Made by a program: the position numbers and the translations under genes. Of a stretch of DNA of 64,000 nt, positions 1 to 64,000 are shown piece after piece (within the stretch, counting starts at the first letter, position 1; every line of letters begins with the position of its first letter). The notes beneath the pieces are model-generated. The model ran no database searches. It worked only from the letters and a program-made list of their open reading frames with translations, and was not told the origin of the DNA. The DNA comes from Methylomonas rivi (GTDB lineage Bacteria; Pseudomonadota; Gammaproteobacteria; Methylococcales; Methylomonadaceae), in NCBI RefSeq assembly GCF_024505165.1, contig NZ_JANIBK010000003.1, positions 1-64,000 on the forward strand. Direction: 5' to 3'.

Positions 1-478
1 CAGCGGCTGCGCGAAAGGCGCGGCCATTGGCGCCGTCAGCGGCGCGGTAGTCGGTTGGGGAACCGTTCAATATCAGCAATACCAGGCATCTCAAGTCAGA
101 TCCGTCAATGAAGACCAGCGTTTATACGGATTGGCCAAGTCCGTCGACACCGCGCAAGTCAAAATCAACAAAACCTCGTCGACGCCAAGCCCCGTCAGAC
201 CCGGCGGCTCCGTGCAAATATCGACCGACTATTCGATCAGATTACCCAGCACGGAAACGGTCTCCCCGGTATCGGAAAGCTGGATGTTAAAAAAAGACGG
301 CCAGGTTTTGGCCGCCCTGCCCCAACAAGAAAGCCAGCGCGCCTCCGGCGGCTGGAACGCCAATGCCGTCATCCCGATTCCCAGCGGTGCCGCCAATGGC
401 ACCTATGTGATAGAACACAAGGTGCAATCCGGCAACAGCTATGACCTTAATTTGTCCACTTTCGATGTAATCAACTGA
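1..478 (+). CDS. Glycine-zipper lipoprotein, 5' end outside window
   Basis: The reading frame is open from the left edge (first full codon at base 2) to a TGA at 476-478, so the true start lies outside the window. The first visible residues read SGCAKGAAIGAVSGAVVG: a possible lipobox cysteine followed by a GxxxG-rich glycine-zipper stretch, as in small outer-membrane-associated lipoproteins. The remaining 130 residues are soluble, with a beta-rich C-terminal half that could be an Ig-like or transthyretin-like fold. The M48 protease gene begins 5 bases after the stop, so the two are probably cotranscribed. The lipoprotein reading is an inference because the signal peptide is cut off, and I assign no function. 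Confidence 0.7.
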   Translation, partial: SGCAKGAAIGAVSGAVVGWGTVQYQQYQASQVRSVNEDQRLYGLAKSVDTAQVKINKTSSTPSPVRPGGSVQISTDYSIRLPSTETVSPVSESWMLKKDGQVLAALPQQESQRASGGWNANAVIPIPSGAANGTYVIEHKVQSGNSYDLNLSTFDVIN

Positions 479-482
479 TCAG

Positions 483-1244
483 GTGAGAGGCTTTATTCTT
501 GCCTGCGGTTTTCTGGCCACGTTAGCCGGCGATGCCGCGGCCTTTGCCAATAATTTTTGCCCCGGCGAACTGGAAGCCGCTTTAGCGACCCGGCAGAAAA
601 TATTCGACGAATGGCCGTTGCGGCCGGTAAACGACGAAGCGACAGAATTCGCTCAGCAATTGGCAATGGGTTTGGCCTCGCGGTATTCGGTTAATGCCGG
701 CATGATCCCCTGGCGGATTTATCTGGTACGCAATTTATCCCCAAACGCCTTTTCCATCGGCGGGGGCTTCGTGTTTATCAACGAAGGCGCTTTGACCTTT
801 GCCGAAAGCGAAGAGGAATTAATCGCCATTATCGCCCACGAGATAGGGCACGAATTGGCCGGGCATTTTTGTCAAAATCAAAGGCAGCAACCCGCCGGCA
901 ACTTTCTCGACTACCTACTGGGGAATACGCTGCCTTCGCGCCGCGAAGATATTGCCCATCTCGGCTCGCTGCCGCAAACCATAGACCCTATCAAGGAACA
1001 GCAGGCCGATAGAATCGCCATATCCTTACTGCTTGCCTCCGGCTATAACCCGCACACCTTATTGCGGGTGGCCAGGCGCTTGCCTAAAGATGCCGGCGCG
1101 CATTGGGTGGATAGCATCAGAATTCAAACCTTGGCCCGTCTGTTGGAAAACGCTCCCGGCTTTAATGACGGTCCGGGCAGTTCCGCGCAATTTCAGAAAA
1201 TCAAACGGATTTTGCTCAACGAGGCGCCGGTTAACCGATTTTAA
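483..1244 (+). CDS. M48-family zinc metalloprotease, exported
   Basis: The 253-residue protein has a hydrophobic N-terminus ending near AAAFA (residues 18-22), consistent with Sec export to the periplasm. The gluzincin motif HEIGH sits at residues 119-123. A downstream EQQAD (E172, D176) supplies the third zinc ligand and the conserved Asp of M48 (Ste24/HtpX/BepA-like) peptidases. There are no TPR repeats, so it is a short M48 protein rather than full BepA. The start is GTG at 483, only 5 bases after the preceding stop, and the next gene follows 14 bases downstream. M48 proteins of this kind usually act in outer-membrane quality control, but the substrate cannot be told from sequence. Confidence 0.85.
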   Translation: MRGFILACGFLATLAGDAAAFANNFCPGELEAALATRQKIFDEWPLRPVNDEATEFAQQLAMGLASRYSVNAGMIPWRIYLVRNLSPNAFSIGGGFVFINEGALTFAESEEELIAIIAHEIGHELAGHFCQNQRQQPAGNFLDYLLGNTLPSRREDIAHLGSLPQTIDPIKEQQADRIAISLLLASGYNPHTLLRVARRLPKDAGAHWVDSIRIQTLARLLENAPGFNDGPGSSAQFQKIKRILLNEAPVNRF

Positions 1245-1258
1245 CGAATGGGCCTTGC

Positions 1259-2050
1259 ATGCTGACGTTTCTTTACAACCGCTTATGCGGCAAACCCGCC
1301 TATCGCATCGAGACGGCAACGTTGATTGGCATCGGCGGCCGAGACAATCAGGAAGATGCGTTGGCTTATGCCGTGCCGAATGCTCAAGCGGGTTGCTGGG
1401 TGATAGCCGACGGTGTGGGCGGACGTGGGGCCGGCGAAATCGCCTCGCAATTAGCCGTCGACAGCATTTTGACGGGCTTCCGCAACACCCCGGCCTGCAC
1501 CGAAAACAACCTGCGCCGGCTGTTGGAATCCGCTCACCAAGCGGTTTTTACCGCCCGCCGACCCAACACGGCAGGCGCCAATATGGCGACCACCGCGGCC
1601 GTGCTGATTAGGGCCAAAAACCGGGCCATCTGGGGACATGTCGGCGATTCCCGCTTATACCATTTCCGCGACAGCCGCTTGATGCATCGCACAGCGGATC
1701 AAAGTTTGCTCAACATGCTGGTGGCATGCGGCGCCTTGCCGGAAGCGGACATAAACCATCATCCGCAACGCAATCTGATTCTGCACGCCTTGGGCCAAGA
1801 CGATACCCCGGCATTTTGCCTTCACGGCCCGGTGTCCATGCAAGCCGGCGATGGATTTTTGCTGTGTACCGACGGGGTATGGGAACTGGTAAACGATATC
1901 GAGTTGCTGGAATGCTGGCAAAACAGCCACTCCGCCAACCACTGGCTGGCCGGATTACAACAATTGCTGGAACCCAGAGCCGCCGAACAAAATAGTACCG
2001 GCAAGCCGGCGGACAACTACAGCGCCATCGCGGTTAAGCTAACGGCATAA
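1259..2050 (+). CDS. PP2C-type Ser/Thr protein phosphatase
   Basis: This 263-residue protein carries the metal-binding PP2C motifs in order: DNQED at residues 29-33, IADGVGG near 49-55, GHVGDSRLYHF near 125-135, CTDGVWEL near 197-205 and a C-terminal DNY near 250. These are the acidic residues that bind the two Mn/Mg ions. It is probably cytoplasmic, since no signal peptide is visible. Stand-alone PP2C enzymes of this size reverse Hanks-type kinase signalling, for instance next to type VI secretion genes; no kinase or T6SS gene is visible, but the region to the left is cut off. It is cotranscribed with the M48 protease. Confidence 0.88.
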   Translation: MLTFLYNRLCGKPAYRIETATLIGIGGRDNQEDALAYAVPNAQAGCWVIADGVGGRGAGEIASQLAVDSILTGFRNTPACTENNLRRLLESAHQAVFTARRPNTAGANMATTAAVLIRAKNRAIWGHVGDSRLYHFRDSRLMHRTADQSLLNMLVACGALPEADINHHPQRNLILHALGQDDTPAFCLHGPVSMQAGDGFLLCTDGVWELVNDIELLECWQNSHSANHWLAGLQQLLEPRAAEQNSTGKPADNYSAIAVKLTA

Positions 2051-2139
2051 GCTGGAACGGCATAATCGGTATGTTAGGCATACCGCTAAAAACCGCGATT
2101 GGCATTGCGGGCGCCTGCCGGCGACCGGTACCGGTGCGC

Positions 2140-2733
2140 TTAAGCGGCAATATGCCTGAAGGTCAGATTGATCCGCGGCTGTTTGGGTTTGCGGGTTTTG
2201 GGCAACTCGTGCCGCCAGCGGTGTTGCAACTCGCCGGCCATGACCAGCAAATCGCCATGGTTTAATTCAAGATCCAGTTTTTGCCCGGTTTCGAGATGTT
2301 TAAAGCGCAGCACGCGGCTGTCGCCGAAGCTGAGCGAGGCTATCAGCGGATTTTGCCCCAGCTCCTTTTCATTGTCGGCATGACAGCCCATGGAATCGCG
2401 GCCATCCCGGTACAGATTGGCCAACACACTGTTAAAAGCCGCGTTGCAAATCGTTTCGACATCGCCGCGCAGGGTTTGCAAATCCGCCGTCCAAGGCAAG
2501 GGCCGGTGGTCAACGCCGGAATACCGGTACCGCGCGGACGGGTCGCCGTACCAAGCCATCAAACGGGGTACGTTTACCCAACGGCCGTAGATAAATAACC
2601 GTTCCCGCCGCCAAGCCAGCTCCCGATAAAGCCTATCGAAATAAGCGTCGGCTTTTTCCGCACGATAAAAACGCGGCCAGTAATATAACTCGCCGTCGGA
2701 GGCCAATAAATTTGCGAGTGCGGCTAATTGCAA
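2140..2733 (-). CDS. alkB: AlkB-like 2-oxoglutarate/Fe(II) dioxygenase
   Basis: The 197-residue protein has the AlkB Fe(II) site HAD at residues 118-120, a distal His at 171 or 175, and the 2-oxoglutarate-binding R-x-N-x-x-x-x-R pattern at the C-terminus (PRINLTFR). AlkB-family enzymes oxidatively remove alkyl lesions such as 1-methyladenine and 3-methylcytosine from DNA. The length fits the short AlkB/ALKBH2-like group. I chose the TTG start because an AAAGG ribosome-binding site lies 6 bases upstream and the preceding gene stops 11 bases away. There is no Ada neighbour, so it is not the classical ada-alkB arrangement. The symbol refers to the family; orthology with E. coli AlkB is not certain. 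Confidence 0.88.
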   Translation of the reverse strand: MQLAALANLLASDGELYYWPRFYRAEKADAYFDRLYRELAWRRERLFIYGRWVNVPRLMAWYGDPSARYRYSGVDHRPLPWTADLQTLRGDVETICNAAFNSVLANLYRDGRDSMGCHADNEKELGQNPLIASLSFGDSRVLRFKHLETGQKLDLELNHGDLLVMAGELQHRWRHELPKTRKPKQPRINLTFRHIAA

Positions 2734-2743
2734 TCGTAACCTT

Positions 2744-4411
2744 TCAGTTGACCAGTACGATAATCAACTGCGCGGCTAAAATCCGCAGAATCATTACCAA
2801 GGGATACACGGTGGCATAGGCAACCGACACCGCCGCGGAACCATGCAGGTTATTGGCAAACGCCAGCGCGGGCGGATCGGTCATACTGCCCGCCAACAGG
2901 CCGCACAGTGACAAATAATTCAGCTTAAAGACGATGCGTCCGAACAAGGCCACCATCAGCAAAGGCAACAAAGTAATCAAACCGGCGCAGGCCATCCAGT
3001 AAAAGCCGCTGCCGTTGAACAGGGTTTCCAGAAACTCGTCGCCGGAATGCAGGCCGACGCAAGCCAAAAACAGCACGATACCGATGTCTTTTAAAATGAT
3101 GTTGGAGCTTTTCGGCAAATACCAGGTCATGGTGCCCCAGTTACCCACCCGGCTGAGCATAATGGCCACCAGCAGCGGCCCGCCCGCCATGCCCAACTTT
3201 AATTCGCTTGGCACGCCGGGCAGGTAAAACGGCCAACTTCCCAGCAAAACACCCAGGCTGATGCCGATAAAAATCGGCATGACTTGCGGATGGTCGAGTT
3301 CTTCCAGGGAATTGCCCAAGGCTTTTTCGATGTCGTCCAAGGCAGCCTGACTGCCGACTACATTCAATTCGTCGCCGAAATGCACATGCATGGCGTTGGT
3401 CGGAGTAAATTCCACATCCGGCCGCTGCACCCGGGAAATAGTCACCCCATAGCGCACGCATAAATTGCCGATGGTCTGGTTGATTGCCGCCTTGTTGGTC
3501 ACCACCAAGCGTTTGCTGCGCAAGTTTTGGGCGATTTCCCGCAAGTCGATTGCGGCCTCCGGGCCGATCAGCATTTTCAGGCGCTGCAGCGGTTCCCGCT
3601 CGCCTACTAGCCGGATGGTATCGCCCAACATCAACGGGGTATCGCGGCCGGCGATTTCGACATCGGTTTCGCCCTTGTGCAGGATGCGGGTGATCACCAC
3701 CCCCATGCCTTCGAAAAAGGGAATTTGCGCGATGGTCAAACCGTTCAAATTGGGGTTTTCCACCACCAAATCTTCCCAAACCGGAATTTGCGCATGTTGC
3801 TGCTGGTACCGGGCAAAGTCCCCGGCTTCTTTATCTACCTGGATGTTAAACAACCGTTTCACCAGCATCATGGACAAAATAATACCGACGATACCGAACG
3901 GATAGGCCACGGCATAGGCCAGACCGGGCAGTTTCAGGGTTTCGCCGTCTACATGGGGCAAACTGCTTAACACCTGTTGCGCGGCCGCCAACGATGGGGT
4001 ATTGGTCGTGGCTCCGGAAAACAGACCGACCGCCACCGGCATAGGGATATCGCCCACCACGCTAATCGCCACCGCAATCAAGGCGCCCAACACCACGATG
4101 GCGGCCGCCAGCCCATTGAGTTTAAGGCCGTATTTGAAAAACGAGCTGACGAAACTGGGCCCAACCTGCAAACCGATGGCATAGACAAACAGCACCAAAC
4201 CGAATTCGCGCAGAAAATGCATGACCTCGGCGTTGATCGTTAAATCGTAATGGCCGAATATCAAACCGGAAAACAGCACGCCGGCAATCCCCAAGCGGAT
4301 GCCCGCCACCTTCAGCCCACCCAGTACCAAGCCGCTTGCCGCCACCAGACTGATAATAAGCATGGCGTGGGGCACGGAATCCCGCTGGAACAAATCGACA
4401 ATCCAGAGCAT
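2744..4411 (-). CDS. AspT/YidE-type transporter with two TrkA-C domains
   Basis: The 555-residue inner membrane protein has the duplicated AspT/YidE/YbjL architecture. It has about five hydrophobic helices (residues 15-190), then two soluble RCK/TrkA-C-like domains (about 205-290 and 290-370; the first includes VGEREPLQ), then a second membrane block (about 375-555) rich in Gly. The short repeat GLFSGATTNTPSLA (first half) and GLLAGSMTDPPALA (second half) marks the internal duplication. This family includes the aspartate:alanine antiporter AspT, but most members have unknown substrates. The ATG start at 4411 has AAAGG 6 bases upstream. The alkB-like gene follows 10 bases after the stop and is probably cotranscribed. 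Confidence 0.87.
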   Translation of the reverse strand: MLWIVDLFQRDSVPHAMLIISLVAASGLVLGGLKVAGIRLGIAGVLFSGLIFGHYDLTINAEVMHFLREFGLVLFVYAIGLQVGPSFVSSFFKYGLKLNGLAAAIVVLGALIAVAISVVGDIPMPVAVGLFSGATTNTPSLAAAQQVLSSLPHVDGETLKLPGLAYAVAYPFGIVGIILSMMLVKRLFNIQVDKEAGDFARYQQQHAQIPVWEDLVVENPNLNGLTIAQIPFFEGMGVVITRILHKGETDVEIAGRDTPLMLGDTIRLVGEREPLQRLKMLIGPEAAIDLREIAQNLRSKRLVVTNKAAINQTIGNLCVRYGVTISRVQRPDVEFTPTNAMHVHFGDELNVVGSQAALDDIEKALGNSLEELDHPQVMPIFIGISLGVLLGSWPFYLPGVPSELKLGMAGGPLLVAIMLSRVGNWGTMTWYLPKSSNIILKDIGIVLFLACVGLHSGDEFLETLFNGSGFYWMACAGLITLLPLLMVALFGRIVFKLNYLSLCGLLAGSMTDPPALAFANNLHGSAAVSVAYATVYPLVMILRILAAQLIIVLVN

Positions 4412-4532
4412 TTAAAACCTTTCGGCAAGTTGAAATTACTGTTTGCTAAATAGGATACCCGCTGCTTATGATGCGAATCAGCCAAGGCGCTATCGTTAAC
4501 AGATTGTACAACAAGCCCATGAGGTCATCACT

Positions 4533-5102
4533 ATGAACACTACTTATAAAATCGGCTTCAGCCTAGTTTTGGCGCTACTGCTCTTTCCCGCTCGGGCCGC
4601 GGACATCGGCGCCGGCAAAGCCCGCGCCTCGGCTTGCATGGGCTGCCATGGTAGCGCCGGTGTCAGCAACAGCGGCATGTTCCCCAGTTTAGCCGGGCAA
4701 AGCAGCGCTTATCTGGAAACGCAATTGAAGCATTTCCGCGCCGGCGAGCGCGCCAACGCCACCATGAATGCCATGGCCAAGGATTTAAAGGATGCGGACA
4801 TTCAGAATCTGGCGGCCTACTATGCCGGCTTGCCGGGCAAATCGGCGGGCGGAGACGCCAACCTGGCGCGGACGGGCCAGGAAAAAGCCGCCATGTGCAT
4901 GGGCTGCCATGGCAACAACTTGCAGGGCAACGGCCAATTCCCCAAACTGGCCGGCCAGCATCCGGAATATACCGGCAAACAACTAACGGATTTTAAAAGC
5001 GGCGCCCGCAAAGCCGGCCAGATGAACGCCATCGCCAAAACCTTGTCCGAAGACGATATCAAGGCCTTGGCCGAATATATCGGCTCGCTGAAAAACCCTT
5101 AG
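4533..5102 (+). CDS. Diheme cytochrome c4-type protein
   Basis: The 189-residue periplasmic protein begins with a Sec signal peptide (residues 1-22, ending ARA). It has two class I cytochrome c domains, each with a heme-binding CMGCH motif (residues 35-39 and 122-126). Methionine residues in each half, within AMAKDL and AIAKTL-type segments, are candidates for axial ligands. The size and duplicated heme domain match cytochrome c4, an electron carrier to terminal oxidases. GAGG lies 8 bases before the ATG. It diverges from the transporter gene upstream and stands alone. Other two-domain c-type cytochromes cannot be fully excluded. Confidence 0.9.
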   Translation: MNTTYKIGFSLVLALLLFPARAADIGAGKARASACMGCHGSAGVSNSGMFPSLAGQSSAYLETQLKHFRAGERANATMNAMAKDLKDADIQNLAAYYAGLPGKSAGGDANLARTGQEKAAMCMGCHGNNLQGNGQFPKLAGQHPEYTGKQLTDFKSGARKAGQMNAIAKTLSEDDIKALAEYIGSLKNP

Positions 5103-5123
5103 CGCAAGCCTAATGAAACCGTT

Positions 5124-5196
5124 TAGCGCGGACGCCACCGATTCACCGGGCGGGAGATTGTTTGGGGGCGAGGCGGTTGCCGCGGCGTCCGCGCTA
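5124..5196. repeat. REP/MITE-like inverted repeat (13-bp arms)
   Basis: TAGCGCGGACGCC at 5124-5136 is matched exactly by its reverse complement GGCGTCCGCGCTA at 5184-5196, with a 47-base GC-rich loop. It lies between the convergent cytochrome c4 and PhnD-like genes. This makes it either a dispersed intergenic palindrome of the REP/MITE kind or a structured transcript end. The 232-base gap holds no other gene that I can see. Confidence 0.6.
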
Positions 5197-5334
5197 CGCC
5201 GGTCGATTATTACGTCGAAAAGGTTTCGATGTTGCGCTGTATGAGGTATTGTTTGCCTCGAATAACGAAAAAATCCCTCTCCTTAACTGGATCAAACGAA
5301 TTCGCGGTTAATGCGTTCGTTCCGGTTGCCGTTT

Positions 5335-6243
5335 TTAGTTTTTACCTGCCATTAAACGCGCATGCTCCCTATCCAGTTGATCCACGGTATCCAGTTCGTC
5401 GACTTTGAGAAAATCCAACTCCGGGGTCTTGTAAATATCCAGTATTTGCTTGCCGCGCGCGCTTTTATAAAAAGATAAGGCAATTTGTCGCATTTCATTC
5501 GCCAAAGGATAACCTTTACGTATATAACTGTAATTTTTACTCCTGACCTCAAATGTATCCAAAATTTTAACTTTATTCTTAATATCCGGATTTAACTCCG
5601 ACATTACCTGATAGGAATTAACATAAACCAACCCTGCGTCTGCTTTATTAAAATATAAATCCAAAACAATACGATTTGCTTTAGTCTGCTGCTGTATTGA
5701 TGCGACCATATTTTTATAGCCTTGTTTAAATGTTCTTAGAAAAAGCGTATCCATATACATTTCCGCCAATTCGTCACCCTCAAGCATGGCGATGCGTTCC
5801 CCCCGTAAATCCCGAATACTTTGAATATTACTCTCCGTACGTACGATCAGTAATAAGTTGTCCGGTTTTCTACCTTCCAGCATACCGGAAAAACCATCGG
5901 TAATTTCATCGCGCTTAAAATACCTGGAAATCAATAGCGGTGGCGCCACGATAATATCCAGTTTGCCATGATCGAAATCGGCACGCATGTCTTGCATGGA
6001 TTCGTATAAAAAGGCACCGGTCGATTGAATTTCAATCCCGGCTTTCCGCGCCTCAAAGGCTAGAGCATCTTTAACCCAAAAATTCATGGATATTTCTATA
6101 TCACTGATACTGGCTTGCTCGGTAATCGATTTAGTGTATAGCCCCATGTTAACCCGGCCTGATTTCGCTTCCTGTTCCTCGGAATGCGCCAGGCACATTA
6201 TCCCATTGCTTAACAAAGCAATGAGCACCCAATTCACTCGCAT
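5335..6243 (-). CDS. PhnD-like periplasmic substrate-binding protein (copy 2)
   Basis: This exported protein of about 302 residues belongs to the PhnD/SsuA/transferrin-type binding fold. It has a signal peptide (VNWVLIALLSNGIMCLA), a GKLDIIVAPPLL segment and an LRGERIAMLEGD hinge segment typical of the family. I take ATG 6243 as start because GAGG lies 9 bases upstream and the signal peptide begins there; an in-frame ATG at 6333 has no good ribosome-binding site. It is clearly paralogous to the next gene upstream (6357-7265): both share FxxGKLD, DGFS, LRGxR, YKN, a KxxxxxV/IL segment and LNPxI in the same order. No permease or ATPase gene is nearby, so it is more likely a sensory or accessory ligand-binding protein than an ABC importer subunit. 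Confidence 0.78.
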   Translation of the reverse strand: MRVNWVLIALLSNGIMCLAHSEEQEAKSGRVNMGLYTKSITEQASISDIEISMNFWVKDALAFEARKAGIEIQSTGAFLYESMQDMRADFDHGKLDIIVAPPLLISRYFKRDEITDGFSGMLEGRKPDNLLLIVRTESNIQSIRDLRGERIAMLEGDELAEMYMDTLFLRTFKQGYKNMVASIQQQTKANRIVLDLYFNKADAGLVYVNSYQVMSELNPDIKNKVKILDTFEVRSKNYSYIRKGYPLANEMRQIALSFYKSARGKQILDIYKTPELDFLKVDELDTVDQLDREHARLMAGKN

Positions 6244-6356
6244 TAACCGATGCCTCACGGCTACAACCCTTTTTCCAAGGCTTGACGCTCTTGAATGAGT
6301 TGATCGAATGGCTTTAACTCCGCTCTCGAACATTCCACTAGGCTTGCCATAAATTA

Positions 6357-7265
6357 TTAATGTATATCACGGTTGATCAGCTGTTGATTGGTATCAAACA
6401 ATTTTTTTGCCGGCAAAAGATCCGGCATGCCGGATCTTACAACTCCATCCGATTTAAATATCTCCAGGAATTGCCGCCCTCGCGCGGTATTGGGTAAATC
6501 CATCACTTTTTTTATGACATACTCACGAAACTCCGGCTCGGTATTTTTATGAAAAAATCCGGTTCCTTCGCGAATATTATCTAATCTAGCGACGACTTGT
6601 AAGCTATCTTGTATTTGTGGGTTTAAATCGATAGCGAGCTTGTAAGAATAATTATGCACACAAATTAAATCCGCCTTGCCAAAGAACAGCTTTAATATAA
6701 CTTGATGTGCTTTTTTCTCTCTTGGCATAACTTTAAAAACGTTTTTATAGCTTTTCTTAAACACCGACCTAGATAAATAGTCGATATATAAATCAACCAA
6801 TGGATCGGTTTCCGCCAGCACCAGCCGTTTGCCACGCAAATCCTTTAATTCTATCTTTCCAGCTTGTTTTTGCGCTAAAACTATCAGGGAATTCGCATAA
6901 TCGCCATTACGTATCAAACTAAATCCATCGGCAAATAAACCCGTATCAAACTTTGTCGCTAAAATAAGCGATGAGCCGCCGACATAATCAAGCTTACCCT
7001 GAGAAAAATCGTTACTCATCCGGTCAATATCCGCATATGCCATGACATTTACCGGAATACCCATGGACTCGCCTAATTCCTCGGCGAATAATTTTACGGA
7101 TATCTGTATATCGGCTAATGAAAAGTCGGGAAAGGAGTTGGCGTAATATCCGACCCGTAGCTTGTTTTCGGTTACGGCGTCGGTATCGGCAAACGCCGAA
7201 ATACCCAGAAAATAGGGTATTTGTATCATGATAATCGATAACTTTAGGCGGCTACGAATATTCAC
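6357..7265 (-). CDS. PhnD-like periplasmic substrate-binding protein (copy 1)
   Basis: The 302-residue protein has an N-terminal signal peptide (hydrophobic core IIMIQIPYFLGISAF, cleavage near AFA-DT). Its binding-protein body includes FSQGKLDYVGGSSL and LRGKRLVLAETDP, as in PhnD-like oxyanion-binding proteins. The start is GTG at 7265. It lies 92 bases after the TolC-like gene and 23 bases before the next PhnD-like start region; the two arose by tandem duplication followed by strong divergence. Local AT content is higher than in flanking housekeeping genes. Its place at the end of a c-di-GMP gene set suggests that the ligand signal may feed that pathway; this is inference. Confidence 0.78.
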   Translation of the reverse strand: MNIRSRLKLSIIMIQIPYFLGISAFADTDAVTENKLRVGYYANSFPDFSLADIQISVKLFAEELGESMGIPVNVMAYADIDRMSNDFSQGKLDYVGGSSLILATKFDTGLFADGFSLIRNGDYANSLIVLAQKQAGKIELKDLRGKRLVLAETDPLVDLYIDYLSRSVFKKSYKNVFKVMPREKKAHQVILKLFFGKADLICVHNYSYKLAIDLNPQIQDSLQVVARLDNIREGTGFFHKNTEPEFREYVIKKVMDLPNTARGRQFLEIFKSDGVVRSGMPDLLPAKKLFDTNQQLINRDIH

Positions 7266-7357
7266 ATATTGAAAGTATTATTAAGAGATGCCGAAATATA
7301 GCCGGTACTGAATTCATATTAAAACCCGGCGATCATTGAGGAAAAAAATCCATCCGA

Positions 7358-8773
7358 TTAAAGCGTTTGCACATTTTGCCCAATCAGGAACTCCAGCGAC
7401 AACAGGCCCATTTCCAGGGCATAGCGGGCCCGATAATACGTGCTTTGCGCAAAGGTCTCCACAACCTGGGCTTCAATCACATCCTTGGTTTCCACCAACT
7501 CTTCCTGATAAGCGCGCACATGCAGTTTACGGTTTTCACTGGCATAACCGACCGCTTCCCGGCTATCCTTGCTTTGCTTGTCGGCACTGCGAATGCTTAA
7601 AAATTGCTGTTTAACCTGTAATGCGATAGCTTGGTCCAGCAGTATCTGTTGGCTTTCCAATTTGCGTTGCAGGGCTTTAGCCTGATTCACCTTACCGGCG
7701 GTTTGGAAACCGTCGAACAGGTTCCATTGCATGCCCACCCCAATGGTCCAGCCGTCTCGATTGGCGGCGTTAGTCAGGCCGCCGCGATAAGGCGTCTGAA
7801 TATCATGGACCTCGGCTTGAATGCCGATCATCGGGAAATAGCCACTGCGAGCCTCGGTGATTTGGTCATCGCTGATCCGCACCGCTAATTTGAGCTGCTG
7901 AATATCCGGATTGAAGTTTTGCGCCGATTCGACTAACTCCCGCAGACCTTCGCTAAGCGGCGCGGCTTGATCGGCTTCCGCCAGCACAACGCTCTCGCTC
8001 CATTCCTGCCCCATGGCATTCCCCAGCGCTTCGTGCGCCATTTCGCGGGCATAGCGGGCTTCGCTTAGCATGGTGCGGGTGACCGCGGTGGTGGTTTTCG
8101 TGCGCAGATAGTCGGTTTTTTTCACTTTCATCGAGCCGTTTTGATAAAGGCGCTCGGTTAAATCTTCCAGAGCCTTGAAACGTTCCAGGGTGTCGTCGGC
8201 CAGCTTTTCCATTTGCAGGGCGAACTGGGCCGCGTAATAATATTTTTTGACATCGCGGACGATTTCCAGCTGAGTTTTGCGTTGGCCTTGCTCGGCCATC
8301 TCGATGCCTTTCTCCGCTTGCGCGACCAGCGCCTCCCGTTTCAAACCGGTGAAGACCGGATAAGTCAAATTCAACGAGGATTGCACCAGATCCTTGTCGA
8401 GTAGCTTAATATCCATGTTGATGGGGATGGGTTTAGCTAAATCACCAAGCCCAACCGCCCCTAGTGCTGGGCTATTTGTTATAGAGCTTGGCAATGTAAA
8501 CGCCCCATCCATGGTAAACGTTCTGTCCTGATCGGCCCGGGATGCATTCACCTGCGCGGCAATGTGCGGCCAATATGCCGACATGGCTTGCTGATACATG
8601 GCTTCGGCCATGGCAATATTCGCGGCCGACACATTCAATGCTTGGTGTTTCCGCAAGGCGATACGGACGCAGTCTTCCAGCGTTAACTTTTCCGGCTGCA
8701 CAGTTTCCGCCCTTAATTCAAATAAGCCGCACAAAAGCAGGGCCATCGCCAGGAGAGTGGTTCTAAACGTCAT
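7358..8773 (-). CDS. TolC-family outer membrane efflux protein
   Basis: The 471-residue protein has a signal peptide (MTFRTTLLAMALLLCGLFELRAE) and two repeats of long amphipathic helices rich in Ala, Gln and Glu, separated by short beta segments, as in TolC/OEP channels. The segments VGMQWNLFDGF (about residues 340-350) and LTYPVFTG (about 140-147) match the membrane strand regions of the two OEP halves. A start-stop gap of only 4 bases to the HD-GYP gene indicates cotranscription. No membrane fusion protein or inner membrane pump is encoded next to it, which is unusual for an efflux operon. Confidence 0.9.
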   Translation of the reverse strand: MTFRTTLLAMALLLCGLFELRAETVQPEKLTLEDCVRIALRKHQALNVSAANIAMAEAMYQQAMSAYWPHIAAQVNASRADQDRTFTMDGAFTLPSSITNSPALGAVGLGDLAKPIPINMDIKLLDKDLVQSSLNLTYPVFTGLKREALVAQAEKGIEMAEQGQRKTQLEIVRDVKKYYYAAQFALQMEKLADDTLERFKALEDLTERLYQNGSMKVKKTDYLRTKTTTAVTRTMLSEARYAREMAHEALGNAMGQEWSESVVLAEADQAAPLSEGLRELVESAQNFNPDIQQLKLAVRISDDQITEARSGYFPMIGIQAEVHDIQTPYRGGLTNAANRDGWTIGVGMQWNLFDGFQTAGKVNQAKALQRKLESQQILLDQAIALQVKQQFLSIRSADKQSKDSREAVGYASENRKLHVRAYQEELVETKDVIEAQVVETFAQSTYYRARYALEMGLLSLEFLIGQNVQTL

Positions 8774-8777
8774 GGTT

Positions 8778-10571
8778 TTATTGTTCTTTCAACAAATCGC
8801 GAATGCCTAGGATTTCGTCGAGGTTTTCTATAAATAAATCCACTAACTCCGGGTCGAACTGGACACCTTTATTATTCTTTAAATACTCGATGATTTCCTC
8901 GTCCGGCCAAGGTTCTTTATAAATGCGCCGGGTGCTTAACGCATCGAAAACGTCAACCAGACTGACGATTCGGGCCTCAATGGCAATATGTTCGCCGACC
9001 AAGCCGGCGGGATAACCGGCGCCGTTATAGTATTCGTGGTGCTCATGGGCTATCGTCGCAGCCATTCTAATGAGCGGCTTATCCAGTTTATTGAGTAATT
9101 GATAACCCAGGTCCGCATGCTTTTTCATAATTTTGAATTCGGCCTCCGATAGCTTTTCAGGCTTATTCAAAATATTATCCGGTATACCGATTTTGCCAAT
9201 ATCATGCAGCGGCGAAGCGACTTTTATCATGGCGGCATATTCTTCGCTCAGACCGTATTTCAGTGCCAACAACTCCGAAATAAGCGCGACGCGTTTAATA
9301 TGCAAGCCTGTTTCCTGACTACGGTTTTCAACTACCTCGCCAAGCACATAAATCAAATCCTTTTGATTTTCTATTATGCTTTCGTTTAATTGGATAGTTT
9401 CGCTAATATCATGGCTTAAACTCATTAACGAATGAATGCCGCCCTGTTGATTATGAATACCCACAATCACCGTACTTAATGTGCGCCGGATACCGCCCTT
9501 GCCGGCAATTTTGATTACCCGCGAACTAAAGCCTTGCTCGTTAATCTTTTTCAATACCCGCTCTTTAAAATCATTACAATCTTGCACCAAATCATACAAA
9601 GACTGCCCGACCAATTCTTCGGCACTATAATTTAAAGTGGCGCTGAAATTATGATTGGCGCTGATAATATTGCCGTCCGTATCGGCCACGCACAAGGAAG
9701 TTCCTAACTCCAGCGCGCGCTCGTATTCCTGTAAATAATGTTTTTGTTCGCTTAAATCTTGCTTTAAATTGAGCGCCAGCCGTTCGAATTTTTCATACAC
9801 TTCCGTCATGTCCACCATCAAGGCGACAAACTCTTCAATGTTGTTATCGGTATCGACCACGGCAACTACGCTAACATCCACCACATAAATATCGCCCGCT
9901 TTAGTCCTTTTTTTGAGCAACCCTTTCCATTTCTTGGTTTCTAATACCGATTTTTTTAAATCGCTCAAAATATCTTGCTGATCGGTACCGTCGAAACTAA
10001 ATAAATAATGTTGGCCTAATAATTCGGCCTCGGAGTAGCCGGACAATTCGCAAAAATGCCGATTGACGTAACTAATATTACCGTTTAAATCTATTTTGGC
10101 GACGATGGCTTTTTCATCCACCAGTAATTTGTATTGTTCCAATAACTTATGGTCTTTGGCGGCTTTTTTGGCCAAATCCATTTGCTCTGTCATTTCAGCC
10201 AGTTTATTCAACAGCCTTTCCACACTAATAGGCTTTGTAATGTAATGCTGGATCTCCAACTCCAAAGCCCGAAATAAATACTCCACATCATTGTATGCAC
10301 TCAAAACGACAATTTGTTGTTCGGAATTGAGTGTTTTAATGTCTGCCGCCATGGACAAGCCATTCATTTCCGGCATTTGAATATCGGTTACCACAATATC
10401 CGGTTTATGTTGCTTGTAGAGCGCCAGCCCTTCCTTGCCATTTTTTGCCGTATACAACTCAGCCACATACAATTCCAAAATGGATTGCAGTTCTTCCCGA
10501 GTTTCCAGATCATCTTCGACATACAGCACGCGGATGCCGGACAAATTTGTAAGCGTTCTAATTCTTGTCAT
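8778..10571 (-). CDS. REC-PAS-PAS-HD-GYP c-di-GMP phosphodiesterase regulator
   Basis: The 597-residue cytoplasmic regulator has four parts. A response-regulator receiver domain covers residues 12-125 (acidic pair E19/D20-D21, phospho-acceptor D63 in VVTDIQMP, K113 in ITKPI). Two PAS domains follow (about 150-260 and 285-395), then a C-terminal HD-GYP domain. The last holds HDIGK at 456-460, a conserved HEHHE at 509-513 and GAGYP at 517-521, so it should hydrolyse c-di-GMP. It follows the GGDEF gene by 29 bases and precedes the TolC-like gene by 4 bases. No cognate histidine kinase is in the window. Confidence 0.93.
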   Translation of the reverse strand: MTRIRTLTNLSGIRVLYVEDDLETREELQSILELYVAELYTAKNGKEGLALYKQHKPDIVVTDIQMPEMNGLSMAADIKTLNSEQQIVVLSAYNDVEYLFRALELEIQHYITKPISVERLLNKLAEMTEQMDLAKKAAKDHKLLEQYKLLVDEKAIVAKIDLNGNISYVNRHFCELSGYSEAELLGQHYLFSFDGTDQQDILSDLKKSVLETKKWKGLLKKRTKAGDIYVVDVSVVAVVDTDNNIEEFVALMVDMTEVYEKFERLALNLKQDLSEQKHYLQEYERALELGTSLCVADTDGNIISANHNFSATLNYSAEELVGQSLYDLVQDCNDFKERVLKKINEQGFSSRVIKIAGKGGIRRTLSTVIVGIHNQQGGIHSLMSLSHDISETIQLNESIIENQKDLIYVLGEVVENRSQETGLHIKRVALISELLALKYGLSEEYAAMIKVASPLHDIGKIGIPDNILNKPEKLSEAEFKIMKKHADLGYQLLNKLDKPLIRMAATIAHEHHEYYNGAGYPAGLVGEHIAIEARIVSLVDVFDALSTRRIYKEPWPDEEIIEYLKNNKGVQFDPELVDLFIENLDEILGIRDLLKEQ

Positions 10572-10600
10572 TGAATATGGGGCTGGTTGCCGTTTAATTA

Positions 10601-11578
10601 TTATGTTTCCAAATGCCAGCGGAATTGCCGTTTACCTTTAGCTTTGGCTTTATACATGGCTTTGTCGGCATACTTCAATAAAACCAATGGATTTTTGCTG
10701 TCTCGCGGGTAAAGAGAAATGCCGATGCTGGCGGAAACTTGTATCTCGCGGGTTTGATCTTTGATATGCAGGGTCAGAAAATCGATGATCCTTTGAGCGG
10801 TAACGGCAATCATATCAATGGAAGTGCCGTTCAAAATGACCACAAATTCATCGCCTCCCAAGCGTGCAACATTATCCACTTTTCTGACGCAGCGTTTTAA
10901 GCGCTGCGCGACTTCCAGCAGCACTTTGTCGCCTTCGCCGTGGCCGAAAAAATCGTTGACCTGTTTGAAACCGTCGAGATCCAAAAACATCACGGCTACC
11001 GTGTAATTAAACCGATCGGCCGAGGCAATGGCGCTTTCCAGACTTTGAAATAGATATTTTCTGTTACCTAAATGCGTTAGCGGATCTATTTCGGCATAAT
11101 AACGCAATTCGGATTCCCGTTGTTTTTGCTCGGAAATATCCAGAATTAACACCAGATAATGCTGAATTATCCGGTTTGAATTTTGCAAACCATCGATAAT
11201 GAGTTGCGCGGCATAGCACTCGCCGCTTTTTCGGCGCAAAGCCAACTCGGCGCTAAAACAGTTGGTAAGCGCCAGCTTATTGTCGGCTTCACGTATTACT
11301 CGTGCATAGGCCAATTCATCGCATATCGACGACAAAGGCCCTCCCCTCAATTCGGTTAGCTCGAACCCGGTTAATTGGATAAAGGCCGGATTGCACGTCA
11401 CAATCTTGAAATCCCAATCCATAATCAGCATGGCAACGCTGCTTTGCTGATAAACCTGATTTGTTAGCGAAATTAAATCTGTCACAGTAAGCAAAGCCTT
11501 GGTTATTTCCAGTAACAACACGCACTTTGAATCGGCTTCCGCCAATCGGCCGGATTTTGTTCGCAGGTATTCTCTCAC
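10601..11578 (-). CDS. PAS-GGDEF diguanylate cyclase
   Basis: The 325-residue protein has a PAS domain (about residues 40-155) and a GGDEF domain (about 160-320) with an intact active site GGDEF at 241-245. The product-inhibition I-site RxxD is present (R232, D235) exactly five residues before it. It should therefore synthesise c-di-GMP and be feedback-inhibited. No membrane segments are visible. The start is GTG at 11578; an internal ATG near residue 50 would cut into the PAS domain. It is the first gene of a likely unit with the opposing HD-GYP phosphodiesterase, the TolC-like protein and two PhnD-like proteins. Confidence 0.92.
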   Translation of the reverse strand: MREYLRTKSGRLAEADSKCVLLLEITKALLTVTDLISLTNQVYQQSSVAMLIMDWDFKIVTCNPAFIQLTGFELTELRGGPLSSICDELAYARVIREADNKLALTNCFSAELALRRKSGECYAAQLIIDGLQNSNRIIQHYLVLILDISEQKQRESELRYYAEIDPLTHLGNRKYLFQSLESAIASADRFNYTVAVMFLDLDGFKQVNDFFGHGEGDKVLLEVAQRLKRCVRKVDNVARLGGDEFVVILNGTSIDMIAVTAQRIIDFLTLHIKDQTREIQVSASIGISLYPRDSKNPLVLLKYADKAMYKAKAKGKRQFRWHLET

Positions 11579-11905
11579 ATCGATTTAAGCGCTGCCCGGT
11601 ACGCCTAAAGCGTTGGATGCCATTCATTCCTTAACAAAAAGCCATTGACTACGGCGCGATTAACGCCGGATTCGTTAACGCGAAAAAGACTGTACGTCCA
11701 AGGAGATACTCGGCCGACCTGCGAATTTGCAGTCAATAAGCAAGATTGCAAAAGTGGCGGCATTTGGCAGCGGATTGAATCGGGGTCAAAACCCACGCCC
11801 CACGGCCGCGGCGGAAACAGGCTTTTGCCGGATGGCAAAAGCCTTCTTCTAACTGATTGCCTCTTATGACCGGTAATTTGCAACGGAATGCGCGAACCGA
11901 AGGCC
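11579..11905. other. Intergenic region with one hairpin
   Basis: These 327 bases separate two genes on the minus strand. The only clear structure is the hairpin at 11820-11843. A possible 92-codon minus-strand frame (11605-11883) has atypical composition, no good ribosome-binding site and no recognisable features, so I do not call it. The promoter of the GGDEF gene should lie in the right-hand part of this region as transcribed, just upstream of 11578, but I see no convincing hexamers. Confidence 0.5.
11820..11843 (-). terminator. Perfect 10-bp hairpin, possible terminator
   Basis: GGCTTTTGCC at 11820-11829 pairs perfectly with GGCAAAAGCC at 11834-11843 around a GGAT loop. It sits about 60 bases past the stop of the DHOD-like gene. 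On the minus strand it is followed by a C/T-rich stretch rather than a clean T-run; on the plus strand by TTCTTCT. It may act as a weak bidirectional terminator or an mRNA end stabiliser. Confidence 0.55.
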
Positions 11906-12919
11906 TTATCTCATAACGCCGCTGGCCGGCGTATAACTATCCAGCACCTGCACGTAATTGGCGCGTTCGTATAAGCCGGGATCGATCGAATGCTGCTGGC
12001 TGACGCTGCCTTTTAACTGGCGGATGGACTGGTATTCGTGGGCTTCCAGCCAATCGCGCAATTCGGCAACTATTTCGGATAAACGGCCAACGCCTTTTTC
12101 CAGCAGTACACTGCAAAGATGCACCACATCCGCTCCGGCCAGCAAGGCTTTAATAACATCCGCCGTTTCATGAAAACCGCCGGTTACCGCCAGGGACATG
12201 TTTACCCGGCCGTACAGCAAGGCTGTCCAACGGATGCGCAGCAAGGCCTCCTGGGCGGTCGACAGTTCCAGTTTGGGCACCACCTGCAAGGTTTCCAGAT
12301 CGATGTCGGGCTGGTAAAAACGGTTGAAGATAGCAATGCCGTCCGCTCCGGCCGTCTGTAGACGTTGGGCAAAATGCAGCGGCGAACTGAACTGCGGCGA
12401 CAGTTTTAAGGTCAGCGGAATGCCGACTTGGCTTTTTAATTCGCGCAGTATGTCCAGATAACGGTTTTCCACCGTTTCACTATCCTCATCAATATTGGCG
12501 GCCAAATGATAGATATTCAGCTCAAGCGCATCGGCGCCGGCCTGTTGCAACGCCACGCCATATTCAATCCAACCACCCAGCGAAGTTCCATTCAGACTGG
12601 CGATCACGGGTATTTTCAGTGCGGTTTTAACTTGCCGCAGGTGCTCCAGATATTGCTCCTGATAGGTCAGAATCCGGTCGGGTACCGGATGAAACGAATC
12701 CGCTTCGCCGTAACCTATGGCCTGCCCATAAAAGAACCGCGCCATTTGTTCCTGTTCGGCTTCGATTTTTTCTTCGAACAGGGACGGCAAGACCAAGGCC
12801 GCAGCACCAGCATCTTCCAGCTTACGGGCGCTATCCAGATTTTTGCCGAGCGGGGACGCTGACGGCACCAAAGGATGGGCCAGTTTCAGGCCTAAATAAT
12901 CCGTCGTTAAATCAACCAT
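11906..12919 (-). CDS. Dihydroorotate dehydrogenase-like flavoprotein
   Basis: The 337-residue TIM-barrel protein resembles class 1 dihydroorotate dehydrogenases: an N-terminal LGLKLAHPLVPSASP segment, IPVIASLNGTSLGGW in the barrel, a KLSPQF strand with the FMN-contacting Lys, and a C-terminal AVTGGFHE phosphate-binding loop. It overlaps the pyruvate:ferredoxin oxidoreductase gene by 8 bases, so translation is coupled. DHOD-like proteins of this subgroup are frequently found beside nifJ/por genes. That context argues for a redox role with the oxidoreductase rather than pyrimidine synthesis, which is inference from neighbourhood. Confidence 0.87.
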   Translation of the reverse strand: MVDLTTDYLGLKLAHPLVPSASPLGKNLDSARKLEDAGAAALVLPSLFEEKIEAEQEQMARFFYGQAIGYGEADSFHPVPDRILTYQEQYLEHLRQVKTALKIPVIASLNGTSLGGWIEYGVALQQAGADALELNIYHLAANIDEDSETVENRYLDILRELKSQVGIPLTLKLSPQFSSPLHFAQRLQTAGADGIAIFNRFYQPDIDLETLQVVPKLELSTAQEALLRIRWTALLYGRVNMSLAVTGGFHETADVIKALLAGADVVHLCSVLLEKGVGRLSEIVAELRDWLEAHEYQSIRQLKGSVSQQHSIDPGLYERANYVQVLDSYTPASGVMR

Positions 12920-15900
12920 GTTGGGTCTCCTTGGCAGTCTCGGTCGTCAGTTGCGCTTTTAATGCCGAAACGCTGGTGGCATCATTCCACTCCAGTTCGG
13001 ACAGTTGCTTGTAATAACGGTAACGGTTTTTAACATCTTGCTGCGCACGTTTTAAAAAGCCTTCCGCAGCGTCCGGATGCGATTGCCAGAGCATGCTGAA
13101 CCGGGTCTCGCTCATGACAAATTCGCGATACGGGATAGACGGTTCCGCCGAATCCAGCTGCATCGGGTTTTTGCCCTGTTTGATGCGATTGGGATTAAAA
13201 CGGAACAACGGCCAATGCCCGCTTTTGACCGCCAGATTTTGCTGGCGGTGGTTGTTGGACATATCCACGCCGTGGGCGATACAAGGCGCGTAGGCAATAA
13301 TGATGGAGGGGCCGTCGTGCGCTTCCGCTTCGATAAAGGCATTCAGAGTCTGAATATCCTTGCCGGCATACGCCACATGGGCGACATAAACATTGCCGTA
13401 ATCCATCGCCAATAAGCCCAAATCCTTTTTCGCCACGGCTTTACCGCCGGACGCAAATTTGGCAACGGCGCCTAGTGGAGTGGCTTTCGACATTTGTCCG
13501 CCGGTGTTGGAATACACTTCGGTGTCCAATACCAGAATATTCACATTACGCCCGCTGGCCAACACGTGATCCAAACCGCCGTAGCCGATGTCATAAGCCC
13601 AGCCGTCGCCGCCGATAATCCAGACACTTTTTTTGCATAAGTAATCGGCCAGTTGCATCAGGGTTTCGGCAGCCGGATCGGATAGCGCTTGCAGACGCTG
13701 TTTCAATTCCATCACGCGTTGGCGTTGCTCGTATAGGCCCGCTTCGTCGGATTGATCGGCGTGCAATAGCGCATCCACGGTTTCATCGCCTAACGGTGCG
13801 CGTAAACTCGACAATAATTCTTGGGCAAAAGCCATTTGTTTATCTATCGACACCCGCATGCCCAGGCCAAACTCGGCATTGTCCTCGAACAAGGAATTAC
13901 TCCAGGCCGGGCCGCGCCCTTCCGGGTTTTTGGTCCACGGCGTGGTGGGCAAATTACCGCCGTATATCGAAGAACAGCCGGTGGCGTTGGCCACGATCAT
14001 GCGGTCGCCGAATAATTGCGAGGCCAGTTTGATGTAAGGCGTTTCACCGCAGCCGACGCAAGCGCCGGAAAACTCGAATAAAGGTTGCAACACCATCGCC
14101 CCCTTGATGGTGTTGACTTTCAGCTGCCGTCTGTCATATTCCGGCAAGGACAGGAAGAAATCCCAGTTTTCCCGCTCGGGTTCGCGCAAGGGCGATTGCG
14201 GATGCATGTTCAAAGCCTTGCGGCTGGCATTGGATTTATCCCGAATCGGGCAAATGTCCACGCACAAACTGCAACCGGTACAATCTTCCGCCGCCACTTG
14301 ATAGGTCATCGCCAATCCGGCCGGAAAATCCTTGCCCAACATCGGCGCATGCTGAAAGGTTTCAGGGGCATTTTCCAGCGCTTCGACCGGATAGATTTTG
14401 CTGCGGATCGCCGCATGCGGGCACACCATGGCACACTTGCCGCATTCGGTGCATAAATCGGTTTCCCAGACCGGAATTTCCAACGCCAGGTTGCGCTTTT
14501 CATAGGCGGTGGTACCGGTCGGAAAGGTGCCGTCCACCGGCATCGCGCTGACCGGCAACAAATCGCCCCGGCCTGCGATGATTTCCGCGGTAACGCGTTT
14601 GACAAAATCCGGAGCGGATTCGTTGATATGGTCTTGAATATCGAACTGGCTGCTGATTTTTGTCGGCAAGCTGACTTGTTGTAAGCCGGCCAGAGTATCG
14701 TCGATGGCCTTAAAATTCAGCTCGACGATACGGCGGCCTTTTTTGCCGTAGGTTTTTTCCACCGCATGTTTAATGGCTTCGATAGCCTGTTCCTGCGGCA
14801 ACACGCCCGAAATGGCGAAAAAGCAGGTCTGCATGATGGTGTTGATACGCTTGCCCATGCCGCATTTTTCCGCTACCGCATAACCGTCGATCACGTAAAA
14901 ACGAATGTTTTTAGCCAGCATTTGTTGCTGCATGGTTTGCGGCAGACTGTCCCAAACCATGTTGGCCGGCTCCGGCGTATTCAGCAAAAACACCGCGTTA
15001 TCGGCGGCGTTGACCAGCATGTCGTAGCGTTCCAGAAAAATGGTTTGGTGACAGCCGATGAAATTGGCGTCGTTTTCGCCGATCAGATAAGTGGCCTTGA
15101 TCGGTTTGGGACCAAAGCGTAAATGCGACACCGTGATCGCGCCGGATTTTTTGGAGTCGTAAACGAAATAACCCTGGGCGAAATCCGCCGTTTCCTCGCC
15201 GATGATTTTGATGGTGTTTTTATTCGCTCCCACCGTACCGTCGCTACCCAAACCGTAAAACATGGCTTGAAAAATTCCATTGTACATATCGGTTCTGAAA
15301 CCGGCATCCCAAGGCAGGCTGGTGTGGGAAACATCGTCGTTGATGCCGATGGTAAACTGATTTTTCGGTTGATCCTGCTTCAGTTCGTCGAACACCGCCT
15401 TGATCATGCCGGGGGTAAACTCCTTGGATGACAGGCCATATCTCCCCCCCACCACTTTAGGCATACTGTCGAATTTGCTGTTAGCGCCGCAGACGTGCCG
15501 GGCAATGGCACTCAACACATCCTTATACAAAGGTTCGCCGTCGGAACCGGGTTCCTTGGTGCGATCCAGCACCGCGATTTTGCGGCAGCCGGCCGGTAAT
15601 GCGGCGAGAAAATGCTCGGCGGAGAAAGGCCGGTACAAACGCACTTTCAACAGGCCGACCGCTTCGCCTTGCCGGTTCAGATAATCCACGGTTTCTTCGG
15701 CGGCCTCTGCGCCGGAGCCCATCAGTATCATCACTCGCTCCGCATCCGCGGCACCCAGGTATTCGAACAAGCGATATTGGCGTCCGGTAAGCTCGGCGAA
15801 ACGGTCCATGGCATTCCGCACAATCTCGGGCAAGGCCTGGTAAAAAGGATTGACCGCCTCCCTGGCTTGAAAATACACATCGGGATTTTGCGCGGTGCCT

Positions 15901-16550
15901 CGCAGCACCGGATTATCGGGGGTCAGTGCCCGGCCGCGAAAAGCGCCGACCCACTCCTGCCGTATCATGCCGCGCAGCACATCGTCATCGATAGTGATCA
16001 GTTTTGCCACTTCGTGCGAAGTACGGAAACCGTCGAAAAAATGCATGAAGGGAATCCGGCCTTCCAAACTGGCGGCATGAGCAATCAAGGCAAAATCCTG
16101 CACTTCCTGCGGCGAATTGGAACACAACATGGCAAAGCCGGTCATGCGCGCCGACATGACGTCGGAATGGTCTCCGAAAATCGACAAGGCCTGGCAAGCC
16201 AGCGAACGGGCGGCGATGTGGAACACCGTCGGACTTAGTTCGCCGGCAATTTTGTACATATTCGGCAGCATCAGCAACAAGCCTTGCGAAGCGGTAAACG
16301 TGGTAGCCAGGGTACCTGCCTGTAACGCGCCGTGTATGGCGCCGGCGGCGCCGGCCTCGCTTTGCATCTCCACAACTTGCGGTACCGTGCCCCACAGGTT
16401 GGTTTGTCCGCGCGAAGACCATTCGTCGGCCCATTCGCCCATGGGCGAAGAAGGCGTTATCGGATAAATGGCAATCACTTCGTTTAATTTATGGGCGACG
16501 CTAGCCGCGGCCTGATTACCGTCAATGGTGAGTGTTTGCTGGTTTTGCAT
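12912..16550 (-). CDS. nifJ: Pyruvate:ferredoxin (flavodoxin) oxidoreductase
   Basis: This single-chain enzyme of about 1212 residues fuses all PFOR domains. It has an N-terminal pyrimidine-binding domain (AIYPITPSSPMGEW), a transketolase C-like domain, a gamma domain, two 4Fe-4S ferredoxin clusters (CTECGKCAMVCP and CTGCSLCVDICP), and a C-terminal TPP domain with GDGWAYDIGYGG and a further CVGCGE cysteine cluster. It interconverts pyruvate plus CoA with acetyl-CoA, CO2 and reduced ferredoxin or flavodoxin. I place the start at ATG 16550 because AAAGG lies about 8 bases upstream; a TTG 51 bases earlier lacks a site. Being oxygen-labile, its presence points to micro-oxic or fermentative metabolism. 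Confidence 0.95.
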   Translation of the reverse strand: MQNQQTLTIDGNQAAASVAHKLNEVIAIYPITPSSPMGEWADEWSSRGQTNLWGTVPQVVEMQSEAGAAGAIHGALQAGTLATTFTASQGLLLMLPNMYKIAGELSPTVFHIAARSLACQALSIFGDHSDVMSARMTGFAMLCSNSPQEVQDFALIAHAASLEGRIPFMHFFDGFRTSHEVAKLITIDDDVLRGMIRQEWVGAFRGRALTPDNPVLRGTAQNPDVYFQAREAVNPFYQALPEIVRNAMDRFAELTGRQYRLFEYLGAADAERVMILMGSGAEAAEETVDYLNRQGEAVGLLKVRLYRPFSAEHFLAALPAGCRKIAVLDRTKEPGSDGEPLYKDVLSAIARHVCGANSKFDSMPKVVGGRYGLSSKEFTPGMIKAVFDELKQDQPKNQFTIGINDDVSHTSLPWDAGFRTDMYNGIFQAMFYGLGSDGTVGANKNTIKIIGEETADFAQGYFVYDSKKSGAITVSHLRFGPKPIKATYLIGENDANFIGCHQTIFLERYDMLVNAADNAVFLLNTPEPANMVWDSLPQTMQQQMLAKNIRFYVIDGYAVAEKCGMGKRINTIMQTCFFAISGVLPQEQAIEAIKHAVEKTYGKKGRRIVELNFKAIDDTLAGLQQVSLPTKISSQFDIQDHINESAPDFVKRVTAEIIAGRGDLLPVSAMPVDGTFPTGTTAYEKRNLALEIPVWETDLCTECGKCAMVCPHAAIRSKIYPVEALENAPETFQHAPMLGKDFPAGLAMTYQVAAEDCTGCSLCVDICPIRDKSNASRKALNMHPQSPLREPERENWDFFLSLPEYDRRQLKVNTIKGAMVLQPLFEFSGACVGCGETPYIKLASQLFGDRMIVANATGCSSIYGGNLPTTPWTKNPEGRGPAWSNSLFEDNAEFGLGMRVSIDKQMAFAQELLSSLRAPLGDETVDALLHADQSDEAGLYEQRQRVMELKQRLQALSDPAAETLMQLADYLCKKSVWIIGGDGWAYDIGYGGLDHVLASGRNVNILVLDTEVYSNTGGQMSKATPLGAVAKFASGGKAVAKKDLGLLAMDYGNVYVAHVAYAGKDIQTLNAFIEAEAHDGPSIIIAYAPCIAHGVDMSNNHRQQNLAVKSGHWPLFRFNPNRIKQGKNPMQLDSAEPSIPYREFVMSETRFSMLWQSHPDAAEGFLKRAQQDVKNRYRYYKQLSELEWNDATSVSALKAQLTTETAKETQHG

Positions 16551-16625
16551 ATAACAACCTTTTAACTGAGAAGAAGACGAGTCCGATATCAATGTGTCCA
16601 AAACCTAATATTCCTTTTACTCCTA

Positions 16626-16631
16626 ATTATA
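16626..16631 (-). promoter_or_regulatory. Putative -10 element for nifJ
   Basis: Read on the minus strand, these bases form a perfect TATAAT located about 76 bases before the nifJ ATG, inside the 12-base palindrome CCTATAATTAGG. A convincing -35 hexamer at the right distance is not seen, so use by sigma-70 without an activator is doubtful. It is a candidate only. Confidence 0.3.
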
Positions 16632-16824
16632 GGCCCTTGCAAAAAACAACTGGTGGAGAACGGAACGAATGGTGCGATAAGCATTACCCGATCGATTTTA
16701 AGTTATGAGCCATACATTAATAGAGGCTGTTAAGCCAGTCTAGCCGCTTGGCCGAAATACGGTAAAAATCGGCCTTTATGCCTAAAAGTCCTTGCATGTT
16801 GATGGTCCGTGCCAGGGATGAGTT

Positions 16825-16855
16825 ACTCACAAAAGCTGTGGATAACTCTGTGAGT
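16825..16855. promoter_or_regulatory. Inverted repeat enclosing a consensus DnaA box
   Basis: ACTCACA (16825-16831) and TGTGAGT (16849-16855) form 7-bp inverted arms. Between them bases 16837-16845 read TGTGGATAA, the exact complement of the consensus DnaA box TTATCCACA. It lies about 290 bases upstream of the nifJ start. It could be an operator or a DnaA-responsive site; a single box is not an origin. Confidence 0.35.
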
Positions 16856-17088
16856 TAAATGTCGGAAATGGACGGCAGCCCCTGATTTTACTGACCCTTC
16901 GTTAAATTGGAGCAAACTTGAACAAGCGCATATAATCATTAACTATCAATGACTTATGTATTTTTTACCAAAATTCAATAAGTTGCCTTGTCAAGCATTT
17001 TTTAAGCGGCGGACAAAACCGGTTTTTGTGCATAACCTAAAATTTAAACGGCAATGTCAACAACAAATTACGCTTATCCGGCAAAAAA

Positions 17089-17784
17089 CTACCAAGGCAG
17101 CGAACTGGCGTCGAACTTTAGGAAGCTTCCGGATTGCGCCAAGGAAAATGCATCTATACACTGGCGCATACCGGCAACGCTTTCCTCCACATCGATTAAA
17201 GCATCTTTACCGCCCATATCGGTTCTCACCCAACCCGGATGCAGTACCAACACTCCAATCTCTTGCGGGCGCAAATCGATTGCCAAGCTTTTCATGGCCG
17301 CGTTCAAACCGGCTTTACTCGAACGGTATTGCAGGCTGCCGCCACTGGTATTATCGGTCATGCTACCCATGAGGCTGCTGATGGCAACGATCAGCCTTTT
17401 CCGGCTACGTATAAGTTGGGGCAAAAACGCTTCGGCCAGTTTTACCGGCGCCATACTATTGACCAAAAACGCCGACGACCAGGCCTGATAATCCAAATGG
17501 CCGAACCCTTTCCCCGCAATGTCGGTATAGATGCCGGCGTTATTAATTAACACATCGATGCTTGAATCGGCCAATGCGCCGCTTAACGCATCGATTTGAA
17601 AAAAATCGGCCACATCCAAACCGTGAACTTGTAAATGCGCATGCTGGCGAGCCAGTTCATTCAATCCGCTTGCCGCATCCGGATGCCGGCAAGTTGCGAT
17701 TACCCGCCAGCCCGACTGCGCATATTGCCGGCAAAACTCTAATCCAAGCCCTCGATTGGCCCCTGTTATTAATACTGTCCTCAC
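17089..17784 (-). CDS. SDR-family oxidoreductase
   Basis: This is a short-chain dehydrogenase/reductase of about 231 residues. It has the Rossmann motif TGANRGLG at the N-terminus, NNAGIY in the middle, an active-site Ser (AISSLMGS) and the catalytic YxxxK as YRSSKAG. It is likely a cytoplasmic NAD(P)H-dependent carbonyl reductase of the C-factor/CsgA-like type; the substrate is unknown. I set the start at GTG 17784, because GAGG stands 7-8 bases before it and the Rossmann fold begins immediately. An upstream in-frame TTG (17823) would add 13 residues without a ribosome-binding site. The gene appears monocistronic. Confidence 0.9.
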   Translation of the reverse strand: MRTVLITGANRGLGLEFCRQYAQSGWRVIATCRHPDAASGLNELARQHAHLQVHGLDVADFFQIDALSGALADSSIDVLINNAGIYTDIAGKGFGHLDYQAWSSAFLVNSMAPVKLAEAFLPQLIRSRKRLIVAISSLMGSMTDNTSGGSLQYRSSKAGLNAAMKSLAIDLRPQEIGVLVLHPGWVRTDMGGKDALIDVEESVAGMRQCIDAFSLAQSGSFLKFDASSLPW

Positions 17785-18598
17785 ACTATTACCTCGTTTC
17801 AATATTATCGTTGGCTTGCACAATCACGGCATTGAGAATATGCCCGCAAATATTTCTAAAAAATCATTAAATATCAGCAAATTGAATGCCATACTTAATG
17901 TTAAAAATAGATAAAGTTAAAGTTATTTCTCTTGCAACATGAGAAGTTTCCCGTGAAACAAAAAAACGGGTTACGAGCAAACAGTGCAAAATCCAGCGCC
18001 GTTAAGTTCGGATAATAAATACAGTTTTAAACTATCGTCCAAGCCGTGGAAAATGCTAGCGCCGCATGAATTCGGCAGGTTTTTGCATCTCCAAGCGTTC
18101 TATATGTTTTACCGGAAACGGCAAAAAACCGGACACATTACTGCAACAAAAGCCTTCAAGCACATGATATTTAACTAACTCCCCAAGACGGGAATGGCTC
18201 GACATGGTTATTTCATGTCGACCTCCACGCATGCCTCTACCGGAAACGTCGCTCTTCAACCGCCGGAGCGAAGAGCCCCCCCTCAAAACCCACACCCGGA
18301 TGAAGGTATGTAATGCATAAGTTTGAAGTACGTAGGCTTAGGTTTTACCGGCAATATCGGCATGCCTGTCCCCCTGCGTTCGGAGCCGGAGCATCAGGCC
18401 GGGAAAAGGAACATGCCAAGTCCGGTTGGTGGAGGCCTTACCTCGGCATCTGTCCTTGCGCCGCCGAGAGATACCATGAAGCTGCCGGGGAGGATGCGGT
18501 TGGACGCTTTTTTCCAGGCTATTTGCGATTGCCTTGAAGGGCTTTTATCCGCAATAACGGCCCGAAAAGAAATAGAGCTCTAAAACATGGCATTAAGC
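17785..18598. other. Unexplained 0.8-kb intergenic region with hairpins
   Basis: No convincing gene is visible in 814 bases. Several perfect inverted repeats stand out: TCGACATG/CATGTCGA (18199-18206 with 18214-18221, 7-base loop) and GCTCTTC/GAAGAGC (18251-18257 with 18270-18276, 12-base loop). The motif TACCGG recurs near 18113, 18237 and 18347. Short frames on both strands (18056-18295 minus; 18313-18537 and 18323-18583 plus) lack ribosome-binding sites and have odd composition. The region may encode a structured RNA, or be the remnant of a lost element. Confidence 0.5.
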
Positions 18599-18763
18599 TT
18601 ATTGGGCGAGCCCGGCTTTATTCGATTCCCGCGCCGATACCGCTTCGTTGTGCCGCTGGTTAATATAAGACCCGCCCACCACGAATGCCAGCACCAATAA
18701 ATACAACACAGCGGCAATATTTTTGACCCGTCTGCTACCATCATCGTTAATTCTATTTGTCAC
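18599..18763 (-). CDS. Small single-pass membrane protein, 54 aa
   Basis: I call this gene from GTG 18763, which is preceded by a strong GGGGGAG ribosome-binding sequence 6 bases away; an ATG at 18814 has none. The product starts with polar residues (TNRINDDGSRRVKN), has one transmembrane helix (IAAVLYLLVLAFVVGGSYI) and ends in a polar tail with Glu, Arg and Lys. No family is recognised. It is divergent from another small membrane protein gene at 18934, sharing a 170-base promoter region. The inside-positive charge pattern suggests the N-terminus is cytoplasmic. Confidence 0.65.
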   Translation of the reverse strand: MTNRINDDGSRRVKNIAAVLYLLVLAFVVGGSYINQRHNEAVSARESNKAGLAQ

Positions 18764-18933
18764 GGCTTTCTCCCCCCGCAAAAGTGCCGGCATTTTACCG
18801 ATATATCGCGCCATGCAACAAGTTGTGTAACTTAGTCACCGACATTTTATCAATCTATCCTTATATTCTAAATCGCCTCTAAACCATTACTGGTTTTGCA
18901 GGCCAACTTAACAATTAGAAAAGGTAGGAAATC

Positions 18934-19113
18934 ATGTTGGACTTAATTTTTAACTTTGCCTCGGGCATTCTGCATATGAACCTGAGGGACCCGCACGACA
19001 TTCCCTTCGCATTACCCTTGGTGTTTTCGGCCGTATTGGGTTTCGTGATGGGCTTCATCATGTTGCATTTTATCGCCAATGAAAACAAGTCGAAAAACGA
19101 TCGGAACGACTAA
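18934..19113 (+). CDS. Small membrane protein, 59 aa
   Basis: An ATG at 18934 with AGGTAGGA just upstream opens a 59-codon frame ending in TAA at 19111-19113. The protein has an amphipathic N-terminus, an HMNLRDPHDIPF segment, a hydrophobic helix (ALPLVFSAVLGFVMGFIML) and a Lys/Asn/Asp-rich tail. The Gly-x3-Gly spacing within the helix may favour packing. It overlaps the end of the convergent Crp/Fnr gene by 4 bases. I do not recognise a family. The strong ribosome-binding site and clean membrane topology make it a likely real gene missed by length cut-offs. Confidence 0.68.
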   Translation: MLDLIFNFASGILHMNLRDPHDIPFALPLVFSAVLGFVMGFIMLHFIANENKSKNDRND

Positions 19114-19784
19114 TGTTCGGACGAACCGGCAATGACTTGTTTTAATGCTTCGGCATCGACAATTTCAATGCTGCCCCTTTTCATACTCAACCAACCATAA
19201 CTTTCAAACCGCTTTAAATGCCGGGAAACCACTTCACGAACCGAGCCCATTTCCAGGGCCAGTTCGTGATGGGTTTTATGTATCGTCCCGGATTGGCCGG
19301 CCAACAGTACCCTGGCCAATTTTTGATCGACCGTGCCAAAACTGAGCGCTTCCATGCGTTTAATCACATCGGCCAAACGAGAGGAGAAGCTGCGAAACAC
19401 AAATTCGCGAAAAAACGCCGAATACCCCAGACAGCGATGAAAGACCGGAGCCGGAATGGCAAATGCCTTGACTTCGGTTTCCGTAAACCCTTCCGCCGGA
19501 TAACGATTGTCCCCAAGCAGACAGGATGTGGTCAGCACACACGAATCCCCGGCCCGGACATGGTAGAGCAGAACTTCCCGGCCATCGGCGGAAATAATTT
19601 GCGCCTTGACGCTGCCGGATAACATCAGCAAATAATTTTCGCAGATTTTTCCGGGATAAAACACTTGTTGTCCGGCAGGCAGATTTACCAGCACGGCCGA
19701 ATCCATCAACTGCTTAAGAACCTTGTCGTCTTGATTGACGAACTCCGGAAAGTTTTGTTTCCATAAAGCCAGCTGCATCACCAT
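19110..19784 (-). CDS. Crp/Fnr-family transcriptional regulator
   Basis: The protein of about 224 residues has an N-terminal cyclic-nucleotide-binding-like beta barrel (residues 15-125, with SADGREVLLYHVRAGDSC) and a C-terminal winged helix-turn-helix (THHELALEMGSVREVVSRHL). There is no N-terminal FNR-type four-cysteine cluster, so it is probably not an oxygen-sensing Fe-S FNR. The cAMP-contact residues of Crp are not obvious. It follows the CBS-domain gene by under 30 bases on the same strand, suggesting cotranscription and a shared energy or redox signal. Start could be ATG 19784 or 19778; neither has a strong ribosome-binding site. Confidence 0.88.
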   Translation of the reverse strand: MVMQLALWKQNFPEFVNQDDKVLKQLMDSAVLVNLPAGQQVFYPGKICENYLLMLSGSVKAQIISADGREVLLYHVRAGDSCVLTTSCLLGDNRYPAEGFTETEVKAFAIPAPVFHRCLGYSAFFREFVFRSFSSRLADVIKRMEALSFGTVDQKLARVLLAGQSGTIHKTHHELALEMGSVREVVSRHLKRFESYGWLSMKRGSIEIVDAEALKQVIAGSSEH

Positions 19785-19812
19785 GGTCAAAGCGCGTCCA
19801 AGGCCCTACCGA

Positions 19813-20208
19813 TTAATGCGCGGAAACCAATGCTCTTAGGACGTCTACCCGGCTGATCATACCCACCATGGCACCATCTTGAAAAACCGGAAAACTCCTG
19901 ATCGGTGAATTTTGAAACTTGGCGGCCACATCGACCAAGCTGTCTTCAATATCGACCACCAATGGCGCCGCCGTCATAAACTCGCTCACTTTACCGGTCA
20001 TACTTTGGTTGTATGCCGATTCGATGACAACCTTCATGCCGTCTTTTTCGGAAAAAATACCCACCAGCTTACCGTGGCTATCGACTACCGGCACGCTAGT
20101 GATTTTGTGGTCCAACATCTTCTTAAATGCCAAAGACACTTCGGTGTCGGGGCTTACGGTTACCGGATGCTTGGACATGTAATCGGCTACAGCAATTTTA
20201 GCTAGCAT
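19813..20208 (-). CDS. Two-CBS-domain protein
   Basis: This 131-residue protein consists almost entirely of a CBS pair (Bateman module): residues 8-60, with the signature VPVVDSHGKLVGIFSEKD, and 75-128, with SFPVFQDGAMVGMISRVDVLR. CBS pairs bind adenosine nucleotides such as AMP, ATP or SAM and regulate partners. No catalytic domain is attached. It is the first gene of a probable two-gene operon with the Crp/Fnr regulator, so it may modulate that regulator; this is inference from position. Confidence 0.9.
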   Translation of the reverse strand: MLAKIAVADYMSKHPVTVSPDTEVSLAFKKMLDHKITSVPVVDSHGKLVGIFSEKDGMKVVIESAYNQSMTGKVSEFMTAAPLVVDIEDSLVDVAAKFQNSPIRSFPVFQDGAMVGMISRVDVLRALVSAH

Positions 20209-20480
20209 GGTGTCACCTCATTGTGGTTATTATTGTTGGACGGAAAGCGCCGGAGACCTAAATCGCCCGTTGTTTTCCGCCATCCGATTATTATAAAAAT
20301 CCGCGCCAGTATCCAGTTTTATCGGCATTTATTCCGCAATAAATTCGATTTTGTCTTGGCCGTCCTTGCCGTCGTGGCCGGATTAATAAAGCCGGCTGAT
20401 TTTTCATGGTTTTTTATTGTTGAAAAACCAAATTCAGCTAAACTGTTGGCGATTTCTCACTTTTCAAGGATTCCTACTAT

Positions 20481-21314
20481 ATGCCGATTCAGATGAACCA
20501 GTTGTTCGATAACATTCCTAAGCTGCCGCAAATTCCGGAAGTCGTTAGAACCATCATCAACCAACTTAACGACCCTCGCGCGGAAATGCTGGACATCGCT
20601 AAAAATGTTGAAAAAGAACAAGTTATTTCGCTGAAAATTTTGCGTTTGGTCAATTCGGCGCATTTCGGCCTGTCGCGGAAAATATCCTCTATCGATGAAG
20701 CCACCGTCATGCTGGGCATGAACCAGTTAAAAACCCTGGTCATAGCCTCGGGCATTGTTTCCTCCATGCCTAAAATCGAAAATTTCGACATCAGAAAATT
20801 CTGGAGCAACTGTTTCAGAACGGCCGTTTACGCCAAATGGCTGGCCGAACGCATTAGCAATTCCGGTGAGATTGCCTATACCGCCGGTTTAATCGGCAAT
20901 CTGGGAAATCTGTTGATTCATATCGGCCTACCCAGCGAAGCCAACGAAATCGACCAACATACCCGGGCCGGCCGTTCATCGCGCGCCAACTTCGAAAGAA
21001 CCTGTTTGGGTTTTACCAATCAGGATGTCTGTGCGGAATTATGCCGCCGCTGGAAATTCGGCGGCGAACTGGTGGAAGCCATTCAGCATTCCGGCGAGCC
21101 CTTGACTTTTGAGCAACCCTCCCCTATCGCTTGCTGTCTGCATCTTGCGCAATTTATCAGCGACGCGGTTGAAAAAGGCACATCGGAAGAAGATATTTTG
21201 GCCGCGCTTCCCTTGCCGGTTGCGGAAAAAATCGGCTTATCGGCAACGTTTTTTAACGCCCATCTTGCTGAAATCATGGCCCTACAATCCAAGCTGGAAG
21301 GGCTGGCGGACTAA
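20481..21314 (+). CDS. HDOD-domain signalling protein
   Basis: This 277-residue protein has an HDOD domain over residues 10-210, recognised from LPQIPEVVRTI, ILRLVNSAHFGLSRKISSI and the helix with AYTAGLIGNLG. HDOD is a relative of HD phosphohydrolases in which most metal ligands are lost, so catalysis is not expected. Members link stress, motility and c-di-GMP networks. AAGGA stands about 10 bases before the ATG. It is divergent from the CBS/Crp pair and is followed by a clear terminator, so it is monocistronic. Confidence 0.9.
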   Translation: MPIQMNQLFDNIPKLPQIPEVVRTIINQLNDPRAEMLDIAKNVEKEQVISLKILRLVNSAHFGLSRKISSIDEATVMLGMNQLKTLVIASGIVSSMPKIENFDIRKFWSNCFRTAVYAKWLAERISNSGEIAYTAGLIGNLGNLLIHIGLPSEANEIDQHTRAGRSSRANFERTCLGFTNQDVCAELCRRWKFGGELVEAIQHSGEPLTFEQPSPIACCLHLAQFISDAVEKGTSEEDILAALPLPVAEKIGLSATFFNAHLAEIMALQSKLEGLAD

Positions 21315-21323
21315 AGCGCGTCT

Positions 21324-21351
21324 AAAAAGCCTGTCTTGCATGGGCTTTTTT
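21324..21351 (+). terminator. Rho-independent terminator after the HDOD gene
   Basis: AAAAAGCC (21324-21331) pairs with GGCTTTTT (21343-21350) around an 11-base loop and runs into T residues. It starts 10 bases after the HDOD stop and reaches the end of the convergent lipoprotein gene; its A/T symmetry could let it work in both directions. Confidence 0.8.
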
Positions 21352-22060
21352 AAGGTTGGGGCGCGGGAGAGGCCGCCGGCAAGCGGTGCGGATTGTTCAT
21401 TACAATATCCTTCAATAGCAGATCGGTTTCGTCCACCGGCACCGCTACCATATGCCCGGTATTGGCGGCGAGATAAGGCTGCATGGCCGTCACCATGTAA
21501 GGGAAAATCAAGCGCAGATCATTACTTTGGCCTTGGCTTTGCACGCTGACCTTCCAGAGCTGTACCGGGGGCTTTTGCAGTAAATAGGCGGCCATATCGT
21601 AGGCTTCAAGCGTCAAATGCCGTTTGAAAACCGTATAGGTTTCGATATGCTGAGTATAGCCGTAAGCCATGCTTGGATAATACCGATAAGAGCGGTAATA
21701 CGGGTAATAGCCGAAATTGTTCATGATAGGTACCTCGTAGCTGTATTGGCGGATTTGCGGCTCTCCCGTCCCGTAATCCAAAAACAGCACCGCATCGCCA
21801 TCCTGCATCTGTTCGACTTTGACAAACCCCCGGTTAAGCAAAGCCTTCTCGACATATCCCTTGAACTCCATAAATTGCAAATCCTGCGGTTTAATGTCTT
21901 TGTTGGCGGGCAATATTACGAAGCGCCGCTTACCTTGGACATCACTTGCCGCCAGCGCATCCACTTCGGCATTAATTTGCAATTTCCGCGGCCCCATGGC
22001 GCAAGCGGACAACAGCATTAATGCGATATAGAGAAAAAGGCTGCACCGCATTTTATACAT
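21350..22060 (-). CDS. Lipoprotein, DUF4136-like, of unknown function
   Basis: This is an exported lipoprotein of about 236 residues. Its signal peptide is hydrophobic and ends in the lipobox LLSAC, followed by AMGPRKLQINAEVDAL. A Tyr-rich stretch (about residues 115-140, including YYPYYRSYRYYP) and an overall alpha/beta body are compatible with the DUF4136 lipoprotein family. I chose ATG 22060: it overlaps the preceding gene's stop by 8 bases, indicating translational coupling. It is the last gene of a three-gene set with a membrane protein and an SPFH-like coiled-coil protein. Family assignment is tentative, function unknown. Confidence 0.75.
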   Translation of the reverse strand: MYKMRCSLFLYIALMLLSACAMGPRKLQINAEVDALAASDVQGKRRFVILPANKDIKPQDLQFMEFKGYVEKALLNRGFVKVEQMQDGDAVLFLDYGTGEPQIRQYSYEVPIMNNFGYYPYYRSYRYYPSMAYGYTQHIETYTVFKRHLTLEAYDMAAYLLQKPPVQLWKVSVQSQGQSNDLRLIFPYMVTAMQPYLAANTGHMVAVPVDETDLLLKDIVMNNPHRLPAASPAPQP

Positions 22061-23123
22061 CGGTATTCTCAATGCCGTCTTCGCCATCGCTGTCAAGGTT
22101 TCCCGCCGCGCGCCAATGTCGCCGAGCAGAGTCGCGCCGCTGGATTTCCGCGAGCGTCTGCTTATCCGCCAAAACAGCCTGATGCGCCAACCGTTCCGTC
22201 AGCTGCCGGGCTTCCGCCAAGCGCTGCTTGGCGTCAAGCTCTTGCAGAGAACGCAATTCAATTTCAAGACTCGTTTCCTTGAGTTGCTGCTCATGCTCCA
22301 TTCGCGCGGCATGTAAGCGCCTTTCCACCTCGAGCTGCCGGGCAAGCTGTTGCTCCTTATCCTGTAACAATTGAATTTGCGCTTCGGCCTCGGCCAACTG
22401 GATTCGGCGCTGCATTTCGGCCAGTTGTTTAAGATGTTCCAGTTCCTGCTGTTTTGCCTGCAAGGCCTGCTGTTCGTTATAACGCTGTTGGCGTTGATGT
22501 TCCCGATTTTTTTCTTCGTTTAATTCGAAGGTTTTTTTCAGCACATGCAGATAAACGCTGTCTTTCCCTAACCGAACCTCGGGAAAGTCGGCAAAAACCA
22601 CCGTCATATGGCAAACGGCTTCGGCCTGGATGTGCTGCTGGGTCAACACTTCGCAAACCGTAATGGCTATGCGCTTTTCGTGCTCGGCCAGCCCCTTTTG
22701 CACCCAGCCGCCATCCGCTAACTTATGCAGTTCCTGGTTGATTTTATCTTCGATAACAGCCGCGTAAAGCCCCTGAATATGCCGATTAATGCTATCCAGC
22801 ACTTCCGGATTCTTTTGCACGTAATTCAAGGTGGCCTGAAAGCGCAAATCCAGCGCAATATTCACCGTGCAAAAATCGTCGAATAAATTTACTTGCCGCC
22901 GATAAGGCCAGGTTTCAATCGTTAACGGGTATAACTGGTGAAAAAAACGCTTGGTGAACTTGCCGGGGCGCAAAAACAGGCGCTGGAAGGGACCGATTTT
23001 AAGTACAACTACTTGCCGATCGGCATCGAAACCGGCCACCCACTGCTCGGGATCCGGCAAGTTTTGCTCGAAAAGGTCCTCGCCCGCCAGCCACGCTTCC
23101 AGCTCGTTATCGGCACTATTCAT
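22053..23123 (-). CDS. SPFH-like coiled-coil protein of unknown function
   Basis: The 356-residue protein has no signal peptide or transmembrane helix. Residues 35-190 have beta-rich then helical character resembling an SPFH/band-7 domain (for example FCTVNIALDLRF followed by a helix, then a second strand-helix unit). Residues 200-330 form a continuous Gln/Glu/Ala/Leu-rich coiled coil, and the C-terminus is acidic. Band-7 proteins such as stomatin and HflK/C end in comparable coiled coils, but the match here is by pattern only. Its ATG overlaps the stop of the membrane protein gene by 4 bases and its stop overlaps the lipoprotein start, so the three genes are tightly coupled. Confidence 0.7.
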   Translation of the reverse strand: MNSADNELEAWLAGEDLFEQNLPDPEQWVAGFDADRQVVVLKIGPFQRLFLRPGKFTKRFFHQLYPLTIETWPYRRQVNLFDDFCTVNIALDLRFQATLNYVQKNPEVLDSINRHIQGLYAAVIEDKINQELHKLADGGWVQKGLAEHEKRIAITVCEVLTQQHIQAEAVCHMTVVFADFPEVRLGKDSVYLHVLKKTFELNEEKNREHQRQQRYNEQQALQAKQQELEHLKQLAEMQRRIQLAEAEAQIQLLQDKEQQLARQLEVERRLHAARMEHEQQLKETSLEIELRSLQELDAKQRLAEARQLTERLAHQAVLADKQTLAEIQRRDSARRHWRAAGNLDSDGEDGIENTDV

Positions 23124-24373
23124 GGCTCGTCGGCAGGCGCTTTAGGCAAAGACTTGGCTTTGAGGGCCGCTATCTTGTCCGACATTTTTTCGGCAATCAG
23201 CGGATAGAGACTGGGCGCGAATTCAACGGTTCGGGCGTCCACTTTTCTTAAAAACCCCCGGCTCAGCAGCAAGCCGACCACAAACATCCGCGACCAGTCG
23301 GAATAACGGCGGGCTTTTTCCAGCTCGGACTTTTCGATGACCATTTCCAGCTCGTCGTTTTGATTGATGCGAAACTCGGAAAATTGCCGCAAACATTCGA
23401 ATACCAATTCCTCTTCCTGTACCGTTAAAGGCCCGGGAGCGGTAAATTCCAGACGGTACGACAGCAACACGGTAAAAAAATCCACCATGGCCGCGCAGGC
23501 AAAAGCAAACCAGGAAAAACCCTGCCACATGGCAAACGAAGGCTTCACCTCTTCCACGAATTGCTTATAAGTCATCAGCATGGGTGCGTCAGGCAACTGC
23601 AAGCCCGCGCTGCTGGAGAGTTGATTCACAATCAGCTGTATATCCTGGTAGTTTTTCAACATCTGATAGTAAGCCGTCTCCTGATTTTGGGCGACATCCA
23701 AATCCCCCAAACTGGTTTGCAGCTGGCGAATTTTGGCATCCAAATCCAGAAAGGCTTGCTCTTGAACTTGAAACGCCTGTTTTTTTTCCTGATATATCTG
23801 ATTGTAATGCCGCCAAAAAGGCCCTTCTCCGATTTGATTTTTATAGCCGGGCGCTATTTGTTCGTGGGTGCCGAAATAGGCCTGGGATACGTCGGCGGAC
23901 GCTTTATCCAAAGCCTGTTGATGATTTTGCAATAATTGGCTTTTTTGCGCCAGAACGCTGCCAAGATAGGATTTAATATCCTGCCTGATCTGCTGCACCC
24001 GGTCGATATGCAGGGATTCCTGTTCGGATATTTCATAAAACTTGAAATACGAAAACGTAATCGATGCCGTCACCGCTATGCACAGCGAGCTAACCACCGA
24101 AAAATAGCGGACGCGATTGGCTGTCCAATGTATGCCGGCCATTTCCAGGGAGCAAATCACGATAATGGATTGAATGGCAATGGTGATGATCAATGCGATC
24201 CAGGGCGTAATGAAATGCGACAGCCCGTAATAGGTGGTAAACCCCGACGACACGCTCAGCATCAACACAATCGGAATCGTCCATATGCGCAGCATACTGA
24301 CGAACAGCGTCTGGATACGGTTGATCAGATAACCCAACCCGGCAGAGCGCAGTTTAATTCGCGAATCTTTCAT
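23120..24373 (-). CDS. Polytopic membrane protein with large helical loop
   Basis: The 417-residue protein has three hydrophobic segments near the N-terminus (about residues 28-48, 55-75, 90-112). Then comes a long polar, Gln-rich helical region (115-285), a fourth membrane segment (about 290-312, GFSWFAFACAAMVDFFTVLL) and a cytoplasmic C-terminal part of about 100 residues. The helical loop is probably periplasmic. I recognise no family. The gene begins 31 bases after cysK and overlaps the SPFH-like gene by 4 bases (ATGA). Position behind the sigma-E operon suggests an envelope function. Confidence 0.72.
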   Translation of the reverse strand: MKDSRIKLRSAGLGYLINRIQTLFVSMLRIWTIPIVLMLSVSSGFTTYYGLSHFITPWIALIITIAIQSIIVICSLEMAGIHWTANRVRYFSVVSSLCIAVTASITFSYFKFYEISEQESLHIDRVQQIRQDIKSYLGSVLAQKSQLLQNHQQALDKASADVSQAYFGTHEQIAPGYKNQIGEGPFWRHYNQIYQEKKQAFQVQEQAFLDLDAKIRQLQTSLGDLDVAQNQETAYYQMLKNYQDIQLIVNQLSSSAGLQLPDAPMLMTYKQFVEEVKPSFAMWQGFSWFAFACAAMVDFFTVLLSYRLEFTAPGPLTVQEEELVFECLRQFSEFRINQNDELEMVIEKSELEKARRYSDWSRMFVVGLLLSRGFLRKVDARTVEFAPSLYPLIAEKMSDKIAALKAKSLPKAPADEP

Positions 24374-24404
24374 TCGGCAAGAGGTAAATAGATAAACCGC
24401 GAGG

Positions 24405-25310
24405 CTAGCTCATGCTCAAATAGCGCTCGCCGGTATCGTGTACGATGGTGACGACGGTTTTGCCGACCCCTAACCGGGCAGCGACGCGCAACGCCGCGCA
24501 CACGCTGGCACCGGAAGAAATACCGGCCATAATGCCTTCTTCCCGGATCAGCCGTTTACGCATGGCGAAAGCGTCTTCCGTGCTGACCAGCTCGATACCG
24601 TCCAATAAATCCACATCCAGATTTTTAGGCACGAAACCCGCCCCGATGCCTTGTATCTTGTGCGGACTATGCGTGCCGCCGGAGATGACCGGCGATTCGG
24701 ACGGCTCCACGGCAATCGCCTTAAACTCGGGATTGCGGTTTTTAAGCACATCGGCGACCCCGGTAATCGTGCCCCCCGTCCCCACCCCGCAGACAAACGC
24801 ATCGATCTGACCATCCGTGCCGGACCAGATTTCCTGGGCCGTGGTCTGCCGATGCACCTCGGGATTGGCCGGATTTTCAAATTGCTGCGGCATGAAGGCG
24901 CCGGTTTCGGCCACAATTTCATGGGCTTTATTAATCGCCCCTTTCATGCCTTCGCCGCCGGGTGTCAGTACGATTTCCGCGCCGTACAAAGCCAGTAGCT
25001 GCCGCCTTTCGATCGACATGGTATCCGGCATCACCAAGGTACAGCGGTAGCCGCGCGCGGCGGCTATCATGGCCAAGGCAATACCGGTATTACCGGAGGT
25101 GGGTTCGACAATGCTGCCCCCGGCTTTTAAAACGCCCGATTTTTCGGCGGCTTGGATCATAGCCTGGCCGATCCGGTCCTTGACCGACCCGCCCGGATTT
25201 CTGGATTCCAACTTAACCAGGACGGTGGCCGAGTCATCGGGCACAATCCTATGCAGTTTGACTAACGGCGTATTACCAATTAATTGCGTAATGTTGATTG
25301 CGTTAGCCAT
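24405..25310 (-). CDS. cysK: Cysteine synthase (O-acetylserine sulfhydrylase)
   Basis: This PLP enzyme of about 301 residues condenses O-acetylserine with sulfide to cysteine. The PLP lysine lies in GGSVKDRIG (about residue 42). The substrate loop SGNTG, the phosphate-binding loop GTGGTITG and the C-terminal GISSGASV segment are all present. The length and the PTSGNTG loop fit CysK more than CysM. I prefer ATG 25310 over a TTG two codons earlier; a GAGG site lies about 10 bases upstream. It follows mucD by 14 bases, so cotranscription with the sigma-E operon is possible and unusual. Confidence 0.93.
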
Positions 25311-25324
25311 ATGCAAAATACCTC

Positions 25325-26722
25325 TTATTTATCGATCTTGAACGCTAAAAAAACCGGACTGCCGTTACGCTGAATCAGCATGGCAATGGATTTATCCACC
25401 GGCAGTTTAGCAACAATTTTATTAAAGTCGGCAACATCTTTTACCGGCGCGTTTTGCACCCGTAAAATGACGTCTCCGGGTTGAATACCGGCATCCAGGG
25501 CGATACCTTTGCCGACTTTTTGCACCAGCACACCGTTTTTTTCAACCTGCAATTGCTGACGCTGCTCTTCGGTCAGATCGGCCACCGCCAAACCAAGCCT
25601 GTTTACAGTAGTTTCAGGCATCGAACTAGGCGCCAACTGTACCGCCTGAGCCGGCAGCAGACCCACTTTTACGGACAAATCCTCCTTGTCGCCCTGGCGG
25701 ATGATTTTCAGCGTGGCTTTCTCGTCGACGGGCGTCATGCCCACGATAGGCGGCAATTCGCCGGACGTTTCGATGACGTGGCCATCGAACTCGACGATAA
25801 TATCGCCAACCTGCAGACCGGCCTTTTCGGCCGGACCGCCGGGTATGACCTTGGCAACCAAGGCGCCATGCGGTCTGTCCATGCCGAACGATTCGGCCAA
25901 CTGGCGGGTAACGTCCTGAATTTGCACGCCCAACCAACCGCGCGATACCTTGCCCTTGACTTTGATTTGTTCGGCGACATTCATGGCCACATCGATCGGA
26001 ATCGCAAAAGACAGGCCCATATAACCGCCGGATCGGCTGTAAATTTGCGAGTTGATTCCCACCACTTGACCCTGCATGTTGAACAACGGACCGCCGGAAT
26101 TGCCGGGATTGATGGCTACGTCCGTTTGTATAAACGGCACATAATTACCATCCGGCAGACTGCGTCCCTTGGCGCTGACGATACCCGCGGTCACGGATTG
26201 TTCGAAACCGAACGGCGTGCCTATGGCCAACACCCATTCCCCAACTTGCAATTGTTCGGGGGCGCCGATTTGAACCACGGGCAAATCCTTGGAATCCACT
26301 TTCAGCAACGCCACATCGGTACTTTCATCGGAACCCACCAATTTCGCCAACAGTTCGCGCCGATCCTTCAGTTTAACCACAATTTCCGAGGCATTGTTGA
26401 CCACATGGTGGTTGGTCAAAATATAACCGTCCTTGGAAATTACGAAACCCGAACCCAGGGAATTCGTTTCCTTGGGAACATAGCCCCGGCCAGGCCCTTG
26501 AAAGAAATGCCGAAAAAAATCCTCCAATTCAGGCGGGATATCCTGGGGGATTTGTTGCTGATCGGGCTCCATCTGCAGTTCCGGCGCTTTTTGGGTAGTG
26601 CTGATATTGACCACCGCATCGCCATTGTTTTTTACCATTTCGGTAAAATCGGGCAACTGCGCGAAAGCCAGCGATGTCATCAGCATCCATAACCATACGC
26701 TATTTACAAATTTATTAAACAT
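25325..26722 (-). CDS. mucD: Periplasmic Do/DegP-type serine protease
   Basis: This exported HtrA protease of about 465 residues has a signal peptide ending AFA. Its trypsin-like domain carries catalytic His (LTNHHVV), Asp (STDVALLKV) and Ser (GNSGGPLFN), followed by two PDZ domains (first with [20 protein letters not shown], second with [14 protein letters not shown]). It degrades or refolds damaged envelope proteins. Start ATG 26722 is supported by GGAGA 5 bases upstream and by immediate onset of the signal peptide. As the fourth gene of algU-mucA-mucB-mucD it is the counterpart of Pseudomonas MucD, which limits sigma-E activation. Confidence 0.95.
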
Positions 26723-26767
26723 GCATTCTCCATTCATACATTTCATACTTAAAAGCAGTTAATTTTT

Positions 26768-27712
26768 TCAACGTAACGATACGCCCTTGGCAACCAACTC
26801 GACGGTTTGCACGGGCACTTCCCCCAGCGCGGTGATTTGCAGATCGTCTATCACCCGGCTGTAAGAATTGACAGGCCCCAAGCTGCGTAAACCTTCGATG
26901 CCTTTTTCACCCTTGGCTTCAAAATAAACCGAAACGCTGGAAAAACCGTCGCTAATCAACAAATGGTCCACGGTTTTTTTGGACTGCTGCATGGTATTGC
27001 GGATGAAAAAAATTTTTTCAAACCCCGCCGGCCAATTTTTTAATTCAAATGGCGATTTTTCAAACGCTTCGGCTTGCGAAACGTGTTGATGGTGTTTGCT
27101 CTCTTCGTCGGCCGCCGTTTGATCGGCGTCGGTTTGCGTTGCCAACGCATCCACATTCAACTCGGTAAACAAAACTTGCTCTAGCGTTTTACCGTCCTGC
27201 CCGTAAACTTCAACTTTCAGCGGCAGAAGACTGGCGGTATCGATCCAGAGTTTGCGCGCATAGCGCAAGTCGTCCTTGGGTAATACCGCAATGATTTGCG
27301 CCGGGCGCATGGCGATCATTTCTTGACCTGCCACCGCAAACAGATATTCGTCGTGCAAACGTTCCGGCTTTAACGGCAAATTGACGATGAAGGACCGGTC
27401 TATCGGATGTTGGGTTTCGACTTTTTGTTGGCTTTCCTTGTACAGACAACTGATCTCATTGGAATGCCGGGTCACTTCCCGCAAGGGGGAATTCAGCGAA
27501 GTCAAGCGTTCGGTTTCAATGCCGCTTTCAAAGGTATGCCGATACCTCATGGTATCGACTTGACCGTGTTTCATGAATACCACGGTGCCGTGGTAATTCA
27601 AGGTTTTCATCGCATGATTGACTTTTTCCAGCCATTGCCGGCCGTCTAAAGTCTGATCGTCATTCGCAAAGGCACAAGATATAAAAAGCAGAAAAACAAA
27701 TAATAATCGCAT
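26768..27712 (-). CDS. mucB: MucB/RseB sigma-E regulatory protein
   Basis: The 314-residue periplasmic protein has a signal peptide (MRLLFVFLLFISCAFA). Its two-domain RseB/MucB fold starts with a lipoprotein-carrier-like N-domain (LNYHGTVVFMKHGQVDTMRY) and ends in a C-domain containing HLLISDGFSSVSVYFE. MucB binds the periplasmic tail of MucA and protects it from proteolysis until mislocalised lipopolysaccharide or porins accumulate. It lies 8 bases downstream of mucA and 45 bases before mucD. Confidence 0.94.
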   Translation of the reverse strand: MRLLFVFLLFISCAFANDDQTLDGRQWLEKVNHAMKTLNYHGTVVFMKHGQVDTMRYRHTFESGIETERLTSLNSPLREVTRHSNEISCLYKESQQKVETQHPIDRSFIVNLPLKPERLHDEYLFAVAGQEMIAMRPAQIIAVLPKDDLRYARKLWIDTASLLPLKVEVYGQDGKTLEQVLFTELNVDALATQTDADQTAADEESKHHQHVSQAEAFEKSPFELKNWPAGFEKIFFIRNTMQQSKKTVDHLLISDGFSSVSVYFEAKGEKGIEGLRSLGPVNSYSRVIDDLQITALGEVPVQTVELVAKGVSLR

Positions 27713-27720
27713 TTACAAGC

Positions 27721-28224
27721 TTATTTGGGTTGATAACTGGCCAGACGGGCATACGATTTGACGCCGACATTATTATTAACGTACCAAACATTGTCGTGGG
27801 CTTGTAAATAATCCTTGAACTGCGCGTTCATTTGATCCGCCGGAGTCTGGCTCTGTGCCGCCGTCGTGATTTCCGCAAAGGGTTGGATCCGGTTTTGCAT
27901 TTTTCCGGCATAAAAGCCAACCACGGCCAAAACTACCGAAGCGGCCACCGCCAGGGAGGTTTTTTTAAAGTGATCGTCCGACTTTTTCCGCGGCAAGAAA
28001 TAAACCGGTTCCGATTTCAATTGCCGCTTGAGCTTCTCGGCAAAATCCAAATCGGCCACCGCGCCTTGTTCGCCTTTTAGCGCCTGACTAATCAGCGCAT
28101 AGCGTTGCAGTTTGGCTTGCAGTTCCGGATCGCGCTGTACCGACTTTAACAACGGTATGGCCTGTGCGTTATCGAGTTGATCGTCAACCAGTAATGAGAG
28201 TTTTTCAATTTGTTGTGCTTGCAT
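27721..28224 (-). CDS. mucA: MucA/RseA-type anti-sigma factor
   Basis: The 167-residue inner membrane protein has a cytoplasmic RseA_N domain (residues 1-85, beginning IEKLSLLVDDQLD), one transmembrane helix (about 92-110, SLAVAASVVLAVVGFYAG) and a short periplasmic tail. It should sequester the sigma factor encoded just upstream and release it after regulated proteolysis. The gap to algU is 10 bases. Its periplasmic tail is short compared with Pseudomonas MucA. Confidence 0.93.
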   Translation of the reverse strand: MQAQQIEKLSLLVDDQLDNAQAIPLLKSVQRDPELQAKLQRYALISQALKGEQGAVADLDFAEKLKRQLKSEPVYFLPRKKSDDHFKKTSLAVAASVVLAVVGFYAGKMQNRIQPFAEITTAAQSQTPADQMNAQFKDYLQAHDNVWYVNNNVGVKSYARLASYQPK

Positions 28225-28234
28225 GGTAATACCT

Positions 28235-28825
28235 TTAACCGAGCAATGGGTTTAATTTTTCGTCGATAGCCTCGCGGGCCCTGAATATCCGGGAGCGCAC
28301 GGTGCCGATTGGGCAATCCATGGCTTCGGCAATCTCTTCGTAGCTCATGCCTTCAAACTCCCTTAGGGTAATGGCAATGCGCATTTCTTCGGGCAATTTC
28401 TCGATGGCCGATTTGATTACGGCAATAATCTGATCGTTCATCAATTGATGCTCCGGTGTTTCTATGTCTTTCAACTGCGGGGCGTTCTCGATTTGTTCGG
28501 CATCCTGCATATCGACTTCATAGTCGGAATGCCGCCTGGAGCGCGACAACAGGTAATTTTTAGCGGTATTGATCGCTATTCGATACAGCCATGTGTAAAA
28601 AGCGCTATCGCCCCTAAAATCGCCCAAGGCCTTATAGGCTTTGATAAAAGAATCCTGCGCCACATCTTGCGCTTCGCTAGGGTCTTTTACATACCGGTTG
28701 ACCAGATGCACAATCCTGTGCTGATACTTGATAACGAGAAGATCGAAGGCGGCTTTATCGCCTTGCTGGACCCTGCGCACCAAGTCCTGATCTATATCTT
28801 CGGAGAGCCTTGTTGATTCGTTCAC
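28235..28825 (-). CDS. algU: RNA polymerase sigma-E factor AlgU/RpoE
   Basis: This is a 196-residue ECF sigma factor. Region 2 (about residues 25-90) includes the DVAQDSFIKAYKAL helix and a WLYRIAINTAKN -10 recognition segment. Region 4 (about 135-190) carries the helix-turn-helix MSYEEIAEAMDCPIGTVRSRIFRAR. It directs envelope-stress transcription. The start is GTG at 28825; there is no better alternative before region 2. It heads algU-mucA-mucB-mucD and shows a candidate self-regulated promoter upstream. It is divergent from nadB, as in many gammaproteobacteria. Confidence 0.96.
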   Translation of the reverse strand: MNESTRLSEDIDQDLVRRVQQGDKAAFDLLVIKYQHRIVHLVNRYVKDPSEAQDVAQDSFIKAYKALGDFRGDSAFYTWLYRIAINTAKNYLLSRSRRHSDYEVDMQDAEQIENAPQLKDIETPEHQLMNDQIIAVIKSAIEKLPEEMRIAITLREFEGMSYEEIAEAMDCPIGTVRSRIFRAREAIDEKLNPLLG

Positions 28826-28844
28826 TGAGCTATTACGATAGTGG

Positions 28845-28873
28845 AATGGACAGAATTAAACATCATTAGTTCT
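28845..28873 (-). promoter_or_regulatory. Candidate sigma-E promoter of algU
   Basis: On the minus strand, AGAACTA (28867-28873) and GTCCATT (28845-28851) are 15 bases apart, about 20 bases before the algU start codon. Sigma-E promoters read roughly GGAACTT, 15-16 bases, then GTCNAA. The match is partial, so autoregulation is plausible but not shown. Confidence 0.35.
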
Positions 28874-28962
28874 GGCAATACAAAAAAAATTACCGTCGCG
28901 CTAAAACACGTTATGATTTTCCCTCAGCGTAATAAAACCTTCATATTCTCAAATAGACCACA

Positions 28963-30609
28963 TTGACAGCGCATTCCAACCTACATTATGACGTATTGAT
29001 CGCCGGCAGCGGCGGTGCCGGCCTCAGTCTGGCGCTGCATTTGGCGGACACTTATCGAGTCGCGGTATTGGCCAAATTCGCACTGACCGAGTGCAGCACC
29101 TATTATGCCCAAGGCGGCATTTCAGCCGTATTCGACGATGAATACGATTCCATCGAGTCGCACATCGAAGACACCCTGATTGCCGGAGCCGGCCTTTGCG
29201 ATCCGGATATCGTGCAACTAACGGTATCCAAGGGCCGCGAAAGCATCGAATGGCTGCGCGCCCAAGGCGTCAATTTTACCGAGGAAAAAGGTGCCGATGG
29301 CAACAAACAATTGCATTTAAACCGCGAAGGCGGCCATTCGCATCGCCGCATCGTGCATACCGACGACGCCACCGGCAAAGCCGTTTCGCTGTCGTTGATC
29401 GAACGCGCGCAACAGCACCCCAACATCGACTTATTGGAACATCATAATGTCGTCGAACTGATCACCGCCGAAAAACTGGGCTTGTCCCCGCAGCGCATCT
29501 GCGGCGCATATGTATTGGACAGCAAGGCCGATACCATTAAAACCTTTGCCGCCAAAGTCGTGGTGCTGGCCACCGGCGGCGCCAACAAGGTGTATTTGTA
29601 TTCCACCAACCCGCACATTTCCAGCGGCGACGGCATCGCCCTGGCTTGGCGGGCCGGCTGCCGGGTCGGCAATATGGAATTTATGCAATTCCACCCCACC
29701 TGCCTTTACCATCCGTCCGCCCGCTCGTTTTTGATCAGCGAAGCCGTGCGCGGCGAAGGCGGCCATTTGATATTGCCGAACGGCGAACGCTTCATGCGCC
29801 GTTACGACGAACGCATGGAACTGGCGCCCCGCGACATCGTCGCCCGCGCCATCGACAGCGAAATCAAAAAACACGGCATTGATTGCGTGTATCTGGACAT
29901 CAGCCATAAGCCCACGGATTTCATTCAAAAACACTTCCCCACCATTTATAGCCAATGCCTGGAAGTGGACATCGATATCAGCAAGCAACCGATTCCGGTG
30001 GTACCGGCCGCGCACTACACCTGCGGCGGCGTGTTGACCGACCGGGACGCCAGAACCGACATCCCCGGCCTGTACGCCATCGGCGAAGTGGCCTGTACCG
30101 GCTTGCACGGCGCCAACCGCATGGCCAGCAACTCGCTGCTGGAATGCCTGGTGTTTGCGGAACAAGCCAACCGGGACATCCGCCGCCAATTTGCAAATCT
30201 CCCGGAACCGCCGTTGCTGCCGGCCTGGGACGAATCGCAGGTCAGCGATTCGGATGAAGAGGTGGTGATCGCCCACAACTGGGACGAGCTGCGCCGTTTC
30301 ATGTGGGACTATGTCGGCATCGTCCGCACCAACAAACGATTGGAACGCGCCATGAACCGGCTGGTGCTGCTGAAAGACGAAATCGGCGAATATTACGGCA
30401 AATTCCGTATCAGCAGCGATTTGCTGGAATTGCGGAATCTGGTCATCGTCGCCGAGCTGATCATCCGCAGCGCCCAGCAACGCAAGGAGAGCCGCGGGCT
30501 GCATTACACCAAGGATTATCCGGAGCTGGATGACAGCCGCCCGCCGCGGAATACCGTGCTGGTGCCGGAACTGAAAGCTCCAAAAAACATTAAATTAAGA
30601 GCACCCTAA
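28963..30609 (+). CDS. nadB: L-aspartate oxidase
   Basis: The 548-residue flavoprotein oxidises L-aspartate to iminoaspartate, the first step of de novo NAD synthesis. It has the N-terminal FAD dinucleotide fold ([16 protein letters not shown]), the GGISAVFD loop, the catalytic/FAD region [25 protein letters not shown], and a C-terminal helical domain with the RxxxRxxxxL pattern. Length matches the family (about 540). The start is taken as TTG at 28963, 9 codons before the Rossmann strand; it has a weak ribosome-binding site. It is divergent from algU and convergent with gspD. Confidence 0.94.
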
Positions 30610-30614
30610 AAATC

Positions 30615-30696
30615 GTAGGTCAGGGTGCGCGGCAGCGTTCCCTGACAAACGTCAGCGCATTTGTCACGTAACCGCTATCGCGGCAACGCGACCTAC
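30615..30696. repeat. REP/MITE-like palindromic element after nadB
   Basis: Terminal GTAGGTC (30615-30621) and GACCTAC (30690-30696) are inverted. Inside lie two further perfect hairpins: GTCAGGG/CCCTGAC (30619-30625 with 30640-30646) and TGACAAA/TTTGTCA (30643-30649 with 30660-30666). It sits between the convergent nadB and gspD genes. The nested design is typical of dispersed palindromic repeats, and it may also serve as a bidirectional transcription stop. No coding capacity is seen. Confidence 0.65.
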
Positions 30697-30734
30697 CAGA
30701 ATACGCGGCATCGGGTATATTCCGGCCTACCGGA

Positions 30735-33029
30735 CTATTGGACGGCTGTATCGACTTCCACCGCCGGTGCCGGAATTTCGTATATCGAAGACAGCTTACG
30801 GCGGAATTCGTCGGTGATAAGCGAAGCATCTTTCCGGGTATTGACCACACGGGGGGTAATCAACACCACCAGCTCACTTTTGTCCTTGTTGCGCGTGGTG
30901 CCGCCGAACAAGGGACCTATGATCGGTATCTCGTGCAACAGCGGCACGCCATCGCGCTTATAGTCGTTATTTTCCTTAATCAAGCCCCCCAACACAATGG
31001 TTTCACCGCTTTGAACGGCTACGCTGCTTTCGATTTCCCTTTTTTGTATGGTAGGGGAATCTATGGTTTCGCTCGTTGTGGTGGTTATCGCTTGATTGAC
31101 GCTTTGCAGAATATCCATTATTACCAAGCCGCCGGCATTGACTCTTGGCCTAACCGACAGATTAACACCCGTATCTATCATTTGAATGGAGCTGGTCTGC
31201 ACGATGCCTGTCGTTGTGGTATTGCTGGTGTTACTGGTAACCGAAGAACGGATCGGCACCGAATCGCCCACTTTAATGGTAGCTTCTTGATTATTAAGCA
31301 CCATTAACGACGGCGACGAAATCACGTTGATATTATTGTTTGTCGCGCTGGCATTTAAAACGGCCTGGATATCCCTGGAACCACTGGAAAACGCATAGGA
31401 AAATCCGCCGGTAGAAAACGTTTTGGCGGTCTCCTCGGTCAAACTAATTAAATCGATACCTTGAGCCGAACCGCCATTGATTTGATTAATGCCGCCGTTA
31501 TTATGACTGAAGTACCACTGAATACCGTATTTCAAATCATTATTTAGAGTGACCTCAACGATAGTCGCATCGATCAATACCTGTAACGGCAACACGTCCA
31601 ACTGTTTAAGGATACGCTGGATTTTGGCGTATTCCTCCGAGTTGGCCACGATGATCAGGGCATTATTGCCTTCATCGGGAATAATTCGGACTTTGGCCAT
31701 TTCGGAGTTATTGTTAATGCCGCCGCTACCGAATGAGTTGCCGGTTATCGAGTTTGAGCCAATGCTTCCCCCCTGATTTCTATCGCTCAGCGACTTATCC
31801 ATAATGCCGCCGCTCGAACCCGCGCTGGAGCCGGAAGCGCTACTGGAATTGCTTGAACCGCCGGTTGAACCGCTGCCGCCTATACCGCCGGACGATTTAT
31901 TACTGGCCGATGTCGATCTGCGCCCCGAAGCTATCGATGCCGAACGCCCCGTTCTCGAGGTGCCGGTGCCGAAAATGTTGCTCAAGGTGTTGGCCAAATC
32001 CACGGCACTGACATGCTGGGCCCGGTAGACATTGACGCCGCCGCTGGCCTCGGGATTGGTCCTGTCCAACCGAAACACCCAGCTTTCGATGTCCTGCAGG
32101 TACTTGGCGTTGTGGGTGATGGCCAATACCGCGTTCATGCGTTCGATTTCGATAAATCTGAAGAAACTGTTTTCCTCTGCCTTTTCGCCGCCGGCGGCGC
32201 CGGATTTACGGCCGAAAACCTGCTGCAGTTCCTCGATAATTTTGCCGGCATCGACATGGGCCGGGGTAAACAAGGCAAACGAGCGCCCCCTCAGAACATC
32301 GGTATCGAAGGTACTCACCACATCCAAAATCCGGTTCAATTCGCCGGCCGAACCGGACACCAGCAAAATATTGCGGTTCGGGTCGGCATACAACTGCGAT
32401 TTTTCCGGCAGCAGCGGCTTTAAAATGTCGGCGATTTCGCCGGCGGCCACGTTGTGCACCGGGATCACGCGGGTTTGATAACCGGACGGCAAGCTGGAGG
32501 TGCCCAAGGATTTAAAGGAACTGCTATACATGGCCTCGTTGGAAGGCTTGATCAAATACATGCCGGACTCGACCACCAAGGCGGCATTATTGACGTTTAA
32601 CAGCATTTCCAGGGTGGGAATCAAATCCTCCTTGGTCAAGGGTTGGGTGGTTTGCAAGGTGACTTTGCCGGTGACTTGCGGACTGAGGGTGTAATTTTTA
32701 CCCAAAATGTCGCTCAGGATCACCTTGGCCACTTCGCCCAAGTCGGCATCGTCGAAATTCAAACTGTATTCGCCCTTACCCGAACTTTTAGGCGCCGCGG
32801 AACCGCCTCGGCCGGCCGTGATACTAGACTCGGTGTTGGGAAAAATTTCCACCTTGGCGGTTTTGGAACTGCCGTCGTCGCTCGCGGCCACGGCGAATTG
32901 TTCGTCCCGGATCGGCGCCGCTTGCGGCAGCGGCATTTTTTCATGCAGTTGCGGGCCGATAAATTCACAGCCCGTCATCGACAAGGCCAGCGCCAAAATG
33001 CGCGGCGCTTTACTGGTTTTCACTGTCAT
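30735..33029 (-). CDS. gspD: Type II secretion secretin GspD
   Basis: The 764-residue protein is the outer membrane channel of the type II secretion system. Its N-terminus (LALALSMTGCEF) has a possible lipobox cysteine. There follow an N0 domain (YSLNFDDADLGEVAKVIL), repeated N1-N3 domains (about residues 165-350), and the C-terminal secretin domain, which ends with VPLLHEIPIIGPLFGG. A Gly/Ser-rich insert of about 90 residues (roughly 351-443) splits N3. GAGAA lies 9 bases before the ATG, and the start overlaps the preceding gene by 20 bases. It is the last gene of the gsp cluster. Confidence 0.94.
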   Translation of the reverse strand: MTVKTSKAPRILALALSMTGCEFIGPQLHEKMPLPQAAPIRDEQFAVAASDDGSSKTAKVEIFPNTESSITAGRGGSAAPKSSGKGEYSLNFDDADLGEVAKVILSDILGKNYTLSPQVTGKVTLQTTQPLTKEDLIPTLEMLLNVNNAALVVESGMYLIKPSNEAMYSSSFKSLGTSSLPSGYQTRVIPVHNVAAGEIADILKPLLPEKSQLYADPNRNILLVSGSAGELNRILDVVSTFDTDVLRGRSFALFTPAHVDAGKIIEELQQVFGRKSGAAGGEKAEENSFFRFIEIERMNAVLAITHNAKYLQDIESWVFRLDRTNPEASGGVNVYRAQHVSAVDLANTLSNIFGTGTSRTGRSASIASGRRSTSASNKSSGGIGGSGSTGGSSNSSSASGSSAGSSGGIMDKSLSDRNQGGSIGSNSITGNSFGSGGINNNSEMAKVRIIPDEGNNALIIVANSEEYAKIQRILKQLDVLPLQVLIDATIVEVTLNNDLKYGIQWYFSHNNGGINQINGGSAQGIDLISLTEETAKTFSTGGFSYAFSSGSRDIQAVLNASATNNNINVISSPSLMVLNNQEATIKVGDSVPIRSSVTSNTSNTTTTGIVQTSSIQMIDTGVNLSVRPRVNAGGLVIMDILQSVNQAITTTTSETIDSPTIQKREIESSVAVQSGETIVLGGLIKENNDYKRDGVPLLHEIPIIGPLFGGTTRNKDKSELVVLITPRVVNTRKDASLITDEFRRKLSSIYEIPAPAVEVDTAVQ

Positions 33030-33621
33030 TGGTGTTATTCTCTGGAGAATTATTAGTAATCGGCGCTACCGGAGCCCTGGGTTTGGCTGGAATGACGGGT
33101 CTGTTCGACGAGGCCGCCAGCGGAACCTGCAGTCGCGGCTTTCTGAGCACAATGGATTTTTGCTGCCCGCCTTGCTGCAAAACCACCCGGTCGTCCTGAA
33201 TCTGTTTAAGCTGCCAGCCGGTTATCATTTGGTTTTCGTTGAGTTTTAAAAAGGTTTTGGCCTCGTTTTGCTTGCGAAACAAAGCCATCTTCCGCTTATC
33301 CTTATTGTAAATGCCAATCAACAACCAGTCATCCAACTGGCCGTTGTCGGCGGTATCCGGCCCCTCCACCACTTGTTCGGGCAAGGGTTTGCGCCCCTCG
33401 ATGAACAAGGGCCGTTCGATGATCTCATTCATACCGCCGTTGAATGCCCTGGACTGATGCAAGACCGGCATCGGTTCGGATTGGTATTCGCTTTGGATGG
33501 TTTTATCCAGGATAGCCTGTAACCGGCCGCGCTGAGTTTCGCCCGTGATCCACTCGGCCAGCAAAATTACGCTTAAGCCGGCGGAGGCGATTAATTGCCA
33601 TTTGAAAACCCGGCTATTCAT
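33010..33621 (-). CDS. GspC/GspN-like T2SS protein with HR domain
   Basis: The 203-residue protein has one N-terminal transmembrane helix (LIASAGLSVILLAEWI) and a periplasmic part. The latter shows the RPLF motif and an HR-like beta domain (LLIGIYNKDKRKMALF to DDRVVLQQGGQQ) as in GspC and PilP. There is no PDZ domain, and the C-terminus is Pro/Asn-rich. GspC-type HR domains contact secretin N0, which fits its place directly before gspD (overlap 20 bases) and after gspM (overlap 4 bases). Automated pipelines could call it GspN; I favour a GspC-like role. Confidence 0.72.
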   Translation of the reverse strand: MNSRVFKWQLIASAGLSVILLAEWITGETQRGRLQAILDKTIQSEYQSEPMPVLHQSRAFNGGMNEIIERPLFIEGRKPLPEQVVEGPDTADNGQLDDWLLIGIYNKDKRKMALFRKQNEAKTFLKLNENQMITGWQLKQIQDDRVVLQQGGQQKSIVLRKPRLQVPLAASSNRPVIPAKPRAPVAPITNNSPENNTNDSENQ

Positions 33622-34196
33622 GGGTTGGGGCTCCGTAAAAAACTCACCACCTGAAAGCTGACATTGAGCTGATCGCTAGGCTCGACTTTATTGGTTTTGC
33701 GGTTGCGCGCGCCGCGCACCGGGTTGATGTCCAGTTGATCGACGATCAAAACCGGCACGGCGGTTTCGATACTCTGCAATACACCGACTAACGCTTCCAT
33801 GCTGCCCGTCATGCGCACTTTCACGGCCACCCGAAAAAAACCGTCCGTTTCCTTGCCAGGTAAACCTTGGGTGCTGGTTAATTGGCCGCCGGCATCGGCC
33901 ACGGCGGTTTTAACGATATTTTGCAGTTCGGCGGAAGCCAAGGCTTCGGTGGTACTGGTACTGAAATAGCCTTGTTCGGAAAATTGCTGCTTGATGTCGT
34001 CCAATGCCGCCGCCACCTGGGTTTCGCGGCCGGCTATGGTTTGCTGGCGTTGCAAGCGGAACAATAAATCGTTTTTTTCTTCGTGATACGCCAAGCCGGT
34101 GCCGATTAACGGCAGCAACACGGCAAACACCACGGCCGACACGACCAATAGGAATAAGCCGACAGCCAGCCAACGCTGCCAACGCAATTCATTCAT
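33618..34196 (-). CDS. gspM: Type II secretion protein GspM
   Basis: The protein of about 192 residues has a short cytoplasmic N-terminus (MNELRWQRW), one transmembrane helix (LAVGLFLLVVSAVVFAVLLPLIG) and a coiled-coil plus ferredoxin-like periplasmic domain. This is the architecture of GspM/PilO-like assembly-platform proteins. ATG 34196 overlaps the gspL stop by 8 bases and starts right before the helix, so I prefer it to an upstream in-frame start at 34277. It partners GspL in the inner membrane platform. Confidence 0.85.
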   Translation of the reverse strand: MNELRWQRWLAVGLFLLVVSAVVFAVLLPLIGTGLAYHEEKNDLLFRLQRQQTIAGRETQVAAALDDIKQQFSEQGYFSTSTTEALASAELQNIVKTAVADAGGQLTSTQGLPGKETDGFFRVAVKVRMTGSMEALVGVLQSIETAVPVLIVDQLDINPVRGARNRKTNKVEPSDQLNVSFQVVSFLRSPNP

Positions 34197-35385
34197 CGCC
34201 CTGCTCCCCGGTATTTTCCGGTTCGGGCTCGGATATCGGCTCCGCCCCCCCATCCGGACTTTCGGCATCCGCCGCATCCGCGCTATCGGTTTGCATTATG
34301 CTTACCGGCGTGTTGACCGTCATGCTGATCTGAAAGCGCTCGCGTCCGCTGGTTTTATCCTGCGTCAACGGCGAAACGAAACTGACGTCGCTGAAAAATT
34401 CGGAACCTTCCAGGGTGCCGATTAAAGCCGAGGCGGCGGGCGATTGGCCTTGTATCTGCATGCGATTGTCGGAAAAATGTAAATGCGTCAGCCAGGTTTC
34501 GTCATTTAACAGGCGGCTCAATTCATTTAACACCGCCAATAACGCCGGCGACTGCTGCTTGATATCGATCAACTTTTGGGTTTCCGCGCGCAGGGCGTCG
34601 ATTTCGCTTTGCTGCAGGTCGACGGCGCGATTCTGTTTTTCCAGTTGTTTGATGCGGGTTTGCAGGCTCTCGACCGCCTGTCCTTCCAACCAGACCGGCA
34701 AGACCATCGCGGCCAACAGCAGCAACATCAATGCCGCGCCGGCCAGCCATTGCAGGGATTGCCCCAGTTTGCCGCCGTTGCGCCTAAAACGGTCCGGCAA
34801 TAAATTATAGGCGTTGCGGGTTTGCGGAAAATCGGCCGCCGCCGGCGCGTAATCCACTTTATGCGGCTGCACGCCCAGTATCGTCAGATTGGCTAATTGT
34901 TCGTCAAGACGCGGTTTGGGTGCCGCAATCAAGAGTATCCGCAGTTGCGCATGCTCCGTGCTGCCTAAGGGGATCAGTGAGAAATAGACTTGTTCGGCAT
35001 TAAAAGGCGTATACCTGTCCAATTCAAAACCCACCACTTGCCGCAAATTTTCTTGCGCGGCCGCGGGCAAATAAAGCAGTTTATGCAAGGCCTGATCAGC
35101 GGACAACCGCAACACAAAATCGGCTTTTTCCATGGCCGGATATTGACCTTTAAGCTGCTTGAAACCGTCCGGCTGGTTTACATCGACGCTACGCCGAGCG
35201 ACGATTCGTTCGTCGTCATCCAGCAAAGCCACTTCAAACCCCTGTGCCGATGGGGTAAAAATCACGCTGCCATGCCGTTCGCGCAAGTGTTGCAACAGGC
35301 TTTTCGGCACCAAAAACGCCAGCTCGCCGCCCCACCATCGAAAAAATCTTTTTAAATCAAAATCGATCGTCGTATCTAAATTCAT
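34189..35385 (-). CDS. gspL: Type II secretion protein GspL
   Basis: The 398-residue protein has an N-terminal cytoplasmic actin-like (PilM-type) domain, one transmembrane helix (about residues 212-232, LAGAALMLLLLAAMVLPVW) and a periplasmic coiled coil plus ferredoxin-like domain. The C-terminus is acidic, with repeated Asp/Glu/Pro. GspL normally recruits the GspE ATPase through its cytoplasmic domain, so the absence of gspE nearby is notable. Its start overlaps gspK by 29 bases. Confidence 0.88.
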   Translation of the reverse strand: MNLDTTIDFDLKRFFRWWGGELAFLVPKSLLQHLRERHGSVIFTPSAQGFEVALLDDDERIVARRSVDVNQPDGFKQLKGQYPAMEKADFVLRLSADQALHKLLYLPAAAQENLRQVVGFELDRYTPFNAEQVYFSLIPLGSTEHAQLRILLIAAPKPRLDEQLANLTILGVQPHKVDYAPAAADFPQTRNAYNLLPDRFRRNGGKLGQSLQWLAGAALMLLLLAAMVLPVWLEGQAVESLQTRIKQLEKQNRAVDLQQSEIDALRAETQKLIDIKQQSPALLAVLNELSRLLNDETWLTHLHFSDNRMQIQGQSPAASALIGTLEGSEFFSDVSFVSPLTQDKTSGRERFQISMTVNTPVSIMQTDSADAADAESPDGGAEPISEPEPENTGEQGDE

Positions 35386-36337
35386 CTTGAATCGTAATTA
35401 CAGAATATTCCATTGCAGTGTTAAATAACGACGAAGTTTGTAAATGTTGTTTCCAATCCAGCGTATCGAAAGAGGTTGTGCCGTCGCCGGCTTGCGATTG
35501 CACCACCGCCTCCAGACCCGCCGAGGCCCCTTGCTGCATTTCCACTTCAACAATAATAGTATAGGTTTGATTTTCGCCGGTAAATGCCTGCTCCAAATCG
35601 GCTGGCGCGTTATCGGCGCTATCCGCGCCGTTTAAATTTTTTTGCAGCGCGGCATCCTGAATATGGCGGTCTTTCAGGTCCGCCGCCAGAATATTCAGCA
35701 ATTCGGGCGAAGCGTCGCGTTGGTTAACCTCGGCAGTGGACGAATAAACGGTAAGGTAGGGCTGAATGGCATTATATACGGCTTCATTCATACCTAAAAC
35801 CGACTGCAATTCCTCCAAGCTTTGAAAAGCGGCATTACTGGGCCCATAAGACAAACCGGCTAGTCTATATTGGCGTTTTTCGGCGCCTTGGGTGCGGGTG
35901 TCGTCGTCGGCATCCCGCCAATCCAAGATAGCATTCAACAAATGCTGGCGTTCCCAGTCGTCCGGCAACACTGACTTTAAAACCGCCGCCAGTTGGTCTT
36001 CGCCGGACATGTTGATATCGACTTTGCCGGCTTCGGAAAAAATACGTATCCGCATGCGGCTTTCCTGGCCGATTATTTCATAAATCGTGCCATTGGCCAG
36101 CCAACGTTGCTCGGGATCGGCCTGACTCAAATTAAATTCCGCCAAATGGACACCACTTTCCGCCAAGGCCAGGGCTTCGGCATTCGCAGTAATGGCGGAA
36201 CTGACGCTGCTTTCGCGGCGCATGCCGATAGCGAAGCTACCCGCCATCAGAGTCAGCAAGGTCAATATCCAGATCACGATGACCAACGCCAAGCCATGCT
36301 GTCGGCTACTCGACAGCGGCGGTAATTTAGCGTTCAT
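35357..36337 (-). CDS. gspK: Type II secretion minor pseudopilin GspK
   Basis: The protein of about 326 residues has a pseudopilin N-terminus: a short basic leader, then GLALVIVIWILTLLTLMAG, and the large alpha domain insertion typical of GspK (SAM-like helices with LDWRDADDD and a Pro-poor GspK core). GspK tops the pseudopilus and sets its length. I take ATG 36337; ATG 36349 and TTG 36352 are also possible. It overlaps gspJ and gspL, as is usual in tightly packed gsp operons. Confidence 0.9.
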   Translation of the reverse strand: MNAKLPPLSSSRQHGLALVIVIWILTLLTLMAGSFAIGMRRESSVSSAITANAEALALAESGVHLAEFNLSQADPEQRWLANGTIYEIIGQESRMRIRIFSEAGKVDINMSGEDQLAAVLKSVLPDDWERQHLLNAILDWRDADDDTRTQGAEKRQYRLAGLSYGPSNAAFQSLEELQSVLGMNEAVYNAIQPYLTVYSSTAEVNQRDASPELLNILAADLKDRHIQDAALQKNLNGADSADNAPADLEQAFTGENQTYTIIVEVEMQQGASAGLEAVVQSQAGDGTTSFDTLDWKQHLQTSSLFNTAMEYSVITIQDEFRYDDRF

Positions 36338-37004
36338 CGCTATCTTCATCAATCCGGCCGTCGTCGGCCACGTTCGGCGTATTGGCCGCCCGGCTGATTT
36401 TCAGCGGAAAAACCATCTCCGGCCAGTAACTGCCGTCCTTTAAGGCAATAGATACTTTGATCAAACTGGGCAAGCGCTCGGCGGCCACCCATTCCTCCTG
36501 CCACTGCGGTTCCGCGAATTCTTCGATCCTGCCGAAATAAGCGAATTTCAAACCGGCAATGTTCTCCAGCAACACCTCAGGTTTAACCGGCTCCCGCTCG
36601 GGCTCGGCCAATCGGTAAGGCGTTAAAGTTACCCATAATATCGAGCTGTTATCGGGGGCCAGGGCAATATCGAATACCTGCAACCCTTTACGCGCGGAAC
36701 TGGCGGGCAAACCGGCGACAAACCTTAAACTTTGTGCAAGACCTTGAAAAACCTGCGTACTTTCCGGGCTGGACTCGGGCTCGGGATTTAACGCCGGCAA
36801 AGGCCGAACCGCCATTAGATGGCGCTTGAAAAACCGGTACACCACAGCCTTTTGGTTCACGGCGGCCATCTTGTTTTCGCCGGCGTTCCAGCTTTGCGCG
36901 GCAATCCGCAGACTGCTGAACAGCAAAACCACCATCACGCCCAACAGCGTCATGGCAATCAACACTTCGATCAAGGTAAAACCGTTCCGTCGAAACAGTT
37001 TCAC
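36327..37004 (-). CDS. gspJ: Type II secretion minor pseudopilin GspJ
   Basis: The 225-residue pseudopilin has the prepilin peptidase motif G-FTLIEVLIAMTLLG at residues 7-21 (cleavage after the Gly, Glu at +5) and a hydrophobic helix. The C-terminal globular beta domain ends in an acidic Asp/Glu tail. Start ATG overlaps the gspI stop by 4 bases. Together with GspI and GspK it forms the pseudopilus tip. Confidence 0.9.
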   Translation of the reverse strand: MKLFRRNGFTLIEVLIAMTLLGVMVVLLFSSLRIAAQSWNAGENKMAAVNQKAVVYRFFKRHLMAVRPLPALNPEPESSPESTQVFQGLAQSLRFVAGLPASSARKGLQVFDIALAPDNSSILWVTLTPYRLAEPEREPVKPEVLLENIAGLKFAYFGRIEEFAEPQWQEEWVAAERLPSLIKVSIALKDGSYWPEMVFPLKISRAANTPNVADDGRIDEDSDER

Positions 37005-37432
37005 AGGACGGGTTCCAGTATCATTCTTAGGCTATCCAATTGCACGCTGCGTTGTCTTTCGGCAGCGTCGCCCCAACTTACCCGCACGCTCACTTTCATC
37101 AATTTCCGGCTGGGCTGGGCGGGAGATTGGTCCTGCCGGGATTGGAACCGGCGTCCGGCCGCGGGCGGCTCGGCCACCGGGGTTATTCTGACCAGCCAAG
37201 CGTATTTATCCGCCTCGGTTCCGGCGCTTTCACCCGCTTGCAAAGGCGTTTCCACCCCGGTGCGCGCCAGTATCGATTCGGCAATCTGTACGGCCAGATT
37301 GTATTCTTCGGAAATGACCGCGGTATTAACGCCGGCACCGAATATGCGCAACACGATGGTCAACGCCACGGCCATGATGGCGAACGCCACCAAGATCTCC
37401 AGCAGGGAAAAGCCCTTATGCCGCCGTATCAT
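37001..37432 (-). CDS. gspI: Type II secretion minor pseudopilin GspI
   Basis: The 143-residue pseudopilin begins RRHKGFSLLEILVAFAIM, a typical class III signal with cleavage after Gly7 and Glu at +5. The body includes NLAVQIAESILAR, matching the GspI helix. Start overlaps gspH by 17 bases. It belongs to the tip complex with GspJ and GspK. Confidence 0.9.
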   Translation of the reverse strand: MIRRHKGFSLLEILVAFAIMAVALTIVLRIFGAGVNTAVISEEYNLAVQIAESILARTGVETPLQAGESAGTEADKYAWLVRITPVAEPPAAGRRFQSRQDQSPAQPSRKLMKVSVRVSWGDAAERQRSVQLDSLRMILEPVL

Positions 37433-37877
37433 GTATTTCCACCGCGCCGGTAATCCAATTCACATCGATACGCCGCAATTGCTTGCCCCATTCAAGCGTA
37501 ATTCGGCCGCCTGTCGACGAGCCGTCGCCGAAAAAACGGATGCCGGCCTGCTGCCCCTCGCCAAACTCTTCTTCGGCGACGGTAACGGAAATCGCGATTT
37601 CGCGATCCAGGCGGTAAATTTTGCCGCGATTGCCGATCGAATAACTGTTGTCGTCCAGATTGACGGTAACGCCGACCGGCTGCCGGGACATCAAGGCCTG
37701 GCCATGCGCGTAACGCAAGGCTGACGCAATATCCCGCGCCGCCGCCTGTATACGGGTGCTTTGATTACCGGAAGAAATATTGCCGCCGACTACCGCAAAG
37801 CCCAGCACGCTGATCAGCAAAACGATGATCAGCTCCAGCAGGGTAAAGCCCCGCGCGGATGTTACGGCAATCGGCAC
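37416..37877 (-). CDS. gspH: Type II secretion minor pseudopilin GspH
   Basis: The 153-residue protein has a pseudopilin leader ARGFTLLELIIVLLI at residues 8-22 and a GspH/FimT-type beta-rich body (AARDIASALRYAHGQAL, then SGTVGNI-like strands). The start is GTG 37877, 6 bases after the gspG stop. GspH joins the major pseudopilin fibre to the tip complex. Confidence 0.9.
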   Translation of the reverse strand: MPIAVTSARGFTLLELIIVLLISVLGFAVVGGNISSGNQSTRIQAAARDIASALRYAHGQALMSRQPVGVTVNLDDNSYSIGNRGKIYRLDREIAISVTVAEEEFGEGQQAGIRFFGDGSSTGGRITLEWGKQLRRIDVNWITGAVEIHDTAA

Positions 37878-37883
37878 GGCGGC

Positions 37884-38309
37884 TTATTCCCAGCTATTGA
37901 TATCCTGGTCTTCGCCGTCGCCGCCTTCTTTTTCGTCGGCGCCGTAGCTGAATAAATCGAAGCTGCCGTGTTGGCCAGGGAACACGTAATGATATTCGTT
38001 CATCCAGGGGTCCTGCGGAACCTTTTCCTTACGCAAATACGGGCCGTTCCAGCGCCGGGCGTCGTTGGGCTTTTCGATCAAGGCCGTCAGGCCTTGTTGC
38101 TGGCTGGGGTAACGCCCCTCATCCAATTTGTACATATCCAGCGCCGCCGCCAGATCTTCTATCTGCACTTTGGCCGCCTTGGTTTTGGACGCCCCCATGT
38201 GCTTCATAACCTGCGGGCCGACAATACCGGCCAGCAAGGCGATAATCCCTAATACCACCAGCAGTTCCAGCAAAGTAAAACCGCTTTGGCGGCGATATGT
38301 GTGTTGCAT
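37884..38309 (-). CDS. gspG: Type II secretion major pseudopilin GspG
   Basis: The protein of about 141 residues is the main fibre subunit. It has leader MQHTYRRQSG followed by FTLLELLVVLGIIALLAGIVGPQ, then the GspG globular domain with LDMYKLDEGRYPSQQQGL and the C-terminal calcium-loop segment FDLFSYGADEKEGG. ATG 38309 has a perfect GGAGGAG ribosome-binding site 5 bases upstream, stronger than any other in the operon, which fits a highly expressed subunit. An upstream in-frame start (38345) lies inside gspF and is rejected. Confidence 0.94.
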   Translation of the reverse strand: MQHTYRRQSGFTLLELLVVLGIIALLAGIVGPQVMKHMGASKTKAAKVQIEDLAAALDMYKLDEGRYPSQQQGLTALIEKPNDARRWNGPYLRKEKVPQDPWMNEYHYVFPGQHGSFDLFSYGADEKEGGDGEDQDINSWE

Positions 38310-38322
38310 GATTGCTCCTCCT

Positions 38323-39540
38323 TTAAACAGCAAGATCGTTGACACTCAAAATAGCTAATAAAATGGAGACAATGATACCGGCTATCATTAACCCCAAGGA
38401 AATTATCAAGGCCGGCTCCAGTAAGGCCAGCATGCGCTGGATGGTGGTTTTCAGCTGCTTGTCGTAAATGACCGCGATACGCAGCAGCATTTCTTCCAAC
38501 TTACCGGTTTCCTCGCCCATTTTAATCATTTGCACCGCCAGCTTGGGAAACAGGTTTTGTTTGGCCAGAGCCTCCGACATGGTACGGCCTTGTTTTAACT
38601 GTTCTTCCGCATCCGCCAGCAATTCTTCCAGCACCGTGTTGGTAACGGTTTCCCGCACGATGCCCAGCGACTTTAGGATGGACACCCCATTGCCCAACAA
38701 AGTGCCGAAGGTGCGGCTGAAATTGGCGGTTTCCATGTTGACGACAATCTCGCCGAACAAAGGCGCGCGCAAAAAACGCCGGTCCCAGTCTTTTTTGCTG
38801 GCGGGATTACTCAGCTGCGACTTCATGAACTGCACCGCGCCCAACACCGACAGCAGCAGCAGCCACCAGTAGCTTTGCAAAAACTCCGCCAAGCCCACCA
38901 CGATCTGGGTGGGAACCGGTAACGATTGTCCGGCGCTATCGAACATTTCCTTGAACTGCGGCACCACGAAAGTCAGCATCACAAACAAGGACGCCAACGA
39001 CATCACCAGCAAAATCGCCGGGTATATCAACGCGGTACTGACAGTGTCTTTCAACTCCTGACTGCGCTCCATGTAATCGCCCAAGCGTTGCAACACCCCG
39101 CCCAGATTGCCGCCCATTTCGCCGGCCCGGATCATGTTCAGATAAAACTTGGAAAACACCCCGCTTTGGCTTTCCAGCGCATCGGCCAGCGCCTTGCCGG
39201 CCTTGACCTTCTCCAGCACATTGGCCACCAGTTTATTCAATTTGGGATTGTCTTCGGTCAACTGCAACAAAATCGTCAACGAACGGTCCAGCGGCAGGCC
39301 GGATTCCAGCAAGGTCGCCAGCTCACCGGTCAACATACCGATTTCTTTATTGGACAAGCGCACGGCGGCCGATTTGAGCCGAATACCGAGAAAGGTTTTA
39401 TCCTTGGCCGGTTCGATGCGGATGGGAATCAATCCCTGGTTTTGCAACTCCAGCAATAGCGTTGGCTCGTCCTTGGCATCCCGCACGCCTTCTTCGGTCA
39501 GGCCTTGGTTGTTAACTACCTTGTAGGAAAATAAGGGCAT
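38323..39540 (-). CDS. gspF: Type II secretion inner membrane platform GspF
   Basis: This 405-residue protein has the two repeated T2SSF helical domains (about 70-190 and 270-390), with transmembrane segments near 170-190, 220-240 and 375-400. The motifs GELATLLESGLPLDRSL and RTFGTLLGNGVSILKSL mark the two repeats. It is the first gsp gene of the cluster. Normally gspE would precede it; here the nuclease-like gene ends 30 bases upstream. The N-terminus MPLFSYKVVNNQGL is canonical. Confidence 0.95.
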   Translation of the reverse strand: MPLFSYKVVNNQGLTEEGVRDAKDEPTLLLELQNQGLIPIRIEPAKDKTFLGIRLKSAAVRLSNKEIGMLTGELATLLESGLPLDRSLTILLQLTEDNPKLNKLVANVLEKVKAGKALADALESQSGVFSKFYLNMIRAGEMGGNLGGVLQRLGDYMERSQELKDTVSTALIYPAILLVMSLASLFVMLTFVVPQFKEMFDSAGQSLPVPTQIVVGLAEFLQSYWWLLLLSVLGAVQFMKSQLSNPASKKDWDRRFLRAPLFGEIVVNMETANFSRTFGTLLGNGVSILKSLGIVRETVTNTVLEELLADAEEQLKQGRTMSEALAKQNLFPKLAVQMIKMGEETGKLEEMLLRIAVIYDKQLKTTIQRMLALLEPALIISLGLMIAGIIVSILLAILSVNDLAV

Positions 39541-39570
39541 GTTGCTGTTAGCGAATTCAATGAAAGATGG

Positions 39571-40047
39571 TTAAGCAGATTTAGTGAGCATTCTTAAATC
39601 ATAAGTATCGTTATCTTCAATCGGAATGACCATAAGCCTAAGTTGATTCAAATCTTCCCATTCTTCTTTCTTGGGATTATTTGTCCTTGCTTTTTTCGAC
39701 ACTATGGCAACAGCTAATTCATTGCACGGTCTATTTTCATTCATTAACGCAATGTAATTGGGATGATTTTTTGTAGCCTCGAGTTGTTCAAGTGCGTAAG
39801 CATAATTATTGCCTTTAAGCTCAACCAGAAAGGAATGACGCTTACTTTTCGATTGTTGATAAAAATATAGGCAATCGCATCGCCGGGTATCGGTAATCAA
39901 GCAATCATCCACCTTGATTTTCATGGCCTTCCCGTTTGAACTTGGCGTTAACTTAACCCCTCTGCCTTTTTCCTGACCAATCAGAGAATCGCTTTCGCAG
40001 TTGGCTTTATCCATGGCGGAAAGTTTTTTTCTAATTGCCGAGATCAT
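39571..40047 (-). CDS. PD-(D/E)XK-like small protein, partner of AAA ATPase
   Basis: This protein of about 158 residues has no known family that I can name. Residues 46-95 show a nuclease-like pattern: an Asp (D58 in CDCLYFY), a strand with FLVELKG (E76 and K78, an ExK signature) and a helix with a following Gln (Q88). This matches PD-(D/E)XK restriction-like folds. ATG 40047 overlaps the ATPase stop by 4 bases (ATGA) and has GGGAG 9 bases upstream; an ATG 15 bases earlier is weaker. Composition is AT-richer than gsp genes. A nuclease or toxin role as effector of the ATPase is inference. Confidence 0.7.
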   Translation of the reverse strand: MISAIRKKLSAMDKANCESDSLIGQEKGRGVKLTPSSNGKAMKIKVDDCLITDTRRCDCLYFYQQSKSKRHSFLVELKGNNYAYALEQLEATKNHPNYIALMNENRPCNELAVAIVSKKARTNNPKKEEWEDLNQLRLMVIPIEDNDTYDLRMLTKSA

Positions 40048-41420
40048 CTGCGATGCTCCCACTCGATATCGCGCATCGCCTCATATAAATCATTGATCCG
40101 GTCAAAAGGCTCGGTAAATTCAGCTTCGTCGATCAAGCCGGAAGCCAAAACAATATCCTTTACCATCCCATCACGCCCGAAATGGTAAGCCGAGACGTGT
40201 TTTTCCAGGGCTACCATATCGGGATGTTCGCCCTTCAATTTTGTTACATTGCTATCATCCGGGAAGTTCTTAATCAGACTACCGAATTTGATCAGGTTAT
40301 TCACGCAAGACAATATGTAGGGACTATGGGTGATCAAAATAACCCTTAAACCTTGATTGATCGCTTCGGCTAGGCCGTTGACTAGCGTTTTTTGCGCTTC
40401 AGGATGCAGATGAGATTCCGGTTCGTCAATAATTACTATGCTATTGGGTTCAATCCAATGCCAAAACCCTATCAAAAGCGCGGACGTTTCCGTTACCATA
40501 GACGAAGTGAGATGCAGGCGAATTTTAGTTGCTATATCGTTGACTTGGTAGCGAAAGTCAGGCAGCTGACCCTCAGACTGTTCAATCACGATACGGTCTT
40601 CACGATATAACCGGCGTTGTAATTCCACCGCAATATCGGCTAAAGGACCAACCACGGAGCTATCCAGATCATAGAGTCGACTAATAAAGTCCTCGGTCGG
40701 TCTATCGAATCGAGCCAGTTTGCCTGTCTTGCGAGTTTGATGGCCTCTGCTGGCCAGCAAGAGTTTGTCGGATATGGTTTCCAAACCCACATGTTCATCG
40801 GCTCGTGCCCTATATATCTCCTTATAAGTGAGCATAAAGTTGGACCGCGCAGCCGGAAAATAATCCGCAACACCACCGCCTACACCCCAAAAAAGGTACC
40901 AACACAATGCCCAGATGAATTGTTCCGGTTTAACTTCCTCTCTAGTCAACAATGTTGCACTGCTTTGAGCATTTATCCATGTCTTAGCTTGATCGATTGC
41001 CGCACTAATAACTTCTTCCAATACTTCTTCCGGCAAAACAATAACATCCGAATAAGTAATTGTTGTTTCGTAAAACAATTGGCTATCGTCATTAAAATAT
41101 TCGCCCAATTTGTCTTTAAACAGTTCCGCATACAAATTGGCTAAATTTGGCATCGCTTGCTGCAATGAAGAAGGTTTCAGTCGTTGCAAGTCTGTTAAGA
41201 CCTCTTGCACGGTACCCATAGCTTTACCAAACAACGCTTGATAAAAATGTTCCGCATGATTGAAATAACTAGCCGCTAGTGTTTCATGTCTCTGCAACCC
41301 GTAAATCACCTTCGCCAAATAGCTTTTCCCTGTACCGTTCGGTCCCACAAAGACCGTCAGCCCACCCAGTTCAACCGTGGCTTCTTTTATTGGGCCGAGA
41401 TTCGTTACCGCAATTTTCAT
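40044..41420 (-). CDS. AAA/ABC-type ATPase of defence-like (OLD/PtuA) family
   Basis: The 458-residue cytoplasmic ATPase has Walker A GPNGTGKS at residues 26-33, Walker B SIVIIDEPE at 327-335 followed by SHLHPEAQ (D-loop region), and an H-loop THSP with H365. The signature-like SSMVTE (306-311) is degenerate. This layout, with a long helical insertion (about 35-300), is that of SMC/RecF-like AAA_15/AAA_21 ATPases used in Septu (PtuA), PARIS (AriA) and OLD/Gabija-type systems. No TOPRIM domain follows. It is translationally coupled to the nuclease-like gene and lies between hflC and gspF. Base composition is AT-richer than its neighbours, suggesting acquisition. Confidence 0.82.
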   Translation of the reverse strand: MKIAVTNLGPIKEATVELGGLTVFVGPNGTGKSYLAKVIYGLQRHETLAASYFNHAEHFYQALFGKAMGTVQEVLTDLQRLKPSSLQQAMPNLANLYAELFKDKLGEYFNDDSQLFYETTITYSDVIVLPEEVLEEVISAAIDQAKTWINAQSSATLLTREEVKPEQFIWALCWYLFWGVGGGVADYFPAARSNFMLTYKEIYRARADEHVGLETISDKLLLASRGHQTRKTGKLARFDRPTEDFISRLYDLDSSVVGPLADIAVELQRRLYREDRIVIEQSEGQLPDFRYQVNDIATKIRLHLTSSMVTETSALLIGFWHWIEPNSIVIIDEPESHLHPEAQKTLVNGLAEAINQGLRVILITHSPYILSCVNNLIKFGSLIKNFPDDSNVTKLKGEHPDMVALEKHVSAYHFGRDGMVKDIVLASGLIDEAEFTEPFDRINDLYEAMRDIEWEHRR

Positions 41421-41490
41421 AGATTCATTACCTTCATTTTACGGTTGCTGTTTTTTATAAACTCGAAACTGGGTTGTGCAGAAACAAAAT

Positions 41491-42453
41491 TCATTCCCCC
41501 TTCTCCGCCCGCTTCAACATCCCGAACAACTCGCTATCGGTCGACAATACGATGCTGGCGTCGCTGTTGATGACCTTGCGGTAAGTTTCCATGCTTTTCA
41601 TGAACTTATAGAACTTGGCCGCTTCCGGTCTTTGCCCGTAAGCTTTGGCGTAAATTTCGCTGGCTTTGGCGTCGGCTTCGCCCTGAATTTCCTGCACCCG
41701 CTTGTAGGCGGTGGACTGGATTTCGTTGAGGTCGCGCTCCTTGTTGCCGTTGATGCGGGCCGCCTCGCCCTCGCCTTCCGAGCGGAAGCGCTGGGCAATC
41801 TGCAAACGCTCGCTGATCATGCGCTGGTAGATCCGTTCCAGCACCTGCTGGTTGTAATTGATGCGCTTGAAGCGCACGTCCAGCAATTCGATACCGAATT
41901 CTTCCAACTTGGGCGCCGCCGATTCGAAAATACTTTTTTCGATGGCGACCCGACCGACCCGGATCGGCCGTAATACTCCCAGCGTGCCCTCTCCGGCCAA
42001 ATCGCCCAGCGTTTCATCAAGAAACGGCTTGCGGTCTTTATCGGTACGCACCACTTCGATCAGCTCGTGGCGTGCAATGGCGGTGCGGGTTTCGCTGCCC
42101 AGGATGTCCTCCAGACGGGATTGGGCGCTACGTTCGTCCCGTAAACGCAGGTAGTAGCGCATCGGATCGGTAATGCGCCAGCGGGCGAAGGTATCGACCT
42201 GTACATAGGTCTTGTCCTTGGTGGACATTTCCACCATCGGCCCGTCCCAGGCCAGATAGCGTTTGTCGAAGCTATTGACCTGCTGCACGAAAGGCAACTT
42301 GAAATGCAGGCCAGGCTCGGTGATGGGGTCGCCGATCGGCCGGCCGAATTGGGTAATAATCACCTGTTCCGCCTGGTTGACGGTAAAGGCGGACAAATAC
42401 GCGGTGAACGCCAGCACGGCCAGCAGCAGGCCGGGTTTTCCGGAAAAACTCAT
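41491..42453 (-). CDS. HflC-like SPFH protein (second copy)
   Basis: This 320-residue protein has an N-terminal membrane anchor (LLLAVLAFTAYLSAFTV), an SPFH/band-7 domain (QAEQVIITQFGRP to the KDKTYVQVDTFARWRI strands), and a C-terminal coiled coil with EGEGEAARINGNKERD and the YGQRPEAAKFYKFMKSMETY tail of HflC. HflC and HflK form a periplasmic complex controlling the FtsH protease. The canonical hflC is at 62672-63526, so this is an additional, diverged copy. It overlaps the adjacent HflK-like gene by 4 bases. Confidence 0.88.
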   Translation of the reverse strand: MSFSGKPGLLLAVLAFTAYLSAFTVNQAEQVIITQFGRPIGDPITEPGLHFKLPFVQQVNSFDKRYLAWDGPMVEMSTKDKTYVQVDTFARWRITDPMRYYLRLRDERSAQSRLEDILGSETRTAIARHELIEVVRTDKDRKPFLDETLGDLAGEGTLGVLRPIRVGRVAIEKSIFESAAPKLEEFGIELLDVRFKRINYNQQVLERIYQRMISERLQIAQRFRSEGEGEAARINGNKERDLNEIQSTAYKRVQEIQGEADAKASEIYAKAYGQRPEAAKFYKFMKSMETYRKVINSDASIVLSTDSELFGMLKRAEKGE

Positions 42454-43427
42454 GGCGCGGCCTCCAATAGTTTGGATGTCATCGGCAGCATGGGCATGAT
42501 TTGCTGCACGCTGTCATCGACGATGATTTGCTGTCTGGCCTGCGGCAACACATCGCCCAGGGTTTCCAGATAAATCCGGGCCCGGGTCACGTCCGGGGCT
42601 TTTACGTACTGCTCCAGCACTTGAGTAAAGGCATAGGCATCGCCTTCCGCTTCGTTGATGCGTTTGAAGCGGTAACCCTCGGCGGCGCGAATGTTCTGAT
42701 CGGCCTCGCCGCGCGCCCGGGGCACGGCCTTGTTATATTCGCCGTTGGCGATGTTGATGACGTTTTCCCTGTCCTGTTGGGCGCGATTGACTTCGTTAAA
42801 GGACGGCTGTACCGGCACCGGCGGATTGACGTTTTTCAGCTGCACTTGGTTGACGGTCACCCCCAACTGGTAGCGCTGGGCCAATTCGCGGGTGCGGATC
42901 AGCACCGAATCCTCGATTTCCTGCCGGCCTATGGTGATGATTTCGTCCACCGTGCGGTCGCCCACCACTTCCCGCATCACCGCTTCGGAAATATCCCGCA
43001 AGGTTATGCCTGGATCGCGCACATCGAACAAGTATTTCTCCGGGTCGGTAATCCGGTACTGCACGATCCACTCGACCAACGCCGAATTCAAATCGCCGGT
43101 GACCATGGATTTTTCCAGAGCCGGATCGCTGCCGATTTGGTCCGGATTCGTGTAGCCGGGGGTGGCGAAACCGAACTCCAGTTTTTGCTGGCGCTGGGTC
43201 GGCACTTCGATGACGTTATCGACGCCAAACGGTAATTTGGCATGCAGGCCGGAGGGCACCTTGTCGATGTACCGGCCGAAACGCAAGACGATGCCTTCCG
43301 ATTCCGCGGGAATGGTATAAAACGACATATTGGCGCCGGTTAATAGCAAAACCGCCAGTAACAGGATTTTTGGCGATAACGGCAGTACAGCCGTTAAGCG
43401 TTCGAACAACGTGCTCGGATCGTTCAC
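42450..43427 (-). CDS. HflK-like SPFH protein (second copy)
   Basis: The protein of about 325 residues has one N-terminal membrane helix (KILLLAVLLLTGANMSFYTI), the band-7 domain (ESEGIVLRFGRYIDKVPSGLH), and the VPRARGEADQNIRAAEGY coiled-coil region typical of HflK. It lacks the long Gly/Pro-rich N-terminal extension found in canonical HflK. GTG 43427 is favoured because GGAGG stands 5 bases upstream; an ATG 12 bases earlier overlaps that site. Together with the HflC-like gene it forms a separate two-gene SPFH operon. Confidence 0.87.
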   Translation of the reverse strand: MNDPSTLFERLTAVLPLSPKILLLAVLLLTGANMSFYTIPAESEGIVLRFGRYIDKVPSGLHAKLPFGVDNVIEVPTQRQQKLEFGFATPGYTNPDQIGSDPALEKSMVTGDLNSALVEWIVQYRITDPEKYLFDVRDPGITLRDISEAVMREVVGDRTVDEIITIGRQEIEDSVLIRTRELAQRYQLGVTVNQVQLKNVNPPVPVQPSFNEVNRAQQDRENVINIANGEYNKAVPRARGEADQNIRAAEGYRFKRINEAEGDAYAFTQVLEQYVKAPDVTRARIYLETLGDVLPQARQQIIVDDSVQQIMPMLPMTSKLLEAAP

Positions 43428-43507
43428 GCAAACCTCCATAATTCAAAAAAGACGGATGGCGAAACGCTCGGCTTGGCCTGTGAGTAGAAAAATAATTCGG
43501 AATAATC

Positions 43508-43541
43508 CGGCTTTAGGCTTTATTGAGCAAGCCCAAAGCCG
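43508..43541. repeat. Nested hairpin upstream of the HflK-like gene
   Basis: CGGCTTT (43508-43514) pairs with AAAGCCG (43535-43541), and inside it GGCTT (43516-43520) pairs with AAGCC (43529-43533). It lies between slyD and the HflK-like gene, both on the minus strand. The T-run precedes rather than follows the stem on that strand, so it is not a standard terminator for slyD. Confidence 0.5.
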
Positions 43542-43583
43542 AAAAAACATTTAGGGCGGGTTTTCACCGCGCCCCATGCAATA

Positions 43584-44060
43584 TTAATGATGGCAGCCCG
43601 CACCGTGAATATGCCCGTGAGCCATTTCATCGTCGGTAGCCGGTCTGACATCGACTACTTCCACATCGAAAATCAGGGTTTCGCCGGCCAAGGGATGATT
43701 GCCGTCTATGGTCACATCGTCGCCGTCGATTTCGGTAATGGTGATAATGCCGGAGCCGTGGCTGACATCGGCATGAAACTGCATGCCCACTTCCACATCC
43801 ATGCCTTCGAACATTTTCTTGGAAACCACCTGAACCATCTCCGGCGCCAATTCGCCGTAGCCGTCCTCGGGCGGAATGGTGACGCTAAACGTGTCGCCCG
43901 CCGATTTACCGGCCAATGCGGCTTCCAATCCTGCAATAATATTGCCGGCGCCATGCAAATATAACAACGGCTCTTCACCACGCGAACTGTCCAGTTGCTC
44001 GCCGCTGGGATTGGTTAGGGTATAATGGAATGAAACGGCTGTTTTATCAGTAATTTGCAT
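43584..44060 (-). CDS. slyD: FKBP-type prolyl isomerase SlyD
   Basis: The 158-residue cytoplasmic protein has the FKBP domain (residues 1-65 and 125-150: LTNPSGEQLDSSRG, YLHGAGNIIAGLEAALAG) with an inserted chaperone flap (about 70-125). It ends in a short His/Cys-rich tail GHIHGAGCHH that binds nickel and other metals. The tail is shorter than that of E. coli SlyD. It is divergent from greB with a 53-base spacer. Confidence 0.92.
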   Translation of the reverse strand: MQITDKTAVSFHYTLTNPSGEQLDSSRGEEPLLYLHGAGNIIAGLEAALAGKSAGDTFSVTIPPEDGYGELAPEMVQVVSKKMFEGMDVEVGMQFHADVSHGSGIITITEIDGDDVTIDGNHPLAGETLIFDVEVVDVRPATDDEMAHGHIHGAGCHH

Positions 44061-44113
44061 GACTGCCTTGTAATTTGAAATAAATTGCCATTATAACCTT
44101 ATCCCGGAAACGC

Positions 44114-44605
44114 ATGTCACGTTGGAGACCACCCCGGCCAAAATCTTCCCCTTATATCACCCAGGAAGGCTACAAAACCCTGGAACAGGAACTGGCGCAA
44201 CTGTGGGACAGGCGCAAGCACGTCACCGCCGCATTATCGGCCGCCGCCGCCGAAGGCGACCGCTCCGAGAACGCCGAATACATTTACCGCAAAAAGGAAT
44301 TGCGCGAAATCGATCGCCGCATCCATTATCTGCAAAAACGCCTACCCTCGTTGACTGTGGTTTCGGAAAAACCCGGCAAGCAAAACCAGGTATTTTTCGG
44401 TGCCTGGGTCACCCTGGAAAATGAAGACGGCGAGGAAATCACCTACCGGATAGTCGGCGCCGACGAAATCGATACCAGCGGCGGTTTGATCAGCCTGGAT
44501 TCGCCGCTAGCAACGGCTTTGTTAAAAAAACATCTGGACGATGAAGTCGTATTTAACCAAGGCGGCCGGCAAAGCCGTTATTACATTGTGGCGATAAAAT
44601 ACTAA
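44114..44605 (+). CDS. greB: Transcription elongation factor GreB
   Basis: This 163-residue protein has the N-terminal coiled-coil finger (YKTLEQELAQLWDRRKHVTAALSAA) bearing the acidic tip GDRSENAEYIYRKKELREID, and a C-terminal FKBP-like domain ending YIVAIKY. GreB rescues backtracked RNA polymerase by stimulating transcript cleavage. The YIYRKKEL segment and the basic N-terminus SRWRPPRPKS are typical of GreB rather than GreA. Its TAA overlaps the ATG of the following small gene. Confidence 0.94.
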   Translation: MSRWRPPRPKSSPYITQEGYKTLEQELAQLWDRRKHVTAALSAAAAEGDRSENAEYIYRKKELREIDRRIHYLQKRLPSLTVVSEKPGKQNQVFFGAWVTLENEDGEEITYRIVGADEIDTSGGLISLDSPLATALLKKHLDDEVVFNQGGRQSRYYIVAIKY

Positions 44606-44784
44606 TGACCAAGCCCGGCTTGTTCTGGCGCTTAAAATGGCTGTTGCTGCTATTGTTCATGATGGCGCTCGATTTCGGCCCCATTCCATTTTCGGCCGCC
44701 GTTTTTATCTATATTTTTCTGTTTCGCCCAATCGGGTTCAAAAAATTTGTCGATAAATTATATTCCGACCGCATGAATCCGTGA
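44605..44784 (+). CDS. Small membrane protein, 59 aa, coupled to greB
   Basis: The ATG overlaps the greB stop (TAATG) and the frame runs 59 codons to a TGA that itself overlaps the next start (TGATG). The product has a basic N-terminus (TKPGLFWRLK), two hydrophobic stretches (WLLLLLFMMALDFGPIPF and SAAVFIYIFLFRPIGF) and a basic C-terminal tail. No family is recognised. The stop-start linkage on both sides argues for translation. A very similar small inner membrane protein beside greB or a hydrolase could not be named from memory. Confidence 0.7.
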   Translation: MTKPGLFWRLKWLLLLLFMMALDFGPIPFSAAVFIYIFLFRPIGFKKFVDKLYSDRMNP

Positions 44785-45188
44785 TGGCGCAGTATCTTTT
44801 TGTTTACGGCAGCTTACGAAAAAACAGAGCCGGGCGGATTCATCCTTTCCTGGCGAATCGAACCCGTTTTATCGGCAACGCCTCAATACCCGGCAAGCTA
44901 TATCGAGTCCGCAATTATCCTGGTGCCGTACCGGATGCAATCGATAGCCGGAACCGGGTATCCGGGGAGGTCTACCAACTGTTGCAGCCGGAAAAACTCT
45001 TGCCGATACTGGATGATTACGAAGAATGCACCCCGCGCTTCCCGCCGCCTCACGAATACCAAAGAATGTTAAATACCGTGACGCTGGCGGATAATCGCGA
45101 ATTAAACTGCTGGGTTTATCTATACCGCAAACCCACTATCCGGCTGCAACGCATTGAAAGCGGCGATTATTTCGATTACCTGGCTTAA
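44784..45188 (+). CDS. Gamma-glutamylcyclotransferase-fold protein
   Basis: The protein of about 134 residues has the GGCT/AIG2-like fold signature: N-terminal FVYGSLRKN, GKLYRVRNYPGAV, and VSGEVYQL with a downstream Asp/Glu pair (LDDYEEC) where the catalytic Glu lies. Family members cleave gamma-glutamyl amines or gamma-glutamyl dipeptides. ATG 44784 is chosen because it overlaps the stop of the small membrane protein gene. The C-terminus lacks a membrane segment. Substrate is unknown. Confidence 0.85.
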   Translation: MAQYLFVYGSLRKNRAGRIHPFLANRTRFIGNASIPGKLYRVRNYPGAVPDAIDSRNRVSGEVYQLLQPEKLLPILDDYEECTPRFPPPHEYQRMLNTVTLADNRELNCWVYLYRKPTIRLQRIESGDYFDYLA

Positions 45189-45245
45189 ACCGAGCCTAAA
45201 ACAGCATTACCAACAAAGATAAAATCGTTTCCCCAACTCAACATT

Positions 45246-45686
45246 ATGATCAGCATCATCCAACGCGTCGCGCAAGCCAAAGTCACCGTAAACCATGTCG
45301 ATGTCGGCGCGATAGGCCCAGGCATTCTGGCGCTGGTGGCGGTGGAAAAATCCGACGATAAACCGCAAGCCGACCGCCTGCTGGAGCGCATTTTGAATTA
45401 CCGCATATTCGCCGATGCCGACGACAAGATGAATCTGAGTCTGCGTGAGATTCGAGGCGGATTATTGATCGTGCCGCAATTCACACTGGCGGCGGACACC
45501 CAAAAAGGCAACCGCCCCAGTTTTGCCTCGGCCGCTCCGCCGGAAAAAGGCCGCGAACTGTTCGGCTATTTCCGCCAGCAAGCCAGCTTGGTTTATCCCG
45601 GCAGCCAGTTCGGCCAGTTCGGCGCCGATATGAAAGTGGCGCTGATCAACGACGGGCCGGTGACGTTTACCTTGCGCTGTAATTAG
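45246..45686 (+). CDS. dtd: D-aminoacyl-tRNA deacylase
   Basis: The 146-residue protein starts with MISIIQRVAQAKVTV and contains the conserved RILNYRIFAD segment, the SLREIRGGLLIVPQFTLAADTQKGNRPSF motif, with the catalytic Thr in QFTLAAD, and the C-terminal cis Gly-Pro in NDGPVTF. DTD removes D-amino acids, and glycine mischarged on tRNA-Ala, from tRNA. It lies alone after the GGCT-fold gene on the plus strand. Confidence 0.94.
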   Translation: MISIIQRVAQAKVTVNHVDVGAIGPGILALVAVEKSDDKPQADRLLERILNYRIFADADDKMNLSLREIRGGLLIVPQFTLAADTQKGNRPSFASAAPPEKGRELFGYFRQQASLVYPGSQFGQFGADMKVALINDGPVTFTLRCN

Positions 45687-45697
45687 TTCAGGCGCGG

Positions 45698-45946
45698 CTA
45701 TTCCGGCTGGCTCGCATCAAGCAACCCGCGCAGACGCTGTAACTCCTGCGGCAAGGTGTTATCCGGCATATTCTGGCCGGCGCGCCTATACCAATAGCGC
45801 GCATTGCTTAAATCGCCTTCCACTCTATGCAAATAGCCGTGAATCAGGCATGACAGCGTATCTGCATGGGATTGCACCCATTCATGCGCCTCATCCCATC
45901 TGCCCGCCGCGGCCAGTTGCAACACTTGTGCGTGATCCACCGACAT
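45698..45946 (-). CDS. Small TPR-like helical protein, 82 aa
   Basis: This protein of unknown function begins MSVDHAQVLQLAAAGRWDEAHEWVQ and has two predicted helical hairpins; HRVEGDLSNARYWYRRAG is reminiscent of a TPR/Sel1 repeat. It follows purL by 12 bases on the same strand and is likely cotranscribed. I cannot assign a role; a small scaffold or adaptor is possible but unsupported. Confidence 0.7.
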   Translation of the reverse strand: MSVDHAQVLQLAAAGRWDEAHEWVQSHADTLSCLIHGYLHRVEGDLSNARYWYRRAGQNMPDNTLPQELQRLRGLLDASQPE

Positions 45947-45958
45947 ATCCGCAAACGT

Positions 45959-48900
45959 TTAACCCACCCAAACCCGGGCATTTCTAAACATCCGCAGCCA
46001 GGCGCCGTCTTCCAGCCAATCCGCCGGATGCCAGGAATTCTGCACGGCGCGGAAGCAGCGCTCGGGATGCGGCATCATGATGGTGAAACGGCCGTCCGCC
46101 GTTGTCAACCCGGTAATCCCCAGCGGCGAACCGTTCGGATTGGCCGGAAAAGCGGTGGTTTCCTTGCCGTGGTTGTCGACATAACTGACGGCAATATTCA
46201 CATCCGCCGGATTTTGCGAACCGAACTCGGCGCGGCCCTCGCCGTGCGCGACCACAACAGGCAACAGCGAACCGGCCATGCCGGTAAAGAAAATCGACGG
46301 CGACGCCTGCACTTTCACCATCGCCACCCTGGCCTCGAACTGCTCCGATAGGTTGCGTTTGAATTGCGGCCAGTGCTCGGCGCCGGGGATAATGTCCTTT
46401 AAACCGGACATCATCTGACAACCGTTACAAACCCCCAAGCCGAAGGTATCCTCGCGGGCGAAGAAGGCGGCAAACTCGTCGCGGGCCTTGGGGTTGAACA
46501 GGATCGATTTGGCCCAGCCGCCGCCCGCGCCCAATACGTCGCCGTAGGAAAAACCGCCGCAGGCGACCAAGCCGGTGAAATCGGCCAAACCGACCCGGCC
46601 GGCAATGATGTCGGTCATATGCACGTCGATGGCCGCAAAACCGGCCCTATCGAAGGCCGCCGCCATCTCGACATGGCCGTTGACGCCCTGCTCGCGCAAA
46701 ATCGCCACTTTCGGCCTGACGGTACGCTCGAAGCGGGCGGCGATGTTGTCGTTGATATCGAAACTCAGCGAGGCCGATAAACCGGGATCGTTGTCATCGG
46801 CGATACGCTCGAATTGCTGGCGGGCGCAATCGGGATTGTCGCGCAGGGCCTGCATGCGGTAACTGACTTCCGACCAAGTCTGTTGCAATTCGGCGCGTCC
46901 GGCCGAGTAAAGCAACTGCCCGCCGTGTTTGATTTGCAGTTGCTGCCCGGATACCACGCGGCCGATTTGAAAACTGCAATCGTCCAGTCCGGCTTGATCC
47001 AGGATTCTGGCGACTTGGTTGAGGTCGGCGGTTTTGATCTGGATCACCGCGCCCAATTCTTCGTTGAACAAGGCTCCCAAGACGTCGCCACCCAACACGG
47101 ACAGATCAATGTCAACGCCCTTGCGGCCGGCAAACAGCATTTCGGCTAGCGTAGCCAGCAAACCGCCGTCGGAACGGTCGTGATACGCCAGCAACAGGCC
47201 TTGCTGGTTCAAGGTCTGAATAGTGTCGAAAAAAGCCTTGAACAGCTTGGGGTCGTCCAGATCCGGCGCTTGATTGCCGAGCTGGTTGTACACTTGCGCC
47301 AATACCGAGCCGCCGAGGCGGTTTTTGCCCTGCCCCAGATCGATCAGCAACAGCACACTGTCCGTATATCGCAACTCTGGCGTCAGGGTGCGGCGGACGT
47401 CCCGGACCGGCGCGAATGCGGTAATGATCAACGACACCGGCGAAGTCATCACTTTATCGCAGCCGTCTTCGCGCCAGACGCTTTTCATCGACAAGGAATC
47501 CTTGCCCACCGGAATGGCGATACCCAAGGCCGGGCACAGTTCCATACCGACGGCCTTGACGGTATCGAACAGCACCGCATCTTCGCCGGGGCTGCCGGCG
47601 GCGGCCATCCAGTTGGCGGACAATTTGACGTCGCCGAGTTTACCGATGCGGGCCGCGGCCAAATTGGTCAAGGCCTCGCCTATGGCCATGCGTCCGGACG
47701 CCGGGCCGTCGATCAACGCCAACGGGGTGCGTTCGCCCAGCGCCATCGCTTCGCCGCTATGCGCATAGAAACCGGAAGCGGTTACGGCCACATCCGCCAC
47801 GGGGACTTGCCAGGGACCGACCATCTGATCGCGCGCCACCAAACCGGTCACCGAGCGGTCGCCGATGTGAATCAAAAAGCTTTTATCCGCCACGGCCGGA
47901 AACGCCAGCACCCGTTTAACGGCGTCGGCCAGCTGCACGGATTGCAGTTGCAGTTCCGGCAAGGTTTTAGTCAGGCGGCACACATCTTTGTGCATTTTCG
48001 GCGGTTTGCCGAACAACACCGACATCGGCAGATCCACCGGGTTACCGACGCACACGGATGTGCCAGTGTCGCGGGAGGCAGGATGCTGAGAGCGACCGCC
48101 CAGCCATTCATCGCTCAGTGTTAAATGTTCCTGGTCGGTAGCCTCGCCGATCACAGCATACAAGCAATGTTCGCGTTCGCAGAAGGATTGGAACAGCGCC
48201 AGCGACTCCGGTTTGATGGCCACCACATAACGTTCCTGCGCTTCGTTGCACCAGATTTGCATCGGCGACATGCCTTTATCGGCGTTGTTGACCTTGCGCA
48301 GCTCGAAGCGGCCGCCGCGGTTGCAATCGTGAATAATTTCCGGCACCGCATTGGACAAGCCGCCGGCACCAATGTCATGAATCGAGATGATCGGCGTGTT
48401 GTCGCCCAGCGAATTGCAGTGGTTGATCACTTCCTGGCAACGGCGCTCCATTTCCGGGTTTTCGCGTTGCACCGAGGCGAAATCCAGTTCGGCCGCGCTT
48501 TCGCCGGAGGTTTGCGAGGAGGCGGCGCCGCCGCCCAAGCCAATCAGCATGGCCGGCCCGCCCAGAATGATGATCAACGAACCGGCCGGAATGGGATGTT
48601 TATCGACCAGCATGGGACGGATGTTGCCCATGCCGCCGGCGATCATGATGGGCTTGTGATAACCGCGAAACGTATTGGGCTCTCCGGTTTCGGCATTTTG
48701 TTCGAAACTGCGGAAATAACCGGCGATATTGGGCCTGCCGAATTCGTTGTTGAACGCCGCGCCGCCGATCGGCCCTTCCAGCATGATGTCCAGCGCGGAA
48801 ACGATACGCTCCGGCTTGCCGTTATCGGCCTCCCACGGTTGTGCGAAACCGGGAATTTTCAGATGCGAAACACTGAAACCGGTCAGGCCGGCCTTGGTGG

Positions 48901-49903
48901 CGGAACCCCGTCCGGTGGCGCCTTCATCGCGTATCTCGCCGCCGGAACCGGTGGCGGCGCCCGGATGCGGCGAAATCGCGGTCGGATGATTATGGGTTTC
49001 CACCTTCATCAAAATATGCGCGGCTTCTTCCACGTAGCCATAGGCATGGCTGCCGGCGTCGCGGATAAATACGTGCGCTTCCGGGCCTGCCATGACGGAC
49101 GCGTTATCGCTGTAGGCGGACAAAATGCCTTCCGGATGTTGGGTATGGGTGTTGCGTATCATCGCAAACAGCGACTTAGCCTGTTCCTCGCCGTCTATAG
49201 TCCAGCTGGCGTTAAAAATTTTGTGCCGGCAGTGTTCGGAGTTGGCCTGGGCGAACATCATCAGCTCGACGTCGGTCGGGTTGCGGCCCAGTTGGGTAAA
49301 ACTGTCGGTCAGGTAATCGATTTCATCCGCCGACAAAGCCAGCCCCAGTTCGGTATTGGCCTTGACCAGCGCGGCGCGGCCTTGTTCGATGATGGCGACG
49401 CTTTGCAAGGGCTTGGGATCGTGCTCGGCAAATAAATCCAACCGCGCGGGGTCGGTCACGGCTTGCTGGGTCATGCGGTCGTGCAGCACGGTAGCTAAGA
49501 TGTGCAAGGCGTCCGCGTTCAGTTGAACGGAGCCGGTAAACGTATATTCAATTCCGCGTTCGAGGCGTTTCACCGCGGACAGGCCGCAGCGTTCGGCAAT
49601 TTCCGTGGCTTTACTGGACCAGGGCGAAATAGTGCCCAGTCTGGGCACAACCCATAATGACGCCGTAAAAACAGTCTCGGCCCGGGTATCTTCGGCGGCG
49701 GCCGCTTCCTGGGCGACATCGCCGTAATCCAGCAGACGCGACAGCATTTGGGTTTGGGTATCGGTAAGCGGGCCTTCCAGTTGCGCAAAATGCACGAAAC
49801 GGGCCGATACGGCTTGGATGGAAGCATCCAAGCCTTGCAACCGGCTGAGTAGCTTTTCGATGCGAAACGAAGAAAGGGCGGCGGTTCCGGGAATAGTCAA
49901 CAT
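45959..49903 (-). CDS. purL: Phosphoribosylformylglycinamidine synthase
   Basis: This single-chain PurL of about 1314 residues converts FGAR, glutamine and ATP to FGAM in purine synthesis. It has an N-terminal PurS-like domain, two tandem AIRS-like synthetase domains (with [13 protein letters not shown]-type motif [18 protein letters not shown] and [16 protein letters not shown]), and a C-terminal class I glutaminase with catalytic Cys in GVCNGCQ and His-Glu in PHPER. Start ATG 49903 is chosen because residues before it are not PurL-like and lie in the bamC-purL gap. It is followed by a small helical gene. Confidence 0.95.
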
Positions 49904-49990
49904 GGCGGTTTCGAATAAATGGTAAAGCGGGTTACGGAAGAACTGGGGGGGATTAACAGGCTGAAAAATGCCGATCCGAATCAACCCTGG

Positions 49991-50851
49991 CTAGTCATGT
50001 ATGACCGGGTTTTCAGTGATTGGCTGCCTGACAGGTTCGGCGGCCGGCTGCTCGGGCTCGTCGGCGGCCTTATCCTGATCGACCGCTTGGTTGATGCCTT
50101 CGGTGATCAATTTCAACAAGGCATTGGCGGCGGGGGTCGACAGCGCCTTGCCTTGCTCGTCCCGGACGGTGACCTCGCTCATTTGCGCACCTACCCCCCG
50201 CACACTGATGCGGTATTCCCGTTCCTGGCTCGGATCGTCGCCGAACAGAAAATTGAATTCGTCCCAGATGCTTTCATCGCGGGCTTCAACCGCGTTCGGG
50301 TCGTATTTAACGTAAAAATAGCCTTTATCGATATTACGCTCGACGATTTCGACTTTTTGCCGGGTCAAGGCCCGGCCCACCATACGGGTGGCCTGCATTT
50401 TGGCTTGATCGATTTGCAAACTGCTGACGCCGCCGGTTGCATGAGTCTCGGGAAGCGCCGCCTGTTGGGGCTCGGCATTTTCCGGAACGGCTTGCGGTTC
50501 GGCATTTATTTCGGCGGTTTCGGATCCGGGCGGCTCGGCCTTGGATACGCCGGAGCGGTCATTTTCCGGACCGGCTGCGGCGGCAAGGGAAACAGCCTCC
50601 GCTTCCGGATTGGATGCCGCGGCATCCGAAACCGTGCCGGCTTCGTCGGCCGATACCGCCGGTTCGGGCGCAATCGCGCCGGCCAAGCCTTTGTTTTTCA
50701 AATCGTCCGGCACGATCAGCTCGGGTATTTCGGAAGTAAACTGATAATCCCTTTCTTTATCCGGAAACCAACTCTTGATCGTGCCGCAGGCGGAAAGCCC
50801 GCACAGGATCAAACTGCCGGCCATCCCGCGCAGAATCATGTTTTTATTCAT
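49991..50851 (-). CDS. bamC: BAM complex lipoprotein BamC (NlpB/DapX)
   Basis: The 286-residue outer membrane lipoprotein has a signal peptide with lipobox LSAC, then KSWFPDKERDYQFTSEIPELIVPDDL, the conserved unstructured N-terminal BamC segment that contacts BamD. An Ala/Glu/Pro-rich linker (about residues 60-125) and helix-grip domains follow. BamC is an accessory subunit of beta-barrel assembly. It is immediately downstream of dapA (3-base gap), the classical dapA-nlpB order. Confidence 0.9.
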   Translation of the reverse strand: MNKNMILRGMAGSLILCGLSACGTIKSWFPDKERDYQFTSEIPELIVPDDLKNKGLAGAIAPEPAVSADEAGTVSDAAASNPEAEAVSLAAAAGPENDRSGVSKAEPPGSETAEINAEPQAVPENAEPQQAALPETHATGGVSSLQIDQAKMQATRMVGRALTRQKVEIVERNIDKGYFYVKYDPNAVEARDESIWDEFNFLFGDDPSQEREYRISVRGVGAQMSEVTVRDEQGKALSTPAANALLKLITEGINQAVDQDKAADEPEQPAAEPVRQPITENPVIHD

Positions 50852-50854
50852 AAT

Positions 50855-51730
50855 TTATAAAACGCCGGCCTGCTGCATGGCCGCGCGGACCGGAGCGATG
50901 CAGTCGTCGCTCAGCCAGGTCAGCGGCAGGCGGATGCCTTTACCCATCAAACCCATTTCCGCCACCGCCCATTTCACCGGGATCGGATTGGACTGAATAA
51001 ACAAGCTGCTGTGCAAGCCGGTCAATTTAGCGTCCAGCGCTTCGGCCGTTGCCCGGTCGCCCCGCAGAGCGGCGGCCAACATGTCGCGCAATAATCTAGG
51101 CGCCACATTGCCGGTCACCGTGATGCTGCCGTTGCCCCCCAACAGGCAAAACTCCAGGCTGGTGGCATCGTCGCCGGTATAAAGGGCAAAATTCTCGCCG
51201 GTCAGCTCGCGGATTTGTTTGACCCGTTCCAGTTTGCCGGTGGCCTCCTTGACGCCGACAATATTATCGATGCGGGACAAGCGGCCCACGGTTTCCGGCA
51301 AGAGGTCGCAGCCGGTCCGGCCAGGCACGTTGTACAGAATTTGCGGAATATCGACCGCTTCGGCAATGGCTTTGTAATGCAGGTATAGACCTTCCTGGGT
51401 CGGCTTGTTGTAGTACGGCGTTACCAATAAACAGGCGTCGGCGCCGGCTTGCTTGGCGCGTTGGGTCAGGCGTATCGCTTCCCGTGTGCAGTTGGCGCCG
51501 GTGCCGGCGATGACGGGCATGCGGCCCGCCACGTAGTCCACTACGGTTTTGATGACTTGGCAGTGCTCGTCTTCGTCCAAGGTGGCCGATTCGCCGGTGG
51601 TGCCTACCGCGACCAGCGCATCCGTACCTTGCTCGACATGAAACTCCACCAACTTTTTCAGACTCACGTTGTCCACCGCGCCGTCTTCAGTCATCGGGGT
51701 TACCAAAGCAACGATACTACCTTGAATCAT
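50855..51730 (-). CDS. dapA: 4-hydroxy-tetrahydrodipicolinate synthase
   Basis: This TIM-barrel aldolase of about 291 residues condenses pyruvate with aspartate semialdehyde in lysine/diaminopimelate synthesis. It shows GTTGESATL, YNKPTQEG, the Tyr of LYNVPGRTG and the Schiff-base Lys in VGVKEATG, and a substrate-binding Thr-Thr pair (GTTG). ATG 51730 is preferred to an ATG two codons earlier because a GAGAG site lies 6 bases upstream. Confidence 0.95.
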   Translation of the reverse strand: MIQGSIVALVTPMTEDGAVDNVSLKKLVEFHVEQGTDALVAVGTTGESATLDEDEHCQVIKTVVDYVAGRMPVIAGTGANCTREAIRLTQRAKQAGADACLLVTPYYNKPTQEGLYLHYKAIAEAVDIPQILYNVPGRTGCDLLPETVGRLSRIDNIVGVKEATGKLERVKQIRELTGENFALYTGDDATSLEFCLLGGNGSITVTGNVAPRLLRDMLAAALRGDRATAEALDAKLTGLHSSLFIQSNPIPVKWAVAEMGLMGKGIRLPLTWLSDDCIAPVRAAMQQAGVL

Positions 51731-51801
51731 GCACATCTCTCGTCAGAATTTTTCCAAAAACAGCCGGCATTATAACAAGCAAAACCGTAAAACCCAGCCT
51801 G

Positions 51802-52257
51802 TTATATTTGCTTGCCGGCCAGAAAACGATCCAGGGCGTTGGCAAAATTCTGCACGTCCCTGGCCGCCATGGCGGCCGCTCCGCCCGTTACCATGCCGCT
51901 GTCGCGCATTTGCGCCATGAAATCCCGCATGGCCAGCTTTTCGCCGATATTGTCCTTGCTATACAACTCGCCGCGCGGATTAAGGGCAAAACCCTGATGT
52001 TGAATGACTTGCGCCGCCAGCGGAATATCGCCGGTAACGATCAGATCGCCGCCCCGCATGTGCCGGACGATATAATCGTCCGCCGCATCGAAACCGCCGC
52101 CGACGCGGACGGTCCGAATGTATTTCGAAGGCGGCGCGCCGATGAATTGGTTGGCCACCAACACAGTATCGAGCTGTCTTTTTTGCGCGGCCCGGAACAG
52201 CACGGTTTTAACCGGATTGGGACAAGCGTCGGCATCCACCCAGATAGTCGGACTCAT
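51802..52257 (-). CDS. UPF0178/DUF188 protein (YaiI-like)
   Basis: The 151-residue protein has the DUF188 signature: [20 protein letters not shown] at the N-terminus, [19 protein letters not shown] and [22 protein letters not shown] near the C-terminus. Acidic residues in the first and third motifs fit a PIN-like nuclease-related fold, but the cellular role is unknown. Its start overlaps the PAP2 gene's stop by 4 bases, so they are cotranscribed. Confidence 0.92.
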
Positions 52258-52958
52258 GGGATACGGTCCGAACTGGTGTGCCCCAAACTTTTACGTACAA
52301 ACCAGCCGTAGTACAGGGCATAGGCCACCAGAAACACCAAATAACCCGACCATAAAATATCCGAGACGAAATGGCCGCCGGCGGTCATGCGGGTAAACCC
52401 CATGATCCAGGCGAGCACCAACGTCAACGTAAAGTAGAAGACTTTATGGTTCTGCGATAGAAAATACAGCACAAAGAAAGCGTATCCCACCGAACAATGC
52501 CCGCAAACAAACGACTTGTCCGGCGTGTGGCCCGGCTTCAAGGGCGGCACATAGGCATATTCGCCGCCGAATTGCTGGATATGCACCGGCCGCGGCCGCC
52601 CCCAATGGTCTTTGAAGACCAGATTAACCACCAAGCCAGGGCCGATGGCGATCACCAGTAAAACATACAGCGCCCGCCTGCGAAACCGCCGGGTAAAACT
52701 ATGAAAATGGCCGCTTACAAATACCGTCAAGGCCGATAGTCCGGCGATTACCGTAAACGGAAAAGCGTAGTCATACAGAAATTTAATCGGCGGCCAATAT
52801 TGCACGGGCCAATCGGCAAGCGCATGTCCTGGATAATAAAAAAGCGCGGCCAACCTGAAATCCAGGTCGGTCAGCCAAAACAGCAAGGTAGTAGAGACAG
52901 CCAGCAACAACAATACCAGCAATTCCAGCTTGGCCCGCTTGATTTTCCGATGCGGCAT
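52254..52958 (-). CDS. PAP2-family membrane phosphatase
   Basis: The 234-residue inner membrane protein has about five to six hydrophobic helices and the three PAP2 active-site motifs: [18 protein letters not shown] (catalytic His) and [13 protein letters not shown]. Such enzymes remove phosphate from lipid substrates such as undecaprenyl pyrophosphate or lipid A. It lies one base downstream of the ArnT-like gene, so a linked role in lipid A or polyprenyl-phosphate metabolism is plausible. Confidence 0.92.
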
Positions 52959-52959
52959 A

Positions 52960-54477
52960 TTATTCCTGGTTGGTTGGCTTAGCCGGATCCGGCCAAGCCA
53001 GTAAATTTTCGCCCAGATAGATAAAATAAGGCGAAGCGGGATTATTGGGATTGGCCACTTCCGCCACGAAACTAAAGCGGGCGAAGGCGTCTTTCAGGGC
53101 TTGGGGCACGGCTTCCGCCGGCCTTTCGCCGACGATAAAGGCATTTTTGCCCGCATATCGATCGGGACCGGGCCACACTTCGTACTGGCTCATGATCCGG
53201 CCCGACTCTTCATAACGGTAGACCCGCGGGTGGTCCGGCAAGTAAAAGCCCAATTCGCTGGCCAGATAGCGGTGCCCCAACGCCACGATAAAAGCGTCAT
53301 CCAAGTTGGGCTGGGCGATCAAACGTTCGAAATGCACATTGGTTGCCAGCTCTTGCCAGCTTTCGAAGCGTTTGGTCGGATCCAGGGCCGTGCCTTTCAA
53401 ATGAAAGGCATGCAGCAATACCGGCAATATATACGTCATCGCTACCAGCAAATAGCCGAAACCGAGCGCAAATTTAACGGTTTTCTTCCAGGCGCCGGCG
53501 GCCCAGCGACCGGCCAGCAAAATCAGTCCGCTGATATAAAACGGCATGGGCCAGTTGCCTTGGACTTTTTGCAGGAAACTCAATAACAAAACCCCCAGCA
53601 CCAGCACCGGCCCCATCAGCCACAGAAATTGTTGCTCGGCATCCAGGCGCTTGAATCCCCAAGCCGCTTGTAAACTGGTCCATATCACCAGGACGCAGAT
53701 GACCGGCGACAACAACAATAACTGATACAACATAAAATCGCGGGCATGCTGAAAATGCCGGGCCAAACTGGTGGCTTCGTGACTACCGAAATGGCCTTTG
53801 CTATGCCCGAACATGACCCAGTCATGCTGCTGGTTCCACCACAAAATAGGCACGGCGGCCAACAGCATCGGCAGCAGATACAACCAATACTCGCTTTTTA
53901 CATAGTGCCGGCGCCGCGGGTCGCAAGCCAAAAAAACCAGCAACATGATCGGCAAGGCCATGGCCGCCTGCTTGCTCAACAAAGCGGCCGCGCTGGCGCA
54001 ACCCGCCCACAGCCAGGCTTTGGCATCGCCATCGAACAAGGCCCTGCGCAGGTAATACAAAGTCATGATCCAAAAGCAATACAACGGCGGGTCTATGGTC
54101 ATCAAAAAATTGGCCAACACATTGATCGGCGTGGCCAGCATCAGCAATAACGCCATGGCGGCGGCGCGGGAACCGTAAAATGCCTTGGCGGTAGCATGAA
54201 AATAGGCCAGAAACACCGTCCCCAACACCAGCGTGGGCAAGCGCACCACGGCCGTATAGTCGCCGAACAGCCAGGTAGCGGCGCCTATCAGCCAGGCTAC
54301 CATGGGCGGCTTGCTGTAATAACACCAGTCGGGCCGCCGCGACCAATCCCAGTAATAACTTTCGTCGCCGATCAAATTCAAGCCGTTGCCGAACAAAAAT
54401 CCGCTCCGCAACGCCAGTACCGCAACCAGCACGATAAGTAGATGGGCATCGATCCAGCGTAAGGCTTTTTCCAACAT
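52960..54477 (-). CDS. ArnT-like GT39 glycosyltransferase
   Basis: The protein of about 505 residues has the PMT-2/GT39 architecture: about ten or more membrane helices and the acidic loop GDESYYWDWS with the catalytic Asp-Glu, followed by YYSKPPMVAW. A soluble C-terminal domain (about residues 380-505) is probably periplasmic. Related ArnT transfers aminoarabinose to lipid A from a polyprenyl carrier. ATG 54477 is preferred because the upstream frame has no protein-like character and AGTAGAG lies upstream. Confidence 0.9.
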   Translation of the reverse strand: MLEKALRWIDAHLLIVLVAVLALRSGFLFGNGLNLIGDESYYWDWSRRPDWCYYSKPPMVAWLIGAATWLFGDYTAVVRLPTLVLGTVFLAYFHATAKAFYGSRAAAMALLLMLATPINVLANFLMTIDPPLYCFWIMTLYYLRRALFDGDAKAWLWAGCASAAALLSKQAAMALPIMLLVFLACDPRRRHYVKSEYWLYLLPMLLAAVPILWWNQQHDWVMFGHSKGHFGSHEATSLARHFQHARDFMLYQLLLLSPVICVLVIWTSLQAAWGFKRLDAEQQFLWLMGPVLVLGVLLLSFLQKVQGNWPMPFYISGLILLAGRWAAGAWKKTVKFALGFGYLLVAMTYILPVLLHAFHLKGTALDPTKRFESWQELATNVHFERLIAQPNLDDAFIVALGHRYLASELGFYLPDHPRVYRYEESGRIMSQYEVWPGPDRYAGKNAFIVGERPAEAVPQALKDAFARFSFVAEVANPNNPASPYFIYLGENLLAWPDPAKPTNQE

Positions 54478-54484
54478 AAAGGCT

Positions 54485-56230
54485 CTACTCCAGTTTTTCC
54501 AGATAATGCAGTTGCAATTGCAGGCTGCGCTGGCCGCGATATTCGTTGATATCCAGCTTATAAACGGCCTTAACCTTGCGGCAACCCAACCAAATTTCCG
54601 GTTTATCGGCAAAAAAAGCGATGGCGTCTATCAGTAAATTGCTGAAAGGCAGCTTTAAGACGAATTTCAGATGTTGCTTGCCGACGACACGGCATTGATA
54701 GACATCGAACACGCCGTCGAAGGCCGGCTCGGGAAACGCTTGTCCCCAAATCGCAGCCTGCTGCAATTGCTCGGCAAATTCCAGGGTCAAATGCTGTTGG
54801 TCCAGCTGGCCGTCGGACCAAGCTTTTTGTTCCAGATCGACTTGCGTCAGCTTGGCGGCTACAGCATCCGCGAACAACAAGGCAAAATGCGGATAATCGT
54901 GCAGTTTGATCGTCAAGCCGGCCGCCATGGCGTGGCCGCCGAATTTGCTTAACAACTGCGGATGCCTGGCGGCAATATCGCTCAACACATCGCGGATATG
55001 CACGCCGTTGATGGAGCGGGCCGAGCCTTTCAACTCGCCGGTTTCCGCCGGGGCAAAGGCGATCACCGGCCGATGCAGCCTGTCCTTGATCCGCGAAGCC
55101 AGAATACCGATCACCCCCTGGTGCCAGTTGGCATCGTACAAACACACGCCCGCCGGCACGTGCTGCTCGTCCAGCGCCCGCATGTCCGCCAGCAAGGCCA
55201 TCGCCTCGTTTTTCATCTGCCCTTCGACCTCTTTCCTATCCTGATTCAAGGCGTCAAGCTGCACAGCTATATCCTTCGCTAAACCGGCATCCTCGGTCAG
55301 CAAGCACTGAATACCCAAGGACATGTCATCCATGCGCCCGGCGGCGTTCAAACGCGGGGCAATGGCAAAGCCCAAATCGGCGGCGTGGATATTGGCCAGC
55401 TGGCGGCCGGAAATTTCCACCAGGGCTTTGATGCCGCATTGGCATTGTCCCGAGCGTATCCGTAACAAGCCTTGATGCACCAAAACCCGATTGACATGAT
55501 CCAACGCCACCACATCGGCCACCGTACCTAGCGCCACGTAATCGAGCAATTGCGCCAGATTGGGTTCGGCCAGTCCGTTCTTTTCGAACCAATGCAATTC
55601 CCGCAGGCGTATCCTTAAGGCCATCAACACATAAAACATCACCCCCACGCCGGCGATATTGCTGCTGGGGAATTTGTCTTCCGGCAAATTGGGATTGACG
55701 ATGGCGTCGGCGGCGGGCAATTCATGGCCGGGCAAATGATGGTCGGTAATCAGCACCTGCATGCCGGCGGCCTTGGCGGCCTTGACGCCTTCGATACTGG
55801 AAATGCCGTTATCGACGGTGAGAATGATGTCGGGGCGCTGCCGCTTGACCAGCTCGACGATTTCCGGCGTCAGGCCATAGCCGTATTCGAAGCGGTTGGG
55901 CACCACGAAATTCAGATTTTTCATCCCCAGCAAGGCCAAGCCCTTGATGGCCAGCGCGCAACTGGTGGCGCCGTCGGCGTCGAAATCCGCTACCACCGTC
56001 AGGGCTTTTTGCTGTTGAAGCGCGGCAATCAACTGTTCCACCATGTTTTGCATGCCGCTCAACAACCAGGGCGAAGGCAATTTGGCCAGAGAGCGTTCTA
56101 ACTCGTCCGCTTGTTGAACCCCCCGGCTGGCGAATATGCGCTGCAATACCGGATCGATGTCCCCGAGCTGGAGCTTTCCGGCCGCTTGCGGCCGCTGCGC
56201 TATGATTTTTTTGACGCCTTGCAGGTACAT
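54485..56230 (-). CDS. recJ: Single-stranded-DNA exonuclease RecJ
   Basis: This 5'-3' exonuclease of about 581 residues has a DHH phosphoesterase core: VVADFDADGATSCAL, VDNGISSIEG and the TDHHLPGHEL catalytic motif, with DHHA1 domain containing GGHAMAAGL and an OB-like C-terminus. It acts in RecFOR recombination and mismatch repair. Start ATG 56230 lies just past the thrC terminator hairpin; a TTG at 56254 falls inside that hairpin and is rejected. It is the first gene of the recJ-arnT-like-PAP2-UPF0178 run. Confidence 0.93.
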   Translation of the reverse strand: MYLQGVKKIIAQRPQAAGKLQLGDIDPVLQRIFASRGVQQADELERSLAKLPSPWLLSGMQNMVEQLIAALQQQKALTVVADFDADGATSCALAIKGLALLGMKNLNFVVPNRFEYGYGLTPEIVELVKRQRPDIILTVDNGISSIEGVKAAKAAGMQVLITDHHLPGHELPAADAIVNPNLPEDKFPSSNIAGVGVMFYVLMALRIRLRELHWFEKNGLAEPNLAQLLDYVALGTVADVVALDHVNRVLVHQGLLRIRSGQCQCGIKALVEISGRQLANIHAADLGFAIAPRLNAAGRMDDMSLGIQCLLTEDAGLAKDIAVQLDALNQDRKEVEGQMKNEAMALLADMRALDEQHVPAGVCLYDANWHQGVIGILASRIKDRLHRPVIAFAPAETGELKGSARSINGVHIRDVLSDIAARHPQLLSKFGGHAMAAGLTIKLHDYPHFALLFADAVAAKLTQVDLEQKAWSDGQLDQQHLTLEFAEQLQQAAIWGQAFPEPAFDGVFDVYQCRVVGKQHLKFVLKLPFSNLLIDAIAFFADKPEIWLGCRKVKAVYKLDINEYRGQRSLQLQLHYLEKLE

Positions 56231-56240
56231 ATCAGCGAAT

Positions 56241-56266
56241 AAAAAAGCCGGCAAACGCCGGCTTTT
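56241..56266 (-). terminator. Rho-independent terminator after thrC
   Basis: On the minus strand AAAAGCCGGC (56266-56257) pairs perfectly with GCCGGCTTTT (56252-56243) around a GTTT loop and continues as T residues to 56241. It lies about 20 bases after the thrC stop and just before the recJ start. Confidence 0.9.
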
Positions 56267-56284
56267 GCATAATCATGGTGGCGA

Positions 56285-57379
56285 TTACATCGAGTCCAGA
56301 ATGGCTTTTTTCACCGCTTCCAGGTTCGCTTCTATGGTCACCGGATGGGCATCCTTGCATTGGCTGATGGCGATATCCGGATCCTTGATGCCGTTGCCGG
56401 TCAGGGTGCAGACGATACGACTGCCTTCGGGGATTTTTCCACTGCCAATGTCCTGCAGGGCGCCGGCCAGAGAGGCTGCCGAAGCGGGTTCGCAGAATAC
56501 GCCTTCATATTGCGACAACATTTTTTGCGCCGCCAGAATTTGCTGGTCGGTTTGCGAATCGAACCAGCCGCCGGATTCCTGTTGCGCCTTCCAGGCCAGA
56601 TCCCAGGATTGCGGATGGCCGATACGAATGGCGGTGGCCACGGTCTCGGGATGATCGATCATTTTACCGGCCACGAACGGCGCCGCGCCAGCGGCTTGGT
56701 AACCGCACATGATGGGACGTCTATCGGTAACGGCCGGCAAACCCGGCAGGTCTTGCGCGTATTCGGTATAGCCCATCCAATAGGCGGAAATATTGCCGGC
56801 ATTGCCGACCGGCAAGCAGTGATAATCCGGCGCCCCACCCAATTCGTCTATGATTTCGAAGGCGGCGGTTTTCTGCCCTTGCAAACGAAACGGATTGATG
56901 GAGTTGACGATGGCAACCGGCGCATGGTCGGCGATTTGCTTGACGATGTTCATGCCGGCATCGAAATTGCCGTTGATCTGGATGATTTGCGCGCCGTACA
57001 TCAAGGTTTGCGCCAATTTGCCCAAGGCGATTTTACCTTCCGGAATCAACACGAAGGCTTTGATGCCGGCTCTAACCGCATAGGCGGCGGCCGACGCCGA
57101 GGTATTGCCGGTCGAAGCGCAAATGATGGCCTGACTACCCTCTTCCACCGCTTTGGTAACGGCCATGGTCATGCCGCGGTCCTTGAACGAACCGGTCGGA
57201 TTCAAACCTTCGAATTTCACATAAATGTCCACGTCCTTGCCGATCAGGCGCGGAATATTCTCTAACCGGATCAGCGGCGTGTTGCCTTCGCACAGACTGA
57301 TCAAGCGGGTGCTGGCGGAAACCGGCAGGCGGCTGCGGTAGCGTTCGATGAGCCCCGTATAACGTTGTTGTGTTGCCAT
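56285..57379 (-). CDS. thrC: Threonine synthase
   Basis: The 364-residue PLP enzyme converts O-phosphohomoserine to threonine. The PLP Lys is in GSFKDRGMT (about residues 62-70), ASTGNTSAS is the phosphate-recognition loop, and PVGNAGNISAY lies further on. Length fits the short bacterial type. It follows hom by 3 bases and ends in a strong terminator. Confidence 0.95.
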   Translation of the reverse strand: MATQQRYTGLIERYRSRLPVSASTRLISLCEGNTPLIRLENIPRLIGKDVDIYVKFEGLNPTGSFKDRGMTMAVTKAVEEGSQAIICASTGNTSASAAAYAVRAGIKAFVLIPEGKIALGKLAQTLMYGAQIIQINGNFDAGMNIVKQIADHAPVAIVNSINPFRLQGQKTAAFEIIDELGGAPDYHCLPVGNAGNISAYWMGYTEYAQDLPGLPAVTDRRPIMCGYQAAGAAPFVAGKMIDHPETVATAIRIGHPQSWDLAWKAQQESGGWFDSQTDQQILAAQKMLSQYEGVFCEPASAASLAGALQDIGSGKIPEGSRIVCTLTGNGIKDPDIAISQCKDAHPVTIEANLEAVKKAILDSM

Positions 57380-57382
57380 GTT

Positions 57383-58693
57383 TTATCCTAAAGTTTCCAG
57401 GCGAATGCGGGCGACTTTGCCGGTAACGGTTGCCAAGGCCTCGATTTCGGCAATCGCCGCGTTCATTTCTTTTTCCAGGGTCTGCTGCGTCAGCATGATA
57501 ATCGGCACCGACGACTCGCCCGCCAAGGGTTCTTTCTGAATCAGCGCTTCGATGCTGATTTGGTGCGCCGCCAGAATGCGGGTCACATCGGCCAGCACGC
57601 CGGGTTTGTCCTCGGCGGTCAGGCGCAGGTAATAAGCGGTTTTGATGTCGTCGGCGGACAATACCGGCATATCGACAATGGCATTGGCTTGAAACGCCAA
57701 GTGCGGCACCCGGTTTTCCGGATCGCTGGTCATGGCCCGCACCACATCGACCAAGTCGGCCACCACGGCTGAAGCGGTCGGCTCCGCGCCGGCGCCGGCG
57801 CCGTAATATAGAGTCGGCCCCACCGCATCGCCGCACACCAACACCGCATTCATGACACCGTCGACATTGGCGATCAAACGCCGTTTGGGAATCAAAGTGG
57901 GGTGTACCCGCAGCTCTATGCCTTGTTCGGTATGACGCGCCACACCCAAATGCTTGATGCGGTAACCGAGTTCTTCGGCGTATTCGACATCGGCGCGGGT
58001 GATTTGGGTAATCCCTTCCGTGAACACTTTATCGAACTGCAAGGGAATGCCGAAGGCGATCGAAGCCAGTATGGTCAGCTTGTGGCCGGCGTCTATGCCT
58101 TCGACATCGAAGGTAGGGTCGGCTTCGGCGTATCCCAGAGCCTGCGCTTCGGCCAAAACGTCGGCGAAATCGCGGCCCTTGTCGCGCATCTCGGTAAGAA
58201 TGAAATTGCCGGTACCGTTGATGATGCCGGCCAACCATTTGATACGGTTACCGCTCAAGCCCTCGCGAATGGCTTTGATGATGGGAATGCCGCCGGCCAC
58301 CGCCGCTTCGAACATCACCATCACACCCTTCTTGCCGGCTTCGGCGAAAATCTCGTTACCGTGCAGGGCGATCAGAGCTTTATTAGCGGTTACCACGTGT
58401 TTGCCGTTGGCAATGGCAGTCAGCACCAGTTGTTTGGCCAGATCGTAACCGCCGATCAATTCCACGACCACATCGATATCCGGATCGTTGACGATTTCGA
58501 ACGGATCGGCGGTCAGCGACATACCCTGGGTATCGCAAATGCGTTGCTGCGTCAGATTTCGCGCCGACGCTCGACTAACCAGGATTTCCCGTCCGGCGCG
58601 GCGAGCGATTTCCTCGGCATTCCTTTTCAGTACGTTAACGGTGCCGCCGCCAACAGTCCCCAATCCCAACACACCTACTTTTACCGGCTTCAA
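57383..58693 (-). CDS. hom: Homoserine dehydrogenase
   Basis: The 436-residue enzyme reduces aspartate semialdehyde to homoserine. It has an N-terminal NAD(P)-binding GLGTVGGG, the catalytic region GGIPIIKAIREGLSGNRI and a Lys in NKALIA, then a C-terminal ACT domain (about residues 350-430) for threonine feedback. Start is TTG 58693, supported by AGGAG 6 bases upstream. It is not fused to aspartate kinase. Confidence 0.94.
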   Translation of the reverse strand: MKPVKVGVLGLGTVGGGTVNVLKRNAEEIARRAGREILVSRASARNLTQQRICDTQGMSLTADPFEIVNDPDIDVVVELIGGYDLAKQLVLTAIANGKHVVTANKALIALHGNEIFAEAGKKGVMVMFEAAVAGGIPIIKAIREGLSGNRIKWLAGIINGTGNFILTEMRDKGRDFADVLAEAQALGYAEADPTFDVEGIDAGHKLTILASIAFGIPLQFDKVFTEGITQITRADVEYAEELGYRIKHLGVARHTEQGIELRVHPTLIPKRRLIANVDGVMNAVLVCGDAVGPTLYYGAGAGAEPTASAVVADLVDVVRAMTSDPENRVPHLAFQANAIVDMPVLSADDIKTAYYLRLTAEDKPGVLADVTRILAAHQISIEALIQKEPLAGESSVPIIMLTQQTLEKEMNAAIAEIEALATVTGKVARIRLETLG

Positions 58694-58729
58694 ACCCGAC
58701 TCCTAGCGTTAAACCAAAACTGCGCGCAA

Positions 58730-59914
58730 TTATACAACGTTGTCTTTCTTGAGCATATTACGGATGCTGCGCAAGGCCTGCCGGGTTCTGTGCTCGTTTT
58801 CAATCAGACTGAAACGGATATGGTCGTCGCCGTGCTGCCCGAAGCCGATACCGGGCGATACCGCCACCTTGGCATCGATGATCAACTTTTTGGCGAATTC
58901 GATCGAACCCATTTCCCGATAGGCTTCCGGTATTTTGGCCCAGACAAACATGGTGGCCCTGGGTTTTTCCACATGCCAGCCCATGGCGTTCAGGCCGTCG
59001 CACAACACGTCGCGTCTGGCCTTGTACATGTCGCATATTTCCTTGACGCAATCCTGCGGGCCTTCCAGCGCGGTGATCGCCGCCACCTGTATCGGCGTAA
59101 AGGTACCGTAATCCATGTAGGATTTGATGCGGGTCAAGGCGGCGACCAAGGTCGGATTGCCGCACATGAATCCCACTCGCCAGCCCGGCATGTTGTAACT
59201 TTTGGACAAGGAAAAAAATTCGACCGCAATGTCCTTGGCGCCTTCCACCTGCAGGATGGACGGTGCCACGTAGCCGTCGAAGACGATGTCGGCATAAGCG
59301 ATATCGTGGACGATCCAGATGTTGTGTTCCTTGCAGATTGCCACCACTTTTTCGAAGAAATCCAGTTCCACGCACTGGCACGTCGGGTTGCCTGGAAAGT
59401 TCAGAATCAGCATCTTCGGCTTGGGCCAACATTCGGCGATACCTTTCTGCAATTCTTCAAAAAAATCGGTGCCGGGCGTCAACGGCACATGGCGAATATC
59501 CGCGCCGGCGATCACCACACCGTAGGGATGAATCGGATACGCCGGGTTAGGCACCAATACCACGTCGCCCGGTCCAAGCGTCGCCAAGGCCAGATGCGAC
59601 AGACCTTCCTTGGAACCGATGGTCACGATAGCCTCGGTGTTGTAATCCAGATCGACATCGAAACGGTTTTTGTACCAGGTGCAAATCGCTTTGCGTAAGC
59701 GCGGTATGCCTTTGGAAACCGAATAGCGGTGGGTATCGTCACGCTGCGCCACTTCCAGCATTTTATCCAGGATATGCTTGGGGGTGGGTTGGTCGGGGTT
59801 ACCCATGCCGAAATCGATGATATCTTCACCCTCGGCTCGCGCCTTGGCTTTCAGCTCATTGACGATGTTAAATACATAAGGCGGGAGGCGACTGATACGG
59901 TGAAATTCTTCCAT
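58730..59914 (-). CDS. alaC: Class I aminotransferase, AlaC-like
   Basis: The protein of about 394 residues has the PLP enzyme fold: start [52 protein letters not shown] with the PLP Lys, and a C-terminal Arg ([11 protein letters not shown]) that binds the carboxylate. AlaC makes alanine from pyruvate and glutamate; position upstream of hom-thrC is a frequent arrangement. ATG 59914 has AAGAG 7 bases upstream. Confidence 0.9.
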
Positions 59915-60046
59915 TAATGACTCTTGAGATTCAGGATTGAAGACGACTTGCAAGAAAACCGGCTAAGGTACTGTTGTTATTGGTGGTTGTCAATTTGGAC
60001 AGCAGGCTGGAGACGCAAGCCATTGCGCCTCCGCGAACCTGTAATC

Positions 60047-61366
<1,320 letters not shown>

Positions 61367-61409
61367 TTACCCGCAACTACCCTGAAGGGCATAAAGGGCG
61401 CTAGAACGA

Positions 61410-62600
61410 CTACCTCAATGGTTTAACAAGCCATTGTTGATCATGCTTTTCCAATATGGCGGAACAACCCAATTGTACCGCCGAGCCTTGCTGACCCGGC
61501 AACTGTTGTATCACCCGGGTGCCCGCCGCGCGTAAATCCCGGATGACTTGCAACAAATCGCTATCGTCGTCCGGCGCCGGCGCAAATACAGTTTGCTCAA
61601 CCGATGCGGCATCGCTATCGAACAGGGACGCCAGCACCTTCAAGTCCGCGCTGAAGCCGGTAGCCGGTCTGGCCCGGCCGAACACGGCGCCAATATTGTC
61701 GTAACGGCCGCCGCGCGCAATTTCCCTGCCGATGGTGGGCACGAAAGCGGCGAACACCATACCGGTATGGTAATGATAGCCGCGTAGCTCGGCTAAATCG
61801 AAACTGACGGTCAGGGACGGATAATCCCGCTGCAATTTGTGCGCTATGTTTTGTAAATCCAGTAATGCGGCGCGGATGCCATCATTGCCGATATCCAACA
61901 ATTCGCCGGCCTTAGCCAATACCTCGCTACCGCCATTCAATTTGGGCAAGGCATTAAAAATCGCTTTGAACTGCGCCGGAACGGCAAATTGATCCACCAG
62001 TTCGGCAAGCTCGGTCCTGGCTTTACGTTGCAGCACGTCGAACAACTCGGCTTCTTGCTGCCGGTTCAGGCCGGCTTGTTCCACCAATGCCCGATAGATA
62101 CCGACGTGCCCCATGTCCAAATGCACGTTTTGTACACCGCTGATGGCCAACATTTCCAACATCAGCCGGATCACTTCATAATCGCTTTCGATACCGGCAT
62201 GACCATAAAGCTCCGCGCCGATCTGCATCGGGCTGCGGGTTTTTTCCAAGGGATCGCCCAGAGTATGCAAGGTGGTGCCGGCATAACAAAGCCGAGTCGG
62301 CCATTCGTGCTTGAGATTGTGCGCATCGATACGCGCCACTTGCGGCGTCATGTCCGCGCGCACGCCCAACATCTCGCCGCTTAATTGATCCGTCAGTTTG
62401 AAGGTTTGCAAATCGAGATCGTGCCCCGAGCCGGTCAACAGCGAATCCAAAAAATCCACGAACGGCGGAATTACCAACTGGTAGCCCCAACAATCGAAGG
62501 TATCGAGCAAGCTGCGGCGCAGGCTTTCCAACTGCGCGGCCTGCTCCGGCAACACTTCGGTAATGCCTTCCGGTAACAGCCAGGAGTCTTTTTTTTGCAT
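61410..62600 (-). CDS. hisZ: ATP phosphoribosyltransferase regulatory subunit
   Basis: The 396-residue protein is a HisRS paralogue lacking the anticodon-binding domain. It shows class II synthetase-like motifs (FDCWGYQLVIPPFVDFLDSLL; ADMTPQVARI) and the C-terminal histidine-binding-like AAFVPTIGREIARGGRYDNIG. HisZ partners a short HisG in histidine synthesis and does not charge tRNA. It implies a HisG-S enzyme elsewhere in the genome. Confidence 0.94.
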   Translation of the reverse strand: MQKKDSWLLPEGITEVLPEQAAQLESLRRSLLDTFDCWGYQLVIPPFVDFLDSLLTGSGHDLDLQTFKLTDQLSGEMLGVRADMTPQVARIDAHNLKHEWPTRLCYAGTTLHTLGDPLEKTRSPMQIGAELYGHAGIESDYEVIRLMLEMLAISGVQNVHLDMGHVGIYRALVEQAGLNRQQEAELFDVLQRKARTELAELVDQFAVPAQFKAIFNALPKLNGGSEVLAKAGELLDIGNDGIRAALLDLQNIAHKLQRDYPSLTVSFDLAELRGYHYHTGMVFAAFVPTIGREIARGGRYDNIGAVFGRARPATGFSADLKVLASLFDSDAASVEQTVFAPAPDDDSDLLQVIRDLRAAGTRVIQQLPGQQGSAVQLGCSAILEKHDQQWLVKPLR

Positions 62601-62671
62601 TTTCTTTGCCCCAATCGCAGAAAACGCCCCACGGAGCGGAGCGCTTTCTGCTGCATTACGAATGATAAATC

Positions 62672-63526
62672 TTATTTTTGCTGCTTAAAGAACTTGAAGA
62701 AATCCGAATCGGGTTCCAATACCATGATATTGCCGGATTTGCCTAGGCTTTGTTTATACGCAATCATGCTGCGGTAAAAAGCATAGAAGTCTTGGTCCTC
62801 GCTATAAGCCTTGGCGAAAATATCGGCGGCTTGAGCATCGCCTTCGCCACGCATGACTTCGGAATCGCGATAGGCATTCGCCAAAATGATTTCGCGTTGT
62901 TTATCGGCATCCGCCCGGATACGCTCGGCGGCCTCGGAACCTTGCGAACGGAATTCTCGCGCCACCCGAGCCCGTTCGGCTTCCATGCGCTGGTAAACGG
63001 AACTGCTGACTTCATTCGGCAAGTCAATCCGCTTAACCTGTACATCGACGATGTTGATACCCAATTTCAAGGCATGCGGCGACACATTGGTAATCAAGGC
63101 TTCGCGAATGGCGCTACGGTCGGTGGAAACCAGTTGCTTGATTTCACGCTTGCTGAATTCGCTTCTGAATGAATCCTTGATGATTTGATCCAGCCGGATA
63201 TTGGCCTGATTGGCATCGCCGCCCACCGAGGTATAAAAGGTTTTGACATCGGCTATACGCCATTTGACGAACGAGTCGACGATGACATTCTTCTTTTCCG
63301 CGGTCAGGAAGCGTTCAGGTGTCGAATCCATGGTCAGGATGCGCGCATCGAACTTTTTGACATTATTAATCAGCGGCAGCTTGAAATGAATGCCGGGTCT
63401 AAAGTCCACCGCGACGATTTCGCCCAACTGAAACTTGATGGCCCGCTCGGTCTCGGTCACGGTAAACACCGACATGGATAGCAATACCAGCAGTGCGCCA
63501 ACGGCAACGATTATTTTATTACCCAT
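62672..63526 (-). CDS. hflC: FtsH protease modulator HflC
   Basis: The 284-residue protein is canonical HflC: N-terminal membrane anchor (KIIVAVGALLVLLSMSVFTV), SPFH domain with ERAIKFQLGEIVAVDF and VIVDSFVKWRI, RVAREFRSQGSEAAERIRADADKQ in the coiled coil and YGSDFFKFF-like C-terminus (PDSDFFKFFKQQK). It caps FtsH in the inner membrane with HflK. The hflK stop is 1 base upstream. Confidence 0.95.
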   Translation of the reverse strand: MGNKIIVAVGALLVLLSMSVFTVTETERAIKFQLGEIVAVDFRPGIHFKLPLINNVKKFDARILTMDSTPERFLTAEKKNVIVDSFVKWRIADVKTFYTSVGGDANQANIRLDQIIKDSFRSEFSKREIKQLVSTDRSAIREALITNVSPHALKLGINIVDVQVKRIDLPNEVSSSVYQRMEAERARVAREFRSQGSEAAERIRADADKQREIILANAYRDSEVMRGEGDAQAADIFAKAYSEDQDFYAFYRSMIAYKQSLGKSGNIMVLEPDSDFFKFFKQQK

Positions 63527-63527
63527 C

Positions 63528-64000
63528 TTAACGCCCCCTCACATCGCGTTCACGGCTTGAAGCACGGATATCGCTTTTGAATTCTTTTACCGGCGGCAAC
63601 GACGTTGAAACCGGTTCGTGACTCACCGGTGCCGCGACTGCTTCCTCGGTCGAACGGTTTGTCATTTTATCCAAAGGCAGATACATGATGTTATTACCGC
63701 CTTTCACATCCACCAACACGTTGTTGGAACGCCCCAGCACCGATTCCATCGCTTCGATATACATCCGCTGTTTGGTGACGGCCGGGGCCTTTTTGTATTC
63801 AACCATCAACTGCGAGAAACGGCTGACATCGCCCGTTGCCTCCGCAATCACTTTAACCTTGTAACCTTCCGACTCCTGAACGATGCGCGATGCGGCACCG
63901 CGCGCCTTGGGCACTACGTCGTTGGAATAGGCTTCCGCTTCGTTGATCAAGCGCTGCTTATCTTCGCGGGCACGGATGGCGTCTTCGAAAGCGCCTTGCA
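63528..64000 (-). CDS. hflK: FtsH protease modulator HflK, 5' end outside window
   Basis: The reading frame is open to the right edge, giving about 156 C-terminal residues: the helical RARED..NEAEAYSNDVVPKARGAA region, SEGYKVKVIAEATGDVSRF, RMYIEAMESVLGRSNN and a C-terminal NIMYLPLDKM segment with a basic, disordered tail. These match HflK. The N-terminal membrane helix and band-7 domain lie beyond the window. It is directly followed by hflC. Confidence 0.93.
   Translation of the reverse strand, partial: QGAFEDAIRAREDKQRLINEAEAYSNDVVPKARGAASRIVQESEGYKVKVIAEATGDVSRFSQLMVEYKKAPAVTKQRMYIEAMESVLGRSNNVLVDVKGGNNIMYLPLDKMTNRSTEEAVAAPVSHEPVSTSLPPVKEFKSDIRASSRERDVRGR

What the first reader, a model, noticed from the sequence alone, without database searches (positions are those of the whole stretch)
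21350..24373. Three-gene envelope module behind the sigma-E operon: membrane protein, SPFH-like protein, lipoprotein
The three unknown genes overlap (4 bases and 8 bases), so they are translated together. They encode a four-helix membrane protein with a large Gln-rich helical loop, a soluble SPFH-like protein with a 130-residue coiled coil, and a Tyr-rich lipoprotein. Together they could span cytoplasm, inner membrane and outer membrane. The set follows algU-mucABD and cysK on one strand with short gaps, suggesting that envelope stress may induce it. SPFH assignment is by pattern only.
Basis: partly seen in the sequence, partly recalled or inferred. Interest (0 to 1): 0.65.

Follow-up and report, generated by a model that had tools for sequence, protein, structure and literature searches.

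The report
Membrane protein paired with SPFH-like protein
Two overlapping genes that travel together in many methane-eating Methylococcales appear to encode a membrane anchor and a soluble protein shaped like the stomatin/flotillin scaffold proteins, while the lipoprotein gene beside them is only a local neighbour.

Summary
The three overlapping genes are real and sit as described behind algU-mucABD-cysK, but the conserved unit is two genes. A (4-TM protein) and B (soluble coiled-coil protein) were adjacent in 45 of 45 relatives with A (of 61 searched), and B followed A in 78 of 80 named loci. B's predicted structure matches SPFH proteins best (Foldseek: flotillin, HflK/C, erlin, stomatin, QmcA), yet sequence profiles do not link it to Band_7, and it has no evident membrane anchor. 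A has no Pfam match over the cut-off for the window's protein and no NCBIfam match; it has a Gln-rich helical region, probably periplasmic, and a conserved C-terminal domain, probably cytoplasmic. Lipoprotein C (DUF4136) and the muc-operon linkage were found only in the window's genus, and C also stands without A-B. No sigma-E promoter motif was found before algU or A. Best reading: A recruits B to the inner membrane, where B forms a scaffold, much as YdjG/YdjH recruit YdjI in Bacillus, but with a different partner and no PspA in the run. A role in the methane-oxidation membranes is possible but unsupported: pmoA presence does not track A.

The parts
23120..24373 (-). Gene A: membrane protein, 417 aa; TM regions about 23-48, 58-78, 90-113 and 286-306; Gln-rich helical region 114-285; conserved C-terminal domain 307-397
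   Evidence: homologue in 45 of 61 relatives and in 138 of 200 order genomes
22053..23123 (-). Gene B: soluble SPFH-like protein, 356 aa; predicted SPFH-like part about 28-180, long helix 189-341
   Evidence: homologue in 46 of 61 relatives
21350..22060 (-). Gene C: DUF4136 lipoprotein, 236 aa, accessory neighbour in the window's genus
   Evidence: PF13590 33.1 bits against a cut-off of 32.8; 25 sound matches in 61 relatives, all own genus
24405..25316 (-). cysK, upstream neighbour, 31 bases before A
   Evidence: TIGR01139, E 1.3e-134
25325..28825 (-). algU-mucA-mucB-mucD run upstream (sigma-E type operon)
   Evidence: TIGR02939, RseB and Do-protease matches; the mucA-position ORF has no NCBIfam match at 1e-10
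21324..21350 (.). A+T-rich hairpin between the convergent ends of C and the HDOD-like gene, possible shared terminator
   Evidence: -7.3 kcal/mol on the - strand (18 of 200 shuffles as good), -11.9 on the + strand (5 of 200); not listed by the terminator scan

Best explanation
A and B form one two-component complex at the inner membrane. A is the integral anchor, with four TM helices, a helical region on the periplasmic side and a conserved C-terminal domain in the cytoplasm. B is a cytosolic SPFH-like protein without its own anchor; the C-terminal domain of A recruits it to the membrane, where B oligomerises through its long helix into a ring or dome that organises a membrane patch. Shown: adjacency, overlapping frames, conservation by region. 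Predicted: the SPFH-like fold of B and the topology of A. Inferred: A-B binding, oligomerisation, scaffold function. C is an accessory lipoprotein of the window's genus.
For: A and B adjacent on one strand in 45 of 45 relatives with A; B follows A in 78 of 80 named loci, frames overlapping in 75, although the surrounding genes differ between genera. B model pLDDT 81.9; Foldseek's first 17 rows are SPFH structures. B lacks an N-terminal hydrophobic segment, so a membrane partner is needed if it is to sit at the membrane. A has four hydrophobic segments in 48 of 49 members. The C-terminal domain of A is far better conserved across the order than its helical region (0.76 against 0.42-0.46), and residues 28-67 are the best conserved part of B (0.63). 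YdjI, an SPFH protein described as anchor-less, needs two membrane proteins of its operon to localise (PMC8581546).
Against: No sequence profile links B to Band_7: no PF01145 match in the window's B or in 17 family members, B is not among the 11 Band_7 places in its own genome, and hhalign gives 0.1-0.3 % probability, no better than shuffled columns. Only two Foldseek rows reach E 0.001, TM-scores are low (query-normalised 0.24-0.31 for the first 17 rows) and rmsd high. In VIA-align dihydroneopterin aldolase (Z 8.2, rmsd 3.6, 97 residues) ties with the stomatin domain (Z 8.1, rmsd 3.6, 105). The A model is modest (pLDDT 70.7). No interaction of A and B was tested. The pair is dispensable: 62 of 200 order genomes of at least 90 % completeness have no A match.
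Confidence: 0.55

Rival explanations
1. A is a sensor: its helical region reads a periplasmic signal and its cytoplasmic domain passes it on with B as adaptor; in the window's genus it acts within the AlgU envelope-stress response.
For: Among VIA-align's rows for the helical region are sensor domains: TorS Z 9.3 (rmsd 3.0, 137 residues) and McpS Z 7.9 (rmsd 2.6, 106). The middle of that region, 161-192, is better conserved (0.64) than its flanks. The pair lies behind the muc operon in 12 of 14 own-genus loci inspected and mucD lies upstream in 15 of 80 named loci.
Against: Designed helical bundles score as high (Z 9.6, rmsd 3.9, 140), and the tool warns that Z under about 13 means little for bundles; Foldseek has no match at E 0.001. 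No sigma-E motif before algU or A. 0 of 15 loci from other families have the muc operon upstream.
Confidence: 0.2
2. B is a cytosolic coiled-coil protein whose resemblance to SPFH proteins is a chance or convergent match, and A-B is a membrane complex of another kind.
For: All sequence-level tests of Band_7 membership were negative; the core alpha/beta part matches dihydroneopterin aldolase as well as the stomatin domain.
Against: Foldseek ranks 17 SPFH chains first, and flotillin, prohibitin and erlin align over both the alpha/beta part and the helix.
Confidence: 0.15
3. The three genes are one trans-envelope machine, with C as the outer-membrane part.
For: C directly follows B in 23 of 25 genomes with a sound C match, with an 8-base overlap in the window.
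Against: Of 24 relatives outside the genus, none has C except one weak hit with stops, while 15 of the 24 have A and B. C stands without A-B in G029 and G019. 7 of 30 own-genus genomes with A-B have no C match.
Confidence: 0.07

Closest known systems
YdjI with YdjG/YdjH (pspA-ydjGHI operon, Bacillus subtilis; PMC8581546, abstract and two sections seen)
   Same: An SPFH protein described as lacking a membrane anchor, encoded with membrane proteins that it needs to localise; under an ECF sigma factor there, behind an ECF sigma factor gene here in the window's genus.
   Different: One membrane partner here, two there; no PspA found among the named genes of this run; YdjI is described with a zinc-finger motif. 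B and YdjI were not compared by sequence.
SPFH8 and SPFH9 subfamilies (PMC2636767, passages seen)
   Same: Described there as the two of 12 prokaryotic SPFH subfamilies that seem soluble.
   Different: Their sequences were not compared with B here; B is not recognised by the Band_7 profile.
SPFH-NfeD operons (for example QmcA-YbbJ)
   Same: A two-gene unit of an SPFH protein and a membrane protein; QmcA-YbbJ is among the Foldseek rows.
   Different: A shows no NfeD match and B has no N-terminal TM segment.
HflK/HflC
   Same: SPFH architecture with long helix; Foldseek rows 3, 4, 7-9.
   Different: HflK and HflC of this genome are separate genes in the same window and belong to Band_7; B does not match it.
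DUF4407 (PF14362)
   Same: Weak match of 9 of 17 A proteins, best E 4.6e-6.
   Different: In the window's A the match (E 0.067, under the cut-off) covers only the helical region; five TM-part and three C-terminal pieces give no DUF4407 match.

Membership tests
SPFH / Band_7 superfamily (protein B) | Match to the Band_7 profile PF01145 or profile-profile similarity to Band_7 proteins | tested here: not met
   No match in B or 17 members; not among own-genome Band_7 places; hhalign 0.1-0.3 %, as shuffled columns
SPFH / Band_7 superfamily (protein B) | SPFH fold: beta hairpin, alpha/beta domain, then C-terminal long helix | tested here: met
   By predicted model only: order of elements, Foldseek rows 1-17 all SPFH, two at E 0.001 or better, prohibitin Z 10.1, rmsd 16.9, 215 residues
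SPFH / Band_7 superfamily (protein B) | N-terminal membrane anchor, usual but not universal (PMC2636767) | tested here: not met
   Highest 19-residue hydropathy 0.91; family maximum 1.76, at residues 145-163 inside the predicted domain
SPFH / Band_7 superfamily (protein B) | Oligomeric ring or dome | not testable with these tools
   Single-chain models only
YdjI-type system | Anchor-less SPFH-like protein encoded with a membrane protein | tested here: met
YdjI-type system | PspA gene in the operon | tested here: not met
   The genes of the run that were named are not PspA; the mucA-position ORF had no NCBIfam match
YdjI-type system | Sequence relation of B to YdjI | not tested
   YdjI sequence not fetched
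SPFH-NfeD operon | NfeD domain in the membrane partner | tested here: not met
   Only DUF4407 matched A in Pfam at E up to 5; no NCBIfam match
DUF4407 (protein A) | Score over Pfam's cut-off, 31.3 bits | tested here: not met
   12.9 bits for the window's A; scores of other members were not shown
DUF4136 (protein C) | Score over Pfam's cut-off, 32.8 bits | tested here: met
   33.1 bits, E 9.1e-8

The most novel reading that the evidence does not exclude
A-B is a new class of two-part membrane-domain scaffold: a soluble SPFH-fold protein too diverged for any sequence profile tried here, recruited by an unnamed 4-TM receptor family, which Methylococcales use to shape or stabilise their inner and intracytoplasmic membranes.
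Probability: 0.12. Interest if true: 0.75.

Novelty: new variant of a known kind. Interest (0 to 1): 0.45.

Why it matters
It would add an anchor-less SPFH-like protein with a dedicated, unrelated-looking membrane partner to a family mostly known with its own anchor or with NfeD, in bacteria that matter for the methane cycle. The pair is a clean two-gene deletion target in culturable methanotrophs, so a role in membrane organisation, including the intracytoplasmic membranes whose biogenesis is called unknown in PMC9445010, could be tested directly.

Tried and rejected
Sequence route to SPFH: Pfam and NCBIfam scans, PDB sequence search with B and with its profile and hhalign with shuffled and reversed controls were all negative. 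PDB searches for C and for the A profile gave nothing convincing: photosystem lipoprotein E 0.28, coiled coils, best E 0.0053. Fold search of A: no Foldseek match at E 0.001; VIA-align gave mostly helical bundles. DUF4407 as family of A: limited to the helical region in the window's protein.

A link to sulfur assimilation was considered: cysK upstream in the window's genus, a cysN cluster directly upstream in 14 of 80 named loci (one member named CysN and a cysD-cluster member named CysD). Rejected as a rule, since other loci have other neighbours and some own-genus loci lack cysK. Link to pMMO: no association with PF02461. Promoter and terminator scans were at chance level (10 found against 9.1 expected, 11 against 11.0). 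Plasmid copies of B: no match. Pairwise identities of A and B correlate (r 0.82 over 46 loci), but without a control for shared ancestry this was not used as evidence.

Papers: the listings showed none that I recognised as describing this pair. Seen beyond listings: PMC8581546 (abstract, two sections), PMC2636767, PMC13086221 and PMC9445010 (passages). PHROGs and PADLOC were not searched. Gene context was read in 29 of the 45 relatives with A (all 15 of other families, 14 of 30 own genus). The search for related loci kept 80 of 154 loci. Rows dropped: C match in G059 (E 1.5e-4, 4 stops) and the second A match in G030 (E 3.5e-4, one stop). Alignments hold a part of what was available: A1 and A2 the window plus 16 of 29 loci, A3 the window plus 59 of 78, A4 the window plus 48 of 80.

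Full report
Observation. The three genes lie on the - strand at the stated coordinates, with overlaps of 4 and 8 bases. Upstream on the same strand are an RpoE-type sigma factor, an RseB-like protein, a Do-type protease and cysteine synthase A; the ORF at the mucA position had no NCBIfam match at 1e-10. Gaps are 8 to 31 bases. The terminator scan, itself at chance level, lists nothing in the 31-base gap before A, and that gap folds weakly.

The conserved unit is two genes. In 61 genomes (the own one and 60 relatives) B was found in 46 and A in 45. In all 45 with A, B lies directly downstream on the same strand; the one B without A (G003) begins at base 7 of its contig. In 80 named loci B followed A in 78, with overlapping frames in 75 and gaps of 10, 18 and 23 bases in three. 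L150 carries the start of B up to its contig end. L152 has only 128 bases after A, and I see no B start there. The titles of these 80 records name Methylococcales genera, methanotrophic symbionts or unplaced MAGs; two are titled Bacteroidetes, which I take, by inference, for mislabelled bins.

C is a neighbour. It matched in 26 of 61 genomes, one of which I drop. 23 of the other 25 have it after B; G029 and G019 have it without A-B. 7 of 30 own-genus genomes with A-B have no C match, and C was found in 11 of the 80 named loci. In G029 the genes from algU to cysK are followed by C, and a 20-residue stretch with 50 % identity to the B C-terminus (E 0.016) lies just before C; its place suggests a remnant of a lost A-B, but the match is short. 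The muc operon is upstream in 12 of 14 own-genus loci and 0 of 15 loci from other families, one of these a 3.2-kb contig; mucD is upstream in 15 of 80 named loci, many of which are cut short.

Distribution. Of 200 genomes of the order with at least 90 % completeness, 138 have A, in 43 of 48 genera; adjacency of B was not checked in all of these. In a class sample of 369, A matched in 4: the own genome, two of the same order and one weak hit to the helical region (E 5.1e-4). B matched in 3 of 369, all in the order. In a phylum sample of 299, A matched weakly in four besides the own genome. Two of these four, predicted at 822 and 1092 residues, share with A a TM pattern with TT-x-x-G, then T and Q, then S-x-x-FS (12 invariant columns in 6 sequences). 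They may be distant relatives; their strong later scores are circular, because both were in that profile. Beside the 1092-residue one I saw no SPFH gene by eye; no family search of its neighbours was run.

Protein B. The AlphaFold2 model, from 60 sequences, has mean pLDDT 81.9 and pTM 0.47. Foldseek's first 17 rows are flotillin, HflK/C, erlin, stomatin and QmcA structures, E 7.9e-5 to 0.043, two of them at or below 0.001, with low TM-scores. VIA-align: prohibitin Z 10.1 (rmsd 16.9, 215 residues), flotillin Z 9.4 (rmsd 16.9, 306), vault protein Z 8.3 (rmsd 21.8, 297); dihydroneopterin aldolase, Z 8.2 (rmsd 3.6, 97), ties with the stomatin domain, Z 8.1 (rmsd 3.6, 105). Sequence profiles give no support. 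I therefore call B SPFH-like by predicted fold and do not file it as a Band_7 member. It has no hydrophobic N-terminal segment.

Protein A. Four hydrophobic segments in 48 of 49 members, five in one; the N-terminus has 5 K+R and 1 D+E, the loop between TM2 and TM3 has 2 and 0, and that between TM1 and TM2 none of either. By the positive-inside rule (established knowledge) the Gln-rich region 114-285 is then periplasmic and 307-417 cytoplasmic. Across the order the TM segments (0.71-0.89) and residues 331-397 (0.76) are conserved, the helical region much less (0.42-0.46), except its middle, 161-192 (0.64). The model is modest (pLDDT 70.7, pTM 0.45) and finds no confident fold match.

Mechanism. 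I propose that A anchors B at the inner face of the cytoplasmic membrane and that B builds a scaffold there. The precedent is YdjI, described as lacking a membrane anchor and needing YdjG and YdjH to localise (PMC8581546). A-B binding, oligomerisation and function are inferred, not shown.

Methane oxidation. Restriction to Methylococcales, as far as sampled, suggested a link to intracytoplasmic membranes, whose biogenesis PMC9445010 calls unknown (passages). But PF02461 matches occur in 38 of 45 genomes with A and in 13 of 16 without, and in 15 of 16 further near-complete genomes of the same family that lack A. The family also covers diverged monooxygenases. The link is not excluded, only unsupported.

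Verdict. A real, order-level two-gene module without a Pfam or NCBIfam name: a new variant of the SPFH-plus-membrane-partner kind, with SPFH assigned by predicted fold only. The three-gene and stress-operon readings hold at most within the genus.

Noticed in passing
window 41491-43439 (-): hflC and hflK, by TIGR01932 and TIGR01933; a second pair of Band_7 matches lies at 62942-63463 and 63930 onward, running past the window end; the own genome has 11 Band_7 matches.
   Followed up: partly
L206:100-2568 and L207:7664-10942: Large coiled-coil membrane proteins (822 and 1092 aa) of two distant genomes share a TM pattern with A and have no Pfam match over its cut-off.
   Followed up: partly
L116:6668-6995: cysK followed by C without A-B; a 20-residue match to the B C-terminus (E 0.016) lies between them, possibly a deletion scar.
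   Followed up: partly
L134, L137, L138, L141, L142, L144, L145, L147, L148, L152, L154, L158, L167, L183: A cysN-type gene (L144 member named CysN) lies directly upstream of A in these 14 of 80 named loci, while cysK does so in the window's genus.
   Followed up: partly
L087:8238-9458, L088:6827-8002, L101:6749-8230: B proteins of one other family end in a Trp/Leu/Arg-rich tail that could be amphipathic and touch the membrane (tails printed; reading by eye).
   Followed up: no
window 21324-21350: A+T-rich hairpin between the convergent ends of C and the HDOD-like gene (name recalled), a possible bidirectional terminator.
   Followed up: partly
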